64,000 bases of DNA from Knoellia locipacati (GTDB taxonomy: Bacteria > Actinomycetota > Actinomycetes > Actinomycetales > Dermatophilaceae), in the NCBI RefSeq assembly GCF_007992835.1, contig NZ_BKBA01000011.1, forward strand, positions 186,001 through 250,000, given 5' to 3'. Below are positions 1 to 64,000 of this stretch, piece after piece. Both the position numbers and the translations under genes were made by a program. The notes under the pieces were generated by a model. The model saw only the letters and a program-made list of their open reading frames with translations. It did not search any database and was not told the origin of the DNA. Numbering within the stretch: the stretch's first letter is position 1; each line of letters begins with the position of its first letter.

Positions 1-38
1 GGTGAATCGTCAACTAGTTAGCAGAAGGAGTGGGCCAG

Positions 39-1136
39 ATGGAGTTCGGCATCTTCACCGTCGGGGACGTCACCATGGACCCGACCACCGGCGAGGCGCC
101 CTCGGAGAACGAGCGCATCAAGGCCACCATCGCCATCGCGAGGAAGGCGGAGGAGGTCGGGCTCGACGTCTTCGCCACCGGTGAGCACCACAACCCTCCG
201 TTCGCTGCTCCGGCCAACCCGCCGGTGCTGCTCGCGGCCATCGCCGCGCAGACCGAGCGCCTCGTCCTGTCGACGTCGACGACGCTCATCACGACGAACG
301 ACCCGGTGCGCATCGCCGAGGACTACGCCTACCTGCAGCACCTCTCGGACGGCCGCATGGACCTCATGATGGGCCGAGGCAACACCGGCCCGGTCTACCC
401 GTGGTTCGGCAAGGACATCCGCGACGGGCTCGACCTCGCCGTCGAGAACTACGCCCTCCTGCACCGCCTGTGGCGCGAGGAGGCCGTGAGCTGGCAGGGC
501 AAGTTCCGGACCCCGCTCCAGGGCTTCACGTCCACGCCCCGCCCGCTCGACGGCATACCGCCGTTCGTCTGGCACGGCTCGATCCGCAGCCCCGAGATCG
601 CCGAGCAGGCCGCGTTCTACGGCGACGGGTTCTTCCACAACAACATCTTCTGGCCGCTCTCGCACACCAAGCAGATGGTCAACCTCTACCGTCGCCGCTA
701 CCAGCACCACGGCCACGGCAAGCACGACCAGGCCATCGTCGGCCTGGGTGGCCAGGTCTTCATGCGCAGGAACAGCCAGGACGCCGTGCGTGAGTTCCGT
801 CCCTACTTCGACAACGCCCCCGTCTACGGTCACGGCCCGTCGATGGAGGACTTCACCCTCGAGACACCGCTCACCGTCGGTTCGCCGCAGCAGGTCATCG
901 AGCGCTACGGCGCCATGGCCGACCACGTCGGCGACTACCAGCGCCAGCTGTTCCTCATGGACCACGCCGGCCTGCCGCTCAAGACCGTCCTCGAGCAGCT
1001 CGACATCCTCGGTGGCGAGGTCGTGCCCGAGCTGCGCAGGATCGCTGACGCCCGTCGTCCCGCCCACGTGCCCGCCACGGCACCCCGTCACGCCGAGCGC
1101 CTCGCCGCGCTCGACGGCACCCCGGTGGAGGTCTGA
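39..1136 (+). CDS. LLM-class flavin-dependent monooxygenase (CE1758-like)
   Basis: A 365-residue protein of the bacterial luciferase-like (TIM-barrel) monooxygenase superfamily. The N-terminus MEFGIFTVGDV, the ATGEHHNPPF segment near residue 50 and the GRGNTGPVYPW loop are typical of the FMN-dependent LLM group that is paired with its own reductase (the CE1758/CE1759 type known from corynebacteria). I chose ATG at 39 because AGAAGGAG (23-30) lies 8 bases upstream; an in-frame GTG at 30 overlaps that site and is less likely. The FMN reductase gene follows after one base, so the two probably form a two-component oxygenase. The substrate cannot be read from sequence. Confidence 0.9.
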   Translation: MEFGIFTVGDVTMDPTTGEAPSENERIKATIAIARKAEEVGLDVFATGEHHNPPFAAPANPPVLLAAIAAQTERLVLSTSTTLITTNDPVRIAEDYAYLQHLSDGRMDLMMGRGNTGPVYPWFGKDIRDGLDLAVENYALLHRLWREEAVSWQGKFRTPLQGFTSTPRPLDGIPPFVWHGSIRSPEIAEQAAFYGDGFFHNNIFWPLSHTKQMVNLYRRRYQHHGHGKHDQAIVGLGGQVFMRRNSQDAVREFRPYFDNAPVYGHGPSMEDFTLETPLTVGSPQQVIERYGAMADHVGDYQRQLFLMDHAGLPLKTVLEQLDILGGEVVPELRRIADARRPAHVPATAPRHAERLAALDGTPVEV

Positions 1137-1137
1137 C

Positions 1138-1797
1138 ATGACCCGTCGCATCGTCGCGGTCACCGCAGGCCTGTCCGAGCCCAGCTCGACCCGTCTGCTC
1201 ACCGACCGCCTCACCGAGGCCGTCGACCGGCACGTCACCGCCCACGGTGAGGACGCGGCCATCGAGGTCGTCGAGCTGCGCCCGCTAGCGAAGCTCATCG
1301 CCGAGCAGATGCTCACGCGCTTCCCCAGCGGCGAGCTCACCGCGGCGATCGAGAAGGTCCTGTCCGCCGACGCGCTCGTCGTGGTGACGCCGGTCTTCTC
1401 GGGGTCCTACAGCGGGCTGTTCAAGTCCTTCTTCGACAACCTGGACGTGGGCGCCCTGGACGGCAAGCCGGTCCTGATCGCCGCCACGGGCGGGTCCTCC
1501 CGGCACTCGCTCATGCTCGACCACGCGATGCGTCCGCTGTTCTCCTACCTCCATGCCTCGGTCGTCCCGACCGGTGTCATGGCGGCGACCGACGACTTCG
1601 GCACGACCGGGCTGGACCGCAGGGTCGACCGGGCCGCCGCCGAGCTCGTCGCGGCGCTGCTCGGCGCCGCCGCGGGAGCCTCCGCGGGGCGGTCGGGGTT
1701 CCTGCCCGCCGAGGGTGAGCAGCGCGAGGCCGGATTCACCGACCGCTTCGACGACGTGCCGGACTTCACCGAGCTGCTCCGCCGCGCCTCGTCCTGA
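1138..1797 (+). CDS. NAD(P)H-dependent FMN reductase (CE1759-like)
   Basis: A 219-residue flavodoxin-like NADPH-dependent FMN reductase. The start MTRRIVAVTAGLSEPSSTRL has the phosphate-binding first loop, and VTPVFSGSYSGLFKSFFD near residue 85 is the conserved flavin-site stretch of the family, followed by ATGGSSRHS. The ATG lies one base after the stop of the monooxygenase, so the pair is translationally coupled. The likely role is to supply reduced FMN to that monooxygenase. The 3' flank holds a small hairpin (1816-1836). Confidence 0.9.
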   Translation: MTRRIVAVTAGLSEPSSTRLLTDRLTEAVDRHVTAHGEDAAIEVVELRPLAKLIAEQMLTRFPSGELTAAIEKVLSADALVVVTPVFSGSYSGLFKSFFDNLDVGALDGKPVLIAATGGSSRHSLMLDHAMRPLFSYLHASVVPTGVMAATDDFGTTGLDRRVDRAAAELVAALLGAAAGASAGRSGFLPAEGEQREAGFTDRFDDVPDFTELLRRASS

Positions 1798-1815
1798 GGT
1801 CCGGACACGCCAGCA

Positions 1816-1836
1816 ACCACCCTCTCGATGGGTGGT
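1816..1836 (+). terminator. weak hairpin after the FMN reductase
   Basis: ACCACCC (1816-1822) pairs with GGGTGGT (1830-1836) around a 7-base loop, 20 bases after the reductase stop. There is no T-run, so this is only a possible terminator. The rest of 1837-2005 is the leader of the cold-shock gene, in which I see no further clear structure. Confidence 0.35.
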
Positions 1837-2005
1837 CAGCGGGTGAAGGCTGCTACCGTTGCCACGTTGCCTTTCAGACCACGTCCTGCGTGGCCGACAT
1901 GACCGACTCGCCCTGCGAACAGTTCGCGGTGTGACCGGGTCGGGAATCGGCGGCAATGAGGACTCCACACGGGAGTTCTCGCAACACACAGAAGAGGCAA
2001 CACCA

Positions 2006-2209
2006 GTGGCAACCGGCACCGTGAAGTGGTTCAACAGCGAAAAGGGCTTCGGCTTCATCGAGCAGGACGGCGGCGGCGCCGACGTCTTCGTTCACTACTC
2101 GGCGATCGAGAGCAGCGGCTACCGCGAGCTCACCGAAGGCCAGAAGGTCGAGTTCGACGTCACGCAGGGCCCCAAGGGCCCGCAGGCCGAGAAGGTCAAG
2201 GGTCTCTGA
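2006..2209 (+). CDS. cspA: cold-shock protein, CspA family
   Basis: A 67-residue single-domain cold-shock protein. The RNA-binding motifs RNP1 (KGFGFIE) and RNP2 (VFVHYS) are intact, and the protein opens with [13 protein letters not shown]. It acts as a cytoplasmic RNA chaperone or antiterminator. The start is GTG at 2006 with GAAGAGG (1991-1997) 8 bases upstream. Upstream in-frame ATG codons would add a long low-quality extension and are rejected. The gene stands alone, with a leader of up to about 170 bases and its own strong terminator at 2243-2273, as expected of an independently regulated csp gene. Confidence 0.95.
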
Positions 2210-2242
2210 CCTTCGATCACCTTCGAGACTCCGTTCTCAGCG

Positions 2243-2273
2243 AAACCCCCCGACCGCGAGGTCGGGGGGTTTT
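2243..2273 (+). terminator. rho-independent terminator of cspA
   Basis: A 13-bp stem (AAACCCCCCGACC with GGTCGGGGGGTTT) around a GCGA tetraloop, running into TTTT. It begins 33 bases after the cold-shock stop codon. A GTATGCCG octamer follows directly at 2275. Confidence 0.9.
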
Positions 2274-2332
2274 CGTATGCCGTGGTGCCCGGACCGCTTC
2301 CCTGACCGGGTCCGTGGCGGGACAGTGGGGAG

Positions 2333-4060
2333 GTGACCAGCCCGCGACGCGAGGTCGACGCCGACTTCGCCGAGTACGTGCGCGCGAGGCAGCAACAGCT
2401 GTTGCACGCGGCATACCTCGTCTGTGGTGACGCGGAGCTGGCTGAGGACGTCACCGAGTCCACGTTCGCCGCGCTGCTGCTGCGGTGGGGACGGCTGCGG
2501 GACGACGACCCCGACACGTTCACCCGCAGGGTCCTGCACCGCGCCGCACTCACGCGCCATGTCCGCCGCCACGGCCGGGGCGCGGCTGCCGCACCGTCAG
2601 GTTCGGACCGGTCCAGAGGCCCCCGGCTCCCGCCGGAGCTCGCCGGCCTGACCCGCCGGCAGCGCGCCGTCGCCGTCCTACGGCGCTTCGAGGGCCGCTC
2701 CGAGGTCGAGACGGCGGAGGCCCTCGCGATGTCCGTCGCCGCGGTGCGCCGCCAGCTCCCGTCCACCACGGGGGACGAGCTGTCGGATGCCGCGGCCCCG
2801 GTGGGGGAACTCGACTTCGTCGACCGGGCCCGGACCCGGGCCCGGTCCCTGCGGCGGCGCACGCGCCGCACCCGGCTCGTGTCGCTCGTCGGGGTCGCGG
2901 CGGTCGTGGCCGCCGTCGCCGTCGTCCCGCGGGGCGAGGGTGGGTCGGTGACGCCGGCGCCGGCACCCATCCCGTCACCGTCGCAGGACCGACCCGAGTC
3001 CTCGACGGTCTGGGACCGCGCGCCCTTCGAGCTGCTCGGCACCCTGGCGCAGGTGGGGCCCGCGCCGGGGCAGGTTGCCGAGCTGCCGCGGATCGACGAC
3101 CTCACCCGCGGCCAGCTTGCCCTGCCCGACGTGCTCTCGTTCGGCCCGCGCACCGTGATGCGTGACCTCAGCGACCTCGGGGGCAGCAGCGCACCGGTAC
3201 GTGCCGTCCTGCTGCGGCACACGTCCGACGGGTTGCGTGCGGTCCTCGTGCGACCGACCCTGAGCGACCCCTTCGTGCTCCTCGACACGGTGCCGCTCGT
3301 GCCCAACGTCGACGAGGCGGGCAACGAGACGGCACCGCTCGAGGTCAAGGCCATCGCGGACGACCGGCGGCGGGTGCTCTTCGTCCAGCCCGGCAGGGTC
3401 GTCGTGCTCGACGCCTTCACCGCGCAGGCGACGACGTTCGCCGTCCCCGACCGCTACCTCACCGCCGGGGGCTGGGCACCCGACGGCCGGTCGGTGCTCG
3501 TGTGGTCGCGGACGCGGCGATGGCGGGTCACCCCCGAGACCGGCACCGTCCGCGACGTCCACCGCGCCGCGCTCTCCGTGCACCCCGGCGCCTACGAGGT
3601 GCAGGTCCAGCCGCCCGACGAGATGCGGGTGCTCGGCTTCGACGGGCAGGGCTCCGGCTCGTCCACGCGGACCGGGCCGGCCGCGCTCTCGGGGGTGTGG
3701 GGCTCCACCTTCGCCTCGGGGGAGCGGTTCGCCACCGGTGGCTTCCTCGGGCAGGAGGCGGCGCTCGCGGCGAACCGGCGCCGTCCGGCGGGGTTGTTCC
3801 AGGGTGTCTACGCCGCCGCGGCCGACGACTCGGTGACCCCGCGGCTGCTCATCTCGCCGGAGAGCGAGGGGGTGACGCTCGGCTGCTGCGAGGTGCTCGG
3901 CTGGGTCTACCGGGACCAGGTCCTCGTGCGCTGGCACACAACCGACCTGCTCTCGTGGAACACGACCACCGGAGCACTGCTCCGGGTGGCGACCCTCCCG
4001 GGCGCTGAGGAGCGACCGGTGCCGGGCAGCCCGGCCGAGTCGGTCGCGATCGCTCCCTGA
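2333..4060 (+). CDS. fused degenerate ECF sigma factor and membrane beta-propeller-like protein
   Basis: A 575-residue protein. Residues 1 to about 150 resemble a SigE-family ECF sigma factor: FAEYVRARQQQLLHAAYLVCGD is near-identical in pattern to the stand-alone sigma factor at 4131. The region-4 helix-turn-helix is degenerate (ETAEALAMSVAAVRRQL). A basic patch and one membrane helix follow (LVSLVGVAAVVAAVAVV, around residue 185), then a 370-residue domain paralogous to the protein at 4652, sharing the patterns VTAVLLRH, PGKVVVLD and a CCEVLGW/CCRPLRW block. The start is uncertain: GTG at 2333 has GGGGAGG immediately against it, with no spacer. The module looks like a duplication of the 4131-5986 pair in which sigma and membrane partner became one chain. 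Confidence 0.75.
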   Translation: MTSPRREVDADFAEYVRARQQQLLHAAYLVCGDAELAEDVTESTFAALLLRWGRLRDDDPDTFTRRVLHRAALTRHVRRHGRGAAAAPSGSDRSRGPRLPPELAGLTRRQRAVAVLRRFEGRSEVETAEALAMSVAAVRRQLPSTTGDELSDAAAPVGELDFVDRARTRARSLRRRTRRTRLVSLVGVAAVVAAVAVVPRGEGGSVTPAPAPIPSPSQDRPESSTVWDRAPFELLGTLAQVGPAPGQVAELPRIDDLTRGQLALPDVLSFGPRTVMRDLSDLGGSSAPVRAVLLRHTSDGLRAVLVRPTLSDPFVLLDTVPLVPNVDEAGNETAPLEVKAIADDRRRVLFVQPGRVVVLDAFTAQATTFAVPDRYLTAGGWAPDGRSVLVWSRTRRWRVTPETGTVRDVHRAALSVHPGAYEVQVQPPDEMRVLGFDGQGSGSSTRTGPAALSGVWGSTFASGERFATGGFLGQEAALAANRRRPAGLFQGVYAAAADDSVTPRLLISPESEGVTLGCCEVLGWVYRDQVLVRWHTTDLLSWNTTTGALLRVATLPGAEERPVPGSPAESVAIAP

Positions 4061-4130
4061 CCGAGGCACCGAGTCATTTCGTGACCTGCCCAACCTGACA
4101 GGGCAGTGGAAGCGTTGGGAGGGTGTGACC

Positions 4131-4655
4131 ATGCACCGGGGACCCGGCGAGGTCGACGAGGAGTTCGCCGACTACGTCCGCTCGCGCCAGCAGCGGCTGC
4201 TGCGTGCCGCCTACCTCGTCTGCGGCGACGAGCACCTCGCCCATGACCTCCTGCAGGGCGCACTCATCAAGCTGGCCCTGCACTGGCCCAAGGTGCGCGA
4301 CGAGCACCCGGACGCCTACGTCCGCCGCATCCTCTACCGCGACGCCGTCTCGGCATGGCGCCGACGGCGACGCGAGGTCGTCTCGCCCGGCGATGCGCTG
4401 GCTGCCGTGCCCGCTCCGGAACGACTCGAGGACCGGGTCGACCGGGTCGACCTCATGCGGGCCCTCGCCCAGCTCGCGCCGAGGCAGCGCGCGGTCATCG
4501 TGCTGCGCTACTTCGAGGACCGCAGCGAGCGCGAGATCGCGGAGATCCTCGGGGTGAGCCCCGGCACCGTCAAGAGCCAGGCGCACGACGCGCTGCGCCG
4601 CCTGCGAGAGATCGTTCCCGACCTCACCCTCGAGGCACCCGGAGGTGTGCGATGA
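4131..4655 (+). CDS. SigE-family ECF RNA polymerase sigma factor
   Basis: A 174-residue ECF sigma factor. Region 2 carries FADYVRSRQQRLLRAAYLVCGDEHLAHDLLQ split over residues 12-42. Region 4 carries QRAVIVLRYFEDRSEREIAE followed by the helix-turn-helix LGVSPGTVKSQ. It should direct RNA polymerase to a small regulon. ATG at 4131 is chosen because GGGAGG (4117-4122) sits 8 bases upstream; an in-frame GTG at 4125 is the alternative. Its stop overlaps the next start by ATGA, so it is coupled to the membrane protein that follows, the usual arrangement for a sigma factor and a regulator. Confidence 0.92.
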   Translation: MHRGPGEVDEEFADYVRSRQQRLLRAAYLVCGDEHLAHDLLQGALIKLALHWPKVRDEHPDAYVRRILYRDAVSAWRRRRREVVSPGDALAAVPAPERLEDRVDRVDLMRALAQLAPRQRAVIVLRYFEDRSEREIAEILGVSPGTVKSQAHDALRRLREIVPDLTLEAPGGVR

Positions 4656-5986
4656 CCCACCGGCTCAAGGACCTCCTGGAGGCTTCCGCCGAGCACGTCT
4701 CGGGTCCCGACCTCGCCGCGGGGGCGTGGGGCGCGGCGCAGACCGTTCGACGGCGACGGCGTCTGCTCGGTGCTGCCGCAACCGCCGTGGCCGCGGCCGT
4801 GGTCGTCGCCGCGATGGTGCTCCCGGACGACAGAGGCGGTTCCGACACCCTGCCCGCCTCCACGCCGACCTCGACGCGTCCCACGCCCTCGGCGACCGGT
4901 CCCCAGCCGTGGAGGTCCGCGCAGCCGGTCGACGTCATGGGGGTGAACACGACCTTCGGCCCGACGGTGGAGCAGGTGGCGTCGCTGCCGCGCGTGGACG
5001 ACCGGACTGCCAAGGTCGTGGGCCTCCCGCAGAGCCTCAACCCGTCGGCGAGGGAGGTGCGTCCCCTCACGCTCGAACAGCCGGCGCTGGCCGCCTCGGG
5101 TGACGCCGGTGCGCCGGTCACGGCGGTGCTGCTCCGCCACGGTTCAGACGGCGCCCTGTTCCCCCTGCTGCACCGCCCCGCGCTGTCCCGGCCGTGGCAG
5201 GAGGTGGACGCGCTCGCGCTGCGTCCCGTGACCGACTCCGGTGGCAACGAGTCCGACCCCATCGGGGACCGGGCGGTCTCGCCCGATGGCCGCCGGGTCG
5301 CCTTCCCCCAGCCGGGCAAGGTGGTCGTCCTCGACGTTGTGACCGCGCAGGTGCGCACCGTCCCGGTCGACGACCCCTACCTCGAGGACGTCGGCTGGCT
5401 CGGGGACGGGTCGGCCCTCGTCGCCCGTTCCTCGGGGCGGCAGTGGCGGGTCGACCCGGCTACCGGCGGCGTCACGGCATACGGCGACCACGCCTATGCG
5501 GGGCGTTACGAGATCTCCGTCCTGGGAGATGACGTCACCCTGGGGACCCAGGGCGACCAAGGCCTGACGACCCAGCAGCGAAAGCTGCCCGGTGTGCTGT
5601 TCGAGGCGGGGGACACCGTGAGCGGACGGGCCGACCGCGCCGCCGTCGGGGCCTTCCTCAGCCCGGCGGCGCAGGAGTCCTCGCCCACCCACGAGGGTTA
5701 TGCGCCGTACCAGGGCATTCTCACCGTCGACGCGCGAACACCAAGCCAGGTCGCGCTGCTCCTCGTCCCGGACTCCATGGACGGCGGGTTCTCCAAGGGC
5801 TGCTGTCGCCCCCTCCGGTGGCTCGGCGACGATCGGCTCCTCGTCCAGTGGAGCGCCGACCTCCTCGTCTGGGACCTCGCCGGCCAGGAGTTCGCTCGGG
5901 TGTCGGTGGCCCCCCGGACGGAGGGGTCGACGAGCGAGACGCTCCCGCCGGGCACGCTGTCCTCCTCGTACGCGGTGGCTCCCTAG
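4652..5986 (+). CDS. membrane-anchored beta-propeller-like protein, putative sigma-factor partner
   Basis: A 444-residue protein with a short cytoplasmic N-terminus (residues 1-35, basic at its end: RRRRRLLG), one membrane helix at about 40-60 and a large extracytoplasmic domain. That domain has repeated strand patterns of the kind seen in beta-propellers (VSPDGRRVAFPQPGKVVVLD, LGDGSALVARSSGRQWRVD) and a paired-cysteine CCRPLRWLGDD near the C-terminus. It is coupled to the ECF sigma gene by a 4-base overlap and is probably its membrane partner, though I see no canonical anti-sigma zinc motif. Its stop codon shares the tetranucleotide CTAG with the convergent sulfurtransferase gene. Confidence 0.75.
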   Translation: MTHRLKDLLEASAEHVSGPDLAAGAWGAAQTVRRRRRLLGAAATAVAAAVVVAAMVLPDDRGGSDTLPASTPTSTRPTPSATGPQPWRSAQPVDVMGVNTTFGPTVEQVASLPRVDDRTAKVVGLPQSLNPSAREVRPLTLEQPALAASGDAGAPVTAVLLRHGSDGALFPLLHRPALSRPWQEVDALALRPVTDSGGNESDPIGDRAVSPDGRRVAFPQPGKVVVLDVVTAQVRTVPVDDPYLEDVGWLGDGSALVARSSGRQWRVDPATGGVTAYGDHAYAGRYEISVLGDDVTLGTQGDQGLTTQQRKLPGVLFEAGDTVSGRADRAAVGAFLSPAAQESSPTHEGYAPYQGILTVDARTPSQVALLLVPDSMDGGFSKGCCRPLRWLGDDRLLVQWSADLLVWDLAGQEFARVSVAPRTEGSTSETLPPGTLSSSYAVAP

Positions 5987-6810
5987 CGTGCGGGACCGGT
6001 CTCGACCGGGCGGTCGGGGTCGGTGATCCAGTGGCTCCAGGACCCGATGTAGGGCGTGGCGTCGATGCCCGCCAGGTGCAGGGCGAGCGCGGTGTGCGCG
6101 GCGGTCACACCTGACCCGCACGACGTCCCGACCTCGCCGGCGCCCGTCACACCGAGCCCGGCGAAGTAGGCCCGGAGCTCGTCGGCCGACCGGAACCGGC
6201 CGTCGGCCTCGAGCTGCTCGGCCATCGGAGCGTTGCGCGCACCGGGGATGTGGCCGGCCACCGCGTCGATCGGCTCGGTCTCGCCCCGGAAGCGCTCTCC
6301 CGCACGGGAGTCGAGGAGTATGCCGTCCAGCGCCACTCGCGCTGCACCGTCGGCGTCGAGGACGGCGACCGAGCCGGGTCGCACCGTGACGGTGCCCGGT
6401 TCCACCGCGGGCACGTCCGTCGTCACCGCGCCGCCGGCGGTCTGCCAGGCGGCCAGCCCGCCGTCGAGCACGCGGACGTCCGTGAGGCCCGCCCAGCGCA
6501 GCACCCACCACGCCCGCGCCGAGGCCAGCGAGGTCTGCTGGTCGTAGACGACGACGGTGTCGCCGTCGTCCACCCCGACGGCGCGCAGCCCGGCCTCGAG
6601 CACCGACGGGTCCGGCAGCGGGTGCCGCCCACCGGCGCCGGGCGGACCGGCGAGCACGCCGTCGAGGTCGAGGTGAGGTGCGCCCGGGAGGTGCGCCACG
6701 GCATACAGCGCAGGTCCGTCGCCGGCGAGGGAGTACTGGACGTCGAGGACGCGGACGGCGCCGGCCTCGATGGCGGAGGCGAGCACGCCCGGGGTGATGA
6801 GCGTGGACAT
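5983..6810 (-). CDS. sulfurtransferase (thiosulfate/3-mercaptopyruvate type)
   Basis: A 275-residue protein with two tandem rhodanese domains. The active-site loop CGSGVTA places the catalytic cysteine at residue 231 in the second domain. The CGSG(V/I)T signature is the one used by 3-mercaptopyruvate and thiosulfate sulfurtransferases (SseA type). HLPGAPHLDLD (N-terminal domain) and GHIPGARNAPM (C-terminal domain) are the family's structural motifs. It moves sulfane sulfur to cyanide or thiol acceptors in the cytoplasm. I use the ATG at 6810 (MSTLITPGVL); the longer upstream frame has no family similarity. It is convergent with the gene ending at 5986 and the two stops overlap in CTAG. Confidence 0.9.
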   Translation of the reverse strand: MSTLITPGVLASAIEAGAVRVLDVQYSLAGDGPALYAVAHLPGAPHLDLDGVLAGPPGAGGRHPLPDPSVLEAGLRAVGVDDGDTVVVYDQQTSLASARAWWVLRWAGLTDVRVLDGGLAAWQTAGGAVTTDVPAVEPGTVTVRPGSVAVLDADGAARVALDGILLDSRAGERFRGETEPIDAVAGHIPGARNAPMAEQLEADGRFRSADELRAYFAGLGVTGAGEVGTSCGSGVTAAHTALALHLAGIDATPYIGSWSHWITDPDRPVETGPAR

Positions 6811-6844
6811 GGAGCCAGTCAACCAGTGGGACAATCGTGCGGTC

Positions 6845-8059
6845 ATGACTGCCGCACCCACGACCTCCAGCACCCCCGTCCTGCCGCCCCTGCAGATCGG
6901 GCGCCACACGATCGAGTCCCCGGTCGTGCTCGCGCCGATGGCCGGCATCACCAACCGGGCGTTCCGCCGGCTGTGCCGTGAGTACGGCTCGGCCGGGTCC
7001 GCCGCCGGTGGCGCCACCGGGGCGACGAGCCTCTACGTCAACGAGATGGTGACCTCGCGCGCGCTCGTCGAGCGGACCCCCGAGACGATGCGGCTCATCA
7101 GCCACGGCCCCGAGGAGAACCCGCGCTCGGTGCAGCTGTACTCCGTCGACCCGGCCACCGCCGGCCTGGCCGCACGGATGCTCGTCACCGAGGACCTCGC
7201 CGACCACATCGACCTCAACTTCGGCTGCCCCGTCCCCAAGGTGACCCGCAAGGGTGGGGGAGCGGCGCTGCCGTGGAAGACCGAGCTGTTCCGCGGGATC
7301 GTCAGCAACGTCGTGCGTGAGGCCAGCCCCTACGGCGTGCCCGTCACGGTGAAGATGCGGATCGGCATCGATGCCGACCACATCACCTACCTCGACGCCG
7401 GACGGATCGCCGAGGGTGAGGGCGCTGCCGCCGTCGCCCTGCACGGAAGGACTGCGGCACAGGCCTACTCGGGTCAGGCCGACTGGTCCGCGATCGCCCG
7501 GCTCAAGGAGGCCGTGACGTCGGTGCCGGTGCTCGGCAACGGCGACATCTGGTCGGCCGAGGACGCCCTCGAGATGGTGCGGCAGACCGGGTGCGACGGT
7601 GTCGTCGTCGGTCGGGGCTGCCTCGGGCGGCCCTGGCTCTTCACGGACCTCGCGGCCGCGTTCGCCGGCAGCACGGCCCGGGTCCAGCCGGGCCTGCGCG
7701 AGGTGACCGACACGCTCCGTCGGCACGCGGCATACCTCGTCGACTTCTACGACGGCGACGAGCTGCGCGGCTGCCGCGACATCCGCAAGCACATCGCGTG
7801 GTACCTCAAGGGCTTCCCGGCGGGCTCGACCTTGCGCAACCAGCTCGCGCTCGTCGACAGCCTCCAGGCGCTCGACGACCTCATCGGCACGATGGACCTC
7901 GACGCCCCGTGGCCGGGCGAGCCGGCCGAGGGCCAGCGAGGCCGCGCCGGCTCCCCGCGGGTCGTCGCGCTCCCCGAGAACTGGCTGCGCTCGCGCGACC
8001 TCGACGAGTCGCAGCGGGCCCAGATCGCGCACGCGGAGCTCTCTGTCTCAGGCGGCTGA
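6845..8059 (+). CDS. dusB: tRNA-dihydrouridine synthase B
   Basis: A 404-residue Dus-family flavoenzyme that reduces uridines in the D-loop of tRNA. It opens the barrel with APMAGITNRAFRRLCREYG, has the catalytic cysteine at residue 128 in LNFGCPVPKVTRKGGG, and binds FMN through VKMRIGID, LHGRTAAQ and NGDIWS followed by GVVVGRGCLGRPW. Residues 49-62 hold a Gly/Ala/Ser/Thr insertion between EYG and LYVNEM that typical DusB proteins lack. ATG at 6845 gives MTAAPTTSSTPVLPPL; divergent from the sulfurtransferase, with a 34-base gap. Confidence 0.95.
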   Translation: MTAAPTTSSTPVLPPLQIGRHTIESPVVLAPMAGITNRAFRRLCREYGSAGSAAGGATGATSLYVNEMVTSRALVERTPETMRLISHGPEENPRSVQLYSVDPATAGLAARMLVTEDLADHIDLNFGCPVPKVTRKGGGAALPWKTELFRGIVSNVVREASPYGVPVTVKMRIGIDADHITYLDAGRIAEGEGAAAVALHGRTAAQAYSGQADWSAIARLKEAVTSVPVLGNGDIWSAEDALEMVRQTGCDGVVVGRGCLGRPWLFTDLAAAFAGSTARVQPGLREVTDTLRRHAAYLVDFYDGDELRGCRDIRKHIAWYLKGFPAGSTLRNQLALVDSLQALDDLIGTMDLDAPWPGEPAEGQRGRAGSPRVVALPENWLRSRDLDESQRAQIAHAELSVSGG

Positions 8060-8072
8060 CAGACTTCGGTCC

Positions 8073-8762
8073 ATGGGACAGATCGGTATGCCGGGTGGTT
8101 CCGCAGAGCGCCCCGCGGTCTTCTTCCGCGACGCGGCCGAGTTCCGGGCCTGGCTCGAGGCCAACCACGAGAGCGCCACCGAGCTGTGGATGGGGCTGCA
8201 CAAGAAGCACGTGCCCGACCGCGGCCTCACGTGGGAGGACGCCGTGCCCGAGGCCCTGTGCTTCGGCTGGATCGACAGCGTCTCGCAGACCATCGACGAG
8301 GACTCGCGCCGCCAGCGGTGGACGCCGCGCAAGTCGTCGAGCGTCTGGAGCGCGGTCAACATCGCGCACGTCGAGCGGCTCACCGCGGCGGGTCTCATGC
8401 GTCCTGCCGGTCTCGCAGTGTTCGAGCGGCGCAAGCCCGAGCTGAGCGGCTACTCCTACGAGACCCGTCAGCGGCTCGGTGACGACCAGCGCGCCCGGCT
8501 GCTCGCCGACCCCGCGGCCGCGGCGTTCTGGGAGGTCGCGACGCCGTCCTACCGCAACGTCGCGGAGAACTGGGTCGCCACGGCCAAGCGCGAGGAGACG
8601 CGCGAGTCCCGGCTGGTGCAGCTCATCGACGACAGCGCACACGGGCGCCTCATCCCCAGCCAGCGCTACGGCACGACGCCCAAGTGGGTCGAGCGGGCTG
8701 CAGCGGCAGCCGCAGCGGCGTCGACAGGAGGGACGGCGTCCACGCAGGACGCCGGCGCCTAG
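8073..8762 (+). CDS. YdeI/OmpD-associated family protein
   Basis: A 229-residue protein of the YdeI/OmpD-associated family, of unknown biochemical role. The family marks are visible: FFRDAAEFRAWLEANH, the ELWMGLHKK block, EALCFGWIDSVSQTID and the RRQRWTPRKSSSVWSAVN segment in the first half, and a helical C-terminal region. It follows dusB by 13 bases and is probably co-transcribed. Its stop shares CTAG (8759-8762) with the convergent lipoprotein gene, as at 5983-5986. Confidence 0.88.
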   Translation: MGQIGMPGGSAERPAVFFRDAAEFRAWLEANHESATELWMGLHKKHVPDRGLTWEDAVPEALCFGWIDSVSQTIDEDSRRQRWTPRKSSSVWSAVNIAHVERLTAAGLMRPAGLAVFERRKPELSGYSYETRQRLGDDQRARLLADPAAAAFWEVATPSYRNVAENWVATAKREETRESRLVQLIDDSAHGRLIPSQRYGTTPKWVERAAAAAAAASTGGTASTQDAGA

Positions 8763-9490
8763 CCCTTCCCGACGAGGTTGGGCGGCGGCGCGATCGCCTC
8801 GACCGCCGAGCCCCACCCGGTGAAGACCGACGTCGTGACCTCGTCGCCGGCGGTGACGACGAGCTCGAGGGGGCGCCGGTCGCCGTCGACGCAGATGCGT
8901 GCCGACTGCGGCGGCGGACCGTCACCGGCGTCGGCGTCCGGGTCGGGCCCGAGCGCGAGGGTGTGGCAGGTGGCGGCCTGCGCGGCCACCGTGGCCTTCT
9001 CGGTCTTCGTGACCTTGGTGGCGTTGTCGAGGTGGCCGAGCAGACCGTCGAGCGTGACGTCCTCGAGCCGCTCGGTGGTCTCGGCGGCGGACAGCCTGGT
9101 CCAGCGGTTGTTCGACTTCCGGGCGGTCTGGTCCTTGAGGTAGCCGACACCGTCGACGACGTCGAGCGTCCAGATCTCCTCGCCGACGTGGAGCACCCGG
9201 CCCGAGGGCGGCTCGGTGAGCTCGACCTCGATCTCCTCGTGGGTCGTGTCGTCCGCGTCGCTGCCCGAGGTCGTCGTGCGCGTGACGACGACCGAGCCGG
9301 CGGCCAGGGCCGCGTCCTTGATGGGTGCGGTCGTGTCCGAGGGCTTGGCCCGGCGCGGCGTGCTCGTCGACGACGTCGCACCGTCACCGGAGCCGTCGTC
9401 GCCGCTGCCGTCGTCCGAGCAGGCGGACACCACGAAGGTGAGGGCGACCGCGCCAGCGGCCACCCGTGCCAGACGTGTGCGCACCGCCAC
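8759..9490 (-). CDS. lipoprotein, LppX/LprG-like
   Basis: A 243-residue secreted lipoprotein. The N-terminus is basic (MAVRTRLARV), followed by a hydrophobic stretch and the lipobox VSAC, then a low-complexity Gly/Ser/Asp linker. The mature domain has alternating strands and helices with VDGVGYLKD and RLEDVTLDGLLGHLDNATKV, like the LppX/LprG/LprA lipid-carrier lipoproteins of actinobacteria; that assignment is by pattern only. A start at GTG 9490 or GTG 9484 is possible; AGGGAG lies just upstream of both. The gene is convergent with the YdeI-like gene and divergent from dgt. Confidence 0.78.
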   Translation of the reverse strand: MAVRTRLARVAAGAVALTFVVSACSDDGSGDDGSGDGATSSTSTPRRAKPSDTTAPIKDAALAAGSVVVTRTTTSGSDADDTTHEEIEVELTEPPSGRVLHVGEEIWTLDVVDGVGYLKDQTARKSNNRWTRLSAAETTERLEDVTLDGLLGHLDNATKVTKTEKATVAAQAATCHTLALGPDPDADAGDGPPPQSARICVDGDRRPLELVVTAGDEVTTSVFTGWGSAVEAIAPPPNLVGKG

Positions 9491-9576
9491 CTCACTCCCT
9501 GGGTCGTCGTCGGCGCCCGGCTCCTTGCCCCGCGCAGGAGCAACCCTAAGCGGGCGGGGCCGCACCCTCTAGTGTC

Positions 9577-10806
9577 GTGCGCGTGACGTACACCGCCCGC
9601 GACCGGGAGCGCTGGGTCGCCGAGGACCCGGCGCACAAGCGTGCCGACCGTGACGACTTCGCCCGCGACCGGGCCCGGCTGGTCCACTCGGCCTCGCTGC
9701 GACGACTGTCCGCCAAGACCCAGGTGCTCCAGCCGGGCAGCGACGACTTCATCCGCAACCGCCTCACGCACAGCCTCGAGGTGGCCCAGATCGGCCGGGA
9801 GTTCGGCGCCGCGCTCGGCTGCGACGCCGACGTCGTCGACACCGCCTGCCTCGCGCACGACCTCGGCCACCCGCCGTTCGGTCACAACGGCGAGACGGCG
9901 CTCAACGAGGTCGCGGCCGACATCGGCGGGTTCGAGGGCAACGCGCAGACGCTGCGGATCCTCACCCGCCTCGAGCCCAAGCGGTTCCAGGCCGACGGTC
10001 GCCCGGCCGGCCTCAACCTCACCCGGGCCTCGCTCGACGCCACGACGAAGTACCCGTGGCCGCGTGGCGAGCTCGCTGGCTCCGCGAAGTTCGGGGTTTA
10101 TGCCGACGACCTCCCGGTCTTCGCGTGGTTCCGGGAGGGTGCCACCCCCGGACGCCGGGCGTTCGAGGCCGAGGTCATGGACTGGTCCGACGACGTCGCC
10201 TACTCGGTGCACGACGTCGAGGACGCCATCGCGTCGGGCCGTCTGGACCCCCGCCGGCTGCGCGACACTTCCGACGTCGACGCCGTCCTCGACGTGGCGA
10301 CGGCGACCTACGCCTCGGACCTCAGCCGCGACGCCCTCGGCGCCGCGCTGGAACGCATCCTTGCCACGGGGACCGTGCCCACGGCATACGCGGGCACGCG
10401 CAGCGACCTCGCCCTCCTCAAGGACATGACGTCACGGGTCATCGGCCGGTTCGTGCACTCGGTCGAGGCGGCGACCCGTGACCGACACGGCGCCGGTGCG
10501 CTGGTGCGCCACGAGGCCGACCTCGTCGTCCCGGTCGCGACCCGCGCCGAGGTCGCCGTGCTCAAGGCGGTCGCGGCGCACTTCGTCATGAACGCCGCCG
10601 AGCGCGTCGAGCTCATGGCGGGTGAGCGCGAGGTCATCGCGGACCTCGTCGGCGCCTACCGGAAGGACCCGACGCGCCTCGACGCCGACCTGCTCGCCGA
10701 CCACGAGGCCGCCCCGGACGACGGCGCGGCCCTGCGGGTGGTCGTCGACCAAGTGGCCTCGCTCACCGACGTCCGTGCCCTGGACCTGCACCGACGGTGG
10801 TGCTGA
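9577..10806 (+). CDS. dgt: deoxyguanosinetriphosphate triphosphohydrolase-like protein
   Basis: A 409-residue HD-domain nucleotide triphosphohydrolase. It has the N-terminal LRRLSAKTQVLQPGSDDFIRNRLTHS region (split here over residues 42-67) and the metal-binding motif AHDLGHPPFGHNGE near residue 95, plus a later MDWSDDVAYSVHDVED segment with the remaining HD ligand. The family splits dNTPs into deoxynucleosides and triphosphate. GTG 9577 is used; GTG 9583 is equally possible. In actinobacteria dgt commonly sits just before dnaG, as here. A CGGCATAC octamer lies in the 89-base gap to dnaG. Confidence 0.93.
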   Translation: MRVTYTARDRERWVAEDPAHKRADRDDFARDRARLVHSASLRRLSAKTQVLQPGSDDFIRNRLTHSLEVAQIGREFGAALGCDADVVDTACLAHDLGHPPFGHNGETALNEVAADIGGFEGNAQTLRILTRLEPKRFQADGRPAGLNLTRASLDATTKYPWPRGELAGSAKFGVYADDLPVFAWFREGATPGRRAFEAEVMDWSDDVAYSVHDVEDAIASGRLDPRRLRDTSDVDAVLDVATATYASDLSRDALGAALERILATGTVPTAYAGTRSDLALLKDMTSRVIGRFVHSVEAATRDRHGAGALVRHEADLVVPVATRAEVAVLKAVAAHFVMNAAERVELMAGEREVIADLVGAYRKDPTRLDADLLADHEAAPDDGAALRVVVDQVASLTDVRALDLHRRWC

Positions 10807-10895
10807 GGCAGCCTCTGGGGACATGCCGCCACCGCCCTCCGGAGCACGCGGCATACTGAAGCCCTCACTGGTGCACACGAGGACGGGAGGCGCGC

Positions 10896-12845
10896 GTGGC
10901 GGGGCGGATCAACGCTGACGACGTGCAGTCCGTCAAGGAGCGGTCCTCGATCGAGGACGTCGTGCGCGACCACGTGACGCTGCGTCCTGGCGGTGTCGGC
11001 TCGCTCAAGGGGCTGTGCCCGTTCCACGACGAGAAGACCCCGTCGTTCACGGTGCGCCCGGCCGTCGGCGCCTACCACTGCTTCGGCTGCGGCGAGGGCG
11101 GCGACGTCATCTCGTTCGTGCAGAAGGTCGAGCACCTGACGTTCGCCGAGTCGGTCGAGCGACTCGCGGCCAAGATCGGCATGGAGCTGCGCTACGAGGA
11201 GGGCGGCGGTCCCCGCACCGAGGGTGGCATCGGCCGGCGCTCGCGGCTCATCGAGGCGCACCGCGTGGCCGAGGAGTTCTATGCCTCGATCCTCGTCGAC
11301 CGGCCCGACGCGAGGCCCGGGCGCGACTTCATGCGCGACCGCGGGTTCGACCGCAAGGTCGCCGAGAAGTTCGGCATGGGCTTCGCGCCCCGTGGTGGTG
11401 AGGAGCTCACGCGGCACCTGCGCGAGAAGGGCTTCACCGAGGACGAGATGGTCACCGCCGGTCTGAGCGGGCGGGGGAGCCGCGGCCTCTACGACCGCTT
11501 CCGCGGCCGGCTCGTCTGGCCGATCCGCGACGTCACGGGCGACACCGTCGGGTTCGGTGCGCGACGCCTCCTCGACGACGACCGGATCGCTGCGAAGTAC
11601 CTCAACACCTCCGAGACCCCCATCTACAAGAAGTCGATGGTCCTCTACGGCCTCGACGCGGCGAAGAAGTCGATCGCCAGCGAGCGCCAGGCCGTCATCG
11701 TCGAGGGCTACACCGACGTCATGGCCGCCCAGCTGTCCGGTGTCGAGGGCGCCGTGGCGACCTGCGGCACGGCGTTCGGGCTGGACCACATCAAGATCCT
11801 GCGACGCATCATGCGCGACGAGGCCGACGGTGCGCCGGCCAAGGTGATCTTCACCTTCGACGGCGACGCCGCCGGCCAGAAGGCCGCGATGAAGGCGTTC
11901 GGCGAGGACCAGCGGTGGGCCTCGCAGTCGTTCGTCGCCGTCGCGCCCGACGGCATGGACCCGTGCGACCTGCGACTGGCCAAGGGCGACGAGGCGGTCA
12001 AGGCGCTCGTCGAGGACGCCGTCCCGATGTTCGAGTTCGCGGTCCGGACGACGATCAAGCGCTTCGACCTCGAGACCGCCGAGGGGCGGGTCCAGGCGAT
12101 GCAGGCGGTGGCGCCGATCATCAACTCGATCCGCGACTCCTCCCTGCGCCCCGAGTACATCCGCACCGTCGCCGGCATGCTCGGGGTCGAGGTCGAGCAG
12201 GTGCGCAGCGAGGTGCAGCGCGCCGGACGGGTCAAGGCGCGCGAGGCGACCGAGGGCCCCTCGGGGCGGCCGGGTGACCGCACGCCCGCGTCCACCGACG
12301 ACGTGCCCGAGCCCAACGCCCAGGAGGGGATGGCGGCCATGCCCGCGCCCAACCTGCGCGACCCCGTCGTCATGACCGAGCGCCAGCTGCTCCAGGCGCT
12401 GCTCCAGTACCCCACCCGCTTCAGCACCGAGACCATCGACGCGCTGCCGTCGGTCGCCTTCACGGCGCCGGCCCACGCGGCGATCTTCGACGGCATCCGC
12501 ACGGTCGCCGCGCGCGCCTCGCAGCTCTCGACGGCGGGGTGGACCTCGGCCGTCGCCGAGGCTGGGCCGCTGGCCGTGCGTGGGCTGCTCGCCGAGCTCT
12601 CCGTCGCGCCGCTGCCGACCCGGGTCGACCCAACGACCGGGCTCCCGCCGCAGCGCTACCTCGACTCGCTCGTCATCGGCGTCCACGACGCCGGGCTGAG
12701 CCGCCAGATCGCCGACGAGACGGCCGCCATCCGCCGGCTCCAGAACTCACCCGAACCCGCACCGGAGGCCATCCGTGAACGCTCCCGCCAGCTCATCGAG
12801 CTCGAGATGAGCCGGGCCCGTCTGCGCGACCGGCTCACCTCATGA
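10896..12845 (+). CDS. dnaG: DNA primase
   Basis: A 649-residue primase that makes RNA primers at the replication fork. The N-terminal CHC2 zinc finger is complete (CPFHDEKTPSF, YHCFGCGEGGD, residues 36-65). The TOPRIM core has VIVEGYTDVM and FTFDGDAAG around residues 265-320 with ATCGTAFG between. The C-terminal third is the helicase-interaction region. GTG 10896 is supported by GGGAGG (10885-10890) 5 bases upstream. The stop overlaps the next gene's ATG by 4 bases. Confidence 0.97.
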   Translation: MAGRINADDVQSVKERSSIEDVVRDHVTLRPGGVGSLKGLCPFHDEKTPSFTVRPAVGAYHCFGCGEGGDVISFVQKVEHLTFAESVERLAAKIGMELRYEEGGGPRTEGGIGRRSRLIEAHRVAEEFYASILVDRPDARPGRDFMRDRGFDRKVAEKFGMGFAPRGGEELTRHLREKGFTEDEMVTAGLSGRGSRGLYDRFRGRLVWPIRDVTGDTVGFGARRLLDDDRIAAKYLNTSETPIYKKSMVLYGLDAAKKSIASERQAVIVEGYTDVMAAQLSGVEGAVATCGTAFGLDHIKILRRIMRDEADGAPAKVIFTFDGDAAGQKAAMKAFGEDQRWASQSFVAVAPDGMDPCDLRLAKGDEAVKALVEDAVPMFEFAVRTTIKRFDLETAEGRVQAMQAVAPIINSIRDSSLRPEYIRTVAGMLGVEVEQVRSEVQRAGRVKAREATEGPSGRPGDRTPASTDDVPEPNAQEGMAAMPAPNLRDPVVMTERQLLQALLQYPTRFSTETIDALPSVAFTAPAHAAIFDGIRTVAARASQLSTAGWTSAVAEAGPLAVRGLLAELSVAPLPTRVDPTTGLPPQRYLDSLVIGVHDAGLSRQIADETAAIRRLQNSPEPAPEAIRERSRQLIELEMSRARLRDRLTS

Positions 12846-13363
12846 GGCTCTTCGGCCGGCTGGGCCGACGCGGCCCGGACGTGCCCGACGAGGTGTCGTC
12901 GGTCCTGGGTGACCGCGCACGTGTCGTGCTGAGCGTCGCGCGCGACGAGCGTTCCGGCGCGGACCTCGTCGCGACGACGACCCACGTGTATGCCGTCCGC
13001 TCCGGTGACGTGGTCCTCGAGCGTCCGTGGCACATGGTCGACACGGGCTCCTGGGACGACCAGACCCGTCAGCTCACCGTCCAGTGGGTCGACAAGGCGC
13101 CGGCGTCGGTGTGGGAGGTCGAGCTGCCCTCGACGTTCCCCCAGGTGCTGCGCGAGCGGGTCCAGGCGACCGTCGTGCTCTCCGACGAGGTGGACCTCGG
13201 GTCGAAGCGGCGGGCGCGCGTCGTCGTCCGCAAGGACCTCGCGACGCAGGCGCTGCTCGGTCAGACGATCCTCGGCAGGGGAGTGCGGTCCACCGATCCC
13301 GGGGTGCGTGACGAGACCCGCGCGGCGCTCGACCGGCTCCGCGAGCAGGTCGGTCTCGACTGA
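12842..13363 (+). CDS. conserved hypothetical protein downstream of dnaG
   Basis: A 173-residue soluble protein with no domain I can name. It has a beta-rich first half (LVATTTHVYAVRSGDVVLERPWHM in residues 40-65) and a charged helical C-terminus. It is translationally coupled to dnaG by ATGA and a comparable small gene follows dnaG in many actinobacteria, as far as I recall. The GTATGCCG octamer at 12988 encodes its Val-Tyr-Ala-Val stretch using the rare TAT codon. Function unknown. Confidence 0.82.
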   Translation: MRLFGRLGRRGPDVPDEVSSVLGDRARVVLSVARDERSGADLVATTTHVYAVRSGDVVLERPWHMVDTGSWDDQTRQLTVQWVDKAPASVWEVELPSTFPQVLRERVQATVVLSDEVDLGSKRRARVVVRKDLATQALLGQTILGRGVRSTDPGVRDETRAALDRLREQVGLD

Positions 13364-13397
13364 CCTGCAGGCCCCGGCCGGGGCCGCGGGAGCCGTT

Positions 13398-13427
13398 TTC
13401 GTGACTGGCCCCACCCTTTGCTATCGT
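13398..13427 (+). promoter_or_regulatory. putative promoter of tRNA-Asn
   Basis: TTCGTG (13398-13403) and TATCGT (13422-13427) are separated by 18 bases, which fits a vegetative actinobacterial promoter. They lie 60 bases before the mature tRNA-Asn, in the gap after the dnaG-linked gene. Confidence 0.5.
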
Positions 13428-13486
13428 TGCGCAGCGCGCCGCCCGCGGCACGCCACGTGCGTCAGTCATCACTGACCGACCTGCGT

Positions 13487-13559
13487 TCCCCTGTAGCTCA
13501 ATTGGCAGAGCAGCCGACTGTTAATCGGCAGGTTGTTGGTTCGAGTCCAACCGGGGGAG
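13487..13559 (+). tRNA. tRNA-Asn (anticodon GTT)
   Basis: A 73-base cloverleaf. The acceptor TCCCCTG pairs with CGGGGGA; the D arm is AGCTCAATTGGCAGAGC; the anticodon stem-loop CCGACTGTTAATCGG presents GTT; the T arm carries GGTTCGAGTCC. Discriminator G, and CCA is not encoded. Confidence 0.97.
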
Positions 13560-13587
13560 CAACCGGATGTCGTCCGACGTCCGCGAC

Positions 13588-13626
13588 AGCCGGAGCCACG
13601 ACCTGTGGGTCCGGCTCTCGCGTTTT
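13588..13626 (+). terminator. terminator after tRNA-Asn
   Basis: AGCCGGAGCCAC (13588-13599) pairs with GTGGGTCCGGCT (13605-13616), one G-G mismatch, followed by CTCGCG and TTTT at 13623-13626. I see nothing else in 13627-13733 before the phosphatase gene. Confidence 0.75.
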
Positions 13627-13733
13627 CGAGCCCCCACCTGCGGCGATGCCCCAGCACCTCGTCCTGCGCGTCGTGGCCCTCGAGGGCGTGCAGTGGCCTG
13701 CGGCTGACCTATGCTGCCGGAGTGTTTGATGAG

Positions 13734-15026
13734 ATGTACTCGGGAAGGTTGGAGCGCTTGCTCGATGCGGCGGAGGCGGCTTCCCCGGTGGAGGCACTCG
13801 AGACGGTGACGCGCGAGCTCGGCCGGGCGTTCGGTGCGACGGAGGTGTCCTTCCTCATCGCCGACCTGTCCGGGCGCGCCCTGGTCCGCCTCACGCACGT
13901 GCCCCTCGCGGACTCGGTGTTGGCCCGCGTGACCGCATCCGGCGAGCGCGGCGAGGCCCGGGAGCGCGCCACGGTCCTGCCCTTCGACGGCGGGCCGACC
14001 GAGCAGGCCGTCCGGACGCAGACCGTCCAGGTCGTCCCGCCCGAGGGCGCTGGAGGTGAGACGGCGGGAGCCTGGACCCTCCTCGCGCCCATCACCGAAC
14101 GCGGCGAGGTCATCGGCGTGCTCGAGATGCTGCTGCGCGAGGAGCCGGGCGCTGACACGAAGGAGCGCATCGCCCAGATGGCGCACTTCCTCGCGTTCGT
14201 CGTCATCGCCAACCGGCGGCACACCGACCTCTTCGAGTGGGGGCAGCGCAGCCGTCCGTCCAGCCTGTCCGCCGAGATCCAGCAGCGGCTGCTCCCCGCG
14301 TCCCGCACGTGCGAGGCCGGTGCGTTCACGCTCTCGGCGTGGCTCGAGCCGGCCAGCGACATCGCCGGCGACACCTTCGACTACAGCCTGGCCCGCGACC
14401 ACCTCCACCTCTCGGTGACCGACGCGATGGGTCACGGTGTCGCGGCCGCGCTCACCGCGACCCTCTGTGTGGGCGGGCTCCGTGGTGCGCGGCGTCGTGG
14501 CGCCTCGCTCCTCGAGCAGGCCGCCTCGACCAACGCCTCGCTGGTCGCGCACGCCATCGACAAGACGCTCGACGACTACGTCACCGGCATCGTCGGACGC
14601 CTCGACCTCAACACCGGCGTCCTCGAGCTCGTCAACGCCGGCCACGTCCCGCCCTATCTCGCCCGCGGTGACGAGGTGCGGTCGCTCGACCTGCCCGCGG
14701 ACCTGCCCTTCGGGCTGTTCACCGAGACGTCCTACCGCGCCACGAGCCTCACGCTCGAGCCGGGTGACCGCCTGGTCTTCGTCACCGACGGCATGCTCGA
14801 GCGCAGCGCGGCCGGGCTCGACCTGGCCGGCGTCATCGCACGCACTCGCGACCTGCACCCCCGTGAGGCCGCGCGCTACCTCGCCGACAGCATCCTCGAC
14901 GAGACCGGTGAGGACCTGCGCGACGACGCGACCATCCTGCTCGTGGACTGGTACGGCGAGCACGGGCAGGTTCGCACGACCGTCTCCGGAGCGGATCCCG
15001 CCCGAGCCAGCGCCCGACTGGTCTAG
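13734..15026 (+). CDS. PP2C-family SpoIIE-type serine phosphatase with GAF-like sensor
   Basis: A 430-residue protein. Residues 1 to about 165 look like a GAF-type sensor (EALETVTRELGRAFGATEVS, then PITERGEVIGVLEMLLRE). Residues 185-410 form the SpoIIE/PPM phosphatase: LSAEIQQRLLPASRT, the metal-binding aspartates in ASDIAGDTFDYS and VTDAMGHGVAAALTA, VNAGHVPPYL, and VFVTDGMLE. Such proteins dephosphorylate anti-anti-sigma factors in partner-switching pathways. ATG 13734 has GGAG 11 bases upstream; an in-frame GTG at 13722 would add four residues. It stands alone; no partner kinase or antagonist is adjacent. Confidence 0.9.
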   Translation: MYSGRLERLLDAAEAASPVEALETVTRELGRAFGATEVSFLIADLSGRALVRLTHVPLADSVLARVTASGERGEARERATVLPFDGGPTEQAVRTQTVQVVPPEGAGGETAGAWTLLAPITERGEVIGVLEMLLREEPGADTKERIAQMAHFLAFVVIANRRHTDLFEWGQRSRPSSLSAEIQQRLLPASRTCEAGAFTLSAWLEPASDIAGDTFDYSLARDHLHLSVTDAMGHGVAAALTATLCVGGLRGARRRGASLLEQAASTNASLVAHAIDKTLDDYVTGIVGRLDLNTGVLELVNAGHVPPYLARGDEVRSLDLPADLPFGLFTETSYRATSLTLEPGDRLVFVTDGMLERSAAGLDLAGVIARTRDLHPREAARYLADSILDETGEDLRDDATILLVDWYGEHGQVRTTVSGADPARASARLV

Positions 15027-15039
15027 GTATACGAGACAA

Positions 15040-15082
15040 CGACGAAGGGCCCGGATCCGTGACGGATCCGGGCCCTTCGTCG
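15040..15082. terminator. 20-bp hairpin terminator between convergent genes
   Basis: A perfect 20-bp stem (15040-15059 with 15063-15082, centre GGATCCG/CGGATCC) around a TGA loop. It lies between the phosphatase stop (15026) and the stop of the glutamate permease gene (15123), so it can end transcription from both sides. Confidence 0.9.
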
Positions 15083-15122
15083 TCGCTGCTCGGCGGACTG
15101 TCGCCGCTCTGCGTCGGCGGCG

Positions 15123-16001
15123 TCAGTCGGCGGCGGCCGCGCCGGGCAGGGGAGCAGGGGTGGCGTGCGCCCCGCCTGCCGTCTTGCCACGGCGGTTGAG
15201 CCGCTTCTCGACCGTGACAGCCAGCCGGGAGAGCAGGTAGTTCATCGTGATGAACAGGATGGCGGCGACGATGTAGGCCGGCACCGTGTTGGTGAAAGCC
15301 GACCCGAGCGTCTTGGACCACGTGAGCAGCTCGGTGTAGGTGATGGCCGTCCCCAGTGCCGAGTCCTTGAGGATCGTCACGAACTGGCCGATGAGCGCCG
15401 GCAGCATGGCCGTGAGGGCCTGCGGGAGCTGGATCGAGCGCAGCACCTGTCCAGTCGTGAGGCCGACGGAGAGCCCGGCCTCGCCCTGTCCCTTGGGCAG
15501 GGAGTAGACACCCGAGCGGACGAGCTCGGCGATGACCGCACCGTTGTAGAGGGTGAGGGCCGTGACCACGGCGGCGAGGGGGTTGATGTCGTTGGCGAAG
15601 ACGCCGTTGCGGGTGTAGACGCCGAACGCGAAGATCATCATGATCAGCACGGGGACGGCGCGGAAGAACTCGACGACGACGCCGCAGATCCACCTCACCG
15701 GACGGATCGTCGAGAGCCGGCCCACACCGAACAGCAACCCGAACACGCCCGCGAAGACGATCGAGATGAGCGCGGCCTTGATGGTGCCCCAGAGGCCCTT
15801 GAGGAGGTAGTCGCGCCAGACCGACCGGTCGGTGAGGAACGGCTCCCACATGTAGCCCTGGAGCTGGTTGGCCTCCTGCATCTTGCGGACGACGAAGTAC
15901 AGCGCCACGAGGGCGATGACTGCACCCACGGCCGCGAGGATCGCGTGCCGACGGCGCGCCCTGGGTCCCGGTGCGTCGAAGAGGACGGACTGCGCGCTCA
16001 T
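15123..16001 (-). CDS. gluD: glutamate/amino-acid ABC transporter permease (GluD-like)
   Basis: A 292-residue inner-membrane permease of the His/Glu/Gln type. After an N-terminal helix (residues 18-38) comes a long periplasmic loop, then the BPD-transport module with FFRAVPVLIMM and the EAA-type loop GQGEAGLSVGLTTGQVLRSIQLPQA, which contacts the ATPase. Its ATG overlaps the gluC stop by 4 bases, and it is the last gene of the minus-strand operon gluA-gluB-gluC-gluD, matching the order known in corynebacteria. Confidence 0.93.
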   Translation of the reverse strand: MSAQSVLFDAPGPRARRRHAILAAVGAVIALVALYFVVRKMQEANQLQGYMWEPFLTDRSVWRDYLLKGLWGTIKAALISIVFAGVFGLLFGVGRLSTIRPVRWICGVVVEFFRAVPVLIMMIFAFGVYTRNGVFANDINPLAAVVTALTLYNGAVIAELVRSGVYSLPKGQGEAGLSVGLTTGQVLRSIQLPQALTAMLPALIGQFVTILKDSALGTAITYTELLTWSKTLGSAFTNTVPAYIVAAILFITMNYLLSRLAVTVEKRLNRRGKTAGGAHATPAPLPGAAAAD

Positions 16002-16663
16002 CGCTTCACCGCCAGTCGACGGGACATGCTCGTGAAGAGCAGCCCGAGGGGCAGGGTGAGGATGACGAAGCCGATGGCGAAGATGAGGAACACGCTGAAC
16101 CGGCTTCCCTCGTTCTCGATGATCGTCGACATGAGGTTGGCGGCCTCCCCGGCGCCGATGACCTGCGCCACGGTGCTGTTCTTGATGAGCGCGATGATCG
16201 TGGACCCGATGGGGGCGACCGAGCCGCGGAAGGCCTGCGGCAGCAGGACATGCTGCATGCTCTGCCCGAAGGTCAGGCCGATCGCGCGCGCCGCCTCGGC
16301 CTGGCCCGCCGGCACGGTGTTGACGCCGGAGCGCAGCGCCTCGCAGATGAAGGCGCCGTGGTAGACCGACAGCATCACGACGGCCCAGCGGAAGACGTTG
16401 CTGCTGACGTCGGTGGTGTTCAGCTGGATCCCGAGGATGAAGCTCAGCCCGAGGATGCTGAAGACCATGAGCAGCGTGAGCGGGGTGTTGCGGAACGTGT
16501 TGACGTACCAGGTGCCGATCCACTGGAAGACCCGCACCGGGGAGAGTCGCAGGATCGCGACGATGGTGCCGAGGAGCATGGCGCCGACCGTCCCGAGGAT
16601 CGACAGCTGGATGGTGCCCCAGAAGGCAGCCAGCACGTCGTAGTTGCTCAGGATCTCACCCAT
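15998..16663 (-). CDS. gluC: glutamate/amino-acid ABC transporter permease (GluC-like)
   Basis: A 221-residue permease with five to six membrane helices. The conserved TFRNTPLTLLMVFS segment and the cytoplasmic loop GQAEAARAIGLTFGQSMQHVLLPQAF mark the polar amino-acid permease family. It pairs with GluD to form the channel. Its start lies 119 bases after the gluB stop, and this gap contains a strong hairpin (16706-16741) that may lower permease expression relative to the binding protein. Confidence 0.94.
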   Translation of the reverse strand: MGEILSNYDVLAAFWGTIQLSILGTVGAMLLGTIVAILRLSPVRVFQWIGTWYVNTFRNTPLTLLMVFSILGLSFILGIQLNTTDVSSNVFRWAVVMLSVYHGAFICEALRSGVNTVPAGQAEAARAIGLTFGQSMQHVLLPQAFRGSVAPIGSTIIALIKNSTVAQVIGAGEAANLMSTIIENEGSRFSVFLIFAIGFVILTLPLGLLFTSMSRRLAVKR

Positions 16664-16705
16664 GCAGGGGACCTTTCCTTGCTGTCGTCGTCGTTCGCGG
16701 GCTCA

Positions 16706-16741
16706 GGTATGCCGTCCGCCCGGGTGAGCGGACGGCATACC
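16706..16741 (-). terminator. intercistronic hairpin built from an inverted GTATGCCG pair
   Basis: GGTATGCCGTCCGC (16706-16719) pairs perfectly with GCGGACGGCATACC (16728-16741), 8-base loop; CTC and GAG flank it and can extend the stem. It lies between gluB and gluC inside the operon. There is no clear T-run, so it is better read as an attenuator or mRNA 3'-end stabiliser than a full terminator. Both arms are copies of the dispersed octamer in its 13-base form. Confidence 0.7.
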
Positions 16742-16782
16742 CGAGACGCCGTGGAGCCGGTCAGATGCCGGTCAGGTGCCGG

Positions 16783-17643
16783 TCAGGAGCAGGCGTCGGG
16801 CTTCGGCGGGTTGACCGCCGTGTCGACCTTGAACCCGGCCGGGCCGAGGTTCGCGTCGACGGCCTTCTGCCAGTCGCCCGAGCTGACCATCTTGGTGAGG
16901 GCGGTGTTGATCTTCTCGCAGAGGGCGGTGTCGCCCTTCTTGATGCCGACGCCGTAGCGCTCCTCGGAGAAGGTCTTGCCGACGACCTTGAGCTTGCCCT
17001 TGTACTGGTCCTGCGAGGCGTAGCCGGCGAGGATCGTGTTGTCCGTCGTCAGGGCGTCGACGCCCTTGGAGACGAGGGCCGCGACGCACTCGGAGTATGT
17101 GCCGAACTCCTGGAGCTGGACGCCGGGGTACTTGTCCTTGACCTTCTGGGCCGAGGTGGAGCCGGTCACCGAGCAGAGCTTCTTGCCCGTGAGCGTCTCG
17201 GGGCCGGTGATCGAGCTGTCGTCACCGCGGACGAGGAGGTCCTGGCCGGCGACGAAGTACGGGCCGGCGAAGGAGACGGTCTCCTTGCGCTTGTCGGTGA
17301 TCGAGTAGGTCGCGAAGATCATGTCGACCTGGCCGGTCGAGATCAGGGTCTCGCGCTGCGCGGAGGGGGCCTGGACCCACGTGATGTCGCCCTCGCCGCT
17401 ACCGAGCTCCTTGGCGACGTACTTGGCGACGTCGACGTCGAGACCGGCGTAGTCGTTGCCCTTCTTGAGGCCGAGACCGGGCTGGTCGAACTTGATGCCG
17501 ATCTTCACGGCCTTGCCGGTGCTGCCGCCGCTGGCGTCGCCACCGGAGCCGGAGCCGCTGTCGTTGGCGCTGTCACCGCAGCCGGCGAGGCCGAGGGTGA
17601 GTGCCGAGGCGGCGAGAACCACGCAGAGCTGACGAACCTTCAT
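16783..17643 (-). CDS. gluB: glutamate/amino-acid ABC transporter substrate-binding lipoprotein (GluB-like)
   Basis: A 286-residue lipoprotein. The signal peptide ends in the lipobox LAGC (cysteine at residue 22), followed by a Gly/Ser/Asp linker. The mature part is a family-3 solute-binding protein: IGIKFDQPGLGLK, DYAGLDVDVAKYVAKELG, and QVDMIFATYSITDKRKETVSF split over two lines of the fold, as in GluB. It captures glutamate or a related amino acid outside the membrane and delivers it to GluCD. It is the second gene of the operon and starts 28 bases after gluA. Confidence 0.94.
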   Translation of the reverse strand: MKVRQLCVVLAASALTLGLAGCGDSANDSGSGSGGDASGGSTGKAVKIGIKFDQPGLGLKKGNDYAGLDVDVAKYVAKELGSGEGDITWVQAPSAQRETLISTGQVDMIFATYSITDKRKETVSFAGPYFVAGQDLLVRGDDSSITGPETLTGKKLCSVTGSTSAQKVKDKYPGVQLQEFGTYSECVAALVSKGVDALTTDNTILAGYASQDQYKGKLKVVGKTFSEERYGVGIKKGDTALCEKINTALTKMVSSGDWQKAVDANLGPAGFKVDTAVNPPKPDACS

Positions 17644-17671
17644 GTGTTTTCCTCCTGCTTGGGTGCTGACA

Positions 17672-18412
17672 TCAGTGGGTGAGGATCTTGCCGAGGAAGT
17701 CCTTGGCCCGGTCGCTCTTGGGGTGGGTGAAGAACTCCTCGGGGGTGTTCTCCTCGACGATCTGTCCGTCGGCCATGAAGACGACGCGGTTGGCGGCCTT
17801 GCGGGCGAAGCCCATCTCGTGGGTGACGACGATCATCGTCATCCCCTCCTTGGCGAGACCGACCATGACGTCGAGAACCTCGTTGATCATCTCGGGGTCG
17901 AGCGCCGAGGTCGGCTCGTCGAAGAGCATGACCTTGGGGTCCATCGCCAGGGAGCGGGCGATCGCGACGCGCTGCTGCTGGCCACCGGAGAGCTGGGCGG
18001 GGAACTTCTGCGCCTGCTGGGCGACACCGACCCGCTCGAGCAGCTCCATGCCGCGCTTCTCGGCATCGGCCTTCTTCTGCTTACGGACCTTGATCGGGCC
18101 CAGCGTGACGTTGTCGAGGATCGTCTTGTGCGCGAAGAGGTTGAACGACTGGAAGACCATGCCGACGTCGGCGCGCAGCTGCGCGAGGGCCTTGCCCTCC
18201 TCGGGCAGCGCCTTGCCGTCGATGGTGATGGTGCCGGACTCGACCGTCTCGAGACGGTTGATCGCACGGCACAGGGTCGACTTGCCGGAGCCGGACGGGC
18301 CGATGACGACGACGACCTCTCCCTTGCCGATCTCCAGGTTGATGTCGCGCAGGACGTGGAGGTCGCCGAAGTGCTTCTGGACGTCCTTGAGGACGACGAG
18401 GGGCTCAGTCAT
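17672..18412 (-). CDS. gluA: glutamate/amino-acid ABC transporter ATP-binding protein (GluA-like)
   Basis: A 246-residue ATPase with Walker [11 protein letters not shown]-loop [10 protein letters not shown], signature LSGGQQQR, Walker [14 protein letters not shown] and H-loop VTHEMGFA. This is the GlnQ/GluA polar amino-acid subfamily. ATG 18412 is used; a TTG at 18421 would add three residues. First gene of the operon; its promoter must lie in 18413-18549, the gap shared with the divergent tRNA-Met. Confidence 0.95.
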
Positions 18413-18549
18413 GTGCGGCAACCTACCGCCATGTGCCGGTCACGACGGTGCACTGGCCCGATGCGACACCGATTCGCAACGTCCTCCGGCGCACCACGAC
18501 GCGGTATGCCGGGTGCCCACCACCCGCAGGTAGGCTCGGCTCCGCTTCA

Positions 18550-18623
18550 GGGGCGGTAGCTCAGTCGGTCAGAGCAGCGGACTCATAATCCGTCGGTCCT
18601 CGGTTCAAGCCCGAGTCGCCCCA
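18550..18623 (+). tRNA. tRNA-Met, elongator type (anticodon CAT)
   Basis: A 74-base cloverleaf with acceptor GGGGCGG/TCGCCCC (one G-U), D arm AGCTCAGTCGGTCAGAGC, anticodon stem-loop GCGGACTCATAATCCGT presenting CAT, and T loop GGTTCAAGCC. The first acceptor pair is G-C, so it is not the initiator. CCA is not encoded. A CAT anticodon could also be modified to read AUA; the arms look like elongator Met. Confidence 0.93.
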
Positions 18624-18650
18624 CTGACCCGAGACCGCCGAGGTCGAGGT

Positions 18651-18695
18651 AGCACGACATGCCGCGCGACTGCCCCCGCCACGGCGTGTCGTGCT
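18651..18695 (+). terminator. hairpin terminator after tRNA-Met
   Basis: AGCACGACATGCCG (18651-18664) pairs with CGGCGTGTCGTGCT (18682-18695), one G-U, 17-base loop, followed by CTCTTGACTT. The rest of 18700-18904 holds a GC-rich leader with one CGGCATAC octamer (18836) and no other clear feature. Confidence 0.7.
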
Positions 18696-18916
18696 CTCTT
18701 GACTTGGGGGAGAAGTGACCGGGGTGTCCCCGTGGTGTTCGTGGTGCTTGTGCGGCATGATGTGGCACACGGTTCACGAGTTCGCTCGTGAGGCGACAAA
18801 CAGCGGCGCGGAGTGCGCCCTCAGAGCCAGCTGGCCGGCATACATCATCTGCCGCCTCCGAAGACTGCGTGCGACGGCGTTGGGGAAGACGTCCCTTGCA
18901 CACCAAGGAGGCCAGG

Positions 18917-19432
18917 ATGTCTGTCGCAACGCGACGTGTGTCGACCCGGGGAGTGGTGTTCATCCACTCGGCCCCGGCAGCGCTGTGCCCGCACATCACC
19001 TGGGCGCTCGAGTCCGCGACGGGCTTGCGCGTCACCATCGACTGGACCCCGCAGCCTGCCGCGCCCGGTCTCAAGCGCGGTGAGTTCTCGTGGATCGGTG
19101 AGCAGGGCACCGGTGCGCGCATCGCCTCGACGCTGCGCGGCTGGCAGGGCGTGCGCTACGAGGTGACCGAGGACCCGAGCGCCGGCTGTGACGGCTCGCG
19201 CTGGTCGCACACCCCGAGCCTGGGCATCCACCACACGACGACCTCCGCGAGCGGCGACGCCGTCATCAACGAGGAGCGCCTCAAGGAGATCCTCCTGCTC
19301 GCGCAGGGCTCGCCCGACGCGATCGAGGAGATGATCGAGGAGGTCCTCGGCACCGAGTGGGACGCCGAGCTCGAGCCGTTCCGCTACGCCGGCGAGGGCG
19401 CACCCGTCCGCTGGCTGCACCAGGTCGGCTGA
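18917..19432 (+). CDS. DUF3145 family protein
   Basis: A 171-residue actinobacterial protein of the DUF3145 family. It opens with RGVVFIHSAPAALCPHITWALE, has WTPQPAAPGLKRGEFSW and WSHTPSLGIHHTTTSASGD in the middle, and ends RYAGEGAPVRWLHQVG. ATG 18917 has AAGGAGG (18905-18911) 5 bases upstream. The family is found near the fatty-acid synthesis cluster in many actinobacteria, as here, convergent with accD6, but its function is not known. Confidence 0.92.
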   Translation: MSVATRRVSTRGVVFIHSAPAALCPHITWALESATGLRVTIDWTPQPAAPGLKRGEFSWIGEQGTGARIASTLRGWQGVRYEVTEDPSAGCDGSRWSHTPSLGIHHTTTSASGDAVINEERLKEILLLAQGSPDAIEEMIEEVLGTEWDAELEPFRYAGEGAPVRWLHQVG

Positions 19433-19466
19433 GGCGCCGCACCACCTGCACGACCCACACACGTCG

Positions 19467-19501
19467 CGAGGCCCGCTCCGGTACAGGGGGAGCGGGCCTC
19501 G
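19467..19501 (+). terminator. terminator of the DUF3145 gene
   Basis: A 13-bp stem (CGAGGCCCGCTCC with GGAGCGGGCCTCG) around a 9-base loop, 34 bases after the stop of the plus-strand gene. Confidence 0.8.
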
Positions 19502-19536
19502 TGCTGCTTCGGGGTGGCTGGTGCATGCGGAGGAGA

Positions 19537-19580
19537 CCTTGAGGGTCCGGAGGGACATGTTCCCTCCGGACCCGCAAGGT
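19537..19580 (-). terminator. hairpin terminator of the fatty-acid operon
   Basis: ACCTTG-A-GGGTCCGGAGGGA (19537-19555) pairs with the mirror arm 19561-19580 around CATGT, one A-G mismatch. It sits 40 bases downstream of the accD6 stop on the minus strand, back to back with the terminator of the convergent gene. Confidence 0.75.
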
Positions 19581-19619
19581 TCCCGCACGGGGAGCAAAAG
19601 CTTGGGCGCGCGGCTCTCG

Positions 19620-21067
19620 CTACAGCGGGATGTTGCCGTGGTCCCCGCGTCGCTGCGGCGCCTCGGCGATGGCGGTGGCCAGAGCCGAGCGGGTGGCGGT
19701 GGGCTCGACGATCTCGTCGACCACGCCGATCTCGACGGCGCGGGCCAGACCGCCCGACATGAGGTCGTGCTCGTCGGCGAGCTGCTGCTCGACGGCCGCG
19801 CGCTCGGCGTCGTCGACCTCGGCGAGGCGGCGACGGTGCAGGATCCGGATGGCCGCGACCGAGCCCATCACCGCGACGTGCGCCGTCGGCCAGGCGAAGA
19901 CCTTGGTGGCGCCGAGCGAGCGCGAGTTCATCGCGATGTAGGCGCCGCCGTAGGTCTTGCGTGTCACGAGCGTCACGCGGGGCACGGTGGCCTCGGCGAA
20001 CGCGTGCAGCAGCTTGGCGCCGCGGCGCACGACGCCGTCCCACTCCTGGCCCACGCCGGGCAGGTAGCCCGGGACGTCGACGAGGACGATGAGCGGCACG
20101 CCGAACGCGTCGCACATGCGCACGAACCGGGCGGCCTTCTCGGCGCTGGGGGAGTCGAGGCAGCCGCCGAGGCGCATCGGGTTGTTGGCGATGACGCCGA
20201 CGGTGCGACCACCGAAGCGACCGAGCTGGGTGACGATGTTGGGGGCCCACCGGGGGTGCAGCTCGACCGAGTCGGCGTCCTTGTCGAGGACGTTGTCGAC
20301 GACGGGGTGCACGTCGTAGGCGCGCTTGGCCGACTCGGGGAAGGTCTCCTCGAGGTCGAGGTCCTCGATGCCGGAGACGTCGAGCGTGCCCTGGTCGGCG
20401 AGCAGCGAGCACAGCTGACGGCCGCGCTCGTAGGCCTGCTCGGTCGACTCGGTGACGACGTGGACGACACCGCTGCGACGGCCGTGCGGCTCGGGGCCAC
20501 CGAGCCGGAGCGCGTCGACCGCCTCACCGGTGACCGAGCGGACGACGTCGGGTCCGGTGACGAAGATGCGACCGTCGGGCGCGAGGATGACGATGTCGGT
20601 GAGGGCCGGGCCGTAGGCCGCGCCACCGGCGGCGGCGCCGATGACGACCGAGATCTGCGGGATCTTGCCCGACGCGCGGGTCATGATCGCGAAGACCTCA
20701 CCGACGGCGTGCAGGCTCACGACGCCCTCGGGCAGGCGTGCGCCCCCCGAGTGCCAGATGCCGACGACCGGTATGCCGTCCGCCAGCGCCCGCTCGTAGG
20801 CCGCGAGGACGACCTTGCAGCCGGCGACGCCCATGGCGCCACCCATGATCGTGGCGTCGGAGCAGAAGGCGGCCACGGGCGTGCCCTGGCAGGTGCCGAC
20901 GGCGGCGAGCATGCCGGAGTCGTCCTCGGGCGTGATGAGCTCGAGCGAGCCCTCGTCGAAGAACTCGGCCAGCCGCAGCCGCGGGTTGCGCGGGTCGGTG
21001 GCGCGGTCGGGCTTGGGCTTGGTGGCGGCGGACGCGGTGGCGGACGCCTCGTTCGGCTGGTGTGCCA

Positions 21068-21068
<1 letters not shown>
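19620..21068 (-). CDS. accD6: acyl-CoA carboxylase beta (carboxyltransferase) subunit
   Basis: A 482-residue carboxyltransferase of the AccD6/PccB type. Both crotonase-like halves are present: VVGIWHSGGARLPEGV and SVVIGAAAGGAAYGPAL in the first, and VDVPGYLPGVGQEWDGVVRRGAK plus TRKTYGGAYIAMNS (each split) in the second, forming the oxyanion holes. With a biotinylated alpha subunit encoded elsewhere it makes malonyl-CoA for the fatty-acid genes upstream. Last gene of the operon; its ATG overlaps the fabF stop by one base. The Ile in DGIPVV is the rare ATA codon imposed by an octamer copy at 20771. Confidence 0.93.
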
Positions 21069-22312
<1,244 letters not shown>

Positions 22313-22378
22313 GTTCGGTGACTCCTTGGCGTGGGACGGTCCCGGTGCCGCCCCAGGACATGGGGCGGCACCGACGGA

Positions 22379-22627
22379 TCAGCTCTGGTTGGACTGGATG
22401 AACGAGACGGCGTCGCCGACGGTGCGGAGGTTCTTGACCTCGTCGTCGGGGATGCGCACGCCGAACTTCTCCTCGGCGTTGACGACGATCGTCATCATCG
22501 ACAGCGAGTCGATGTCGAGGTCGTCGGTGAACGCCTTGTCGCTCTGGACGGTCTCGGGGTCGAGGCCGGTCTCTTCGTTGACGATCTCTGCGAGACCCGC
22601 GAGGATCTCCTGCTCGCTCTGAGCCAT
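22379..22627 (-). CDS. acpP: acyl carrier protein
   Basis: An 82-residue acyl carrier protein. Serine 41 in DDLDIDSLSMM is the 4'-phosphopantetheine site. The protein is acidic and helical, with the normal ACP length. ATG 22627 is preceded by AAGGAG at good spacing; the longer frame upstream is not coding. It carries the growing acyl chain between FabD, FabH and FabF. Confidence 0.96.
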   Translation of the reverse strand: MAQSEQEILAGLAEIVNEETGLDPETVQSDKAFTDDLDIDSLSMMTIVVNAEEKFGVRIPDDEVKNLRTVGDAVSFIQSNQS

Positions 22628-22727
22628 GTCGTGCTCCTTCATGGTTCGGGTCCGCCGGATGCGGACGCCCTGGGGTGGGGTGGTGCTGTCGTGCATGGTC
22701 CGTGGTGACCCGTGGACCGCGGGAGTT

Positions 22728-23729
22728 CTAGGGCAGGGTGATGACCTGCGCGGCATACGACAGGCCGGCACCGAAGCCGATCTGGAGGGCGAGGCCGCCG
22801 CGCGGGGCAGCGCCCTCGCGCAGCATGCGCTCGGTCGCGAGCGGCACCGAGGCGGCCGAGGTGTTGGCGGAGTCGACGATGTCGCGCGCGACGGCGACGT
22901 GGTCGGGCATCTTGAGCTGCTTGCACATGGCGTCGATGATGCGGACGTTGGCCTGGTGCGGGATGAAGGCGTCGAGCTGGTCGACGGTCACCCCGGCGAC
23001 CTCGAGGGCGCGCTGGGCGACGGGTGCCATGCTCCAGACGGCCCAGCGGAAGACCCGCTGGCCCTGCATGCCGATCGTGGGCCAGTCGAGCTTCTGCTCG
23101 TGGACGTCGATCCAGCTCTCGTTCTGGGCGATGACGTCCCACTTGTCGCCCTCGGACCCCCACACGGTCGGGCCGATGCCCGCGGTGTCGGAAGCGGTGA
23201 CGATCGCGGCGCCCGCGCCGTCACCGAAGATGAAGGCGGTGCCGCGGTCGGTCCGGCTCGTGAAGTCCGACAGGCGCTCGACCCCGACGACCGCGACGTT
23301 GCGGGCGCTGCCGCCACGCACCATGTCGCTGGCGAGCGAGATGCCGTGGCAGTAGCCGGCGCACGCGGCCGAGATGTCGAAGGCGGCGGGCTTGCCCATG
23401 CCCATCCGGTCCGCGAGGGCCGGGGCGGCGGCGGGCGTCTGGTAGGGGTGGGTCACCGTGGCGAGGATGACCGCGTCGACCTCGCCGGCCTCGATGCCGG
23501 CCATCGCCAGGGCGTCCCGGGTCGCGAACTCGGACATGTCGATGACGCTCTCGCCGTCACCGGCGAAGTGCCGGGTCTTGATGCCGGAGCGCTCTTGGAT
23601 CCACTCGTCGGAGGAGTCGATCGCCTCGACGAGCTCGGAGTTGGGGACGACACGGCGCGGGCGGTAGGCGCCGATGCCGGAGATGCGCGCGTGGGCGGCG
23701 CCGCTCGGCGGGGTGATGAGTCCGGTCAT
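22728..23729 (-). CDS. fabH: beta-ketoacyl-ACP synthase III
   Basis: A 333-residue KAS III that starts chains by condensing an acyl-CoA with malonyl-ACP. Cysteine 123 in DISAACAGYCHG is the nucleophile; FIPHQANVRI and DSANTSAASVP supply the histidine and asparagine. FGDGAGAAIV is also conserved. ATG 23729 (MTGLITPPSG) lies 5 bases after the fabD stop, so the genes are coupled. Confidence 0.95.
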   Translation of the reverse strand: MTGLITPPSGAAHARISGIGAYRPRRVVPNSELVEAIDSSDEWIQERSGIKTRHFAGDGESVIDMSEFATRDALAMAGIEAGEVDAVILATVTHPYQTPAAAPALADRMGMGKPAAFDISAACAGYCHGISLASDMVRGGSARNVAVVGVERLSDFTSRTDRGTAFIFGDGAGAAIVTASDTAGIGPTVWGSEGDKWDVIAQNESWIDVHEQKLDWPTIGMQGQRVFRWAVWSMAPVAQRALEVAGVTVDQLDAFIPHQANVRIIDAMCKQLKMPDHVAVARDIVDSANTSAASVPLATERMLREGAAPRGGLALQIGFGAGLSYAAQVITLP

Positions 23730-23734
23730 CCGAC

Positions 23735-24913
23735 TCAGCCTTCCTGGGGGTGCAGACGGAGGACGGGCTGGCCGGGGGAGACCGGGTCGCCGTCCTCGAC
23801 GAGCCACTCGACGACCCGCCCGCCGTGTGGCGCGACGACCTCGTAGGTGTCGCGCAGGGTGCCGACCGTGGCCACGACGCTGCCGGCCTCGACCGCGGTG
23901 CCGACCTCGCTGTGGGTGAACGAGACCATGCCCTTGGCGGGGCTGATGACGAGGCGCCACGTCGGGTCCTGGGCGGCCCCGGTGGACTTGCCGTGCTCCT
24001 TGACCATCCGGTGGGCCTGCTCGAGGTCGTCGGGGGACTTGAGCGCAAGGATCTCGACGTCCTTGAGGACGCGCTTGGCGAGTCCGGACAGCGTCCCGGC
24101 CGGCGGGACCTCGATGATCCCCGTGACGCCGAGCTCCTTGAAGGTCTGCATGGTGAGGTCCCAGCGGACCGGGTTGCTCACCTGGCTCACGAGGCGGCCG
24201 AGCACCTCGCGACCGCTGTGCACCACGGCACCGTCGCGGTTGGACACGAGGGGCACGCGCGCGTCGTGCGTCGACATCGCCTTGGCGTAGCCGGACAGGA
24301 CGTCGACCGCGGGTGCCATGTGCTCGGTGTGGAACGCTCCCGCGACCTTGAGCGGGATGACGCGCGCCTTGGCCGGCGGCTCGGCGGTGAGGGCCGCGAG
24401 CTGCTCCAGGGTGCCGGCGGCGACGACCTGGCCGGCGCCGTTGATGTTGGCGGGGGTGAGGCCGTGGCGGGTCAGCGTCGCGGTGACGTCGTCGGGGTCG
24501 CCGCCCATGACGGCGCTCATCCCGGTCGGCTGGACGGCACTGGCCTGCGCCATGGCCCGGCCGCGCTCGCGGACGAAGACCATGGCCTGCTCGGCGGAGA
24601 TCACGCCACCGGCAGCGGCGGCGGTGATCTCACCGACGGAGTGACCGGCGCCGGCGCCGACGAGGCGGAAGCCGTCGGCCGGGTGCTCGAACAGCGCGAG
24701 CATCGAGACGAGGCCGGAGGCGACGATGAGGGGCTGCGCGACGGCGGTGTCCTTGATCGTCTCCTCGTCGGACTCGGTCCCGTGCTTGACGAGGTCCATG
24801 CCCGCGACGGCGGAGAGCCAGCCGAGACGTTCGCGCACGCCGGGGATGGCGAGCCAGGGGGTGAGGAAGCCGGGGGTCTGGGAGCCCTGTCCAGGGCAGA
24901 CGATCACGAGCAC
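23735..24913 (-). CDS. fabD: malonyl-CoA:ACP transacylase with a C-terminal lipoyl-like domain
   Basis: A 392-residue protein. Residues 1 to about 300 are a complete FabD: CPGQGSQTPGFL, nucleophile serine 92 in GAGHSVGE, active-site histidine 195 in AGAFHTEHM, and GIIEVPPAGTLSGLAKR. Residues about 315-392 are extra: WRLVISPAKGMVSF, then GTAVEAGSVVATVGTLRDTYEVVAPHGG and VEDGDPVSPGQPVLRLHP (two halves of a biotinyl/lipoyl hammerhead). At the position of the modified lysine this domain has Arg 354 (GTLRDTYEV), so it is probably not modified. GTG 24913 matches related FabD starts; GTG 24907 has better spacing to AAGGGG. FabD transfers malonyl from CoA to ACP. Confidence 0.9.
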   Translation of the reverse strand: MLVIVCPGQGSQTPGFLTPWLAIPGVRERLGWLSAVAGMDLVKHGTESDEETIKDTAVAQPLIVASGLVSMLALFEHPADGFRLVGAGAGHSVGEITAAAAGGVISAEQAMVFVRERGRAMAQASAVQPTGMSAVMGGDPDDVTATLTRHGLTPANINGAGQVVAAGTLEQLAALTAEPPAKARVIPLKVAGAFHTEHMAPAVDVLSGYAKAMSTHDARVPLVSNRDGAVVHSGREVLGRLVSQVSNPVRWDLTMQTFKELGVTGIIEVPPAGTLSGLAKRVLKDVEILALKSPDDLEQAHRMVKEHGKSTGAAQDPTWRLVISPAKGMVSFTHSEVGTAVEAGSVVATVGTLRDTYEVVAPHGGRVVEWLVEDGDPVSPGQPVLRLHPQEG

Positions 24914-24981
24914 CCCTTCAGCGTGTCGGTCGGGCCCCCATCCCGGCGCAGCCGGCGGCGACGATTCTCGGCGCCGAGTTC

Positions 24982-24996
24982 TGTAGGGTTCCTACA
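24982..24996. promoter_or_regulatory. inverted repeat upstream of fabD, candidate FasR operator
   Basis: TGTAGG-gtt-CCTACA, a perfect 6-bp inverted repeat, sits 69 bases before the fabD start and overlaps the last codons of the regulator gene. A PucR-type activator of this cluster is known to bind upstream of fabD in Streptomyces and Mycobacterium; that this repeat is the site is my inference. Confidence 0.45.
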
Positions 24997-26197
24997 ACTC
25001 GCGGCGGGCTGGTCGCGCGGTCCGCTGGGAGGGCCCGGGGGCTACCCGTCCGTAGGCCAGGGCCAGCCTCACGGTCTGCGCGTCGTGCGGGTCGGTGAGG
25101 TCGTAGCCGATGGTGTCGGCGATCTTGCCCAGGCGGTAGCGCACCGTGTTGGTGTGGACGAAGAGCTCACGGGCCGTGCCCTCGAGCCCGAGCCCGCCGT
25201 CGAGGTAGGCCGCCGCGGTCTCGAGCAGGTTGCCGCCGCCGCTGGCAGACAGGGGCGCATAGACGCGCGACACGAGCGAGGCCCGCGCGGGCAGGTCGCC
25301 GAGCAGCGCGCGCTCGGCGAGGAGGTCGTCGCTGCTCACCGGTCGCGGGGCCTTGGGCCAGGCGTGGGCGGCCGTGTGGCCCGACAGGGCGGCACGCGCG
25401 CTGCGCCCTGCGGCATACAGGTGCGGGACGACGGGACCGACGACGATCGGGCCGTCCCCGAAATGGTCGCCGAGGTGCGACGCGGTGACGAGCGGGTCCG
25501 AGACCTGCCCCACGATGCAGACGACGCGGCGACCGTGGATCGCGACGAGGACCTCGACGCCGAACCGCTTCGCGGAGCGGTGGAGCTGGTCCACCACCTG
25601 TGCTGCGCCCGTGCTCGGGGTCGACCCGACGATGACGCACACGTCGCTCGTCGTGCCCCAGCCGAGCGCGGAGGCGCGCGACTGCATCGAGTCGTCGGCC
25701 TCGCCACGGATCACGGCGTCGACGACGAGGGCCTCGAGACGGGCGTCCCACGCGCCTCGCGCCTCGGCGGCGTGCGCGTAGACCTCGGCGGCGGAGAACG
25801 CGATCTCGCGGCTGTAGAGGAGCACGGCCTCACGGACCTTGACCTCGTCGCCGCGCGCGGCCAGTCCCATCGACTCGCGCTCGACGACGTCGACGACGGT
25901 CCTCACGAGGTCGAGCGTCTGGCCGAGGCTGATCGAGCGGGTCAGCTCACGCGGCGCGGTCCCGAACACGTCGGCCGTCACGTGCGCCTGGTCCTGGCTG
26001 CCGGTGAACCACTCGATGAACGAGCGGATGCCTGCCTGGGCGACGAGCCCCACCCACGAGCGCTCCTTCGGCGGCAGGGCGCGGTACCACCCGTGGGAGC
26101 CCTCCATCTGCTGCACCGCCGCGGCGCCGAGCTCGCCGGCAGCGCGCTCGACGCGGCGTCGCGTGGCCGCGGACGGGCGGCTTCTCGAGGTGGGCAC
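24992..26197 (-). CDS. fasR: PucR-family transcriptional activator of fatty acid synthesis (FasR-like)
   Basis: A 401-residue regulator. The C-terminal PucR helix-turn-helix is clear: LLETAAAYLDGGLGLEGTA, then LFVHTNTVRYRLGKIADTIG, then DPHDAQTVRLALAYGR. The N-terminal 250 residues hold the sensory region of the family. Its position immediately before fabD matches FasR of Streptomyces and Mycobacterium, which activates the fabD-fabH-acpP-fabF genes in response to acyl-CoA. GTG 26197 overlaps a GGAGG region; I see no other good start. A GTATGCCG octamer lies 16 bases upstream at 26213. Confidence 0.9.
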   Translation of the reverse strand: MPTSRSRPSAATRRRVERAAGELGAAAVQQMEGSHGWYRALPPKERSWVGLVAQAGIRSFIEWFTGSQDQAHVTADVFGTAPRELTRSISLGQTLDLVRTVVDVVERESMGLAARGDEVKVREAVLLYSREIAFSAAEVYAHAAEARGAWDARLEALVVDAVIRGEADDSMQSRASALGWGTTSDVCVIVGSTPSTGAAQVVDQLHRSAKRFGVEVLVAIHGRRVVCIVGQVSDPLVTASHLGDHFGDGPIVVGPVVPHLYAAGRSARAALSGHTAAHAWPKAPRPVSSDDLLAERALLGDLPARASLVSRVYAPLSASGGGNLLETAAAYLDGGLGLEGTARELFVHTNTVRYRLGKIADTIGYDLTDPHDAQTVRLALAYGRVAPGPSQRTARPARREL

Positions 26198-26277
26198 CTC
26201 CGGAGTCTATTTGTATGCCGTGCACAATCCGCATCCCGTGTCCACCGGTGTCGCGCATCGTGAGACGCGGGTCCGGG

Positions 26278-26562
26278 TCAGGCCTGCCAGCCGAGGAGGG
26301 ACTCGCCGAGCGTCATCGCCAGCCACCACACCGCGGCGGCGACGAACGGCATCGCGAGGATCGGCCACGGCCACCGGGTGAACCAGCGGATCGCCGTGGT
26401 GAGGAGGGCCAGCCAGAACGCGAGCAGCAGCACGACCGCCCACAGTGGCGCCGCCAGCCCGGCGGCGACGTAGAAGGGGAGCACGGCGAAGAGGCCGAGC
26501 ACGCCGAGGGTCGCGACCACCCTGTCGAGGATCCGCCGTCCGTCCACCGTTGCTCCCGTCAC
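26278..26562 (-). CDS. small membrane protein of unknown function
   Basis: A 94-residue protein with three predicted membrane helices (VVATLGVLGLFAVLPFYVAAG, LWAVVLLLAFWLALLTTAI, ILAMPFVAAAVWWLAMTL) and a short Trp-rich loop between the last two. No family recognised. GTG 26562 or GTG 26565 can start it. The start lies inside one arm of a 23-bp perfect inverted repeat (26565-26627), so its ribosome-binding region GAAGGG can be sequestered in a hairpin. It follows argG on the same strand by 71 bases. Confidence 0.65.
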   Translation of the reverse strand: MTGATVDGRRILDRVVATLGVLGLFAVLPFYVAAGLAAPLWAVVLLLAFWLALLTTAIRWFTRWPWPILAMPFVAAAVWWLAMTLGESLLGWQA

Positions 26563-26564
26563 CA

Positions 26565-26627
26565 CGACCGATTGCCCTTCCGGGACATCCTCGCTGGCGC
26601 TCGGTGTCCCGGAAGGGCAATCGGTCG
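26565..26627 (-). repeat. 23-bp perfect inverted repeat between argG and the small membrane gene
   Basis: Arm 26565-26587 (CGACCGATTGCCCTTCCGG, then GACA) is exactly complementary to arm 26605-26627, with a 17-base loop. It begins 7 bases after the argG stop, so it is the likely argG terminator, and it covers the start of the next gene. Confidence 0.9.
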
Positions 26628-26633
26628 AATGCG

Positions 26634-28096
<1,463 letters not shown>

Positions 28097-28194
28097 ATGC
28101 GGCCGTATGCCGGTCCCTCCCCGCCGCGTGCCCGTCACCTGGCGTCCACGTCCTCGACAGGCGAGACGCCCGGCGCCGCCCTACGTTGGTCGGC

Positions 28195-29325
28195 ATGAGA
28201 CGACCTCTTCTCTCCGCCCTGCTCGCCGCCGGTGTGGCCCTGACGACCGTGGCCGCCACCGCTCCTGCGGGGGCCGACGCGCCACCGAGCTCGCAGGGAC
28301 GCGCCCAGTTCACCGAGCCGCTCGTGCACGCCCACCGCGGCGCCTCCGGCTATCGGCCCGAGCACACCCTCGCGGCCTACCGGCTGGCCGTCCAGCAGGG
28401 CGCCGACTACATCGAGCCCGACCTCGTCATGACGAGGGACGGTGTCCTCGTCGACCGGCACGAGCCGGAGATCGGCGGCACGACCGATGTCGCGGCCCAC
28501 CCCGAGTTCGCCGGCCGCAGGGTCACCAAGACGCTCGACGGCAAGGCCACGACCGGCTGGTGGGTCGAGGACTTCACCCTCGCCGAGCTCAAGACGCTGC
28601 GGGCCAAGGAGCGCATCCCGGCGACCCGCCCCGAGAGCGCCAGCTTCGACGGCCAGTTCGAGGTGCCGACGCTCGAGGAGGTGCTCGCCCTGCGCGAGGA
28701 GCTGAGCGCCCGCACCGGCCGGACGGTCGGCGTCATCCCGGAGATCAAGCACTCGACCTACCTCCACGACGCGGGCCTCGACCCCGAGGTCGCGCTCATG
28801 GCGGCCCTGACGAAGCACGGGCTCAACCGGCCCAACGCCGCCCTGTGGGTGCAGAGCTTCGAGCTCACGCCGCTCGTCCGACTCGACAACGAGCTCGGCT
28901 ACAAGGCCAACCTCGTCTTCCTCGTGAGCGCGAGCGGTCGGCCCTACGATCTCGAGGCGCAGGGCGACTCGCGCACCTACACCGACCTGCTCACCCCGAC
29001 GAGCCTCAAGGCGCTGAGCAAGGACCTCGACGGTCTCGGTGTCGACAAGAGCCGGGTCATCCCGCGCCGCAGCGACGGCACCCTCGGGACGCCGACCACG
29101 CTCGTCGCCGACGCCCACCGGGCCAAGCTCGACGTCACGCCGTGGACCTTCCGCGCCGAGAACCAGTTCCTCCCCGTCGACTACCGCATCGGCACGAACC
29201 CGGCGGCGCACGGGCGGATGGCCGACGAGGTGACCCGTTTCTTCGAGGCCGGCGTCGACGGTGTGTTCTGCGACCAGCCCGACATCTGCGTCGCCGCGCG
29301 GGCGGAGTTCCTCGCCGCCCCCTGA
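28195..29325 (+). CDS. secreted glycerophosphodiester phosphodiesterase (GlpQ-like)
   Basis: A 376-residue exported enzyme. The signal peptide (residues 1-27) ends at APAGADA. The catalytic GDPD domain follows: VHAHRGASGYRPEHTLAAY with the HR pair, IEPDLVMTRDGVLVDRHEPE with the metal-binding E and D and catalytic H, and PEIKHSTY. Length and the long insertions match periplasmic GlpQ rather than cytoplasmic UgpQ. It would release glycerol-3-phosphate from deacylated phospholipids. ATG 28195; upstream in-frame ATG codons lie inside argG and are rejected. I see nothing notable in 29326-29394. Confidence 0.92.
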   Translation: MRRPLLSALLAAGVALTTVAATAPAGADAPPSSQGRAQFTEPLVHAHRGASGYRPEHTLAAYRLAVQQGADYIEPDLVMTRDGVLVDRHEPEIGGTTDVAAHPEFAGRRVTKTLDGKATTGWWVEDFTLAELKTLRAKERIPATRPESASFDGQFEVPTLEEVLALREELSARTGRTVGVIPEIKHSTYLHDAGLDPEVALMAALTKHGLNRPNAALWVQSFELTPLVRLDNELGYKANLVFLVSASGRPYDLEAQGDSRTYTDLLTPTSLKALSKDLDGLGVDKSRVIPRRSDGTLGTPTTLVADAHRAKLDVTPWTFRAENQFLPVDYRIGTNPAAHGRMADEVTRFFEAGVDGVFCDQPDICVAARAEFLAAP

Positions 29326-29394
29326 CAGATGTCATGGCGAGGTCGTGTCTCCCGGCACTGTCGGGCAGACGGGTGTCGCGACGAACCTTGAGGC

Positions 29395-30327
29395 ATGACC
29401 AGAGCTGACACGCCCGCCGTCGAGATCACGGCACTCACGAAGTCCTTCCCGAGCCGCGCCGGGACCGTCCAGGCGGTGCGCGGCATCGACCTCACCGTCG
29501 CCCGCGGTGAGGTCGTCGCCGTCCTCGGCCCGAACGGCGCCGGCAAGACCACCACCCTCGACGTCGTCCTCGGGCTGACCGCACCGACCTCCGGCGAGGT
29601 CCGCGTGCTCGGGAGGTCGCCGCGCGAGGCTGTCCGTACCGGCCGCGTCTCGGCGGTCCTGCAGACGGGCGGGCTCCTGCGCGACCTCACCGTCCGCGAG
29701 ACGGTCGAGCTCATCGCGAGCACGTATGCCGTCCACGCACCGGTCGAGGACGTCGTGCGTCGCGCGAACCTCACCGGGGTGTCGTCGCGCAAGGTCTCGA
29801 AGTGCTCCGGCGGCGAGCAGCAGCGGCTCCGGTTCGCCCTCGCGCTCCTGCCCGACCCCGAGCTGCTCATCCTCGACGAACCCACGGCCGGGATGGACGT
29901 CTCGGCGCGACGGGCCTTCTGGGACGCGATGCACGCAGAGGCCGCGGCCGGCCGCACCGTCCTCTTCGCGACGCACTACCTCGAGGAGGCCGACAGCTTC
30001 GCGAGCCGCATCGTGCTCGTCGCCGACGGCCGGGTCGCCGCCGACGGACCCACCGACGTCATCCGGGGCCAGGCCCTGGGTCGCACCGTCGCGGCCCGCC
30101 TCGACCTCGACGCGGTCGACACGGCCGCCACCGCGCTGCGCTCCCTGGTGTCCGTGCGCGAGGTCCGGGTCGACCACGACCGCCTCACCGTGACGACGTC
30201 GGACTCCGACGCCGTGGCGCGTGTCCTGCTCACCGAGCTCGGCGCCCGCGACCTCGAGGTGACGACTGGTTCGCTGGAAGCCGCCTTCGTCGCCCTCACC
30301 TCCGCCCCCGAAGGAGCAGCAGCATGA
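29395..30327 (+). CDS. ABC-2 type exporter ATP-binding protein
   Basis: A 310-residue ATPase with Walker A GPNGAGKTT, signature KCSGGEQQR, Walker B LLILDEPTAGMD and H-loop FATHYLEEAD, of the DrrA/CcmA-like drug and lipid export group. The C-terminal 90 residues form the extra domain usual for this group. It overlaps the permease gene by ATGA. The two are followed by a histidine kinase and regulator, an arrangement typical of exporters induced by cell-envelope stress or antibiotics. Confidence 0.93.
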   Translation: MTRADTPAVEITALTKSFPSRAGTVQAVRGIDLTVARGEVVAVLGPNGAGKTTTLDVVLGLTAPTSGEVRVLGRSPREAVRTGRVSAVLQTGGLLRDLTVRETVELIASTYAVHAPVEDVVRRANLTGVSSRKVSKCSGGEQQRLRFALALLPDPELLILDEPTAGMDVSARRAFWDAMHAEAAAGRTVLFATHYLEEADSFASRIVLVADGRVAADGPTDVIRGQALGRTVAARLDLDAVDTAATALRSLVSVREVRVDHDRLTVTTSDSDAVARVLLTELGARDLEVTTGSLEAAFVALTSAPEGAAA

Positions 30328-31184
30328 CCACCACCACGAGCACCTCACCCGACCGCGTCGGCGACGACGACCCCACCTCCACCCCGGACCTCGGCACCAC
30401 GGGCGGCGAGCCGCGCACGCGAGGGGAGCGGACGGCATACGTGCGTCTCGAGCTGCGCCGCACGCTGCGCGACCTCGTGACGATGTTCTTCGTCGTGGGG
30501 CTGCCGGCGTTCATGTACGTCCTCTTCGGGGCGAGCGCCGGCTACTCGCAGGAGAGCGCGGGCAACGGCAACGTCGCGCTCTACGTCATGATCTCGATGG
30601 CGGCCTACGGCGCCGTCACCGCGACCGTCGGCATCGGCGGCATGGCCGCCGTCGAGCGGATGCAGGGCTGGGGACGCCAGCTCGGGCTCACCCCGCTGGG
30701 GGACGGGACCTACGTCGCGACCAAGGCCGTCGTCGCGCTCGTCGTCGCGACCCTGCCGATCCTCGTCGTCTACGTCCTGGGGGTCCTCACGGGGGCCGAG
30801 GGCACGGCGGTGGCCTGGCTGGGCAGCGCGGCGGTCCTCGTCGTGGGCGCGGTGATGTTCGCGCTCTACGGCCTGATCTTCGGGCTCGCGTTCCGGTCGG
30901 AGGCGGCCGTGACGGCGGCGTCGGGCTCGCTCGTCGTCCTCGGCTTCCTCGGCAACATCTTCTTCCCGCTCAGCGGCTTCCTGCTCGACGTCGCGCGGTT
31001 CACGCCGCTCTACGGCTACGTGTCGCTGGCGCGCTACCCGCTGACCGAGGGCTACGTCATCGACACCGAGGGCGGGCTGGTCCGCGAGGCGCTGTGGATG
31101 TCGGTGGCTAACGTTGCCGTGTGGACGACGATCTTCGCAGTGCTCGCGACGTGGCTGGTGCGACGAAGCCGCGGCCGGCAGTAG
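30324..31184 (+). CDS. ABC-2 type exporter permease
   Basis: A 286-residue membrane protein with six helices after a 45-residue acidic, Thr-rich cytoplasmic N-terminus. GLPAFMYVLFGASAGYS, the AVERMQGWGRQLGLTPL loop and GNIFFPLSGFLLDVARFTPLYGY (partly quoted) are the ABC-2 membrane signature. It forms the exporter with the ATPase upstream. The substrate is unknown. Confidence 0.92.
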   Translation: MTTTTSTSPDRVGDDDPTSTPDLGTTGGEPRTRGERTAYVRLELRRTLRDLVTMFFVVGLPAFMYVLFGASAGYSQESAGNGNVALYVMISMAAYGAVTATVGIGGMAAVERMQGWGRQLGLTPLGDGTYVATKAVVALVVATLPILVVYVLGVLTGAEGTAVAWLGSAAVLVVGAVMFALYGLIFGLAFRSEAAVTAASGSLVVLGFLGNIFFPLSGFLLDVARFTPLYGYVSLARYPLTEGYVIDTEGGLVREALWMSVANVAVWTTIFAVLATWLVRRSRGRQ

Positions 31185-31186
31185 CC

Positions 31187-32278
31187 GTGCCCGCCCCGGC
31201 GGAGGCGTCGCTGCAGACCCACCCCTGGCAGCGCTGGGGGTGGGTCATGGGCGGGGTGTGGCTCGTCTTCCTCGCCTTCCCGGTCGCCGGGGTCGTCGAC
31301 AGCGGCGAGAGCCGGCCCCGCGTCGTCGCGGGGGTCGCCCTCTTCGTCTTGTTCGCCGCGGTCTACATCCACGGGTTCCGGACGATGGCGCGGTCCGCCT
31401 CGGACGCCGAGGTGGTGCGCAGCGGCGTGACGCACCTCGTGGCACTGGTCCTCATCTGCGTCGTCATCCACCTGCTCGTCGGACCCGCGTCGGTCGGCGG
31501 GGGTCCCTACCTCGTCGCGCTCGCGATGTTCGTCCTGCCGATGTGGGCCGCCGTCTCCCTCACCGCGGCCGTGGTGCTCACGACCGTGGTGGTCACGGCG
31601 TTCTCGGACGCCCTCACCGACACGTGGTACCTCCCGGGCATCGTGCTGCTCGTCGCCGTGGTCACGGGCGTCGTGCGGGCCATCGAGCGGCGCAGCATCC
31701 TGCACGACGAGCTCGCCGCCGAGCTCACCGTCTCGGCCGAGCGCGACCGGCTGGCCCGTGACGTCCACGACGTCATCGGCCACACCCTGACCGCGATGAG
31801 CCTCAAGGCCGACGTCGCGGAGCGCCTCGTCGTCACGGACCCGGAGCGCGCACGCCGTGAGATCGCCGAGGTCGGCGTGCTCAGCAGGCAGGCGCTCGCC
31901 GAGGTGCGCGCCGCGGTCGGTGGGATCCGCTCGGCGCGGCTCGACGACGAGATCGCCTCTGCCGAAAGGGTGCTCGCCTCCGCAGGTATCGCCGCCGACA
32001 TGCCGACCGACCTCACGGTCGTCGACCCTCGCCACCGGGTCGTCCTCGCCTGGGTGCTCCGGGAGGCGGTCACCAACGTCGTCCGCCACAGCGAGGCCTC
32101 CGTATGCCGTGTCGCCCTCGGCCCGTCGTCCCTCACCGTCGAGGACGACGGGCGCGGTCCGTCGGGGCTGCGCGAGGGCAACGGGCTGCGCGGGGTGCGT
32201 GAGCGGGTGGATGCCGCCGGGGGAGTGCTCCGCGTGCTCGACGCCTCGCCCGGGACCCGGCTCGTGGTGACGCTGTGA
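31187..32278 (+). CDS. sensor histidine kinase, LiaS/DesK-like
   Basis: A 363-residue kinase with an N-terminal module of about five membrane helices (residues 18-165). The HisKA_3 helix has the phospho-acceptor His 194 in RLARDVHDVIGHTLTAMS. The ATPase part shows REAVTNVVRHSEA, VEDDGRGP and GNGLRGVRERVDAAGG. GTG 31187, two bases after the permease stop, is my choice; in-frame GTG codons at 31151 and 31121 would overlap the permease. It overlaps the regulator by GTGA. Confidence 0.9.
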   Translation: MPAPAEASLQTHPWQRWGWVMGGVWLVFLAFPVAGVVDSGESRPRVVAGVALFVLFAAVYIHGFRTMARSASDAEVVRSGVTHLVALVLICVVIHLLVGPASVGGGPYLVALAMFVLPMWAAVSLTAAVVLTTVVVTAFSDALTDTWYLPGIVLLVAVVTGVVRAIERRSILHDELAAELTVSAERDRLARDVHDVIGHTLTAMSLKADVAERLVVTDPERARREIAEVGVLSRQALAEVRAAVGGIRSARLDDEIASAERVLASAGIAADMPTDLTVVDPRHRVVLAWVLREAVTNVVRHSEASVCRVALGPSSLTVEDDGRGPSGLREGNGLRGVRERVDAAGGVLRVLDASPGTRLVVTL

Positions 32279-32880
32279 TCCGCGTGCTCGTCGCCGACGA
32301 CCAGGCCCTCGTGCGGGGAGCCATCGTCACCCTGCTCGGCCTCGAGCCCGACCTCGACGTCGTCGCCGAGGCGGGGCGTGGTGACGAGGTGCTCGACCTG
32401 CTCACCGCGCACGACGTCGACGTCGCGCTCGTCGACGTCGAGATGCCCGGGCTCGACGGGATCGAGGTCTGCCGGGCGATGACCGCGGCCGGACTGCCGA
32501 CCCGGGCGCTCGTCGTGACGACGTTCGGGCGACCCGGGTTCGTGCGCCGGGCACTCGAGGCCGGCGCCGCGGGGTTCGTCGTCAAGGACACCCCGGCCTC
32601 GGAGCTCGCGGACGCGGTGCGCCGGGTCCACGCCGGTGAACGCGTCGTCGACGGCGCCCTGGCCGCGGAGTCCCTCATCGAAGGCGCCAACCCGCTCACC
32701 GCCCGTGAGCAGGACGTCCTGCGGGCGGCGCTCAGCGGGGCCCCGATCGCGGTCGTGGCGAGGTCGGTGCACCTGTCCGAGGGCACCGTGCGCAACCACC
32801 TGTCGTCGGCGATGGCCAAGACGCACACCTCGACCCGGGCGGAGGCCGCGAACCATGCCCGTGACCGCGGCTGGCTCTGA
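32275..32880 (+). CDS. LuxR/NarL-family response regulator
   Basis: A 201-residue regulator. The receiver has DD at residues 8-9, phospho-acceptor Asp 54 in LVDVEMPG, and K in VVKDTPA. The C-terminal helix-turn-helix is LTAREQDVLRAAL and VHLSEGTVRNHLSSAMAKTH. It should be phosphorylated by the adjacent kinase and control the ABC exporter. Confidence 0.94.
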   Translation: MIRVLVADDQALVRGAIVTLLGLEPDLDVVAEAGRGDEVLDLLTAHDVDVALVDVEMPGLDGIEVCRAMTAAGLPTRALVVTTFGRPGFVRRALEAGAAGFVVKDTPASELADAVRRVHAGERVVDGALAAESLIEGANPLTAREQDVLRAALSGAPIAVVARSVHLSEGTVRNHLSSAMAKTHTSTRAEAANHARDRGWL

Positions 32881-32900
32881 CCCGGCGCCGACGGCTCCGG

Positions 32901-33404
32901 TCAGCAGCGCATCCCCGACACGGCGAGCCAGGTGCCGTCCTCGAGGTGCGCCAGCTCCAGCGAGGTCGCGCCGGCACGCGCGGTGACCGACTCCCTCGAC
33001 CCCGGCGCCGGTGTCGAGAGGGTCCACTGCTCCGCCGGGGTGGGCGAGTAGTCGCGGTTCGCATGCAGGTACGCCGCGACCGCCCCCGTGGGGGTGCCGG
33101 CCCCGGAGGCATCCGGCGTGAGCGAGATGGCCCACCCGGCGCAGGCCGCTCCCGGGCCTCCGTTGGGCGCCGGGCTGTCGAGAGCAGGAGTGCCGAGGGG
33201 CGAGGGCGGGGTGCGGGCGCCAGAGGGCGAAGGGGCCATGGAAGAGGGGGTCGGAGGAGCCGCGGTCGTCGGCGTGCCCGTCCCCGTGCCTGCACCGGGT
33301 GCGGCCTCGGGTGCCCGGGTCGTCCCGCACCCGCCGAGCACGGCCACCACCAGACCGAGGACGGCCGCGGTCGTCGCGGGTCGCAGGCTCCAGCGCGTCT
33401 CCAT
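32901..33404 (-). CDS. putative lipoprotein, unknown function
   Basis: A 167-residue secreted lipoprotein. ATG 33404 (METRWSLRP) has AAAGGG upstream; the signal helix ends at the lipobox LGGC. A Pro/Ser/Thr-rich linker of about 60 residues follows, then a compact domain with CAGWAISLTPD, YLHANRDYSPTPAEQW and LEDGTWLAVSGMRC, where two cysteines could pair. No family recognised. The gene is convergent with the response regulator. Confidence 0.75.
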   Translation of the reverse strand: METRWSLRPATTAAVLGLVVAVLGGCGTTRAPEAAPGAGTGTGTPTTAAPPTPSSMAPSPSGARTPPSPLGTPALDSPAPNGGPGAACAGWAISLTPDASGAGTPTGAVAAYLHANRDYSPTPAEQWTLSTPAPGSRESVTARAGATSLELAHLEDGTWLAVSGMRC

Positions 33405-33493
33405 GCCCTTTCGACGCACGGGTCCCTCACCCGGTTCCCTGCCCCCACGGTCCGGGACGGGCGCGCGGAGGCGGAGGCACGGCATACACGGCA

Positions 33494-33528
33494 CTGCGCC
33501 CGCCACCCCGGGAGGGTGACGGGCGCAG
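33494..33528 (-). terminator. terminator of aceE
   Basis: CTGCGCCCGCCACCC (33494-33508) pairs with GGGTGACGGGCGCAG (33514-33528), one mismatch, 5-base loop. It starts 14 bases beyond the aceE stop on the minus strand. The remaining gap to 33404 holds one octamer at 33480. Confidence 0.75.
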
Positions 33529-33541
33529 GAGGGACCTCAGG

Positions 33542-36307
33542 TCAGCTGTCGCCGCCCTCGTTGCCGCTCGTGCCCGCGCGGACGTCGAGGAGGTCGTACT
33601 TCTCGGCGGCCTTGCCCGGCACGTCCGCGGGCACCTCGCCGCGAGCGGCGAGCACCTGGAGCGTGCGGACCGCGAGCGACGGGCCGTCGACGTGGAAGAA
33701 GCGTCGCGCCGCGGGACGGGTGTCGGCGAAGCCGAAGCCGTCGGTGCCGAGCGAGTGGAACTCGCCGGGGACCCACTGCGCGATCTGGTCCGGGACCGCC
33801 CGCATGTAGTCGGAGGTCGCGAGCACCGGGCCCTCGGCGTCCTTGAGCTTCTGCGCGACGTAGGGGACGCGCTTGTCGTTCTCCGGGTGGAGGAACGCCT
33901 CCTCGTCGCAGGAGAGACCGTCGCGGCGCAGCTCGCCCCACGACGTCACGGACCACACGTCCGCGGCCACGCCCCAGTGGTCGGCGAGGAGCCGCTGGGC
34001 CTCGAGGGCCCACGGCACACCGACACCGGACGCGAGCAGCTGCGCGCGGGCCGCGGTGTGCGTCCAGCCCGACGTGTCGGCCTTCTCGATGAGGTGCATG
34101 CCGCGCAGAATGCCCTCGGCGTCGACGTCCTCGGGCTCGGCCGGCTGGACGTTGGGCTCGTTGTAGACCGTGAGGTAGTAGATGAGGTCCTCGGGCGAGT
34201 CGCCGTACATCCGCTGCAGACCCTCGCGCATGATGTGCCCGATCTCGTAGCCGAACGCCGGGTCGTAGGTCACGACCGCAGGGTTGGTCGAGGCGAGCAA
34301 CGGCGAGTGGCCGTCGGCGTGCTGGGTGCCCTCACCGGTGAGCGTCGTGCGCCCGGCGGTGGCTCCGATGAGGAAGCCCCGCGCCATCTGGTCGGCGGCC
34401 GCCCAGATGGAGTCGCCGGTGCGCTGGAACCCGAACATCGAGTAGAAGATGTAGATCGGGATCATCGGCTCGCCGTGCGTCGAGTAGCTCGTCGCCGCCG
34501 CGGTGAAGGCCGCGACGGAGCCCGCCTCGTTGATGCCGAGGTGCAGGATCTGGCCCTGCTCGGACTCGCGGTAGCTCAGCATGAGGTCGTGGTCGACCGG
34601 CGTGTAGTTCTGCCCGTGCGGGTTGTAGATCTTGAGCGTCGGGAAGAAGCTGTCCATGCCGAAGGTGCGCGCCTCGTCGGGGATGATCGGCACGATGCGC
34701 TTGCCGAACTCCTTGTCGCGCATGAGGTCCTTGAGCAGGCGGACGAAGGCCATCGTCGTGGCGATCGTCTGCTTGCCGGAGCCCTTCTTGACCTGCTTGT
34801 AGGCGTCGTCACCGGGCAGCGAGAGCTGGGTGTACTTGCTGCGTCGCTCGGGGATCTGCCCACCGAGGGCACGACGGCGCTCGAGCATGTACTGGAGCGT
34901 CGGGTCGTTCTCGCCGGGGTGGAAGTACGGCGGCTGGTAGGGGTTCTCCTCGATCTGCGCGTCCGTGATCGGCAGGCGCAGGACGTCGCGGTAGCCCTTG
35001 AGGTCGTCGACCGTCATCTTCTTCATCTGGTGCGTCGCGTTGCGACCCGCGAAGCCCTTGCCCAGCGAGTAGCCCTTGATGGTGTGGGCGAGGATGACCG
35101 TCGGCTGGCCGGTGTGGTTGACCGCGGCCTGGTAGCCGGCGAACACCTTGCGGTAGTCGTGGCCACCGCGCTGGAGGTCGTGCCAGATCTGGTCGTCGGT
35201 GAGCCCCTCGACCATCTTGCGGGTGCGGGGGTCGCGACCGAAGAAGTGCTCGCGGACGTAGGCGCCGTCGTTGGCGCGGAACGTCTGGTAGTCACCGTCG
35301 GTCGTGGTGTTCATGATGTGCCGCAGGGCGTGGTCGCGGTCGGCCGCGAGCAGCGGGTCCCACCCGCGGCCCCAGATGACCTTGACGACGTTCCAGCCGG
35401 CGCCGCGGAAGAACGCCTCGAGCTCCTGGATGATCTTGCCGTTGCCGCGCACCGGGCCGTCGAGCCGCTGCAGGTTGCAGTTGACGACGAAGGTGAGGTT
35501 GTCGAGCTCCTCGGTGGCCGCCAGCTGGAGCAGACCGCGCGACTCCGGCTCGTCCATCTCGCCGTCGCCGAGGAAGGCCCACACGCGCTGGTCGGTCGTG
35601 TCCTTGATGCCGCGGTTGTGGAGGTACTTGTTGAACTGCGCCTGGTAGATCGCGTTCATCGGGCCGATGCCCATCGACACCGTCGGGAACTGCCAGTAGT
35701 CCGGCATCATCCGCGGGTGGGGGTAGGACGACAGCGCCCGGATCTTGCCGTCGACGAGGTGGCTCTTCTCCTGGCGGAACCCGTCGAGGTCGGTCTCGCC
35801 GAGGTGACCCTCGAGGAAGCTGCGGGCGTACATGCCGGGGGAGGCGTGGCCCTGGAAGAAGATCTGGTCACCACCGCCGGGGTGGTCCTGACCGCGCCAG
35901 AAGTGGTTGAAGCCGACCTCGTAGAGGGTGGCGGCCGAGGCGTAGGTGGAGATGTGGCCGCCGACGCCGACGCCCGGACGCTGGGCCCGGTGCACCATGA
36001 CCGCGGCGTTCCAGCGGATCCAGCGGCGGTACTGGCGCTCGACCTCCTCGTCGCCGGGGAACCAGGGCTCCTGCTCCTGGTCGATGCTGTTGACGTAGTC
36101 GGTCGCCGTGAGCGACGGGACGCCGATGGCGTTCTCACGTGCCCGCTCGAGCAACCGCAGCATGAGGTAGCGGGCGCGCTGCCGGCCCCCCTCGTCGATC
36201 ACCTGGTCGAGCGAGTCCAACCACTCCGAGGTCTCCTCGGGGTCGATGTCGGTGAGGCTGCTCGGGAGGCCATTGAGGATCGGTCCGGCTTCCTCGCGAA
36301 ACGTCAC
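33542..36307 (-). CDS. aceE: pyruvate dehydrogenase E1 component, homodimeric
   Basis: A 921-residue E1 that decarboxylates pyruvate with thiamine diphosphate and passes the acetyl group to E2. The ThDP motif is [12 protein letters not shown] followed by [35 protein letters not shown] near the N-terminus, HTIKGYSLG, and [11 protein letters not shown] are family blocks. GTG 36307 (MTFREEAG) has AGAAGGG 8 bases upstream; the longer N-terminus is rejected. E2 and E3 are not adjacent, as usual in actinobacteria where the complex is shared with 2-oxoglutarate dehydrogenase. Confidence 0.96.
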
Positions 36308-36412
36308 GACGGTGTCCCTTCTTCTTGCGGATTCGACCAAGAGGTGGTCGCGACCATCCTGTCACTGGGGAGTGGCAGCCGTCACACTCGGGTCTGCTGG
36401 CAGGCTGTGGCC

Positions 36413-36916
36413 ATGACAACCGAGCTCGACCCGGGCGCCGTCACCCTCCGCGGTGGCGAGCTGCCGTGGCGCCCCGTGAGCCCCGCCCTGCGCACCGTCC
36501 GCCTCATCACGCTGTTCGCGTGGCTCGTGCCGTTCGTCGTGGCCTTCGCCGTGCCCGCCGTGCTCGTCTCCGCGTGGTTCTGGATCGGCTCCGTCGTCCT
36601 CGTCGCGGTGCTCGGGTGGGGAGTCTGGCTCATCGGCCGCCAGGTCTCGGCGATCACGTGGATCGAGCTGCCCGACGAGATCGTCATCCGCAAGGGTCGC
36701 CTCTTCCGGTCGCTGGTGAGCATCCCCTACGGCCGGCTCCAGTACATCGACGTCGAGTCGGGTCCGCTCATGCGGTCGCGGGGGATCGCGTCGTGTGAGT
36801 TCCACACCGCCTCACCGGAGAGCGGCGGAACGCTTCCCGGACTGCCGCTGGACGAGGCCGAGGCCCTGCGGGGCCGCCTGGCCGCCCGTGGCGAAGCCCA
36901 GCGAGCGGGCCTGTGA
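36413..36916 (+). CDS. PH-domain membrane protein (bPH2/YdbS-like)
   Basis: A 167-residue protein with two adjacent membrane helices (residues 30-80) followed by a bacterial PH-2 domain: WIELPDEIVIRKGRLFRSLVS and IPYGRLQYIDVESGPLMRS are the pattern (both partly quoted). It overlaps the next gene by GTGA; the two form a YdbS/YdbT-like pair. The family's role is unproven; it is often linked to the cell envelope. Confidence 0.85.
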   Translation: MTTELDPGAVTLRGGELPWRPVSPALRTVRLITLFAWLVPFVVAFAVPAVLVSAWFWIGSVVLVAVLGWGVWLIGRQVSAITWIELPDEIVIRKGRLFRSLVSIPYGRLQYIDVESGPLMRSRGIASCEFHTASPESGGTLPGLPLDEAEALRGRLAARGEAQRAGL

Positions 36917-38619
36917 CAGAGCCGGATCCGTCCATCTCCAGCGTCGAGGGACGCGCGGCGCACGACCTCGGGCTGCACGAGTGGCAGCACCTCCACCCGT
37001 TGTCCCCCATCGTGCGCGGCGGTGTCGTCGGCATCGCGGTGATCGGGTATGCCGGGTCGCAGCTCGTCGACGACGTCTTCCGTGGGATCGGTGGGGGAGA
37101 CGGCGGCGACGACCCGTCGGAGGGCGGCCTGCGTGACGGGCTGGGGTTCCTCTTCGACCACTCGCTCGTCACGAGCGCCGTCGTCCTGCTCGCGCTCCTC
37201 GTCGTCGGTCTCGTCGGCTGGCTCTCGTGGCGCTTCTCGAAGTTCCGCGTGACGGGCGGGCAGATCGAGCTGCGCAAGGGCTGGCTCTTCCGTGAGCACC
37301 GCCAGGTCCCGCTCGAGCGCGTCCAGGCCATCGAGATCAGCCGCCCGCTCATCGCCCAGCTCACCGGCCTTTCGCAGGTCATCGTCCAGTCCGCCGGCGG
37401 TGGCGACTCGCACCTCAAGCTCGCCTTCCTCAGCGCCCGACGGGCCGACGAGGTGCGGCGCGAGCTGCTCGCCCTTGCCGGTCGGCGTGACGAGGCGCGA
37501 CCCGGTCGCGTCGCGGTCCCGGGCGTGGATCTCGAAACCGGCGTCACGCCAGACGGCCGGCCCACGGGCGTCGGCGTCGGGGCGACCGGTGGCACCACGG
37601 CGCTCCTCGACCCCGACGAGGGTCGCGAGGTGCTGCGGGTCCCCAACTCGCGCCTCTTCGTCGCGACGATCCTCCACGGCGGCACGATCTTCCTCGGCGC
37701 GGTGGCGCTCGTGGCCGGGAGCCTCGCGCTCGCGGCATACGGCTCGTCGCTCGAGGTCCTGACGGGAGTCGCGATCGCGCTCCCGGCCCTCGGACCGCTC
37801 GCGTTCGGCATCGCCGTCAACCGTGTCGGCGAGCTGCTCAAGCACGGCAACTTCCGCCTCGCCGACACCGGCTCGTCCGCGCGGATCCAGCACGGTCTCA
37901 CCGACAAGCGGACGACGACCGTCCCGCTGCACCGCATCCAGGCGTTCGGCATGGTCCAGCCGCTGTGGTGGCGTCCGCTCGGGTGGTGGCGGGTCAGCGT
38001 CAACGTGGCCGGCATCGGCCACGACCCGACGGGCGACGACGGTGACAACGACACGACCGTCCTGCCCGTCGGCACGCTCGACCAGGCGCTCGACGTCCTC
38101 GCCCTGCTCGACCCCGCGATCTCCGAGGACGACCTGCGCCGGGCGGCGCTGGGCGAGGGGCGCGAGGGTGGGTGGACGCTCGTGTCGGAGCGGGCCAGGT
38201 CGCTCGACCGGCTGAGCTGGCGGCGCAGCGGCTTCGCCGTGTCCCCGCACTCGCTCATGGTGCGCAGCGGACGCCTGTGGCGGCGCGTCTCGGTCATGCC
38301 CCACGCCCGGGTCCAGTCGCTCACCCTGTCGCAGGGCCCGCTCGAGCGCCAGCTCGACCTCGCGACCGTCACCCTCGTCTCCACCCCCGGCCCGGTCTCG
38401 GTGTCGATCCAGCACCTCGGGACCGACACCGCGCAGGACCTCCTGCGCGACGAGACCTCACGGTCCCGGGAGGCACGCCAGCCCGTGGGAGCAGCGGCCG
38501 CCCGCGGCACCGACGACACCCAGCACACTCAGCACACCCGGGAAATCTCCGGAACCGCTTGCATGAGCGAGGACCTTCCTAGTCAACTAGAGCTCCCACC
38601 GCCGTCCGAGGAGAGGTAG
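36913..38619 (+). CDS. PH-domain membrane protein (YdbT-like, multiple bPH2 domains)
   Basis: A 568-residue membrane protein with several helices and three bPH2-like repeats. Each carries a variant of IELRKGWLFREHRQVPLERVQ: the first near residue 115, the second at NFRLADTGSSARIQHGL with TTTVPLHRIQAF near 330, the third at SLMVRSGRLWRRVSVMPHARVQSL near 450. The C-terminal tail is Gln/His/Thr-rich. It partners with the smaller gene just upstream. Function unknown. Confidence 0.85.
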   Translation: MTEPDPSISSVEGRAAHDLGLHEWQHLHPLSPIVRGGVVGIAVIGYAGSQLVDDVFRGIGGGDGGDDPSEGGLRDGLGFLFDHSLVTSAVVLLALLVVGLVGWLSWRFSKFRVTGGQIELRKGWLFREHRQVPLERVQAIEISRPLIAQLTGLSQVIVQSAGGGDSHLKLAFLSARRADEVRRELLALAGRRDEARPGRVAVPGVDLETGVTPDGRPTGVGVGATGGTTALLDPDEGREVLRVPNSRLFVATILHGGTIFLGAVALVAGSLALAAYGSSLEVLTGVAIALPALGPLAFGIAVNRVGELLKHGNFRLADTGSSARIQHGLTDKRTTTVPLHRIQAFGMVQPLWWRPLGWWRVSVNVAGIGHDPTGDDGDNDTTVLPVGTLDQALDVLALLDPAISEDDLRRAALGEGREGGWTLVSERARSLDRLSWRRSGFAVSPHSLMVRSGRLWRRVSVMPHARVQSLTLSQGPLERQLDLATVTLVSTPGPVSVSIQHLGTDTAQDLLRDETSRSREARQPVGAAAARGTDDTQHTQHTREISGTACMSEDLPSQLELPPPSEER

Positions 38620-38625
38620 CCCACC

Positions 38626-39096
38626 GTGAACACCCCTGCAGCACCTGCCGCCGGAACCGGGTCAGCAGACCCGGCGTCCGCCGACCCCGGGTCCCTCGAC
38701 TCGGGCACCGTCGGGCGCCTCGGCTTCGTCGCGGAGCAGATCGTGCAGGAGTTCGGGTGGGACGCCGACGTCGACGACGACTTCCGGTTCGCCGTCGAGG
38801 ACGTCATCGGCTCCGACCTCGAGGACGAGGACTACACCGGCGAGACCGACGCGGCGCTGCTCTGGTGGCGCTCCGGCGACGGTGACCTCACCGACGCGCT
38901 CGTGGACCTCGTCGGCGTGCTGCAGGAGGGCGGGTTCGCGGTCGTCCTCACCCCCAAGGACCGTGATGGGGGAGCCGTCGACCCCGCCGAGATCGACGAG
39001 GCCGCGGGCACGGCCGGGCTCCACACCGCCGGGGCCTTCCACGCCTCGCCGCGCTGGCGCGCCTCCAAGCTCGTCGCACCCAAGGGACGGCGCTGA
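38626..39096 (+). CDS. DUF3052 family protein
   Basis: A 156-residue acidic protein. A low-complexity Ala/Ser/Asp N-terminus is followed by GRLGFVAEQIVQEFGWDAD, DALVDLVGVLQEGGFAVVLTPK and ASPRWRASKLVAPKGRR, all typical of DUF3052. This family lies beside aceE in many actinobacteria. Function unknown. GTG 38626 has AGGAGAGG upstream and lies 6 bases after the PH-domain gene. Confidence 0.88.
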   Translation: MNTPAAPAAGTGSADPASADPGSLDSGTVGRLGFVAEQIVQEFGWDADVDDDFRFAVEDVIGSDLEDEDYTGETDAALLWWRSGDGDLTDALVDLVGVLQEGGFAVVLTPKDRDGGAVDPAEIDEAAGTAGLHTAGAFHASPRWRASKLVAPKGRR

Positions 39097-39121
39097 CCCG
39101 CACTGCGGCAGACTGGAGGGC

Positions 39122-39598
39122 ATGACGAACGACGTCCTGACCGGTCTCTCCGTGGGGGAGCGAGCTCCCCTGTTCACCTTGCGTGACCAGAACGGCGCGG
39201 ACGTCTCGCTCTCGGACCACCTGGGCCGGCGCCACGTCCTGCTCGTCTTCTACCCGTGGGCCTTCTCGGGCATCTGCACCGGAGAGCTCACCGAGATCCG
39301 CGACAACCTCGGAGCCTTCGTCACGGAGGACGTCCAGGTGCTGACGATCTCGTGCGACGCGATGTTCTCGCTGCGCGCCTACGCCGACCGCGACGCCTAC
39401 TTCTTCCCGCTGCTGTCCGACTTCTGGCCCCACGGCGAGGTCGCCCGGGCCTACGGCGTCTTCGACGAGAAGGCCGGTGTCGCCCGGCGCGGCACGTTCC
39501 TCGTCGACCCCGACGGCATCATCCGGTGGTCGCTCGTGAGCGGCATCGGCGAGCGCCGCGACTTCAGCGGCTACCACGACGCACTCGCCCGGGCCTGA
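39122..39598 (+). CDS. peroxiredoxin, AhpE-like
   Basis: A 158-residue thiol peroxidase. The peroxidatic cysteine is residue 52 in FYPWAFSGICTGEL; a second cysteine is at 78 (LTISCDAMFS). Length and sequence match the one-cysteine AhpE group of mycobacteria. It reduces peroxides and peroxynitrite in the cytoplasm. ATG 39122, 25 bases after the DUF3052 gene. Confidence 0.92.
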   Translation: MTNDVLTGLSVGERAPLFTLRDQNGADVSLSDHLGRRHVLLVFYPWAFSGICTGELTEIRDNLGAFVTEDVQVLTISCDAMFSLRAYADRDAYFFPLLSDFWPHGEVARAYGVFDEKAGVARRGTFLVDPDGIIRWSLVSGIGERRDFSGYHDALARA

Positions 39599-39646
39599 CC
39601 CGGTCCTGACACAATGGGCGACCGCACGCGGCCCAGCGTCGTGTCG

Positions 39647-39719
39647 GGGCCTGTAGCTCAGTTGGTAGAGCACCGCGTTTACACCGCGGGTGTCGTCGGT
39701 TCGAGGCCGGCCGGGCCCA
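39647..39719 (+). tRNA. tRNA-Val (anticodon TAC)
   Basis: A 73-base cloverleaf: acceptor GGGCCTG/CGGGCCC with one G-U, D arm AGCTCAGTTGGTAGAGC, anticodon stem-loop CCGCGTTTACACCGCGG presenting TAC, T loop GGTTCGAGGCC. CCA is not encoded. The next gene's start codon begins two bases after the discriminator base. Confidence 0.96.
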
Positions 39720-39720
39720 C

Positions 39721-40548
39721 GTGACCACCACCCTCAAGGACGTCGTCGACGTCCTCGACCGTCTCTACCCGCCGCGGACCGCCCAGTCCTGGGACCAGGT
39801 CGGGCTCGTCACCGGGGACCCCGAGCAGCCGGTCGAGCGCATCCTGCTCGCCCTCGACCCCACGCTGGCCGTGATCGAGGAGGCTCGCGACCTGCACGCC
39901 GACCTCGTCGTGACCCACCACCCGCTGCTCCTGCGCGGCATCCACTCCGTCGCGACGACGACCGCCAAGGGTGCGAGCATCACCGGTCTGGTCGTCGGTG
40001 ACATCGCCCTCTACGTCGCGCACACCAACGCCGACGTCGCCGCCAACGGGGTGTGTGAGGCGCTCGCAGCCGCAGCCGGTCTCACCGACACCTCGCCCCT
40101 CGCCGTGGTCGAGGACCAGCCGCTGGGCCGGGTCGGGCGTCTCGCGGCACCGACGACGCTCGGTGCCTTCGCGACGGCCCTGCACGCCGCCCTGCCCGCC
40201 GCCGCGAGCGGCCTGCGGGTCTCCGGCCCGCCCGACGCGCCCGTCGAGACGGTCGCCGTGCTCGGTGGCGCGGGCGACGACCAGTTCGCGGCCGTGCGGG
40301 CGAGCGGCGCCGACGTCTACGTCACCGCGGACCTCCGGCACCACCCGGCGCTCGAGGCCCGCGAGGAGTCGCGGGGCGGTGCGCCCTACCTCGTCGACGC
40401 CGGTCACTGGTCGAGCGAGGCGGTCTGGCTGCAGACCCTGCGGGACGCCCTCGCCGGTGCGCTTAGGGTGGACATCGACATCAGCACAGTGCGCACCGAC
40501 CCGTGGACCTTCACGGTCGGCGCGGAGAACCTCGGAGGTATGCCGTGA
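39721..40548 (+). CDS. Nif3-like dinuclear metal centre protein
   Basis: A 275-residue member of the NIF3/YbgI/YqfO family. Metal-binding motifs are VTHHPLLLRG near residue 65, AHTNADVAANGV near 100 and, in the C-terminal part, DLRHHPALEA and DAGHWSSE. The family forms hexamers with a di-metal site and has been linked to GTP cyclohydrolase-type activity; the role here is not certain. GTG 39721 immediately follows tRNA-Val, so any transcript from the tRNA promoter would become leaderless after tRNA 3' processing. It overlaps the next gene by 4 bases. Confidence 0.9.
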   Translation: MTTTLKDVVDVLDRLYPPRTAQSWDQVGLVTGDPEQPVERILLALDPTLAVIEEARDLHADLVVTHHPLLLRGIHSVATTTAKGASITGLVVGDIALYVAHTNADVAANGVCEALAAAAGLTDTSPLAVVEDQPLGRVGRLAAPTTLGAFATALHAALPAAASGLRVSGPPDAPVETVAVLGGAGDDQFAAVRASGADVYVTADLRHHPALEAREESRGGAPYLVDAGHWSSEAVWLQTLRDALAGALRVDIDISTVRTDPWTFTVGAENLGGMP

Positions 40549-41282
40549 AAGCCGAACCAGCCCGCCAGTCAAGGCTGCTCGACCTCCAGGCCATCGACAC
40601 ACGGCTGTCCCAGATCGAGCACGCCCGCCGGACGATCCCGCAGCTCGCGGAGATCGCCGACCTCGAGGGCAAGGCCCGGCTCCTCGACGACCAGCTGATC
40701 CGCTCGCGCACCGAGCTCGGGGACGTCAAGCGTGAGATTACCAAGGCCGAGGGCGACGTGCAGCAGGTGCGCGACCGCGCGACGCGCGACCAGCAGCGGC
40801 TCGACTCCGGGGTCGGCAGCGCCAAGGACCTCACCGCGATCCAGCACGAGCTCGGCTCGCTCTCACGGCGCCAGGCCGAGCTCGAGGAGGTCGAGCTCGA
40901 GGTCATGGAGCGCGCCGAGGCGATCGAGTCCGACGTCGCCGAGCTCGAACGCGGCCGTGGCGAGCTCACCGAGCGGCTCAGTGCGCTCGAGAAGGCCCGT
41001 GACGAGCGCCTCGCCGAGCTGAGCGCCGAGGAGGACCAGGTCGCCGCCCCCCGTGAGACCGTCGTCGACGAGGTCGGCGAGGACCTCGTCGCGCTCTACG
41101 AGAAGATCCGCTCGACCAGCGGCACCGGAGCAGCACCCCTGCGCCAGCGCCGGTGCGGCGGGTGCCAGCTCGAGCTCAACCCGGTCGAGCTCCGGACGAT
41201 CAAGGACGCGCCCGAGGACGAGGTGCTCCGCTGCGAGGAGTGCCGCCGGATCCTCGTGCGCACGCCCGAGTCCGGTCTCTGA
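40545..41282 (+). CDS. coiled-coil protein with C-terminal C4 zinc ribbon
   Basis: A 245-residue protein. Residues 5-180 are a long charged coiled coil (LDLQAIDTRLSQIEHARRT through ERLSALEKARDERLAELS). The end carries a C4 zinc ribbon: CGGCQLEL and CEECRRILV. The same architecture follows nif3 in many actinobacteria. Function unknown; nucleic-acid binding is possible. GTG 40545 has GGAGG (40534-40538), and a GTATGCCG octamer (40538) fills the space between them. Confidence 0.88.
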   Translation: MKAEPARQSRLLDLQAIDTRLSQIEHARRTIPQLAEIADLEGKARLLDDQLIRSRTELGDVKREITKAEGDVQQVRDRATRDQQRLDSGVGSAKDLTAIQHELGSLSRRQAELEEVELEVMERAEAIESDVAELERGRGELTERLSALEKARDERLAELSAEEDQVAAPRETVVDEVGEDLVALYEKIRSTSGTGAAPLRQRRCGGCQLELNPVELRTIKDAPEDEVLRCEECRRILVRTPESGL

Positions 41283-41325
41283 ACGACCCGTCGGGGCGAG
41301 CCGCCGCGACCCTAGGCTGGGTCGC

Positions 41326-41736
41326 ATGACCTATGCCGGTGACGTCACCCCCACCGAGGCGTATGCCGCGGTGACCGCCTCCGAGGACGCCGTCCTCGTC
41401 GACGTGCGCACTCGCGCCGAGTGGGCCTACGTCGGTGTCCCGCAGCTGGACCCGCAGCGCCAGCCGCTCTTCGTCGAGTGGCAGCGCTACCCCGACGGGA
41501 GCATCAACGAGGCCTTCGTCGACGAGCTCCGTGCCGCCGGGGTGGGGGAGGGTACGTCGATCTACTTCGTCTGCCGCTCCGGCGTCCGGTCGATCGCGGC
41601 GGCGGAGGCGGCCACGGCCGCCGGTCTCGGGCCGGCATACAACGTCCTCGAGGGGTTCGAGGGTCCGCACGACGCCGCCGGGCACCGGACGGTCGCAGGC
41701 TGGAAGGTCGCCGGCCTCCCGTGGAAGCAGGGCTGA
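41326..41736 (+). CDS. single-domain rhodanese
   Basis: A 136-residue rhodanese with DVRTRAEWAYVGVP near residue 25 and the active loop CRSGVRS (cysteine about residue 83). It sits one base before metZ and is probably coupled to it, suggesting a role in delivering sulfur for homocysteine synthesis, as seen in other actinobacteria where a rhodanese precedes metZ. Confidence 0.92.
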   Translation: MTYAGDVTPTEAYAAVTASEDAVLVDVRTRAEWAYVGVPQLDPQRQPLFVEWQRYPDGSINEAFVDELRAAGVGEGTSIYFVCRSGVRSIAAAEAATAAGLGPAYNVLEGFEGPHDAAGHRTVAGWKVAGLPWKQG

Positions 41737-41737
41737 G

Positions 41738-42937
41738 ATGAGCGACGACGCCGGACGGGCGTTCCGCCCCGAGACCCTCGCCGTGCGGGGAGGGTTGTCG
41801 CGCAGCGGTTTCGACGAGACGAGCGAGGCGATGTTCCTCACCTCGGGCTTCGTCTACGAGTCCGCCGAGCAGGCCGAGGCGGCGTTCAAGGACGAGATCG
41901 AGAAGTTCATCTACAGCCGCTACGGCAACCCCACGGTGAGCATGTTCGAGGAGCGGCTGCGCCTGCTCGAGGGGGCAGAGGCCTGCTTCGCCACCTCGTC
42001 GGGCATGTCGGCCGTCTGGGTGGCGCTCGCCGCTCTGTGCGGCAAGGGCGACCGGATCGTCTCGTCGCGCGCGCTCTTCGGCTCCTGCTTCGTCATCATC
42101 GACGAGATCCTCCCGAGGTTCGGTGTCGAAGCGGTCTTCGTCGACGGGCCCGACCTCGCCCAGTGGGAGGAGGCCCTGTCCGTGCCGACGGCCGCCGTCT
42201 TCTTCGAGACGCCGAGCAACCCGATGCAGGAGCTCGTCGACATCGAGGCGGTCTCCCGGCTCGCCCACGCGGCCGGTGCCACGGTCGTCGTCGACAACGT
42301 CTTCGGCACACCGGTCTTCTCGCGCCCGCTCGACCACGGGGCCGACGTCGTCGTCTACTCCGCCACCAAGCACATCGACGGCCAGGGGCGCGTCCTCGGC
42401 GGCGCGGTGCTCGGCACCTCCGAGTTCGTCGACGGACCGGTCAAGAACCTCATGCGGCACACCGGTCCGGCGATGTCACCGTTCAACGCCTGGGTGCTCG
42501 TCAAGGGTCTCGAGACGATGACGCTGCGGGTGCGCCAGATGGCCGACAACGCCCTCACCCTCGCGCGCCACCTCGAGTCACGTGACGGCGTGGTGAGGGT
42601 CGTCTACCCGCTCCTCGAGAGCCACCCGCAGCACGAGCTCGCTCGGCGCCAGATGACCGGGGGCGGGACGGTCGTGACGTTCGAGGTCGAGGGTGGCAAG
42701 GAGGTGGCGTTCAAGGTCATGAACGCCCTCCAGCTCGTCGACATCTCCAACAACCTCGGCGACGCGAAGTCGCTCGCCACCCACCCCGCGACGACGACGC
42801 ACCGCCGCCTCACCCAGGAGGCCCGCGCTGCCGTCGGCATCACCGACGGCACCATCCGGATCTCGGTGGGGCTCGAGTCGGCGCTCGACCTCGTCGAGGA
42901 CGTCGAGGCCGCGCTGGCCGGAGCGCTCCCGGGCTGA
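41738..42937 (+). CDS. metZ: O-succinylhomoserine sulfhydrylase
   Basis: A 399-residue PLP enzyme of the Cys/Met metabolism family. The PLP lysine is in VVYSATKHIDGQGRVLGG; YSRYGNPTVSMFEERL and the ATSSGMSAVWVAL segment build the active site. The HIDGQGRVLGG context is typical of MetZ rather than MetB. It makes homocysteine from O-succinyl(or acetyl)homoserine and sulfide. It follows the rhodanese and overlaps the next gene by one base (TGATG). Confidence 0.92.
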   Translation: MSDDAGRAFRPETLAVRGGLSRSGFDETSEAMFLTSGFVYESAEQAEAAFKDEIEKFIYSRYGNPTVSMFEERLRLLEGAEACFATSSGMSAVWVALAALCGKGDRIVSSRALFGSCFVIIDEILPRFGVEAVFVDGPDLAQWEEALSVPTAAVFFETPSNPMQELVDIEAVSRLAHAAGATVVVDNVFGTPVFSRPLDHGADVVVYSATKHIDGQGRVLGGAVLGTSEFVDGPVKNLMRHTGPAMSPFNAWVLVKGLETMTLRVRQMADNALTLARHLESRDGVVRVVYPLLESHPQHELARRQMTGGGTVVTFEVEGGKEVAFKVMNALQLVDISNNLGDAKSLATHPATTTHRRLTQEARAAVGITDGTIRISVGLESALDLVEDVEAALAGALPG

Positions 42938-43284
42938 TGCCGTCCTACCGCGTTACCGTCGACGTCGTCGGTGTGCGGGACGGTGTCCCCCCAGCGGACG
43001 TCCTGCCTGCTGCCGAGGCCATCCTGGCCAAGACGCACGTCGTCGAGGACCGGTTGCTCGATGTCGCCGACGTGGCGTCGCCCCGGCCACAGCCGCAGCT
43101 CCACCTGAGGTTCGTCGTGCCGTCCTCCGAGCGCGTCACCGAGGACGCCGAGGCCCAGGCCGTGGTGCGCCTGCTCGTGGACGAGCTCGACGCGTTCGCC
43201 AGGTGCGGGCGCTGGCAGGTCCGCCGTGGCCCCGGCAGGCGCTGGACCTTCGTCGCGAGCGGGAGCGCCGTCAGCGGGTCGTGA
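42937..43284 (+). CDS. hypothetical protein downstream of metZ
   Basis: A 115-residue protein with no recognised domain: a beta-strand start (YRVTVDVVGVRDGVPPADV), a helix, and a basic C-terminus (GRWQVRRGPGRRW). It is coupled to metZ by TGATG and overlaps the convergent yaaA gene by 14 bases. Codon pattern is normal for the window. Function unknown. Confidence 0.7.
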   Translation: MPSYRVTVDVVGVRDGVPPADVLPAAEAILAKTHVVEDRLLDVADVASPRPQPQLHLRFVVPSSERVTEDAEAQAVVRLLVDELDAFARCGRWQVRRGPGRRWTFVASGSAVSGS

Positions 43285-44017
43285 CGTCGAGGACCCAGGG
43301 TCGGCCGCGTCGGGCCGGGGCGGTGAGCTCGACGTCGAACGCCTCTCCGACGATCGCGGCCAGCCTCTCGGGCGTGCGCGCCCGCTGGCCCTCGACGCAG
43401 AGGTGGCGGGCGACGAGACCTCGGGTGTGCTTGGCCATGTGGCTGGCGCCCGGCACGCGGACCTGCACCCAGCGGTCGGCGACCTCGCCCGTGGGAGTCC
43501 AGGCGACGGCATACGTCGAGCTCCGGCAGTCGACGACGACCTCGCGCCCGGCAGCAGGGGCGAGCACGTCGTCGAGGACCGGTCGCCAGGCGGCCGCCAC
43601 CGGTCCGAGACCGGGCAGCCGGACGTCCATCGACAGCCGGTATGCCGTGATCCTGTCCTTGGGTCGCACGGCACCGTGGAGGGCCGAGACGACGACGAGC
43701 CACGAGTTGGCCCGGCGACGCGCCGCTGGGTCCATCGAGGCCAGGTCGAGCGCGTCGTAGAGGACGCCGGTGTAGACCTCCGCGGCCGGTGTGGCCGGTG
43801 CCGAGTCGAGGACGAGGTTGCGCGCGACCTCGTCGGCCAGACCGGGGCTCACGCCGAGATCGGCTGTGGCAGTGGGGGACTGGCTCACCTCTCGCAGGTG
43901 CCTCGCCACGAGTGCTCGCGTCTCGGCGAGCTCGGGGAAGGACCAGCTGCTCGGGTCGGCGGGCCGCCCACGGCGACGGTTCGACTTCGACTCCGACGGG
44001 GGCAGGAGGATGAGCAC
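43271..44017 (-). CDS. yaaA: peroxide-stress protein YaaA family
   Basis: A 248-residue protein of the YaaA (DUF328) family: LILLPPSESKSNRRRG at the start, then VYTGVLYDALDL, VVSALHGAVRPKDRITAYRL and VPGASHMAKHTRGLVARHL (each a family block). In E. coli YaaA limits free iron during peroxide stress. GTG 44017. Convergent with the metZ-linked gene, divergent from the nuclease gene. Confidence 0.92.
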   Translation of the reverse strand: MLILLPPSESKSNRRRGRPADPSSWSFPELAETRALVARHLREVSQSPTATADLGVSPGLADEVARNLVLDSAPATPAAEVYTGVLYDALDLASMDPAARRRANSWLVVVSALHGAVRPKDRITAYRLSMDVRLPGLGPVAAAWRPVLDDVLAPAAGREVVVDCRSSTYAVAWTPTGEVADRWVQVRVPGASHMAKHTRGLVARHLCVEGQRARTPERLAAIVGEAFDVELTAPARRGRPWVLDVTTR

Positions 44018-44059
44018 GCGGTCACCCTATGCGGGCCCCGCTTGGGTAGGTTGGCTGGC

Positions 44060-45505
44060 ATGCCCCAGCGCCAGATCCGCCTCGCCCCGGCCGACGCGAC
44101 GACGTCCGAGTCCCTCCGAGAGGCGCTGCTCGCCCGCTTCACGGCGATCCGGGCCGAGCTCGGGGTGAGCGAGGAGTTCCCGCCCGAGGTCGACGCCGAG
44201 GCTCAGGCCGTCGCCACGAGGCCGGTGGACCTGCCGGAGCGCGACGAGACGGCGGTGCCGTTCTTCACCATCGACCCCGCCACCTCGATGGACCTCGACC
44301 AGGCGATGCACCTCGAGCGCGACGGCGACGGCTACCGCGTGCGCTACGCGATCGCCGACGTGCCCGCCTTCGTCTCACCCGGCGGTGCCATCGACACCGA
44401 GGCCCGCCGGCGCGGACAGACCGTCTACTGCCCCGACAAGCGGATCCCGCTGCACCCCACCGTGATGAGCGAGGGCGCGGCCAGCCTGCTGCCCGGCGAG
44501 ACCCGTCCGGCCTTCGTCTGGGACCTGCGCCTCGACGCCGAGGGCGAGGGCACGAGTGCCGAGGTCTACCGCGCCATGGTGAGGTCCGTCGAGCGGTTCG
44601 ACTACACCGACGTGCAGAAGGCGGTCGACGCCGGCGCGACCGACGAGCGCTGGGTCCTCCTCGGCGAGATCGGCGAGAAGCGGATCCGCCAGGAGCAGCT
44701 GCGCGGCGGCGCCAGCCTCCCGATGCCCGAGCAGGAGGTCCACCTCGGCGACGACGGCGACTTCACGCTGGAGTTCCGCCCGCCGCGCCCCGTCGAGGAG
44801 TGGAACGCCCAGATCTCGCTGCTCACCGGCATGGCCGCCGCCGACATGATGCTGCACGCCCGCATCGGCATCCTGCGCACGATGCCCGAGGCTGAGCCGG
44901 GTGCGGTGGCGCGCTTCCGCCGGCAGGCCAAGGCGCTCGGCGCCCCGTGGCCGGCCGAGCAGGGCTACGGCGACTTCCTGCGCAGCCTCGACCGCACCAA
45001 CCCCAAGCACCTGGCGCTCATCTACGACGCCACCTCGCTCTTTCGCGGTGCGGGCTACACCCCGTTCGACGGGGACGTCCCGGAGCAGGTCGAGCAGGCG
45101 GCCGTCGCCGACGCCTACGCCCACGTCACGGCACCCCTGCGGCGACTCGTCGACCGGTTCGGACTGGTCATCTGCGAGGCCGTGAGCAGCGGCACCGACA
45201 TCCCGGCCTGGGTCCGCGAGGCGCTGCCGACCCTGCCCGAGATCATGAAGGAGTCCGACCGCGTCGCCGGCTCCGCCGAGCGCATGTGCGCCGACGCCGT
45301 CGAGGCGGCAGTCCTCAGCCCGCGGGTGGGACAGACCTTCTCGGCCGTCGTCGTCGACCGCGACGACCGTGGTCTCGAGATCCAGCTGCTCGACGTGCCC
45401 GTCGTCGCCCGGGCCAAGGGCGAGGCCGAGCTCGGCGCGACGGTCGACGTGCGCCTCGAGTCGGCGGACGTCCCCACGGGCAGGGTGGCCTTCGTCGTCG
45501 CGTGA
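44060..45505 (+). CDS. RNB-domain ribonuclease (RNase II/R family)
   Basis: A 481-residue exoribonuclease. The RNB catalytic motif is FTIDPATSMDLDQAMH, with the aspartates that bind magnesium, followed by YAIADVPAFVSPGGAID and TVYCPDKRIPLHPTVMSEG. Later YAHVTAPLRRLVDRFG is also conserved. The protein is short: there is no obvious N-terminal cold-shock domain, and at most a small OB-like C-terminus. ATG 44060; the long upstream frame overlaps yaaA and is not coding. Confidence 0.9.
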   Translation: MPQRQIRLAPADATTSESLREALLARFTAIRAELGVSEEFPPEVDAEAQAVATRPVDLPERDETAVPFFTIDPATSMDLDQAMHLERDGDGYRVRYAIADVPAFVSPGGAIDTEARRRGQTVYCPDKRIPLHPTVMSEGAASLLPGETRPAFVWDLRLDAEGEGTSAEVYRAMVRSVERFDYTDVQKAVDAGATDERWVLLGEIGEKRIRQEQLRGGASLPMPEQEVHLGDDGDFTLEFRPPRPVEEWNAQISLLTGMAAADMMLHARIGILRTMPEAEPGAVARFRRQAKALGAPWPAEQGYGDFLRSLDRTNPKHLALIYDATSLFRGAGYTPFDGDVPEQVEQAAVADAYAHVTAPLRRLVDRFGLVICEAVSSGTDIPAWVREALPTLPEIMKESDRVAGSAERMCADAVEAAVLSPRVGQTFSAVVVDRDDRGLEIQLLDVPVVARAKGEAELGATVDVRLESADVPTGRVAFVVA

Positions 45506-45519
45506 GCGGATGGCGCACC

Positions 45520-45545
45520 GGGTGCTCGTTCCGGGTGCTCGTTCC
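45520..45545 (+). repeat. perfect 13-bp tandem duplication before rnpB
   Basis: GGGTGCTCGTTCC occurs twice without spacer (45520-45532 and 45533-45545), ending inside the putative -35 region of the rnpB promoter. Confidence 0.95.
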
Positions 45546-45571
45546 GTATGCCGTCCGCACACCTCTATGCT
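45542..45571 (+). promoter_or_regulatory. putative rnpB promoter
   Basis: TTCCGT (45542-45547) and TATGCT (45566-45571) with 18 bases between them. The -10 ends about 6 bases before the expected 5' end of RNase P RNA. A GTATGCCGTCCGC copy starts at 45546, inside the promoter spacer. Confidence 0.5.
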
Positions 45572-45576
45572 GGGCG

Positions 45577-45959
45577 CGCGGACGAGTCAGTCCGACGGTC
45601 GCGTCGTGGGCAACCACGTCGAGGAAAGTCCGGGCTCCACAGGGCAGGGTGGTGGCCAACAGCCACCCGGGGTGACCCGCGGGACAGTGCCACAGAGAAC
45701 AGACCGCCTCCCGGCCCCGGTCGGGCGGTAAGGGTGAAACGGTGGTGTAAGAGACCACCAGCGGTTCCGGTGACGGAGTCGGCTAGGTAAACCCCACCCG
45801 GAGCAAGCTCAGACAGTGTGCGTTCGAGGGCGGCCCGCCCGAGTACACGGGTAGAGCGCTGGAGGCCACTGGCAACAGTGGTCCGAGATGGATGACCGTC
45901 AGCGTGACCCGGGCAACCGGCCACGTGACAGAACCCGGCTTATGACTGACTCGTCCGCC
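45577..45959 (+). ncRNA. rnpB: RNase P RNA, bacterial class A
   Basis: About 383 bases. The ends pair as helix P1: GCGGACGAGTCAGT (45578-45591) with ACTGACTCGTCCGC (45945-45958). Universally conserved parts are present: GAGGAAAGTCCGGGCTCCAC (CRI), ACAGAGAACAGACC, GGGTGAAACGGTGG followed by GTAAGAGACCACC (CRII-III region), GGCTAGGTAAACCCC, and ACAGAACCCGGCTTATG at the 3' side. It is the catalytic RNA that trims tRNA 5' leaders. Ends are approximate by a few bases. Confidence 0.96.
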
Positions 45960-45991
45960 CTCCGAGCCGGGCACCGGCATACGGTGAGGAC

Positions 45992-46645
45992 ATGCGACTG
46001 ACCCACCTCGGACACGCGTGCCTCCTCGTCGAGATCGGTGGCGAACGGATCCTGCTCGACCCGGGGAGCTTCACGCCCGGGTTCGAGGGGCTGCGCGACC
46101 TCTCGGCCGTCGTGGTGACCCACCAGCACGCCGACCACCTCGACCAGCAGCGGCTGCCGATCCTGCTGCACCACAACCCCGACGCCCGGGTGCTCGCGGA
46201 CCCGGGGAGCGCGCAGGTGATCTCCGGCCTCGGGCTCGACGCCGAGGTCCGCAGCGGGACGACCCGAGTCGGTGCGGTGACGCTCACGCCGGTCGGCGAG
46301 ACCCACGCGCTCATCCACGACGAGATCCCGCGCATCCCCAACGTCGGGGTCGTCCTGCGCGCGGTGGGGGAGGCGAGCCTCTACCACCCCGGCGACAGCC
46401 TCGACGGCGACCCCGGTGACGTCGACGTCGTGGCGTTCCCGCTCAGCGCGCCGTGGCAGGCCAGTCGCGAGATGACCGGCTTCCTGCGGCGGCTCAACCC
46501 GTCTCAGGCCGTGCCGATCCACGACGCCCTGCTCAGCGCCGAGGGTCGCAGGCTCTACCTGTCGCAGGCCGACTCCCTGGGTGGCGCCGACACGGTGATC
46601 CACGACCTCGCCGCTCGAGGTGCGGTCGAGCTCGCGCCTCAGTAA
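45992..46645 (+). CDS. MBL-fold metal-dependent hydrolase (UlaG-like)
   Basis: A 217-residue metallo-beta-lactamase-fold protein. LTHLGHACLLVE, the zinc motif THQHADHLDQQ and YHPGDSL are visible, with the final histidine in AVPIHDALL. It resembles the UlaG/YtnP-like group of unknown substrate. ATG 45992; the gene lies 33 bases after rnpB. Confidence 0.9.
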   Translation: MRLTHLGHACLLVEIGGERILLDPGSFTPGFEGLRDLSAVVVTHQHADHLDQQRLPILLHHNPDARVLADPGSAQVISGLGLDAEVRSGTTRVGAVTLTPVGETHALIHDEIPRIPNVGVVLRAVGEASLYHPGDSLDGDPGDVDVVAFPLSAPWQASREMTGFLRRLNPSQAVPIHDALLSAEGRRLYLSQADSLGGADTVIHDLAARGAVELAPQ

Positions 46646-46699
46646 CCTCCGAGCAGCGACGTCGCGAGGGGCGGCGTCGACGACACGGAGGGGACACAC

Positions 46700-47152
46700 G
46701 TGAAGGCATCACGCAGGGGCATGGTCGTGGCAGCGACGGCGGCGATCGGGGTGCTCGCCGGCGCGACGGCGGCGTACGCCGGCGGAGGCACGGGTGGCAA
46801 CGGGTTCAGGGCGTCCGCGTGCCCGGGCTCGGTCATCGGCACCTACTCGCTGCAGGCCTCGGGCGGGGCGACCCACCCGAACGCGCGGGTCAAGGTCTAC
46901 TACTCGACGGCGAGCGGCGGCACGAACTGCGCCGTCCTCCTCGACAACGAGGCGGGGGACCACTACATGCGCGTGACGATCGGGGGGCGGCCGGAGGTCC
47001 CGGTCGACTGGGCGAGCGACTACGGCACGTTCTCGTCGTATGCCGGCGCCGTCGGCATCCGCAACACCAACGGGCGGTGCGTCCACATCACCGGGACGAT
47101 CCGGGACAACGGTCGCGACTACGACTTCGGCCGCTACGCCTGGTGCGGCTGA
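46700..47152 (+). CDS. secreted protein resembling spore-associated protein A
   Basis: A 150-residue exported protein. The signal peptide (residues 1-26) ends at AYA. The mature part has four cysteines (ACPGS, TNCAV, GRCVH, AWCG) and the pattern VKVYYSTASGGTNCAVLL with YGTFSSYAGAVGIRNTNGRC, which recalls the small secreted SapA-like proteins of Streptomyces (resemblance by eye, not a search). GTG 46700 follows a GGAGGGG site. Two disulfides are likely. Role unknown. Confidence 0.75.
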   Translation: MKASRRGMVVAATAAIGVLAGATAAYAGGGTGGNGFRASACPGSVIGTYSLQASGGATHPNARVKVYYSTASGGTNCAVLLDNEAGDHYMRVTIGGRPEVPVDWASDYGTFSSYAGAVGIRNTNGRCVHITGTIRDNGRDYDFGRYAWCG

Positions 47153-47189
47153 CCCGGACCCGTCCGGGTCGCGGACCCGAGTTGGAGAG

Positions 47190-47208
47190 ATAGGTAAGGC
47201 TCACCTAC
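47190..47208 (+). promoter_or_regulatory. DtxR/IdeR-type iron box
   Basis: ATAGGTAAGGCTCACCTAC matches the 19-bp DtxR/IdeR consensus (TTAGGTTAGGCTAACCTAA) at 15 positions and is itself an imperfect palindrome. It ends 10 bases before the start of the small cysteine protein, where a repressor would block transcription when iron is plentiful. Confidence 0.8.
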
Positions 47209-47218
47209 TCTCGATTGC

Positions 47219-47404
47219 GTGCCCCAGGTCTCCGCGAAGAAGAAGTGCTGCAAGGACAGGCCCCGCTGCAAGGCGTGCCCGGTCGTCCTCATGCGCCTCT
47301 CCAAGATGGGCTACGCGGAGCAGCTCTCGACGGGCAAGAAGCCCAAGTACGACGTCGAGAAGAACATCCCCAAGAAGGCGATGGTCCTCGCGCGTCAGCG
47401 CTGA
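47219..47404 (+). CDS. small Cys/Lys-rich protein, probably iron-regulated
   Basis: A 61-residue basic protein, MPQVSAKKKCCKDRP with cysteines at 10, 11, 17 and 20 (CC-x5-C-x2-C), then CPVVLMRLSKMGYAEQL and a lysine-rich tail. The four cysteines could bind a metal. I recall similar small actinobacterial proteins but no assigned function. GTG 47219 has no Shine-Dalgarno site; with the iron box 10 bases upstream the message may be nearly leaderless. Confidence 0.8.
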   Translation: MPQVSAKKKCCKDRPRCKACPVVLMRLSKMGYAEQLSTGKKPKYDVEKNIPKKAMVLARQR

Positions 47405-47438
47405 CCCGGCACAGCACGGTTCGCGAACCACGCAGTGG

Positions 47439-47468
47439 CTCGCAGTCCGGTTCGATCCGGACTGCGAG
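47439..47468. terminator. hairpin between convergent genes
   Basis: CTCGCAGTCCGG (47439-47450) pairs perfectly with CCGGACTGCGAG (47457-47468) around TTCGAT. Flanking CGGTTCG (47417-47423) and CGAACCG (47484-47490) extend it as an imperfect outer repeat. It lies between the small cysteine gene and the stop of the glucokinase gene and could terminate both. Confidence 0.7.
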
Positions 47469-47518
47469 GCAGGTCGCGGTCCACGAACCGGTGGTGCCCG
47501 CCTGGCCCCAGAACCCGC

Positions 47519-48289
47519 TCAGTGCGAGTCGTGGTACTCCTGCGCGAGGTGGGCGGCACCGATGATCCCGGCCTTGTTCTCGAGCACGGCCGGCACGATC
47601 TTGGTCCGCAGCTTGAGCAGCGGCAGGAACTCCTCGTGGTCCTTGGAGACGCCGCCACCGACGACGAAGAGGTCGGGCCACAGCAGGTTCTCGAGGTGGC
47701 TGTAGTAGCGCTGCAGGCGCTCGGCCCACTCGGCGTAGCTGATCCCCTCGATGTCCTTGATCGACGAGGCCGCGCGCTTCTCGGCGTCGTAGCCGTCGAT
47801 CTCGAGGTGGCCCAGCTCGGAGTTCGGGATGAGCGTGCCGTTGTGGATGAGCGCGCTGCCGATGCCCGTGCCCAGGGTCGTGACGATGACGAGCCCGTCC
47901 TGGCCCTTGGCGGCGCCGTAGTGCAGCTCGGCCACGCCCGCGGCGTCGGCGTCGTTGACGAGGACGATGTCGTGCCCGAGCTTCTTCTCGAGCATCGGCT
48001 CGGCGTCGAAGTCGAGCCACGACTTGTCGATGTTGGCCGCGGAGCGGACGACGCCCTTGGTGACGACCCCGGGGACGGTGATGCCGATGGGGGAGTCACC
48101 GCGCACGTCCTCGAAGTGGTCGACGATCTGGTCGATGACGTCGGCGACGGCCTCGGGGGTGGACTTCGCCGGGGTGTCGATCCGCTTGCGCTTCGCGGCG
48201 AACTCACCCTTGCCGAGGTCGACCGGGGCACCCTTGATGCCGCTGCCGCCCACGTCGATGCCCAGCGGCAGACCGGTCTTCTTGCTCAT
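47519..48289 (-). CDS. ppgK: polyphosphate glucokinase
   Basis: A 256-residue ROK-family kinase. [16 protein letters not shown] is the phosphate loop of [17 protein letters not shown] and [21 protein letters not shown] carry the active-site region, and [16 protein letters not shown] is the adenosine/phosphate motif. It phosphorylates glucose with inorganic polyphosphate or ATP, an actinobacterial trait. ATG 48289; map lies 26 bases upstream on the same strand. Confidence 0.95.
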
Positions 48290-48315
48290 GGGGACTCCTT
48301 CGTCCGGGTCGTGCG

Positions 48316-49179
48316 TCAGGGGAGGGTGAGGATCTCGTTGCCGCGGTCGGTGACGAGGATCGTGTGCTCGAACTGGGCCGAACGCTTCCGGTCGCGGGTG
48401 ACCACCGTCCAGTCGTCCTCCCACATGTCCCATTCCTCGGACCCGAGGTTGAGCATCGGCTCGATGGTGAAGGTCATGCCGGGCTCGATGACGGTGTCGT
48501 AGGAGGGCGCGGCGTCGTAGTGCGGGATGATGAGCCCGGAGTGGAACGAGCGACCGATGCCGTGGCCGGTGAAGTCGCGGACCACGCCGTAGCCGAACCG
48601 CTTGGCATAGCTCTCGATGACGCGGCCGATGACGTTGACCTGGCGCCCCGGGGCGGCTGCCTTGATGCCGCGCATCATCGCCTCGCGGGTGCGCTCGACG
48701 AGCAGCCGGGACTCCTCGTCGACGTCGCCGCAGAGGTAGGTCGCGTCCGTGTCGCCGTGGACCCCGCCGATGTATGCCGTGATGTCGATGTTGACGATGT
48801 CGCCGTCCTCGAGCCGGCGCGAGTCCGGGATGCCGTGGCACACGACCTCGTTGACCGACGTGCACAGCGACTTCGGGAACCCGCGGTAGCCCAGCGTCGA
48901 CGGGTAGGCGCCGTGGTCGAGGAGGAACTCGTGGCCGACCCGGTCGATCTCGTCGGTGGTGACGCCGGGAGCGATGACGGCGGCCGCCGCCTCCATGGCC
49001 TGCGCGGCGATCCGGCCGGCGACGCGCATGAGCTCGATGGTCTCGGCGTCCTTGACCTCGGGGGAGAGGTTCTTGTCCGGCGCGGGCCGGTCGACGTACT
49101 CGGGCCGCTCGATCGAGGTGGGGACCGGGCGCCTCGGGGAGACCTCTCCCGGAGCGACACTTCCGTACGTCAGCGGCAT
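48316..49179 (-). CDS. map: methionine aminopeptidase type I
   Basis: A 287-residue enzyme that removes the initiator methionine. The metal ligands are visible: [22 protein letters not shown] holds both aspartates (split here), [10 protein letters not shown] the histidine, TIEPMLNL and FEHTILVTD the glutamates. The 35-residue N-terminal extension ([20 protein letters not shown]) is typical of the actinobacterial MetAP1c group. The ATG start at 49179 lies inside a CGGCATAC octamer (49174). Confidence 0.95.
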
Positions 49180-49227
49180 ACGGTGGAGTCTAGGCAGAGT
49201 GCCGATCCGGAAACCGAGGAGGACGAC

Positions 49228-49416
49228 GTGGCGTACTGGTACAACATCGCGACCAAGCAGGTCGAGACCGACGAGAACCGCAGCCGCAACGACGACGTCA
49301 TGGGTCCCTACGACACCGAGGCCGAGGCCAGCAACGCCATCGCGTCGGCCCACGCGAAGACCGAGCAGTGGGACGCCGAGGAGCGCGCCTGGGAGGGCGA
49401 GGACTCCGAGGCCTGA
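49228..49416 (+). CDS. small SPOR-like protein beside map
   Basis: A 62-residue acidic protein: [39 protein letters not shown], then a Glu/Asp-rich tail. The YWYN..T..VE...... GPY.T..EA pattern matches small actinobacterial proteins annotated as SPOR-domain-containing. No signal peptide. GTG 49228 has GAGGAGG 5 bases upstream. Function unknown; divergent from map. Confidence 0.82.
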
Positions 49417-49442
49417 GCCGGCCGGCTCCGCGGGACGGAACA

Positions 49443-49482
49443 AGAGGCGGTATGCCGGGTGCGCACCCGGCATACCGCCTCT
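49443..49482. terminator. 40-bp perfect palindrome terminator built from inverted octamers
   Basis: AGAGGCGGTATGCCGGGTGC (49443-49462) is followed directly by its exact complement (49463-49482). The arms contain GTATGCCG (49450) and CGGCATAC (49468). It lies between the convergent SPOR-like gene and panB and should terminate both. Confidence 0.88.
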
Positions 49483-49508
49483 CGTCTCGTCGTGGTCCGG
49501 CCTTCGGC

Positions 49509-50378
49509 CTACTCCTCGAAGGAGTGCTCCGAGGCCGGGAAGGTGCCGGACGCGACCTCGTCGGCGTAGGCGCGGGCCGCGTTGCCCAGGTCGGTGCGCA
49601 TGTCGAGGAACTTCTTGACGAAGCGGGGCGCGCGCCCGCCGCGCAACCCGGCCATGTCCTGCCAGACGAGGACCTGGGCGTCGCAGTGGGGACCGGCGCC
49701 GATGCCGATGGTGGGGATCCGCAGCGCCTCGGTGACCTTGGCGGCCACCGGCGCCGGGACCATCTCCATGACGATCGAGAAGCAGCCGGCGGCCTCGAGC
49801 GCGAGGGCGTCCTCGAGCAGCCGGTCCGCGCCGTCGCCGCGGCCCTGGACGCGGTAGCCACCGAGGACGTGCTCGCTCTGCGGGGTGAAGCCGATGTGGC
49901 CCATCACCGGGATGCCGGCCCGCACGAGCAGCTCGACCTCGGGGACCATCGGCTTGCCGCCCTCGAGCTTGACCGCGTGGGCCAGGCCCTCCTTCATGAA
50001 GCGCGTGGCCGTGGCGAGCGCCTGCTGGGGGCTCGCCTGGTAGGAGCCGAAGGGCAGGTCGGCGACGACCATGGCGTGCTTGGCGGCCGACGTCACGGCG
50101 CGGCAGAGCGGCACGAGGTGGTCCACGGTGACGGGCACCGTGGTCTCGAAGCCGTAGACGTTGTTGCCGGCGGAGTCTCCGACGAGGAGCACCGGGATGC
50201 CGGCCTCGTCGAAGATCTCGGCGGCATACATGTCGTAGGCCGTGAGCATGGCCCACTTCTCGCCGGTCTCCTTCATCTTCTGGAGGTGGGGGACGCGGAT
50301 CCGCTTCTGCGGCGCGGCCTGGGCGCCGGTGCCGTAGGGGTTGGTCGTCTCGGCCGAGGGGGAGGGCTGCTCGCTCAT
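49509..50378 (-). CDS. panB: 3-methyl-2-oxobutanoate hydroxymethyltransferase
   Basis: A 289-residue enzyme of pantothenate synthesis that adds a hydroxymethyl group from methylenetetrahydrofolate to ketoisovalerate. [52 protein letters not shown] and [16 protein letters not shown] are all family blocks, and [19 protein letters not shown] ends the barrel. It is divergent from the M6 protease. Confidence 0.96.
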
Positions 50379-50472
50379 GCGCCCGATCCTGTCAGAGAGG
50401 CCCGCGTGTCCGAGGACTGAGCCGGAAGGTAAAGGGGGAGTAAAAGATCACTCCGGAAACCGCACAAACCAT

Positions 50473-50491
50473 TGTGCAATCCGAATGCACA
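50473..50491 (+). promoter_or_regulatory. inverted repeat upstream of the M6 protease gene
   Basis: TGTGCA-N7-TGCACA in an unusually AT-rich stretch (50430-50510) between panB and the protease gene. It ends 56 bases before the protease start, a good position for a regulator site. Which protein binds is unknown. Confidence 0.45.
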
Positions 50492-50547
50492 TGTTTCTCT
50501 GCAATGGCCCGCCTGACCCCTGGCTGGCGATCACATTCGGAGGAAAC

Positions 50548-52863
50548 GTGACACGACGACACACTCGCGCCCTGGCCGGTCTGGCCGGAGCCGCGTTGGT
50601 GGTGAGCCTCGCGCCGATGGGTGCGCAGGCGAAGGACGCCGCCCCGCCGGCCAGCGACACCAAGGCCTCGACCGCGAAGAAGGACGACCTCCCCAACCCC
50701 CTGGGCGACGCCCAGCGTGCGCTGCGCCAGGAGGCCATCCAGGCGCTCGTCAAGGGCGAGGCGACGACCGAGACGCGAGGTGGCCAGCGGGTCATCAAGA
50801 TGTCCGGCGACACCAAGACCGCGAAGGCGGGCAAGGGCGAGAAGGCCAACAAGCCCCGCTACGTCTCCTACCCGGTCGAGCGCGAGGAGGACATCTTCAC
50901 GATCCTCGCCGAGTTCGGCACGCAGTCGAACCCCAAGACGGGTGGCACGGCCGGTCCGCTCCACAACCAGATCCCCGAGCCCGACCGCACGTGGGACGGC
51001 AACGCGACCGACGACAACTCGACCGAGTGGAGTGCGGACTTCAACCGCCAGCACTACCTCGACATGATGTTCGGTGACGGCGAGTCGTTCAAGGACTTCT
51101 ACGCCAAGCAGTCCAACGGCCGCTTCCTGGCCAAGGGCGACGTCTCCGACTGGGTCAAGGTCCCCGGCAACGCCGCGACCTACGGCAGCAACAAGATCTC
51201 CGACGCCGAGGGTGCCTGGCCGTTCGTCCAGGACTCCGCCAACGCCTGGTACGACGCGCAGAAGGCGGCCGGCAAGACCGACGCCGAGATCAAGACCTAC
51301 CTCGCGCAGTTCGACAAGGTCGACCGCTACGACTACGACGGCGACGGCAACTTCAACGAGCCCGACGGCTACATCGACCACTTCCAGGCCATCCACTCCG
51401 GTGAGGGCGAGGAGGCCGGTGGCGGCGCCCAGGGCGAGGACGCCATCTGGTCGCACCGCTGGTACGCCTACTCCAACCAGATCGGCAAGACGGGCCCGGC
51501 GCAGAACAAGGCCGGCGGTGTCCAGCTCGGCTCGTCGGGCATGTGGATCGGTGACTACACCACCGAGCCCGAGAACGGCGGCCTCGGCGTCTTCACCCAC
51601 GAGTTCGGCCACGACCTCGGTCTGCCGGACTACTACGACACCGCGGGTGGCGACAACGGCACCGGCTTCTGGACGCTCATGTCCGGTGGCTCGTGGCTCA
51701 ACCACGGCACGGACTCGATCGGCTCCACCCCGGGCTACATGGGTCCGCTCGAGAAGCTCCAGCTCGGCTGGCTCGACTACACGGTCGCCGACAAGAGCGG
51801 CAAGTACACGCTCGGCCAGGCCGACCTCGACGGCGCCAAGACGCCCCAGGCGATCGCGGTCCCGCTGCCCGACAAGAAGGTCGTCACCAACTACAACAAG
51901 CCGCACAGCGGTGCCAACGAGTGGTGGAGCGGGTCGGGCAACGACCTCAAGAACGCCATCACGCGTGACGTCGACCTGACCGGCAAGAAGACCGCCAGCC
52001 TCTCGGCGTGGCTCGACCACGACATCGAGAAGGGCTACGACTTCCTCTACGTCCAGGGCTCGACCGACGGTGGCGCCAACTGGACCGACATCGACGCGGT
52101 CGACGGCAAGAGCGCCGGCTGGGTGCAGAAGACCTGGGACCTGTCCCAGTTCGCCGGCAAGCAGACCAAGCTCCGCTTCCGCTACGTCACCGACGGTGGC
52201 CTCGCCCTCAAGGGTGCGTTCATCGACGACATCTCGATCACGGCCGACGGCGCCTCGCTCCTCAGCGACAACGTCGAGTCGGGTGCCAACGGCTGGACCG
52301 CCGAGGGCTTCACGATCATGTCGGGCACCACGGACAAGATGTACCCGCGCTTCTACCTCGTGGAGAACCGCGTGTACTCCGGCTACGACAAGACGCTGCA
52401 GACCGGTCCGTACAACTTCGGCTGGTCCTCGACCAAGCCCGACTGGGTGGAGCGCTTCCCCTACCAGAACGGCATGCTCGTCTGGTACGTCGACGGCTCC
52501 TTCGCCGACAACAACACCTCGGCCCACCCCGGTGGCGGCCAGTCCCTCCCGGTCGACGCCCGTCCGGCCCCGGTCAAGTTCCCCGGCGGCCAACTGCTCG
52601 GCAACCGTCGCCAGCCGTGGGACGCCACCTTCGGCCAGGAGAAGACCGACAAGGTCACCTTCCACCGCAACGGTGTCCCGGTGACCATCGACAAGCAGGC
52701 GGCGATCCCGACCTTCGACGACACCGACCCCAACAAGTACTGGACCGCGGACAACCCGTGGAACTCGGTCAAGGTCGCCGGTCTCGGCAACAAGATCACG
52801 GTCGCCAAGACCACCAAGAAGGGCACCGAGATGGAGCTCGACATCCAGCTCGGCGCCAAGTGA
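50548..52863 (+). CDS. secreted M6-family metalloprotease (immune inhibitor A-like)
   Basis: A 771-residue exported zinc protease. The signal peptide (residues 1-27) ends at GAQA. A propeptide-like region follows. The catalytic motif THEFGHDLGLPDYYD is near residue 350, with a downstream Met-turn (WTLMSGGSW). The C-terminal half holds jelly-roll/MAM-like modules (FLYVQGSTDGGANWTDID, LRFRYVTDGGLALKGAFIDD) as in Bacillus InhA. GTG 50548 has GGAGG 4 bases upstream. It probably degrades extracellular protein. Terminated by the hairpin at 52898. Confidence 0.93.
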   Translation: MTRRHTRALAGLAGAALVVSLAPMGAQAKDAAPPASDTKASTAKKDDLPNPLGDAQRALRQEAIQALVKGEATTETRGGQRVIKMSGDTKTAKAGKGEKANKPRYVSYPVEREEDIFTILAEFGTQSNPKTGGTAGPLHNQIPEPDRTWDGNATDDNSTEWSADFNRQHYLDMMFGDGESFKDFYAKQSNGRFLAKGDVSDWVKVPGNAATYGSNKISDAEGAWPFVQDSANAWYDAQKAAGKTDAEIKTYLAQFDKVDRYDYDGDGNFNEPDGYIDHFQAIHSGEGEEAGGGAQGEDAIWSHRWYAYSNQIGKTGPAQNKAGGVQLGSSGMWIGDYTTEPENGGLGVFTHEFGHDLGLPDYYDTAGGDNGTGFWTLMSGGSWLNHGTDSIGSTPGYMGPLEKLQLGWLDYTVADKSGKYTLGQADLDGAKTPQAIAVPLPDKKVVTNYNKPHSGANEWWSGSGNDLKNAITRDVDLTGKKTASLSAWLDHDIEKGYDFLYVQGSTDGGANWTDIDAVDGKSAGWVQKTWDLSQFAGKQTKLRFRYVTDGGLALKGAFIDDISITADGASLLSDNVESGANGWTAEGFTIMSGTTDKMYPRFYLVENRVYSGYDKTLQTGPYNFGWSSTKPDWVERFPYQNGMLVWYVDGSFADNNTSAHPGGGQSLPVDARPAPVKFPGGQLLGNRRQPWDATFGQEKTDKVTFHRNGVPVTIDKQAAIPTFDDTDPNKYWTADNPWNSVKVAGLGNKITVAKTTKKGTEMELDIQLGAK

Positions 52864-52897
52864 CCGCAGCCACGAGCTGAGTCACCCCAAGAGGGGG

Positions 52898-52930
52898 AGG
52901 GCCCCGGAGCGAGATGCTCCGGGGCCCTTG
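52898..52930 (+). terminator. terminator of the M6 protease gene
   Basis: A 13-bp stem AGGGCCCCGGAGC / GCTCCGGGGCCCT around GAGAT, 34 bases after the stop, followed by a TTG. Confidence 0.88.
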
Positions 52931-52955
52931 CCCTGCCTCCCCCTAGGATGCCGAC

Positions 52956-54293
52956 ATGGATCGTCAGCAGGAGTTCGTGCTCCGCACCATCGAGGAGCGG
53001 GACATCCGCTTCGTCCGTCTCTGGTTCACCGACGTCCTCGGTGCGCTCAAGTCCGTCGCCGTGGCCCCGGCCGAGCTCGAGGGGGCCTTCGCCGAGGGCA
53101 TCGGGTTCGACGGATCGGTGATCGAGGGCTTCGCACGCGTCTACGAGGCCGACATGCTGGCCAAGCCGGACCCCTCGACGTTCCAGGTCCTGCCGTGGCG
53201 TGGTGAGAGCCCGGGCACGGCCCGCATGTTCTGCGACATCACGCTGCCCGACGGGGCCCCGAGCATGGCCGACCCGCGGCACGTCCTCCAGCGCACGCTC
53301 GCCAAGGCGGCCGACCAGGGGTTCACCTTCTACACCCACCCCGAGATCGAGTTCTTCCTCTTCGAGCGGGGCTTCAAGCCGGGGGAGCAGCCGACGCCGA
53401 TCGACCAGGCCGGCTACTTCGACCACGTGCCGCACGGGTCCGCCCAGGACTTCCGCCGCGCCGCCATCACCATGCTCGAGTCGATGGGCATCAGCGTCGA
53501 GTTCAGCCACCACGAGGGTGCTCCGGGCCAGAACGAGATCGACCTCCGCTACGCCGACGCCCTGTCGACGGCCGACAACATCATGACCTTCCGGACGGTC
53601 ATCAAGGAGGTCGCGCTCGAGCAGGAGATCTATGCCTCGTTCATGCCCAAGCCGCTCGCGGACCACCCGGGCTCGGGCATGCACACCCACATGTCGCTCT
53701 TCGACGGCGACAGCAACGCCTTCTACGAGGCCGGCGCCCCCTACCAGCTGAGCAAGACCGGGCGGCAGTTCATCGCGGGCCTGCTCCACCACGGCGCCGA
53801 GATCACCGCCGTGACCAACCAGTGGGTCAACAGCTACAAGCGGCTCTGGGGTGGCGGTGAGGCACCGGCGCACCTCACGTGGGGTCACAACAACCGCTCC
53901 GCCATGGTGCGCGTCCCCATGTACAAGCCCAACAAGGGACAGAGCAGCCGCGTCGAGGTCCGCTCGATCGACTCCGCGTGCAACCCCTACCTCGCCTTCG
54001 CCGTCCTGCTGGCCGCCGGTCTCAAGGGCATCGAGGAGGGCTACGAGCTCGCCCCCGAGACCGAGGACGACGTCTGGGGCCTCACCGACTCCGAGCGCAA
54101 GGCCATGGGCATCAAGCCCCTGCCGGCCTCGCTCAGCGAGGCGATCGAGGTCATGGAGGAGAGCGAGCTCGTCGCCGAGACGCTCGGCGAGCACACCTTC
54201 GACTTCTTCCTGCGCAACAAGCGTGCCGAGTGGGCCGACTACCGCGGCCAGGTGACCGCGTTCGAGCTCGAGCGGTACCTCCCGCGGCTGTGA
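52956..54293 (+). CDS. glnA2: type I glutamine synthetase family enzyme, GlnA2-like
   Basis: A 445-residue enzyme of the GSI fold. RFVRLWFTDVLGALKSVAV near the start, GIGFDGSVIEGFARV, HPEIEFFLFERG, the ATP motif KPLADHPGSGMHTHMSLF and the NPYLAFAVLLAAGLKGIEEG block are present. The sequence tracks closely with mycobacterial GlnA2. The usual adenylylation tyrosine motif near the C-terminus (NLYDLPPEE in GlnA1) is absent. In Streptomyces GlnA2 ligates glutamate to polyamines, so the reaction here is not certain. It lies 10 bases upstream of glnE. Confidence 0.92.
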   Translation: MDRQQEFVLRTIEERDIRFVRLWFTDVLGALKSVAVAPAELEGAFAEGIGFDGSVIEGFARVYEADMLAKPDPSTFQVLPWRGESPGTARMFCDITLPDGAPSMADPRHVLQRTLAKAADQGFTFYTHPEIEFFLFERGFKPGEQPTPIDQAGYFDHVPHGSAQDFRRAAITMLESMGISVEFSHHEGAPGQNEIDLRYADALSTADNIMTFRTVIKEVALEQEIYASFMPKPLADHPGSGMHTHMSLFDGDSNAFYEAGAPYQLSKTGRQFIAGLLHHGAEITAVTNQWVNSYKRLWGGGEAPAHLTWGHNNRSAMVRVPMYKPNKGQSSRVEVRSIDSACNPYLAFAVLLAAGLKGIEEGYELAPETEDDVWGLTDSERKAMGIKPLPASLSEAIEVMEESELVAETLGEHTFDFFLRNKRAEWADYRGQVTAFELERYLPRL

Positions 54294-54303
54294 GGGGCGC
54301 AGC

Positions 54304-57300
54304 GTGAGCGCCCGTATGCCGTCCGTCCCGGGCGACCTGACCCGTCTTGGTTTCGGGGAGTCCCGTCGCGCCGAGACGCTGCTGGCCGACAAGGCGCTGG
54401 TCCCGCTGGTCAAGGACCGCGCGCGGGTCGAGGCCGACGGGCTGGCCGTCGCGCTGTCCAGGGTGGCCGACCCCGACCAGGCGCTGCTCGCCCTCGTCCG
54501 GCTCATGGAGGCGGTGGCCGCTCCGGCTCGCGCGTCGGTGCGTGACGAGCTCGTCTCCGCCCTGCGCGAGCCGGGCCGGTCGCGCGAGCGGCTGTTCGCC
54601 GTCCTCGGCGCCTCGACGGCGCTGGGGGACCACCTCGTCGCACGCCCCGAGCACTGGAGCGCGGTGGCCAACGCCTTCCCGCTCGAGGTCGAGGAGCGGA
54701 TCGACCTGCTCACCGCAGCGGTGCGCGAACCCGCCGCGGGCGTCACGCCCGAGGACGCCCTGCGGATCGAATACCGCCGCCAGCTCCTCGGCATCGCCAC
54801 CCTCGACGTCGCCCGCCCCGACCCGCAGGCCCGGCTGCCCGAGGTGGCGGCCGCGCTCGCCGACCTCGCGGAGGCCGCCCTCGAGGCCGCCCTCGTCATC
54901 GCCCGCGACGCCGTGGGCGAGGGCGCCGACCGGTGCCGCTTCGCCGTGATCGGCATGGGCAAGACCGGTGGGCGGGAGCTCAACTACCTCAGCGACGTCG
55001 ACGTCATCTTCGTCGCCGAGCCGGCCGAGGGCACCGACGAGGACACCGCGCTCGCGATCGGCACCGAGCTCGCCACCCGGCTCATCAAGATCTGCTCGAG
55101 CGCGACCACGGCCGGGTCGCTGTGGCAGGTCGACCCTGCGCTGCGGCCCGAGGGCAAGAACGGCCCGCTCGTCCGCACCCTCGACTCGCACGTCTCCTAC
55201 TACGAGCGCTGGGCCAAGACGTGGGAGTTCCAGGCGCTGCTCAAGGCCCGCCCGGTGGCGGGGGACAGGGCGCTGGGACGGGCCTACGTCGACGCCGTCG
55301 CGCCGTTCGTGTGGAGCGCCGCGTCCCGCGAGAACTTCGTCGAGGACGTCCAGGCGATGCGGCGCCGGGTGGAGGACAACGTCCCGCACGGCGAGGCCGA
55401 CCGCCAGCTCAAGCTCGGCCCGGGCGGTCTGCGCGACATCGAGTTCAGCGTCCAGCTGCTCCAGCTCGTCCACGGCCGCGCCGACCGCTCACTGCGGTCC
55501 GGCACGACGCTCACGGCCCTGGCCGCCCTGTCCCAGGGGGGCTACGTCGGGCGCGAGGACGCGCAGACGCTCGCCACGGCATACCGGCTCCTGCGCACCC
55601 TCGAGCACCGGATCCAGCTGCACCGGCTCCGCCGCACCCACCTCATGCCGACGGCGCCCGGAGACCTGCGCTGCCTCGGCCGGGCGCTCGGCCACCAGAG
55701 CGACCCCGAGGACTCCGTCGTCGCCCAGTGGCGCACCGCCGCCCGCGAGGTCCGCCGGCTGCACCAGCGCATCTTCTACCGCCCGCTCCTGTCGGCCGTG
55801 GCGCGGCTCGGCCCCGACGAGGTGCGGCTCACCCCCGAGGCGGCGCGCGAGCGTTTGGCCGCCCTCGGCTTCCGCGACCCCCGTGGCGCCCTGCGCCACC
55901 TCGAGGCACTCACCGACGGCGTGAGCCGGCGGGCGGCCATCCAGCGCCAGCTGATGCCGGTCATGCTCGGCTGGTTCGCCGACGAGGCCGACCCCGACGC
56001 CGGGCTGCTCGCGTTCCGCCGGATCAGCGACGCGCTCGGCACGACCCACTGGTACCTCCGGCTCCTGCGCGACGAGGGGAGCGCGGCCGAGCGGCTGGCG
56101 CACACCCTCGGGCGCAGCCGGTACGCCGCGGACCTCCTGCAGCAGGGGCCGGAGTCGGTCCAGATCCTCGGTGACGCCGGGGGTCTCAAGCCGCGCTCGC
56201 GCGACGAGGTCCAGGGCCGGATGCGGTCGGCGGCCAGGCGCAAGGACGACCCGCAGGCCGGGGTGCTCGCCGCGCGTGCCGTGCGGCGCTCCGAGCTCTT
56301 CCGGCTCGCGGTCGCCTCGCTGCTCGGGCAGGTCGGGCTCGACGACCTCGGCCGGGCGCTCGCGGACCTCAACGGGGCGCTCATCGACGTCACCCTCGAG
56401 ATCGTCCTCGCGGGCGTCGAGGAGCAGACCGGGGCTCCCGCGCTCAGTCGCCACCTCGTCGTCGGGATGGGGCGCCTCGGTGGCGGTGAGTCCGCCTTCG
56501 GCAGCGACGCCGACGTGCTCTTCGTGCACGACCCCGTCGAAGGGGCCGACTCGCGGGCGGCCCAGGAGCAGGCGCTCGAGGTCGTCAAGGAGCTCATCCG
56601 GCTCCTCGGGCTGGCCGCGCCCGACCCGCGTCTCGAGGTCGACGCGGGGCTGCGGCCCGAGGGCAAGAACGGCCCGCTGACCCGGTCGCTCGACTCCTAC
56701 CGCGCCTACTACGAGCGGTGGTCCCTCGTCTGGGAGGCCCAGGCGCTGCTCCGGGCCAGCCCCGTGGCGGGCGACGCCGACCTCGGTGCGGCGTTCGTCG
56801 AGCTCATCGACCCGCTGCGCTGGCCCGAGGCAGGGCTCGACGCCGGGCAGGTGCGCGAGATCCGCACGCTCAAGGCCCGGATGGAGTCCGAGCGGCTGCC
56901 GCGCGGCGCCGACCGCAAGACGCACTTCAAGCTCGGCCACGGCGGGCTGAGCGACGTCGAGTGGTGCGTCCAGCTCATCCAGCTCGAGCACGCCCACGCG
57001 CACGAGGGCCTGCGCACCACCTCGACGATGGGTGCCCTCGCCGCCGCCCAGGCCGAGGGGCTCGTCGACGCCGACGACGCGAAGGCGCTGGCCGAGTCGT
57101 GGCGCCTGGCGTCCGAGATGCGCAACGCCGGGCTGCTCGCGCGTGGGCGTGCGGTCGACTCGGTCCCGTCCGACCTGCGCGACGCCGACGGCATGGCCCG
57201 CATCATGGGGCTGCCGCCGAAGTCGGGTCAGGAGCTCGCCAACCGCTACCGCCGGGTCGCGCGTCGTGCCCGCCATGCGGCCGAGCACGTGTTCTACGGG

Positions 57301-57312
57301 GACGCTACCTAG
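54304..57312 (+). CDS. glnE: bifunctional glutamine synthetase adenylyltransferase/deadenylase
   Basis: A 1002-residue enzyme with two nucleotidyltransferase domains. The N-terminal one has [21 protein letters not shown] (partly quoted; residues about 217-237), the C-terminal one [21 protein letters not shown] (about 720-740). Each is followed by a PEGKNGPL(V/T)R(T/S)LDS and YYERW block. It attaches and removes AMP on glutamine synthetase in response to nitrogen. GTG 54304. The adjacency glnA2-glnE matches mycobacteria. Confidence 0.95.
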
Positions 57313-57322
57313 ACTGGGAGCC

Positions 57323-58645
57323 ATGATCCCCGTCCTCGACCTGCGTGGGCGCGCGCCCGGTGTCCGTGAGCTCAGGGGGACGCTGCCCCGTGCCGAGCTC
57401 GACGTCGAGGCCGCGCTGGCCACCGTCCGTCCTGTGTGCGACGACGTCGCCGCCCGTGGCGCCGCCGCCGTCCTCGACGCCTCCGAACGCTTCGACGGCG
57501 TGCGACCCGACGCGCTGCGCGTCCCGGCCGGCGTCGTCGCCGCGGCCCTGCACGACCTCGACCCCGACGTCCGTGCCGCCCTCGACGAGTCGATCCGCCG
57601 CGCGCGCATCGTCCACGCCGACCAGCGCCGCTCCGACACGACGACGACCGTCGTGGACGGCGGGACGGTCACCGAGCGCTGGGTGCCGGTCGACCGCGTG
57701 GGCCTCTACGTCCCCGGGGGTCGGGCCGTCTACCCGAGCAGCGTCGTCATGAACGTCGTCCCCGCGCTGCTCGCCGGCGTCGGCTCGCTCGCCGTCGCCA
57801 GCCCGCCCCAGAAGGACCACGGCGGCTGGCCGCACCCGACGATCCTCGCGGCATGTGCGCTGCTCGAGGTCGACGAGGTGTGGGCGATGGGTGGCGCTCA
57901 GGCGGTCGCCGCGTTCGCCCACGGGTTCGACGGCGAGGGCGACGCGCAGCTCGAGCCGGTCAACCTCGTCACCGGCCCGGGCAACATCTGGGTCGCCGCG
58001 GCCAAGCGCCTGCTCAAGGGACTCATCGGCATCGACGCCGAGGCCGGCCCCACCGAGATCGCGATCCTCGCGGACGCCACGGCCGACCCCGACCACGTCG
58101 CCGCCGACCTCATCAGCCAGGCCGAGCACGACCCGCTGGCCGCCGCCGTCCTCGTCACCGACAGCACCGACCTCGCCGACGCCGTGCAGGCCGCTGTGTC
58201 CCGTCGGGTGGGGGAGACCAAGCACTCCGACCGCGTCCGCGAGTCCCTCACCGGGCGTCAGTCCGCCGTCGTCCTCGTCGACGACGTCGAGGTCGGGCTC
58301 GACGTCGTCAACGCCTACGCCGCCGAGCACCTCGAGATCCACACCGCCGACGCCGCCGCCGTCGCCGCCCGCGTGCGCAACGCCGGCGCCGTCTTCGTCG
58401 GCACGTGGTCGCCGGTGAGCCTGGGGGACTACTGCGCCGGGTCCAACCACGTCCTGCCCACGGGTGGCTGCGCGACCCACTCCAGCGGGCTGTCCGTGCA
58501 GTCGTTCCTGCGCGGCATCCACGTCGTCGAGTACACCGAGGCCGCCCTGCGCGACGTCGGCTCCCACGTCGTCACCCTCGCCCGCGCCGAGGATCTGCCC
58601 GCCCACGGCGACGCCGTCCTCGCGCGTCTGCCCGACCTCGCATGA
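57323..58645 (+). CDS. hisD: histidinol dehydrogenase
   Basis: A 440-residue enzyme of the last two steps of histidine synthesis. [48 protein letters not shown] and [14 protein letters not shown] are conserved; [11 protein letters not shown] and the C-terminal SNHVLPTGG and EYTEAAL blocks carry the zinc ligands. ATG 57323. First gene of the his operon, overlapping hisC by ATGA. Confidence 0.96.
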
Positions 58646-59790
58646 GCACCTCTCCTGTGAGCCCGATCGACCAGCTGCTCCGCGAGGACCTGCGTGGGCG
58701 GACGGCATACGGCGCACCCCAGCTCGACGTGCCCTTCGCGCTCAACACCAACGAGAGCTCGTATGCCGTGCCCCCTGCAGTCGTCGACGACATCGTCGCC
58801 GCCGTCGCGGCCACGGCCGGGGGCCTGAACCGCTACCCCGACCGGGAGTTCACGGACCTGCGAGGTGACCTCGCGGCATACCTCTCGCGCAGTGGCACGC
58901 AGGTGCGCCCGGAGCAGGTCTGGGCCGGCAACGGCTCCAACGAGGTCCTCCTGCACCTGCTCCAGGCGTTCGGTGGTCACGGGCGCACGGCGCTCGGCTT
59001 CACCCCGGCGTACTCCATGCACCCGATCATCACCGCCACGACGGGGACGACCTGGGTCGACGGCATGCGCGGCATCGACGCGCGTGACGGAGGCGGCGGG
59101 GGAGCGTTCGACCTGTCGCTCGAGTCGGCCGTGCAGCAGGTGAGGGAGCACGACCCGCACGTCGTCTTCCTCTGCTCGCCCAACAACCCGACCGGGACGG
59201 CCCTCACACTCGACGTCGTGACCGCCGTGCACGACGCGGCGCCGCGGGCGGTCGTCGTCGTCGACGAGGCCTACGCCGAGTTCGCCCGTCCCGGCACGGT
59301 GAGTGCGCTCAGCCTGCTCGAGGGCAGGCCTCGGCTGGTCGTCACCCGCACGATGAGCAAGGCGTTCGCGTTCGCCGGTGGCCGTCTCGGCTACCTCGCC
59401 GCCGACCCCGAGCTCGTCGACGCGCTGCGGCTCGTGCGGATGCCCTACCACCTGTCGTCGCCCGCCCAGGCGGTCGCGCGCGCCGTCCTGCGCCACGCCG
59501 ACACCATGCTCGGCACGGTCGACGCGATCAAGGAGCAGCGCGACCGCATCGTCGCCACGCTCAGCGGGCTCGGGCTCGACCCCGTGCCGAGCGACGCGAA
59601 CTTCGTCCTCTTCGGCGGCCTCCGGGACAGCGCGACGACCTGGCAGGCGCTCCTCGACAAGGGGGTTCTCGTCCGGGACGTGGGGATCGACCACTATCTT
59701 CGAGTCACCGCCGGGACCCCGGAGGAGACGTCGGCGTTCCTCGACGCCGTGGCCAACCTCGGGCCCGACCACCTGGAAGGACAGTCGTGA
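58642..59790 (+). CDS. hisC: histidinol-phosphate aminotransferase
   Basis: A 382-residue PLP aminotransferase. [15 protein letters not shown] and [17 protein letters not shown] at the start, [26 protein letters not shown], the DEAYAEF motif, and the PLP lysine in [17 protein letters not shown]. It converts imidazole acetol phosphate to histidinol phosphate. Overlaps hisD and hisB by 4 bases each. Three octamers (58703, 58761, 58874) fall within its first 80 codons. Confidence 0.95.
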
Positions 59791-60392
59791 CCACCAACCG
59801 CACCGCGACGGTGACGCGTTCCACCTCCGAGAGCAGCGTCGAGCTGAGCCTCGACCTCGACGGCACCGGCGTCGGTGACGTCAGCACGGGGGTCCGCTTC
59901 TACGACCACATGCTGTTGTCCTTCGCCAAGCACTCGCTCATCGACCTGCGGGTCAGGGCCACCGGTGACGTCGACGTCGACGCCCACCACACGGTCGAGG
60001 ACGTGGCGATCGTGCTCGGTGACGCGCTGCGCGAGGCGCTCGGTGACAAGAGCGGGATCTCGCGGTTCGGCGACGCCACCGTGCCGCTCGACGAGGCCCT
60101 CGTCCACGCCGTGGTCGACGTCGCCGGCCGTCCCTACGTCGTCCACACCGGTGAGCCCGCGGGTCAGGAGTACGCCGTCATCGGCGGCAACTACATCGGC
60201 TCCCTCACCCGCCACGTCCTCGAGTCCTTCGCGTACCACGCGGGCATCGCCCTGCACGTCCGCGTCCTGGCCGGCCGCGACCCGCACCACGTCGTCGAGG
60301 CCCAGTTCAAGGCCGTCGCGCGGGCCCTGCGTGCCGCCGTCGAGCGCGACCCGCGCGTCGTCGGCATCCCCAGCGCCAAGGGTGCGCTCTGA
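59787..60392 (+). CDS. hisB: imidazoleglycerol-phosphate dehydratase
   Basis: A 201-residue single-domain dehydratase. [46 protein letters not shown] and [19 protein letters not shown] carry the metal-binding histidines of the two half-repeats. GTG 59787. Confidence 0.96.
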
Positions 60393-60395
60393 GCC

Positions 60396-61022
60396 GTGAG
60401 CACCGCTGACCAGTCCCCACCCCTCGGACACGGGCTCGTCCTCGTCCGGGGTAGCGCCGCCGCGTCCGCGCGGTGGGTGCGCCGCGGGCTCGCCGCGGTC
60501 CGGGTCGCGCCGTTGCAGGGCTGGACCGGCGTGTGCCTCGCCGAGGACCTCGCGCTCACCGCCGCGCCCTACGACGTGGGTCTCGAGATCCTCGCGGCGC
60601 GACGGGTCCCGACCCGGCACCGGCCGGCGGTCGGGCTGTTCGTCATCGACGGGTGTGCCGTCGTCACCGTCCAGGCCCGCGGGTGGCGCCTCGAGCAGCG
60701 GTGGCTCGTGTGGGAGCCGGGCACCGGTGTGCGCCGCACCCCCGACCTGCCCGCGCTGCCCGCCGGCCTCATCGTCGACGTGGCGGGTGCGCGCTCGCGC
60801 ACGTCACCGGCCGAGGTGACCGAGCACTTCGCCGACCCGGACGGCGAGCCGCTCGACGTCCTCGTCGGCCTCATGCGGATGCTCGGGCTGCCCGGCGAGG
60901 AACTACTGCGCGACGGCGCCGACGAGAGCTACGAGCGCATCGACCCCAGTCCTCGTTCCATCGCCGCGTTCGACGCGTTGGTCGCCGAGGAGTCGGCCCA
61001 CCGCACGGAGTCCGAGCAGTGA
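60396..61022 (+). CDS. hypothetical protein between hisB and hisH
   Basis: A 208-residue soluble protein with no recognised domain. Visible features are a basic helix ([16 protein letters not shown]), [32 protein letters not shown], and an acidic C-terminus ending [10 protein letters not shown]. It starts 3 bases after hisB and overlaps hisH by 4, so it is translated as part of the his operon. It is not one of the known his enzymes. Similar inserts occur at this position in related actinobacteria, as far as I recall. Function unknown. Confidence 0.75.
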
Positions 61023-61663
61023 CGGCGCGACGGGTCGTCGTCCTCGACCACGGCAGCGGCAACGTCCACAGCGCCGTCCGCGCCCTCGAGCGTGTCGGTG
61101 CCACGGTCGAGCTCACCGCCGACCGCCAGCGCGCCCTCGACGCCGACGGCCTGCTCCTGCCCGGTGTCGGCAACTTCCACGCGTGCGTGCGGGGGATGCG
61201 CGCCGCCGACGCGCCCCGCATCATCGACGTCCGACTCTCCGGTGGCCGCCCGGTGCTCGGCGTCTGCGTCGGCATGCAGGCCCTCTTCGAGTCCTCGACC
61301 GAACCCAGCGCCGTCGCGGAGGAGGGCCTCGCCGAGTGGCCCGGCACCGTCGAACGCCTCGAGGCGCCGGTCGTGCCCCACATGGGGTGGACCGAGGTCG
61401 ACGTCCCGGCCGGCTCCACCCTCTTCGCGGGCGTCGAGTCCGAGCGCTTCTACTTCGTCCACTCGTATGCCGTCCGCACCTGGACGATGCCCGAGCCCAC
61501 CGGTCACTTCGCGGTCGTCGCACCGAAGGTGACCACGGCGACCCACGGTGACCGCTTCGTCGCCGCGGTCGAGAACGGACCGTTGTCGGCCACCCAGTTC
61601 CACCCCGAGAAGTCGGGCGAGGCCGGCCTGCACCTCCTCGAGACCTGGGTCCGCTCGTTCTGA
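61019..61663 (+). CDS. hisH: imidazole glycerol phosphate synthase, glutamine amidotransferase subunit
   Basis: A 214-residue class I amidotransferase. The nucleophile is cysteine 83 in [15 protein letters not shown], with the histidine and glutamate in TQFHPEKSG near the C-terminus; [17 protein letters not shown] opens the fold. It delivers ammonia to HisF, whose gene is not in this window. GTG 61019 overlaps the previous stop. Confidence 0.95.
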
Positions 61664-61717
61664 GCCGACCCGCCTGACTGCCCAGCCCGAACGACCGATC
61701 CCGACGATGAAGGTGTC

Positions 61718-62452
61718 ATGACCTCGCCCCGCCTCCAGCTCCTGCCCGCCGTCGACGTCGCCGGTGGCCGCGCCGTCCAGCTCGTCCAGGGGGTCGCCGG
61801 CACCGGCGGTGAGTTCGGCGAGCCTTTGGAGGCCGCGATGCGCTGGCAGGAGCAGGGCGCCGAGTGGCTGCACCTCGTCGACCTCGACGCCGCGTTCGGA
61901 CGCGGTGACAACGCCGAGCTGCTCGCCCGGATCGTCGGCTCGCTCGACATCCAGGTCGAGATGAGCGGTGGCATCCGCGACGCCGAGACCCTCGAGCGGG
62001 CGCTCGCGACCGGCTGCCGCCGGGTGAACCTCGGCACCGCCGCGCTCGAGGACCCCGAGTGGACCGCGTCGGCCATCGCCGAGCACGGTGATCGCGTCGC
62101 CGTCGGGCTCGACGTCCGCGGCACGACGCTCGCCGCCCGTGGCTGGACCCAGGAGGGTGGCGACCTCTGGGAGACCCTCGAGCGCCTCGACCGCGAGGGC
62201 TGCGCCCGCTACGTCGTCACCGACGTCAACAAGGACGGCATGCTGGCCGGCCCCAACGTCCAGCTGCTCCGCGACGTCTGCGCCCGCACCGACCGCCCTG
62301 TCATCGCCTCGGGCGGCGTCTCCACCCTCGACGACATCGCCGTGCTGCGCACCATGGTCGGTGAGGGTGTCGAGGGGGCGATCACGGGATCGGCGCTGTA
62401 CCGCGGGGCCTTCACCCTGCCCGAGGCCCTCGACGTCGCGGGCCGCCCGTGA
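61718..62452 (+). CDS. priA: phosphoribosyl isomerase A (HisA/TrpF bifunctional)
   Basis: A 244-residue beta-alpha barrel. [18 protein letters not shown] has the N-terminal catalytic aspartate, [18 protein letters not shown] and [13 protein letters not shown] follow, and [15 protein letters not shown] carries the second aspartate. In actinobacteria this enzyme serves both histidine and tryptophan synthesis; whether it does here depends on the absence of a separate trpF, which cannot be judged. ATG 61718. Confidence 0.94.
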
Positions 62453-63135
62453 CCCGCGACCTCGTCTTCACCGGCTTCGAGGGTGACGACGGCTCGGCCC
62501 CGGCCGCGCTGACCACGGCGCTCGAGAACGACGACCCGGGCGCCCTCATGACGGCCCTCGCCGACGCCCGCCTGCTCGTCCCGATCGTCGCCGAGCCCGT
62601 CGAGACGGCGACCGAGGGCGGCCTCACGGTCGACAAGCAGACCGACATGGCAGCCGTCACCCTCGTCGCACCCGACGGTGAGCGCGCCCTGCCCGTCTTC
62701 AGCAGCCTCGACGCCCTCGCCGCCTGGGACCCGTCGGCCCGGCCCGTGCCCGTCACGGCCGCCCGCGCCGGCCAGGCGGCGGTGAGCGAGCGCTGCGACG
62801 TCGTCGTCGTGGACGTCGCCGGCCCCCGGACCCGCGTGCTGCGGCCCTCGATGGTGTGGGCCCTGGCCCAGGAGCGCGCGTGGACCCCGCCGCACCTCGA
62901 CGAGTTCGTCGCCGGCGGCGTGGCCCGTGCCGTCGCCGAGGAGCCGCAGGTCGTCTCGCACTCCGTCGAGGAGGGCGCCCCCGCCGGCCACGGCATCCTC
63001 GGCGTCGCCCTCGAGCTCGCACCCGGCCTCGACCCTGCCGAGGTCCAGGCCGTCGCCACCCGCGTGGGGGAGCGCCTCGCCACCGACGGCGAGCTCCGCG
63101 CCCGCATCGACGGCCTCGCCTTCCGCATCCGCTGA
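62449..63135 (+). CDS. SseB-family protein
   Basis: A 228-residue protein with an SseB N-terminal domain (residues 15-130): [41 protein letters not shown] and [19 protein letters not shown], followed by a helical C-terminal part. It overlaps priA by 4 bases. The family is widespread and of unknown function. The strong hairpin 4 bases after its stop ends the operon. Confidence 0.88.
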
Positions 63136-63138
63136 CTC

Positions 63139-63193
63139 TCCAACTGATTGCCCCTAGACGAGGCCCTGCCTCGTCCAGGGGCAATCAGTTGGA
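63139..63193 (+). terminator. 25-bp hairpin terminator of the his operon
   Basis: Arm 63139-63163 (TCCAACTGATTGCCCCTAGA through GACGAGG) pairs with arm 63169-63193 around CCCTG, one A-C mismatch. There is no T-run. The core GATTGCCC/GGGCAATC is shared with the inverted repeat at 26565-26627. Confidence 0.8.
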
Positions 63194-63255
63194 AGAGGCC
63201 GTGGGGCGCGAGGGGCGACATGGACCCCGGCGGTGAGTGGACGGCATACGACGAA

Positions 63256-63284
63256 TTGGTCGTGAGTCGTGGGGCTGCTACTGT
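63256..63284 (+). promoter_or_regulatory. infC promoter
   Basis: TTGGTC (63256-63261), 17-base spacer, TACTGT (63279-63284). It lies 227 bases before the infC start, leaving a long leader. Confidence 0.6.
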
Positions 63285-63290
63285 TGGCGG

Positions 63291-63511
63291 CTGACCGGCT
63301 GTGTCCCTCGGGGCACGGTGCGCAAGTGAAGCTCGCTTCCACCCGCGAGGACCTCAGGGTCGCCGGGTTCTCCATCTCGGTCACGGCATCCGTGTATGCC
63401 GTGGACGGCCGACATGGTCGGATGTGGGGCTTCTCGTGCGCAGCGCGAGGAGCCTCTTCTCATGTCCGGGCACGAGCACAGACCAGTGTTTCCGTCCAGA
63501 AGGAGTTCGAC
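63291..63511 (+). promoter_or_regulatory. infC-rpmI-rplT leader, probable autoregulatory 5' UTR
   Basis: About 220 bases without a convincing ORF. It contains a hairpin (GGCTTCTCGTGC with GCGCGAGGAGCC, about 63428-63454) followed by TCTTCTC, and a GTATGCCG copy at 63394. Long leaders controlled by L20 or IF3 precede infC in many bacteria; that this one acts so is inference. Confidence 0.45.
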
Positions 63512-64000
63512 ATCAGCGAGCCTCGCATCAACGACCGCATCCGGGTTCCGGAGGTGCGGTTGGTTGGCCCCAACGGCGAGCAGGTCGGCATCGTCCGCGT
63601 CGAGGATGCCCTGCGCCTCGCCGCCGAGGCAGACCTCGACCTGGTCGAGGTGGCCCCGATGGCCAAGCCTCCCGTCGCCAAGCTCATGGACTTCGGCAAG
63701 TACAAGTACGAAGCCGCCATGAAGGCCCGAGAAGCGCGCAAGAACCAGGTCAACACGGTCATCAAGGAGATCAAGCTCCGCCCGAAGATCGACCCGCACG
63801 ACTACGCCACCAAGAAGGGGCACGTCGTCCGGTTCCTCGGTGGCGGTGACAAGGTCAAGGTGACCATCATGTTCCGCGGTCGCGAGCAGTCGCGCCCCGA
63901 GCTCGGCTACCGCCTCCTCCAGAAGCTGGCCGAGGACGTCATCGAACTGGGCACCGTCGAATCGGCGCCCAAGCAGGACGGGCGCAACATGATCATGGTG
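63512..64000 (+). CDS. infC: translation initiation factor IF-3 (partial, runs off the window)
   Basis: 163 codons are present, without the stop. Family blocks: [105 protein letters not shown] and [12 protein letters not shown]-3 keeps 30S subunits free and checks the start codon. No ATG, GTG or TTG lies in frame near the expected N-terminus. ATC at 63512 follows AGAAGGAG (63498-63505) by 6 bases, so the start is very likely AUC, the kind of rare start by which IF-3 limits its own synthesis. Confidence 0.93.

Follow-up and report, generated by a model that had tools for sequence, protein, structure and literature searches.

A predicted pseudo-biotinyl domain at the C-terminus of FabD and its co-occurrence with an AccD6-type carboxyltransferase gene in Actinomycetes

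We report that the malonyl-CoA:ACP transacylase FabD encoded in a 64,000-nucleotide stretch of Knoellia locipacati DNA (the window; contig NZ_BKBA01000011.1, positions 186,001 to 250,000) carries a C-terminal tail with the predicted fold of a biotin carboxyl carrier protein (BCCP) and with an arginine in place of the modified lysine. The domain itself may be implicit in annotation, since its Pfam match would appear in domain databases. New is its association with the gene for an AccD6-type carboxyltransferase, accD: tail and gene tend to be gained and lost jointly, which suggests that the two enzymes work together. In our judgement the chances are evenly balanced that the tail is a pseudo-biotinyl domain that has exchanged its carrier role for one in protein-protein interaction, linked to the carboxyltransferase encoded in its own operon.

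The fab operon and the FabD core

The fabD gene occupies positions 23735-24913 on the minus strand, with a GTG start at 24913 and a stop codon ending at 23735, and its product is 392 amino acids long. On the same strand follow the genes for FabH (22728..23729, probable start at MTGLITPP) and the acyl carrier protein AcpP (22379..22627, probable start at MAQSEQ), both assigned from the open reading frame and the conserved place in the operon, for FabF (21068..22312), which scores above the cut-off of the NCBIfam fabF model, and for AccD, a carboxyltransferase of the AccD6 type (19620..21068), the gene that co-occurs with the FabD tail. The structures closest to this AccD in the PDB are the AccD6 entries 4l6w and 4fb8 (652 bits), followed by a PCC beta subunit at 402 bits. 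The accD start codon and the fabF stop codon share one base (window positions 21066-21070), which suggests that translation of the carboxylase subunit is coupled to that of the fab operon. Upstream of fabD, also on the minus strand, an open reading frame in a conserved place (24992..26197) encodes a regulator; an NCBIfam scan gave no match for it, and we take it to be of the PucR/FasR type.

The catalytic core of FabD comprises residues 1-314 (23972..24913, minus strand), matches the Pfam family Acyl_transf_1 above cut-off and has solved transacylases as its nearest relatives in the PDB. The presumed catalytic residues S92, R117, H195 and Q244 are present in 160, 160, 161 and 162, respectively, of 163 aligned FabDs, the exceptions being gaps and one Arg at position 195. 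Judged from its sequence, i.e. the catalytic Ser and His together with the family match, the window protein is classified as a FabD. Its scores against the NCBIfam model TIGR00128 (172.5 bits, curated cut-off 260.9) and the malonate decarboxylase MdcH model (171.2 bits, cut-off 297.9) are both below cut-off, and hence neither model would name the protein.

The C-terminal tail, its predicted fold and its spread

A preliminary description of this DNA had proposed that residues about 315-392 of FabD (23738..23971, minus strand) form a hammerhead-like domain related to biotin or lipoyl carriers, and the profile and structure analyses confirm this. The domain proper starts near residue 317 (P-T-W-R). 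The Biotin_lipoyl family PF00364 matches whole FabD with 29.9 bits (cut-off 22.1; best stretch residues 333-387) and residues 312-392 alone with 33.2 bits, and it is matched by all 61 tails of alignment A3 (E<=0.01). When the tail alone was modelled with AlphaFold2 on 61 aligned rows, the structure prediction that had been proposed as a check, an all-beta domain with the biotinyl fold was obtained (pLDDT 89.9, pTM 0.77), and the top five PDB matches of this model in Foldseek were BCCPs, with TM scores of 0.74-0.77 by query and 0.83-0.88 by target. The full-length FabD model reached a pLDDT of 81.4 and was built on only 14 sequences. By fold, then, the tail would be a biotinyl/lipoyl domain, given the profile match and the modelled barrel-sandwich (hammerhead) structure. 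Chance resemblance to a biotinyl domain is ruled out, as Pfam, the PDB profile search and the fold concur.

In the PDB search with a profile of 14 tails the first match was the RND efflux adaptor 6vej (2.7e-9), which belongs to the same fold class and matched in several short stretches, and the second was 1dcz, the biotinyl subunit of 1.3S transcarboxylase (1e-8), over the whole domain. The tail motif L-R-D aligns on M-K-M of 1dcz, so that Arg354 (codon at 23852..23854, minus strand), followed by Asp355, occupies the position of the modified lysine, just as the preliminary description had stated. Across 163 aligned tails, drawn from 80 pattern-scan loci, 82 further loci (the two sets overlap in species) and the window, position 354 is Arg in 149 (80 in the pattern-scan set and 68 in the second set, plus the window) and Lys in none; two tails have Lys353 beside Arg354. 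As a control, the seven other PF00364 matches in the genome (six above and one below cut-off) all have Lys in the motif, which for three carriers with the motif MKM was judged by eye outside the alignment. Having no lysine at the predicted hairpin tip, the tail appears not to qualify as a carrier. Carrier function at the usual site is ruled out by the absence of Lys at 354 and its presence in the other carriers of the genome. Strongly kept in the tail are the Arg-Asp tip, W319, E369, W370 and a His-Gly-Gly turn, and the mean pairwise identity is 0.56 for the tail vs 0.65 for the core (2556 pairs of operons with accD).

The distribution of the tail is widespread but patchy. Within the class of the source genome 118 of 393 genomes, in 56 of 131 genera, match a broader tail profile (E<=1e-11), which rules out a peculiarity of one genome, and in all 40 of these 118 that were fetched the tail is in one frame with FabD. 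Within the order a FabD match was obtained in 169 of 198 genomes and, among the matches listed, best first, 15 extend to the tail end. The tail is present in 38 of the 42 genomes of family f23 with a FabD match; in the other 19 of the 61 genomes of this family, mostly from the genera g77 and g395, the search gave no FabD at E<=1e-20, and these perhaps use a type I synthase. In the order of genome G667 the tail is in one piece in 19 of 20 cases, and in G723 it is split over two frames around an N run. A pattern scan found 364 relatives, 80 of which were kept, including loci from Knoellia, Janibacter, Kribbella, Jiangella, Actinopolymorpha, Pseudokineococcus and actinobacterial MAGs; the tail is in one frame with the FabD motif in 77 of these 80, and the other three have a FabD match over or before the tail. 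In Knoellia flava TL1 the tail is identical over 78 residues, and FabD is 96 % identical overall. In a phylum-wide search with the narrow profile A2, 183 of 396 genomes matched; six were taken as tails by score and the remainder, also by score, as ordinary biotinyl/lipoyl domains, with seven loci inspected. According to the preliminary description, absence of the extension from close relatives would refute its reading. Such absence is seen only in part: the tail is widespread in the class, and the eight tail-less FabDs fetched from the same family (five genera) also lack an operon accD.

Co-occurrence of the tail with accD and decay of tails

In 156 fab operons the tail and accD are both present in 73 and both absent in 71, with the tail only in six and accD only in six. 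On a tree built on FabH and FabF, i.e. a tree of operon genes and not of species, which holds neither trait, there are at least 14 changes of tail state. Over 14 independent pairs the change in accD goes with that of the tail in 10.8 on average and against it in 0.3, and there is no difference in accD in 3.0 (median p 0.00098; p between 0.00098 and 0.0215); we selected the rows across families and not at random. An earlier set of 120 rows gave five pairs, 4.9 of which had the same direction (p 0.06), and with a tree of the FabD core the direction was the same in 4.0 of five pairs (p 0.125). The set was enlarged afterwards, and the 40 added loci were picked on FabD length and family, at a stage when it had not yet been seen whether they had accD. 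The 156 rows derive from 163 loci after removal of L259, L278, L332, L336 and L337 (the contig ends before accD), L329 (tail partly deleted) and L039 (the K. flava locus, a near relative of the window), and the operon of the window itself is outside the 156. Some rows were scored as accD-minus on a short sequence downstream of fabF (L317, 452 bases; L314, 910; L327, 1095; L169, 1412), and L275 was scored as tailed though an N run interrupts the frame.

The individual searches give the same picture. AccD follows fabF in 73 of the 80 pattern-scan loci, and the other seven end earlier on the contig. For the order of the source genome, 7 of the 15 tailed genomes and 53 of the 154 others with a FabD match were fetched with flanks: AccD is present in 7/7 of the tailed loci and absent from the fetched stretch in 52/53 of the tail-less ones. 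In family f23 the four tail-less FabDs are without accD, and tailed relatives, one of them in the same genus (g425), have it. When 36 chosen genomes were searched as a whole, 16 of 17 tail-less genomes had no AccD above 49 % identity and 15 of 19 tailed genomes had one at 58-100 % identity, the copy in G385 lying outside the fab operon; accD is therefore not merely relocated in tail-less genomes. Moreover, fabH, acpP and fabF separate the tail from accD and are all present in loci without tail and accD, hence a single deletion cannot explain the joint loss. Many operons lacking both are nested within tailed clades on the FabH and FabF tree, which makes replacement of the whole operon unlikely there. 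As a general cause of the joint loss, whole-operon replacement is ruled out by this tree.

Tails without accD were also compared with the others for their rate of change, by regressing tail identity on core identity over the 2556 pairs with accD and ranking 78 tails of known accD status by mean residual. The lowest residuals belong to L210, L250, L268, L209 and L267, so that five of the six accD-less tails are the fastest evolving of all, and these five are without Arg354; they represent only three lineages. The sixth, L233, ranks 49 of 78, and a smaller set gave the same five fastest tails. Arg354 is kept in 66 of 72 tails with accD vs 1 of 6 without, and Arg at either 353 or 354 in 71 of 72 and 4 of 6, respectively. 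Among the six tails that have accD and lack Arg354, five have Arg353 instead and L349 has neither; loss of Arg354 with accD present occurs mostly in family f105 (L270, L276 and L277). By FabH and FabF, L267 (G726) groups with the tailed relative L240, and its FabD core lies among tail-less FabDs, so its fabD may be recombinant; its tail is degenerate.

There are exceptions to the co-occurrence in both directions. The tail-only rows are L209, L210 and L250, all of one genus, L233, L267 and L268; an intact-looking tail with accD absent is seen in G591. The accD-only rows (L159, L323, L326, L328, L330 and L331) correspond to four changes on the tree, and accD without the tail occurs in f118 (three rows), f105 (two rows) and G069. 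Family f21, apparently mycobacteria-like, has the tail in 0 of 8 genomes, yet seven of them have an AccD6-type gene (61-67 % identity) at a distance of 1.7-3.0 kb from fabD; this family is outside the tree and, if included, would contribute one or more pairs with accD not following the tail. Taken together, f21 and the four other lineages with accD and without the tail indicate that the dependence of the tail on accD seems to be one-way. Family f20, apparently Streptomyces-like, has neither tail nor accD in 5/5. In L329 (G657, f105) FabD has about 359 residues and lacks an internal part of the tail, Arg hairpin included, and accD is kept; this locus is possibly a snapshot of tail loss.

Possible roles and comparison with known systems

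If the tail serves as an adaptor, its docking site would be on the carboxyltransferase or on the AccA-AccD holoenzyme, in the seat of the true BCCP domain or close by, the Arg-Asp tip would stand in for the biotinyl-lysine, and malonyl-CoA would pass from the carboxylase to FabD and then to ACP. According to an excerpt of PMC6491548, BC and BCCP lie on the alpha subunit of actinobacterial acyl-CoA carboxylases and CT lies on the beta subunit; a FabD domain shaped like a BCCP would thus have an obvious docking place. AccD residues 188, 404, 408 and 427 are fixed to at least 90 % in tailed genomes and differ in the f21 AccD6 and in PCC-type paralogues, and from the alignment they are candidate positions of a docking surface. 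It is in our view possible, with chances somewhat below even, that in approximately 30 % of the sampled genomes of the class a pseudo-biotinyl domain tethers FabD to a carboxylase of the AccD6 type, with the Arg tip in the seat of the biotinyl-lysine and a channel from malonyl-CoA to malonyl-ACP. The preliminary description had suggested that the tail docks FabD to the carboxylase or to ACP so that malonyl-CoA is channelled. Service to the carboxylase of the cluster gains support from the correlated gain and loss with the fab-operon accD on the tree, from the lack of such an accD genome-wide in 16 of the 17 tail-less genomes and from fast tails without Arg354 in three of the four lineages that keep the tail without accD. 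Physical contact, the surface that would bind and the channelling are inferred; docking to ACP may occur, but would not alone explain the accD link.

The accD link bears on two other roles. Should the tail serve FabD itself, through oligomerisation or binding of ACP or CoA, the link would reflect a shared ancestral organisation of fatty acid synthesis; this would fit the persistence of the tail without accD in G591 and of accD without the tail in several lineages. However, the nested operons lacking both, for which whole-operon replacement is unlikely, argue against it, and it does not predict that the fastest tails are those of five of the six accD-less rows; we regard it as not very likely. 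The tail could also regulate the carboxylase as a BCCP mimic, either in competition with the true BCCP or by binding to the biotin carboxylase part, and so tune the supply of malonyl-CoA to the amount of FabD. Such a role draws on the same co-occurrence and decay evidence as docking, and, according to an excerpt of PMC11926652, plant BADCs have been proposed to act as inhibitors, but the observed correlation is with accD and the fusion to FabD would be needless, and we consider it unlikely.

Two further explanations are less likely still. A functionless fossil of a former FabD-BCCP fusion would account for the absent carrier lysine and for the 14 or more state changes on the tree, yet W319 is conserved in 142 of 146 aligned tails, Arg354 in 135, His363 in 132, Gly365 in 145, E369 in 146, W370 in 143 and D376 in 145, and the fastest tails are the accD-less ones, which makes a fossil very improbable. 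That a prosthetic group is attached to another residue of the tail is hardly credible: one candidate, Lys327, is present in 125 of these 146 tails, but it stands before a conserved Gly in the domain's first half, away from the carrier turn, and is replaced by Ala, Gly, Ser, Arg or Val in the other 21.

Fatty acid synthesis draws on the malonyl-CoA that acetyl-CoA carboxylase produces, and if the adaptor role holds true a widespread built-in tether would make channelling directly testable and could matter for malonyl-CoA flux in industrial actinomycetes. To our knowledge no bacterial carboxylase has an established physical connection to FabD. Among open-licence PMC papers, judged by titles and abstract openings, we found none that describes such a connection or a FabD with a biotinyl-like domain, and none that deals with the lost lysine, with how widespread the tail is or with its coupling to accD. 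The abstract of PMC2765072 names other FASII enzymes, and not a carboxylase, as contacts of the mycobacterial FabD.

As regards solved relatives, the window FabD shares its catalytic core with 1nm2 and 2qc3, which we take to be the Streptomyces and Mycobacterium transacylases; these are 317 and 303 amino acids long and match only its residues 1-308 and 1-300, and the length of the tail-less 1nm2 agrees with the earlier statement that FabD of Streptomyces ends near residue 316. The closest solved relatives of the operon AccD, 4fb8 and 4l6w, are presumably mycobacterial AccD6, and a relative lies near fabD in seven of the eight f21 genomes, although FabD there is without the tail. The barrel-sandwich domains of CphZ, EutE and BesA have the same fold as the tail according to Foldseek, but belong to proteins unrelated to FabD, with no carboxylase link seen in our comparison; we know of no carrier role for these domains. 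The biotinyl domains of acyl-CoA carboxylases and of the 1.3S subunit (1dcz, 2evb and 1bdo) resemble the tail in fold and align with it over the domain, whereas the tail has Arg for Lys and an L-R-D tip for M-K-M.

The nearest parallel is with the plant BADCs, which in an excerpt of PMC11926652 are described as BCCP-like proteins without the biotinylation motif that form part of a malonyl-CoA-making enzyme, acetyl-CoA carboxylase, and help to assemble it. They are separate noncatalytic subunits of the plastid enzyme, while the window tail is fused to the transacylase. Likened by description, the tail may be regarded as analogous to a BADC, both being BCCP-like and both having lost the motif, and the co-occurrence with accD lends support to a BADC-like action on the carboxylase. 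If the adaptor role is correct, the tail would be a further case in which a biotin-carrier fold has been reused as a carboxylase adaptor.
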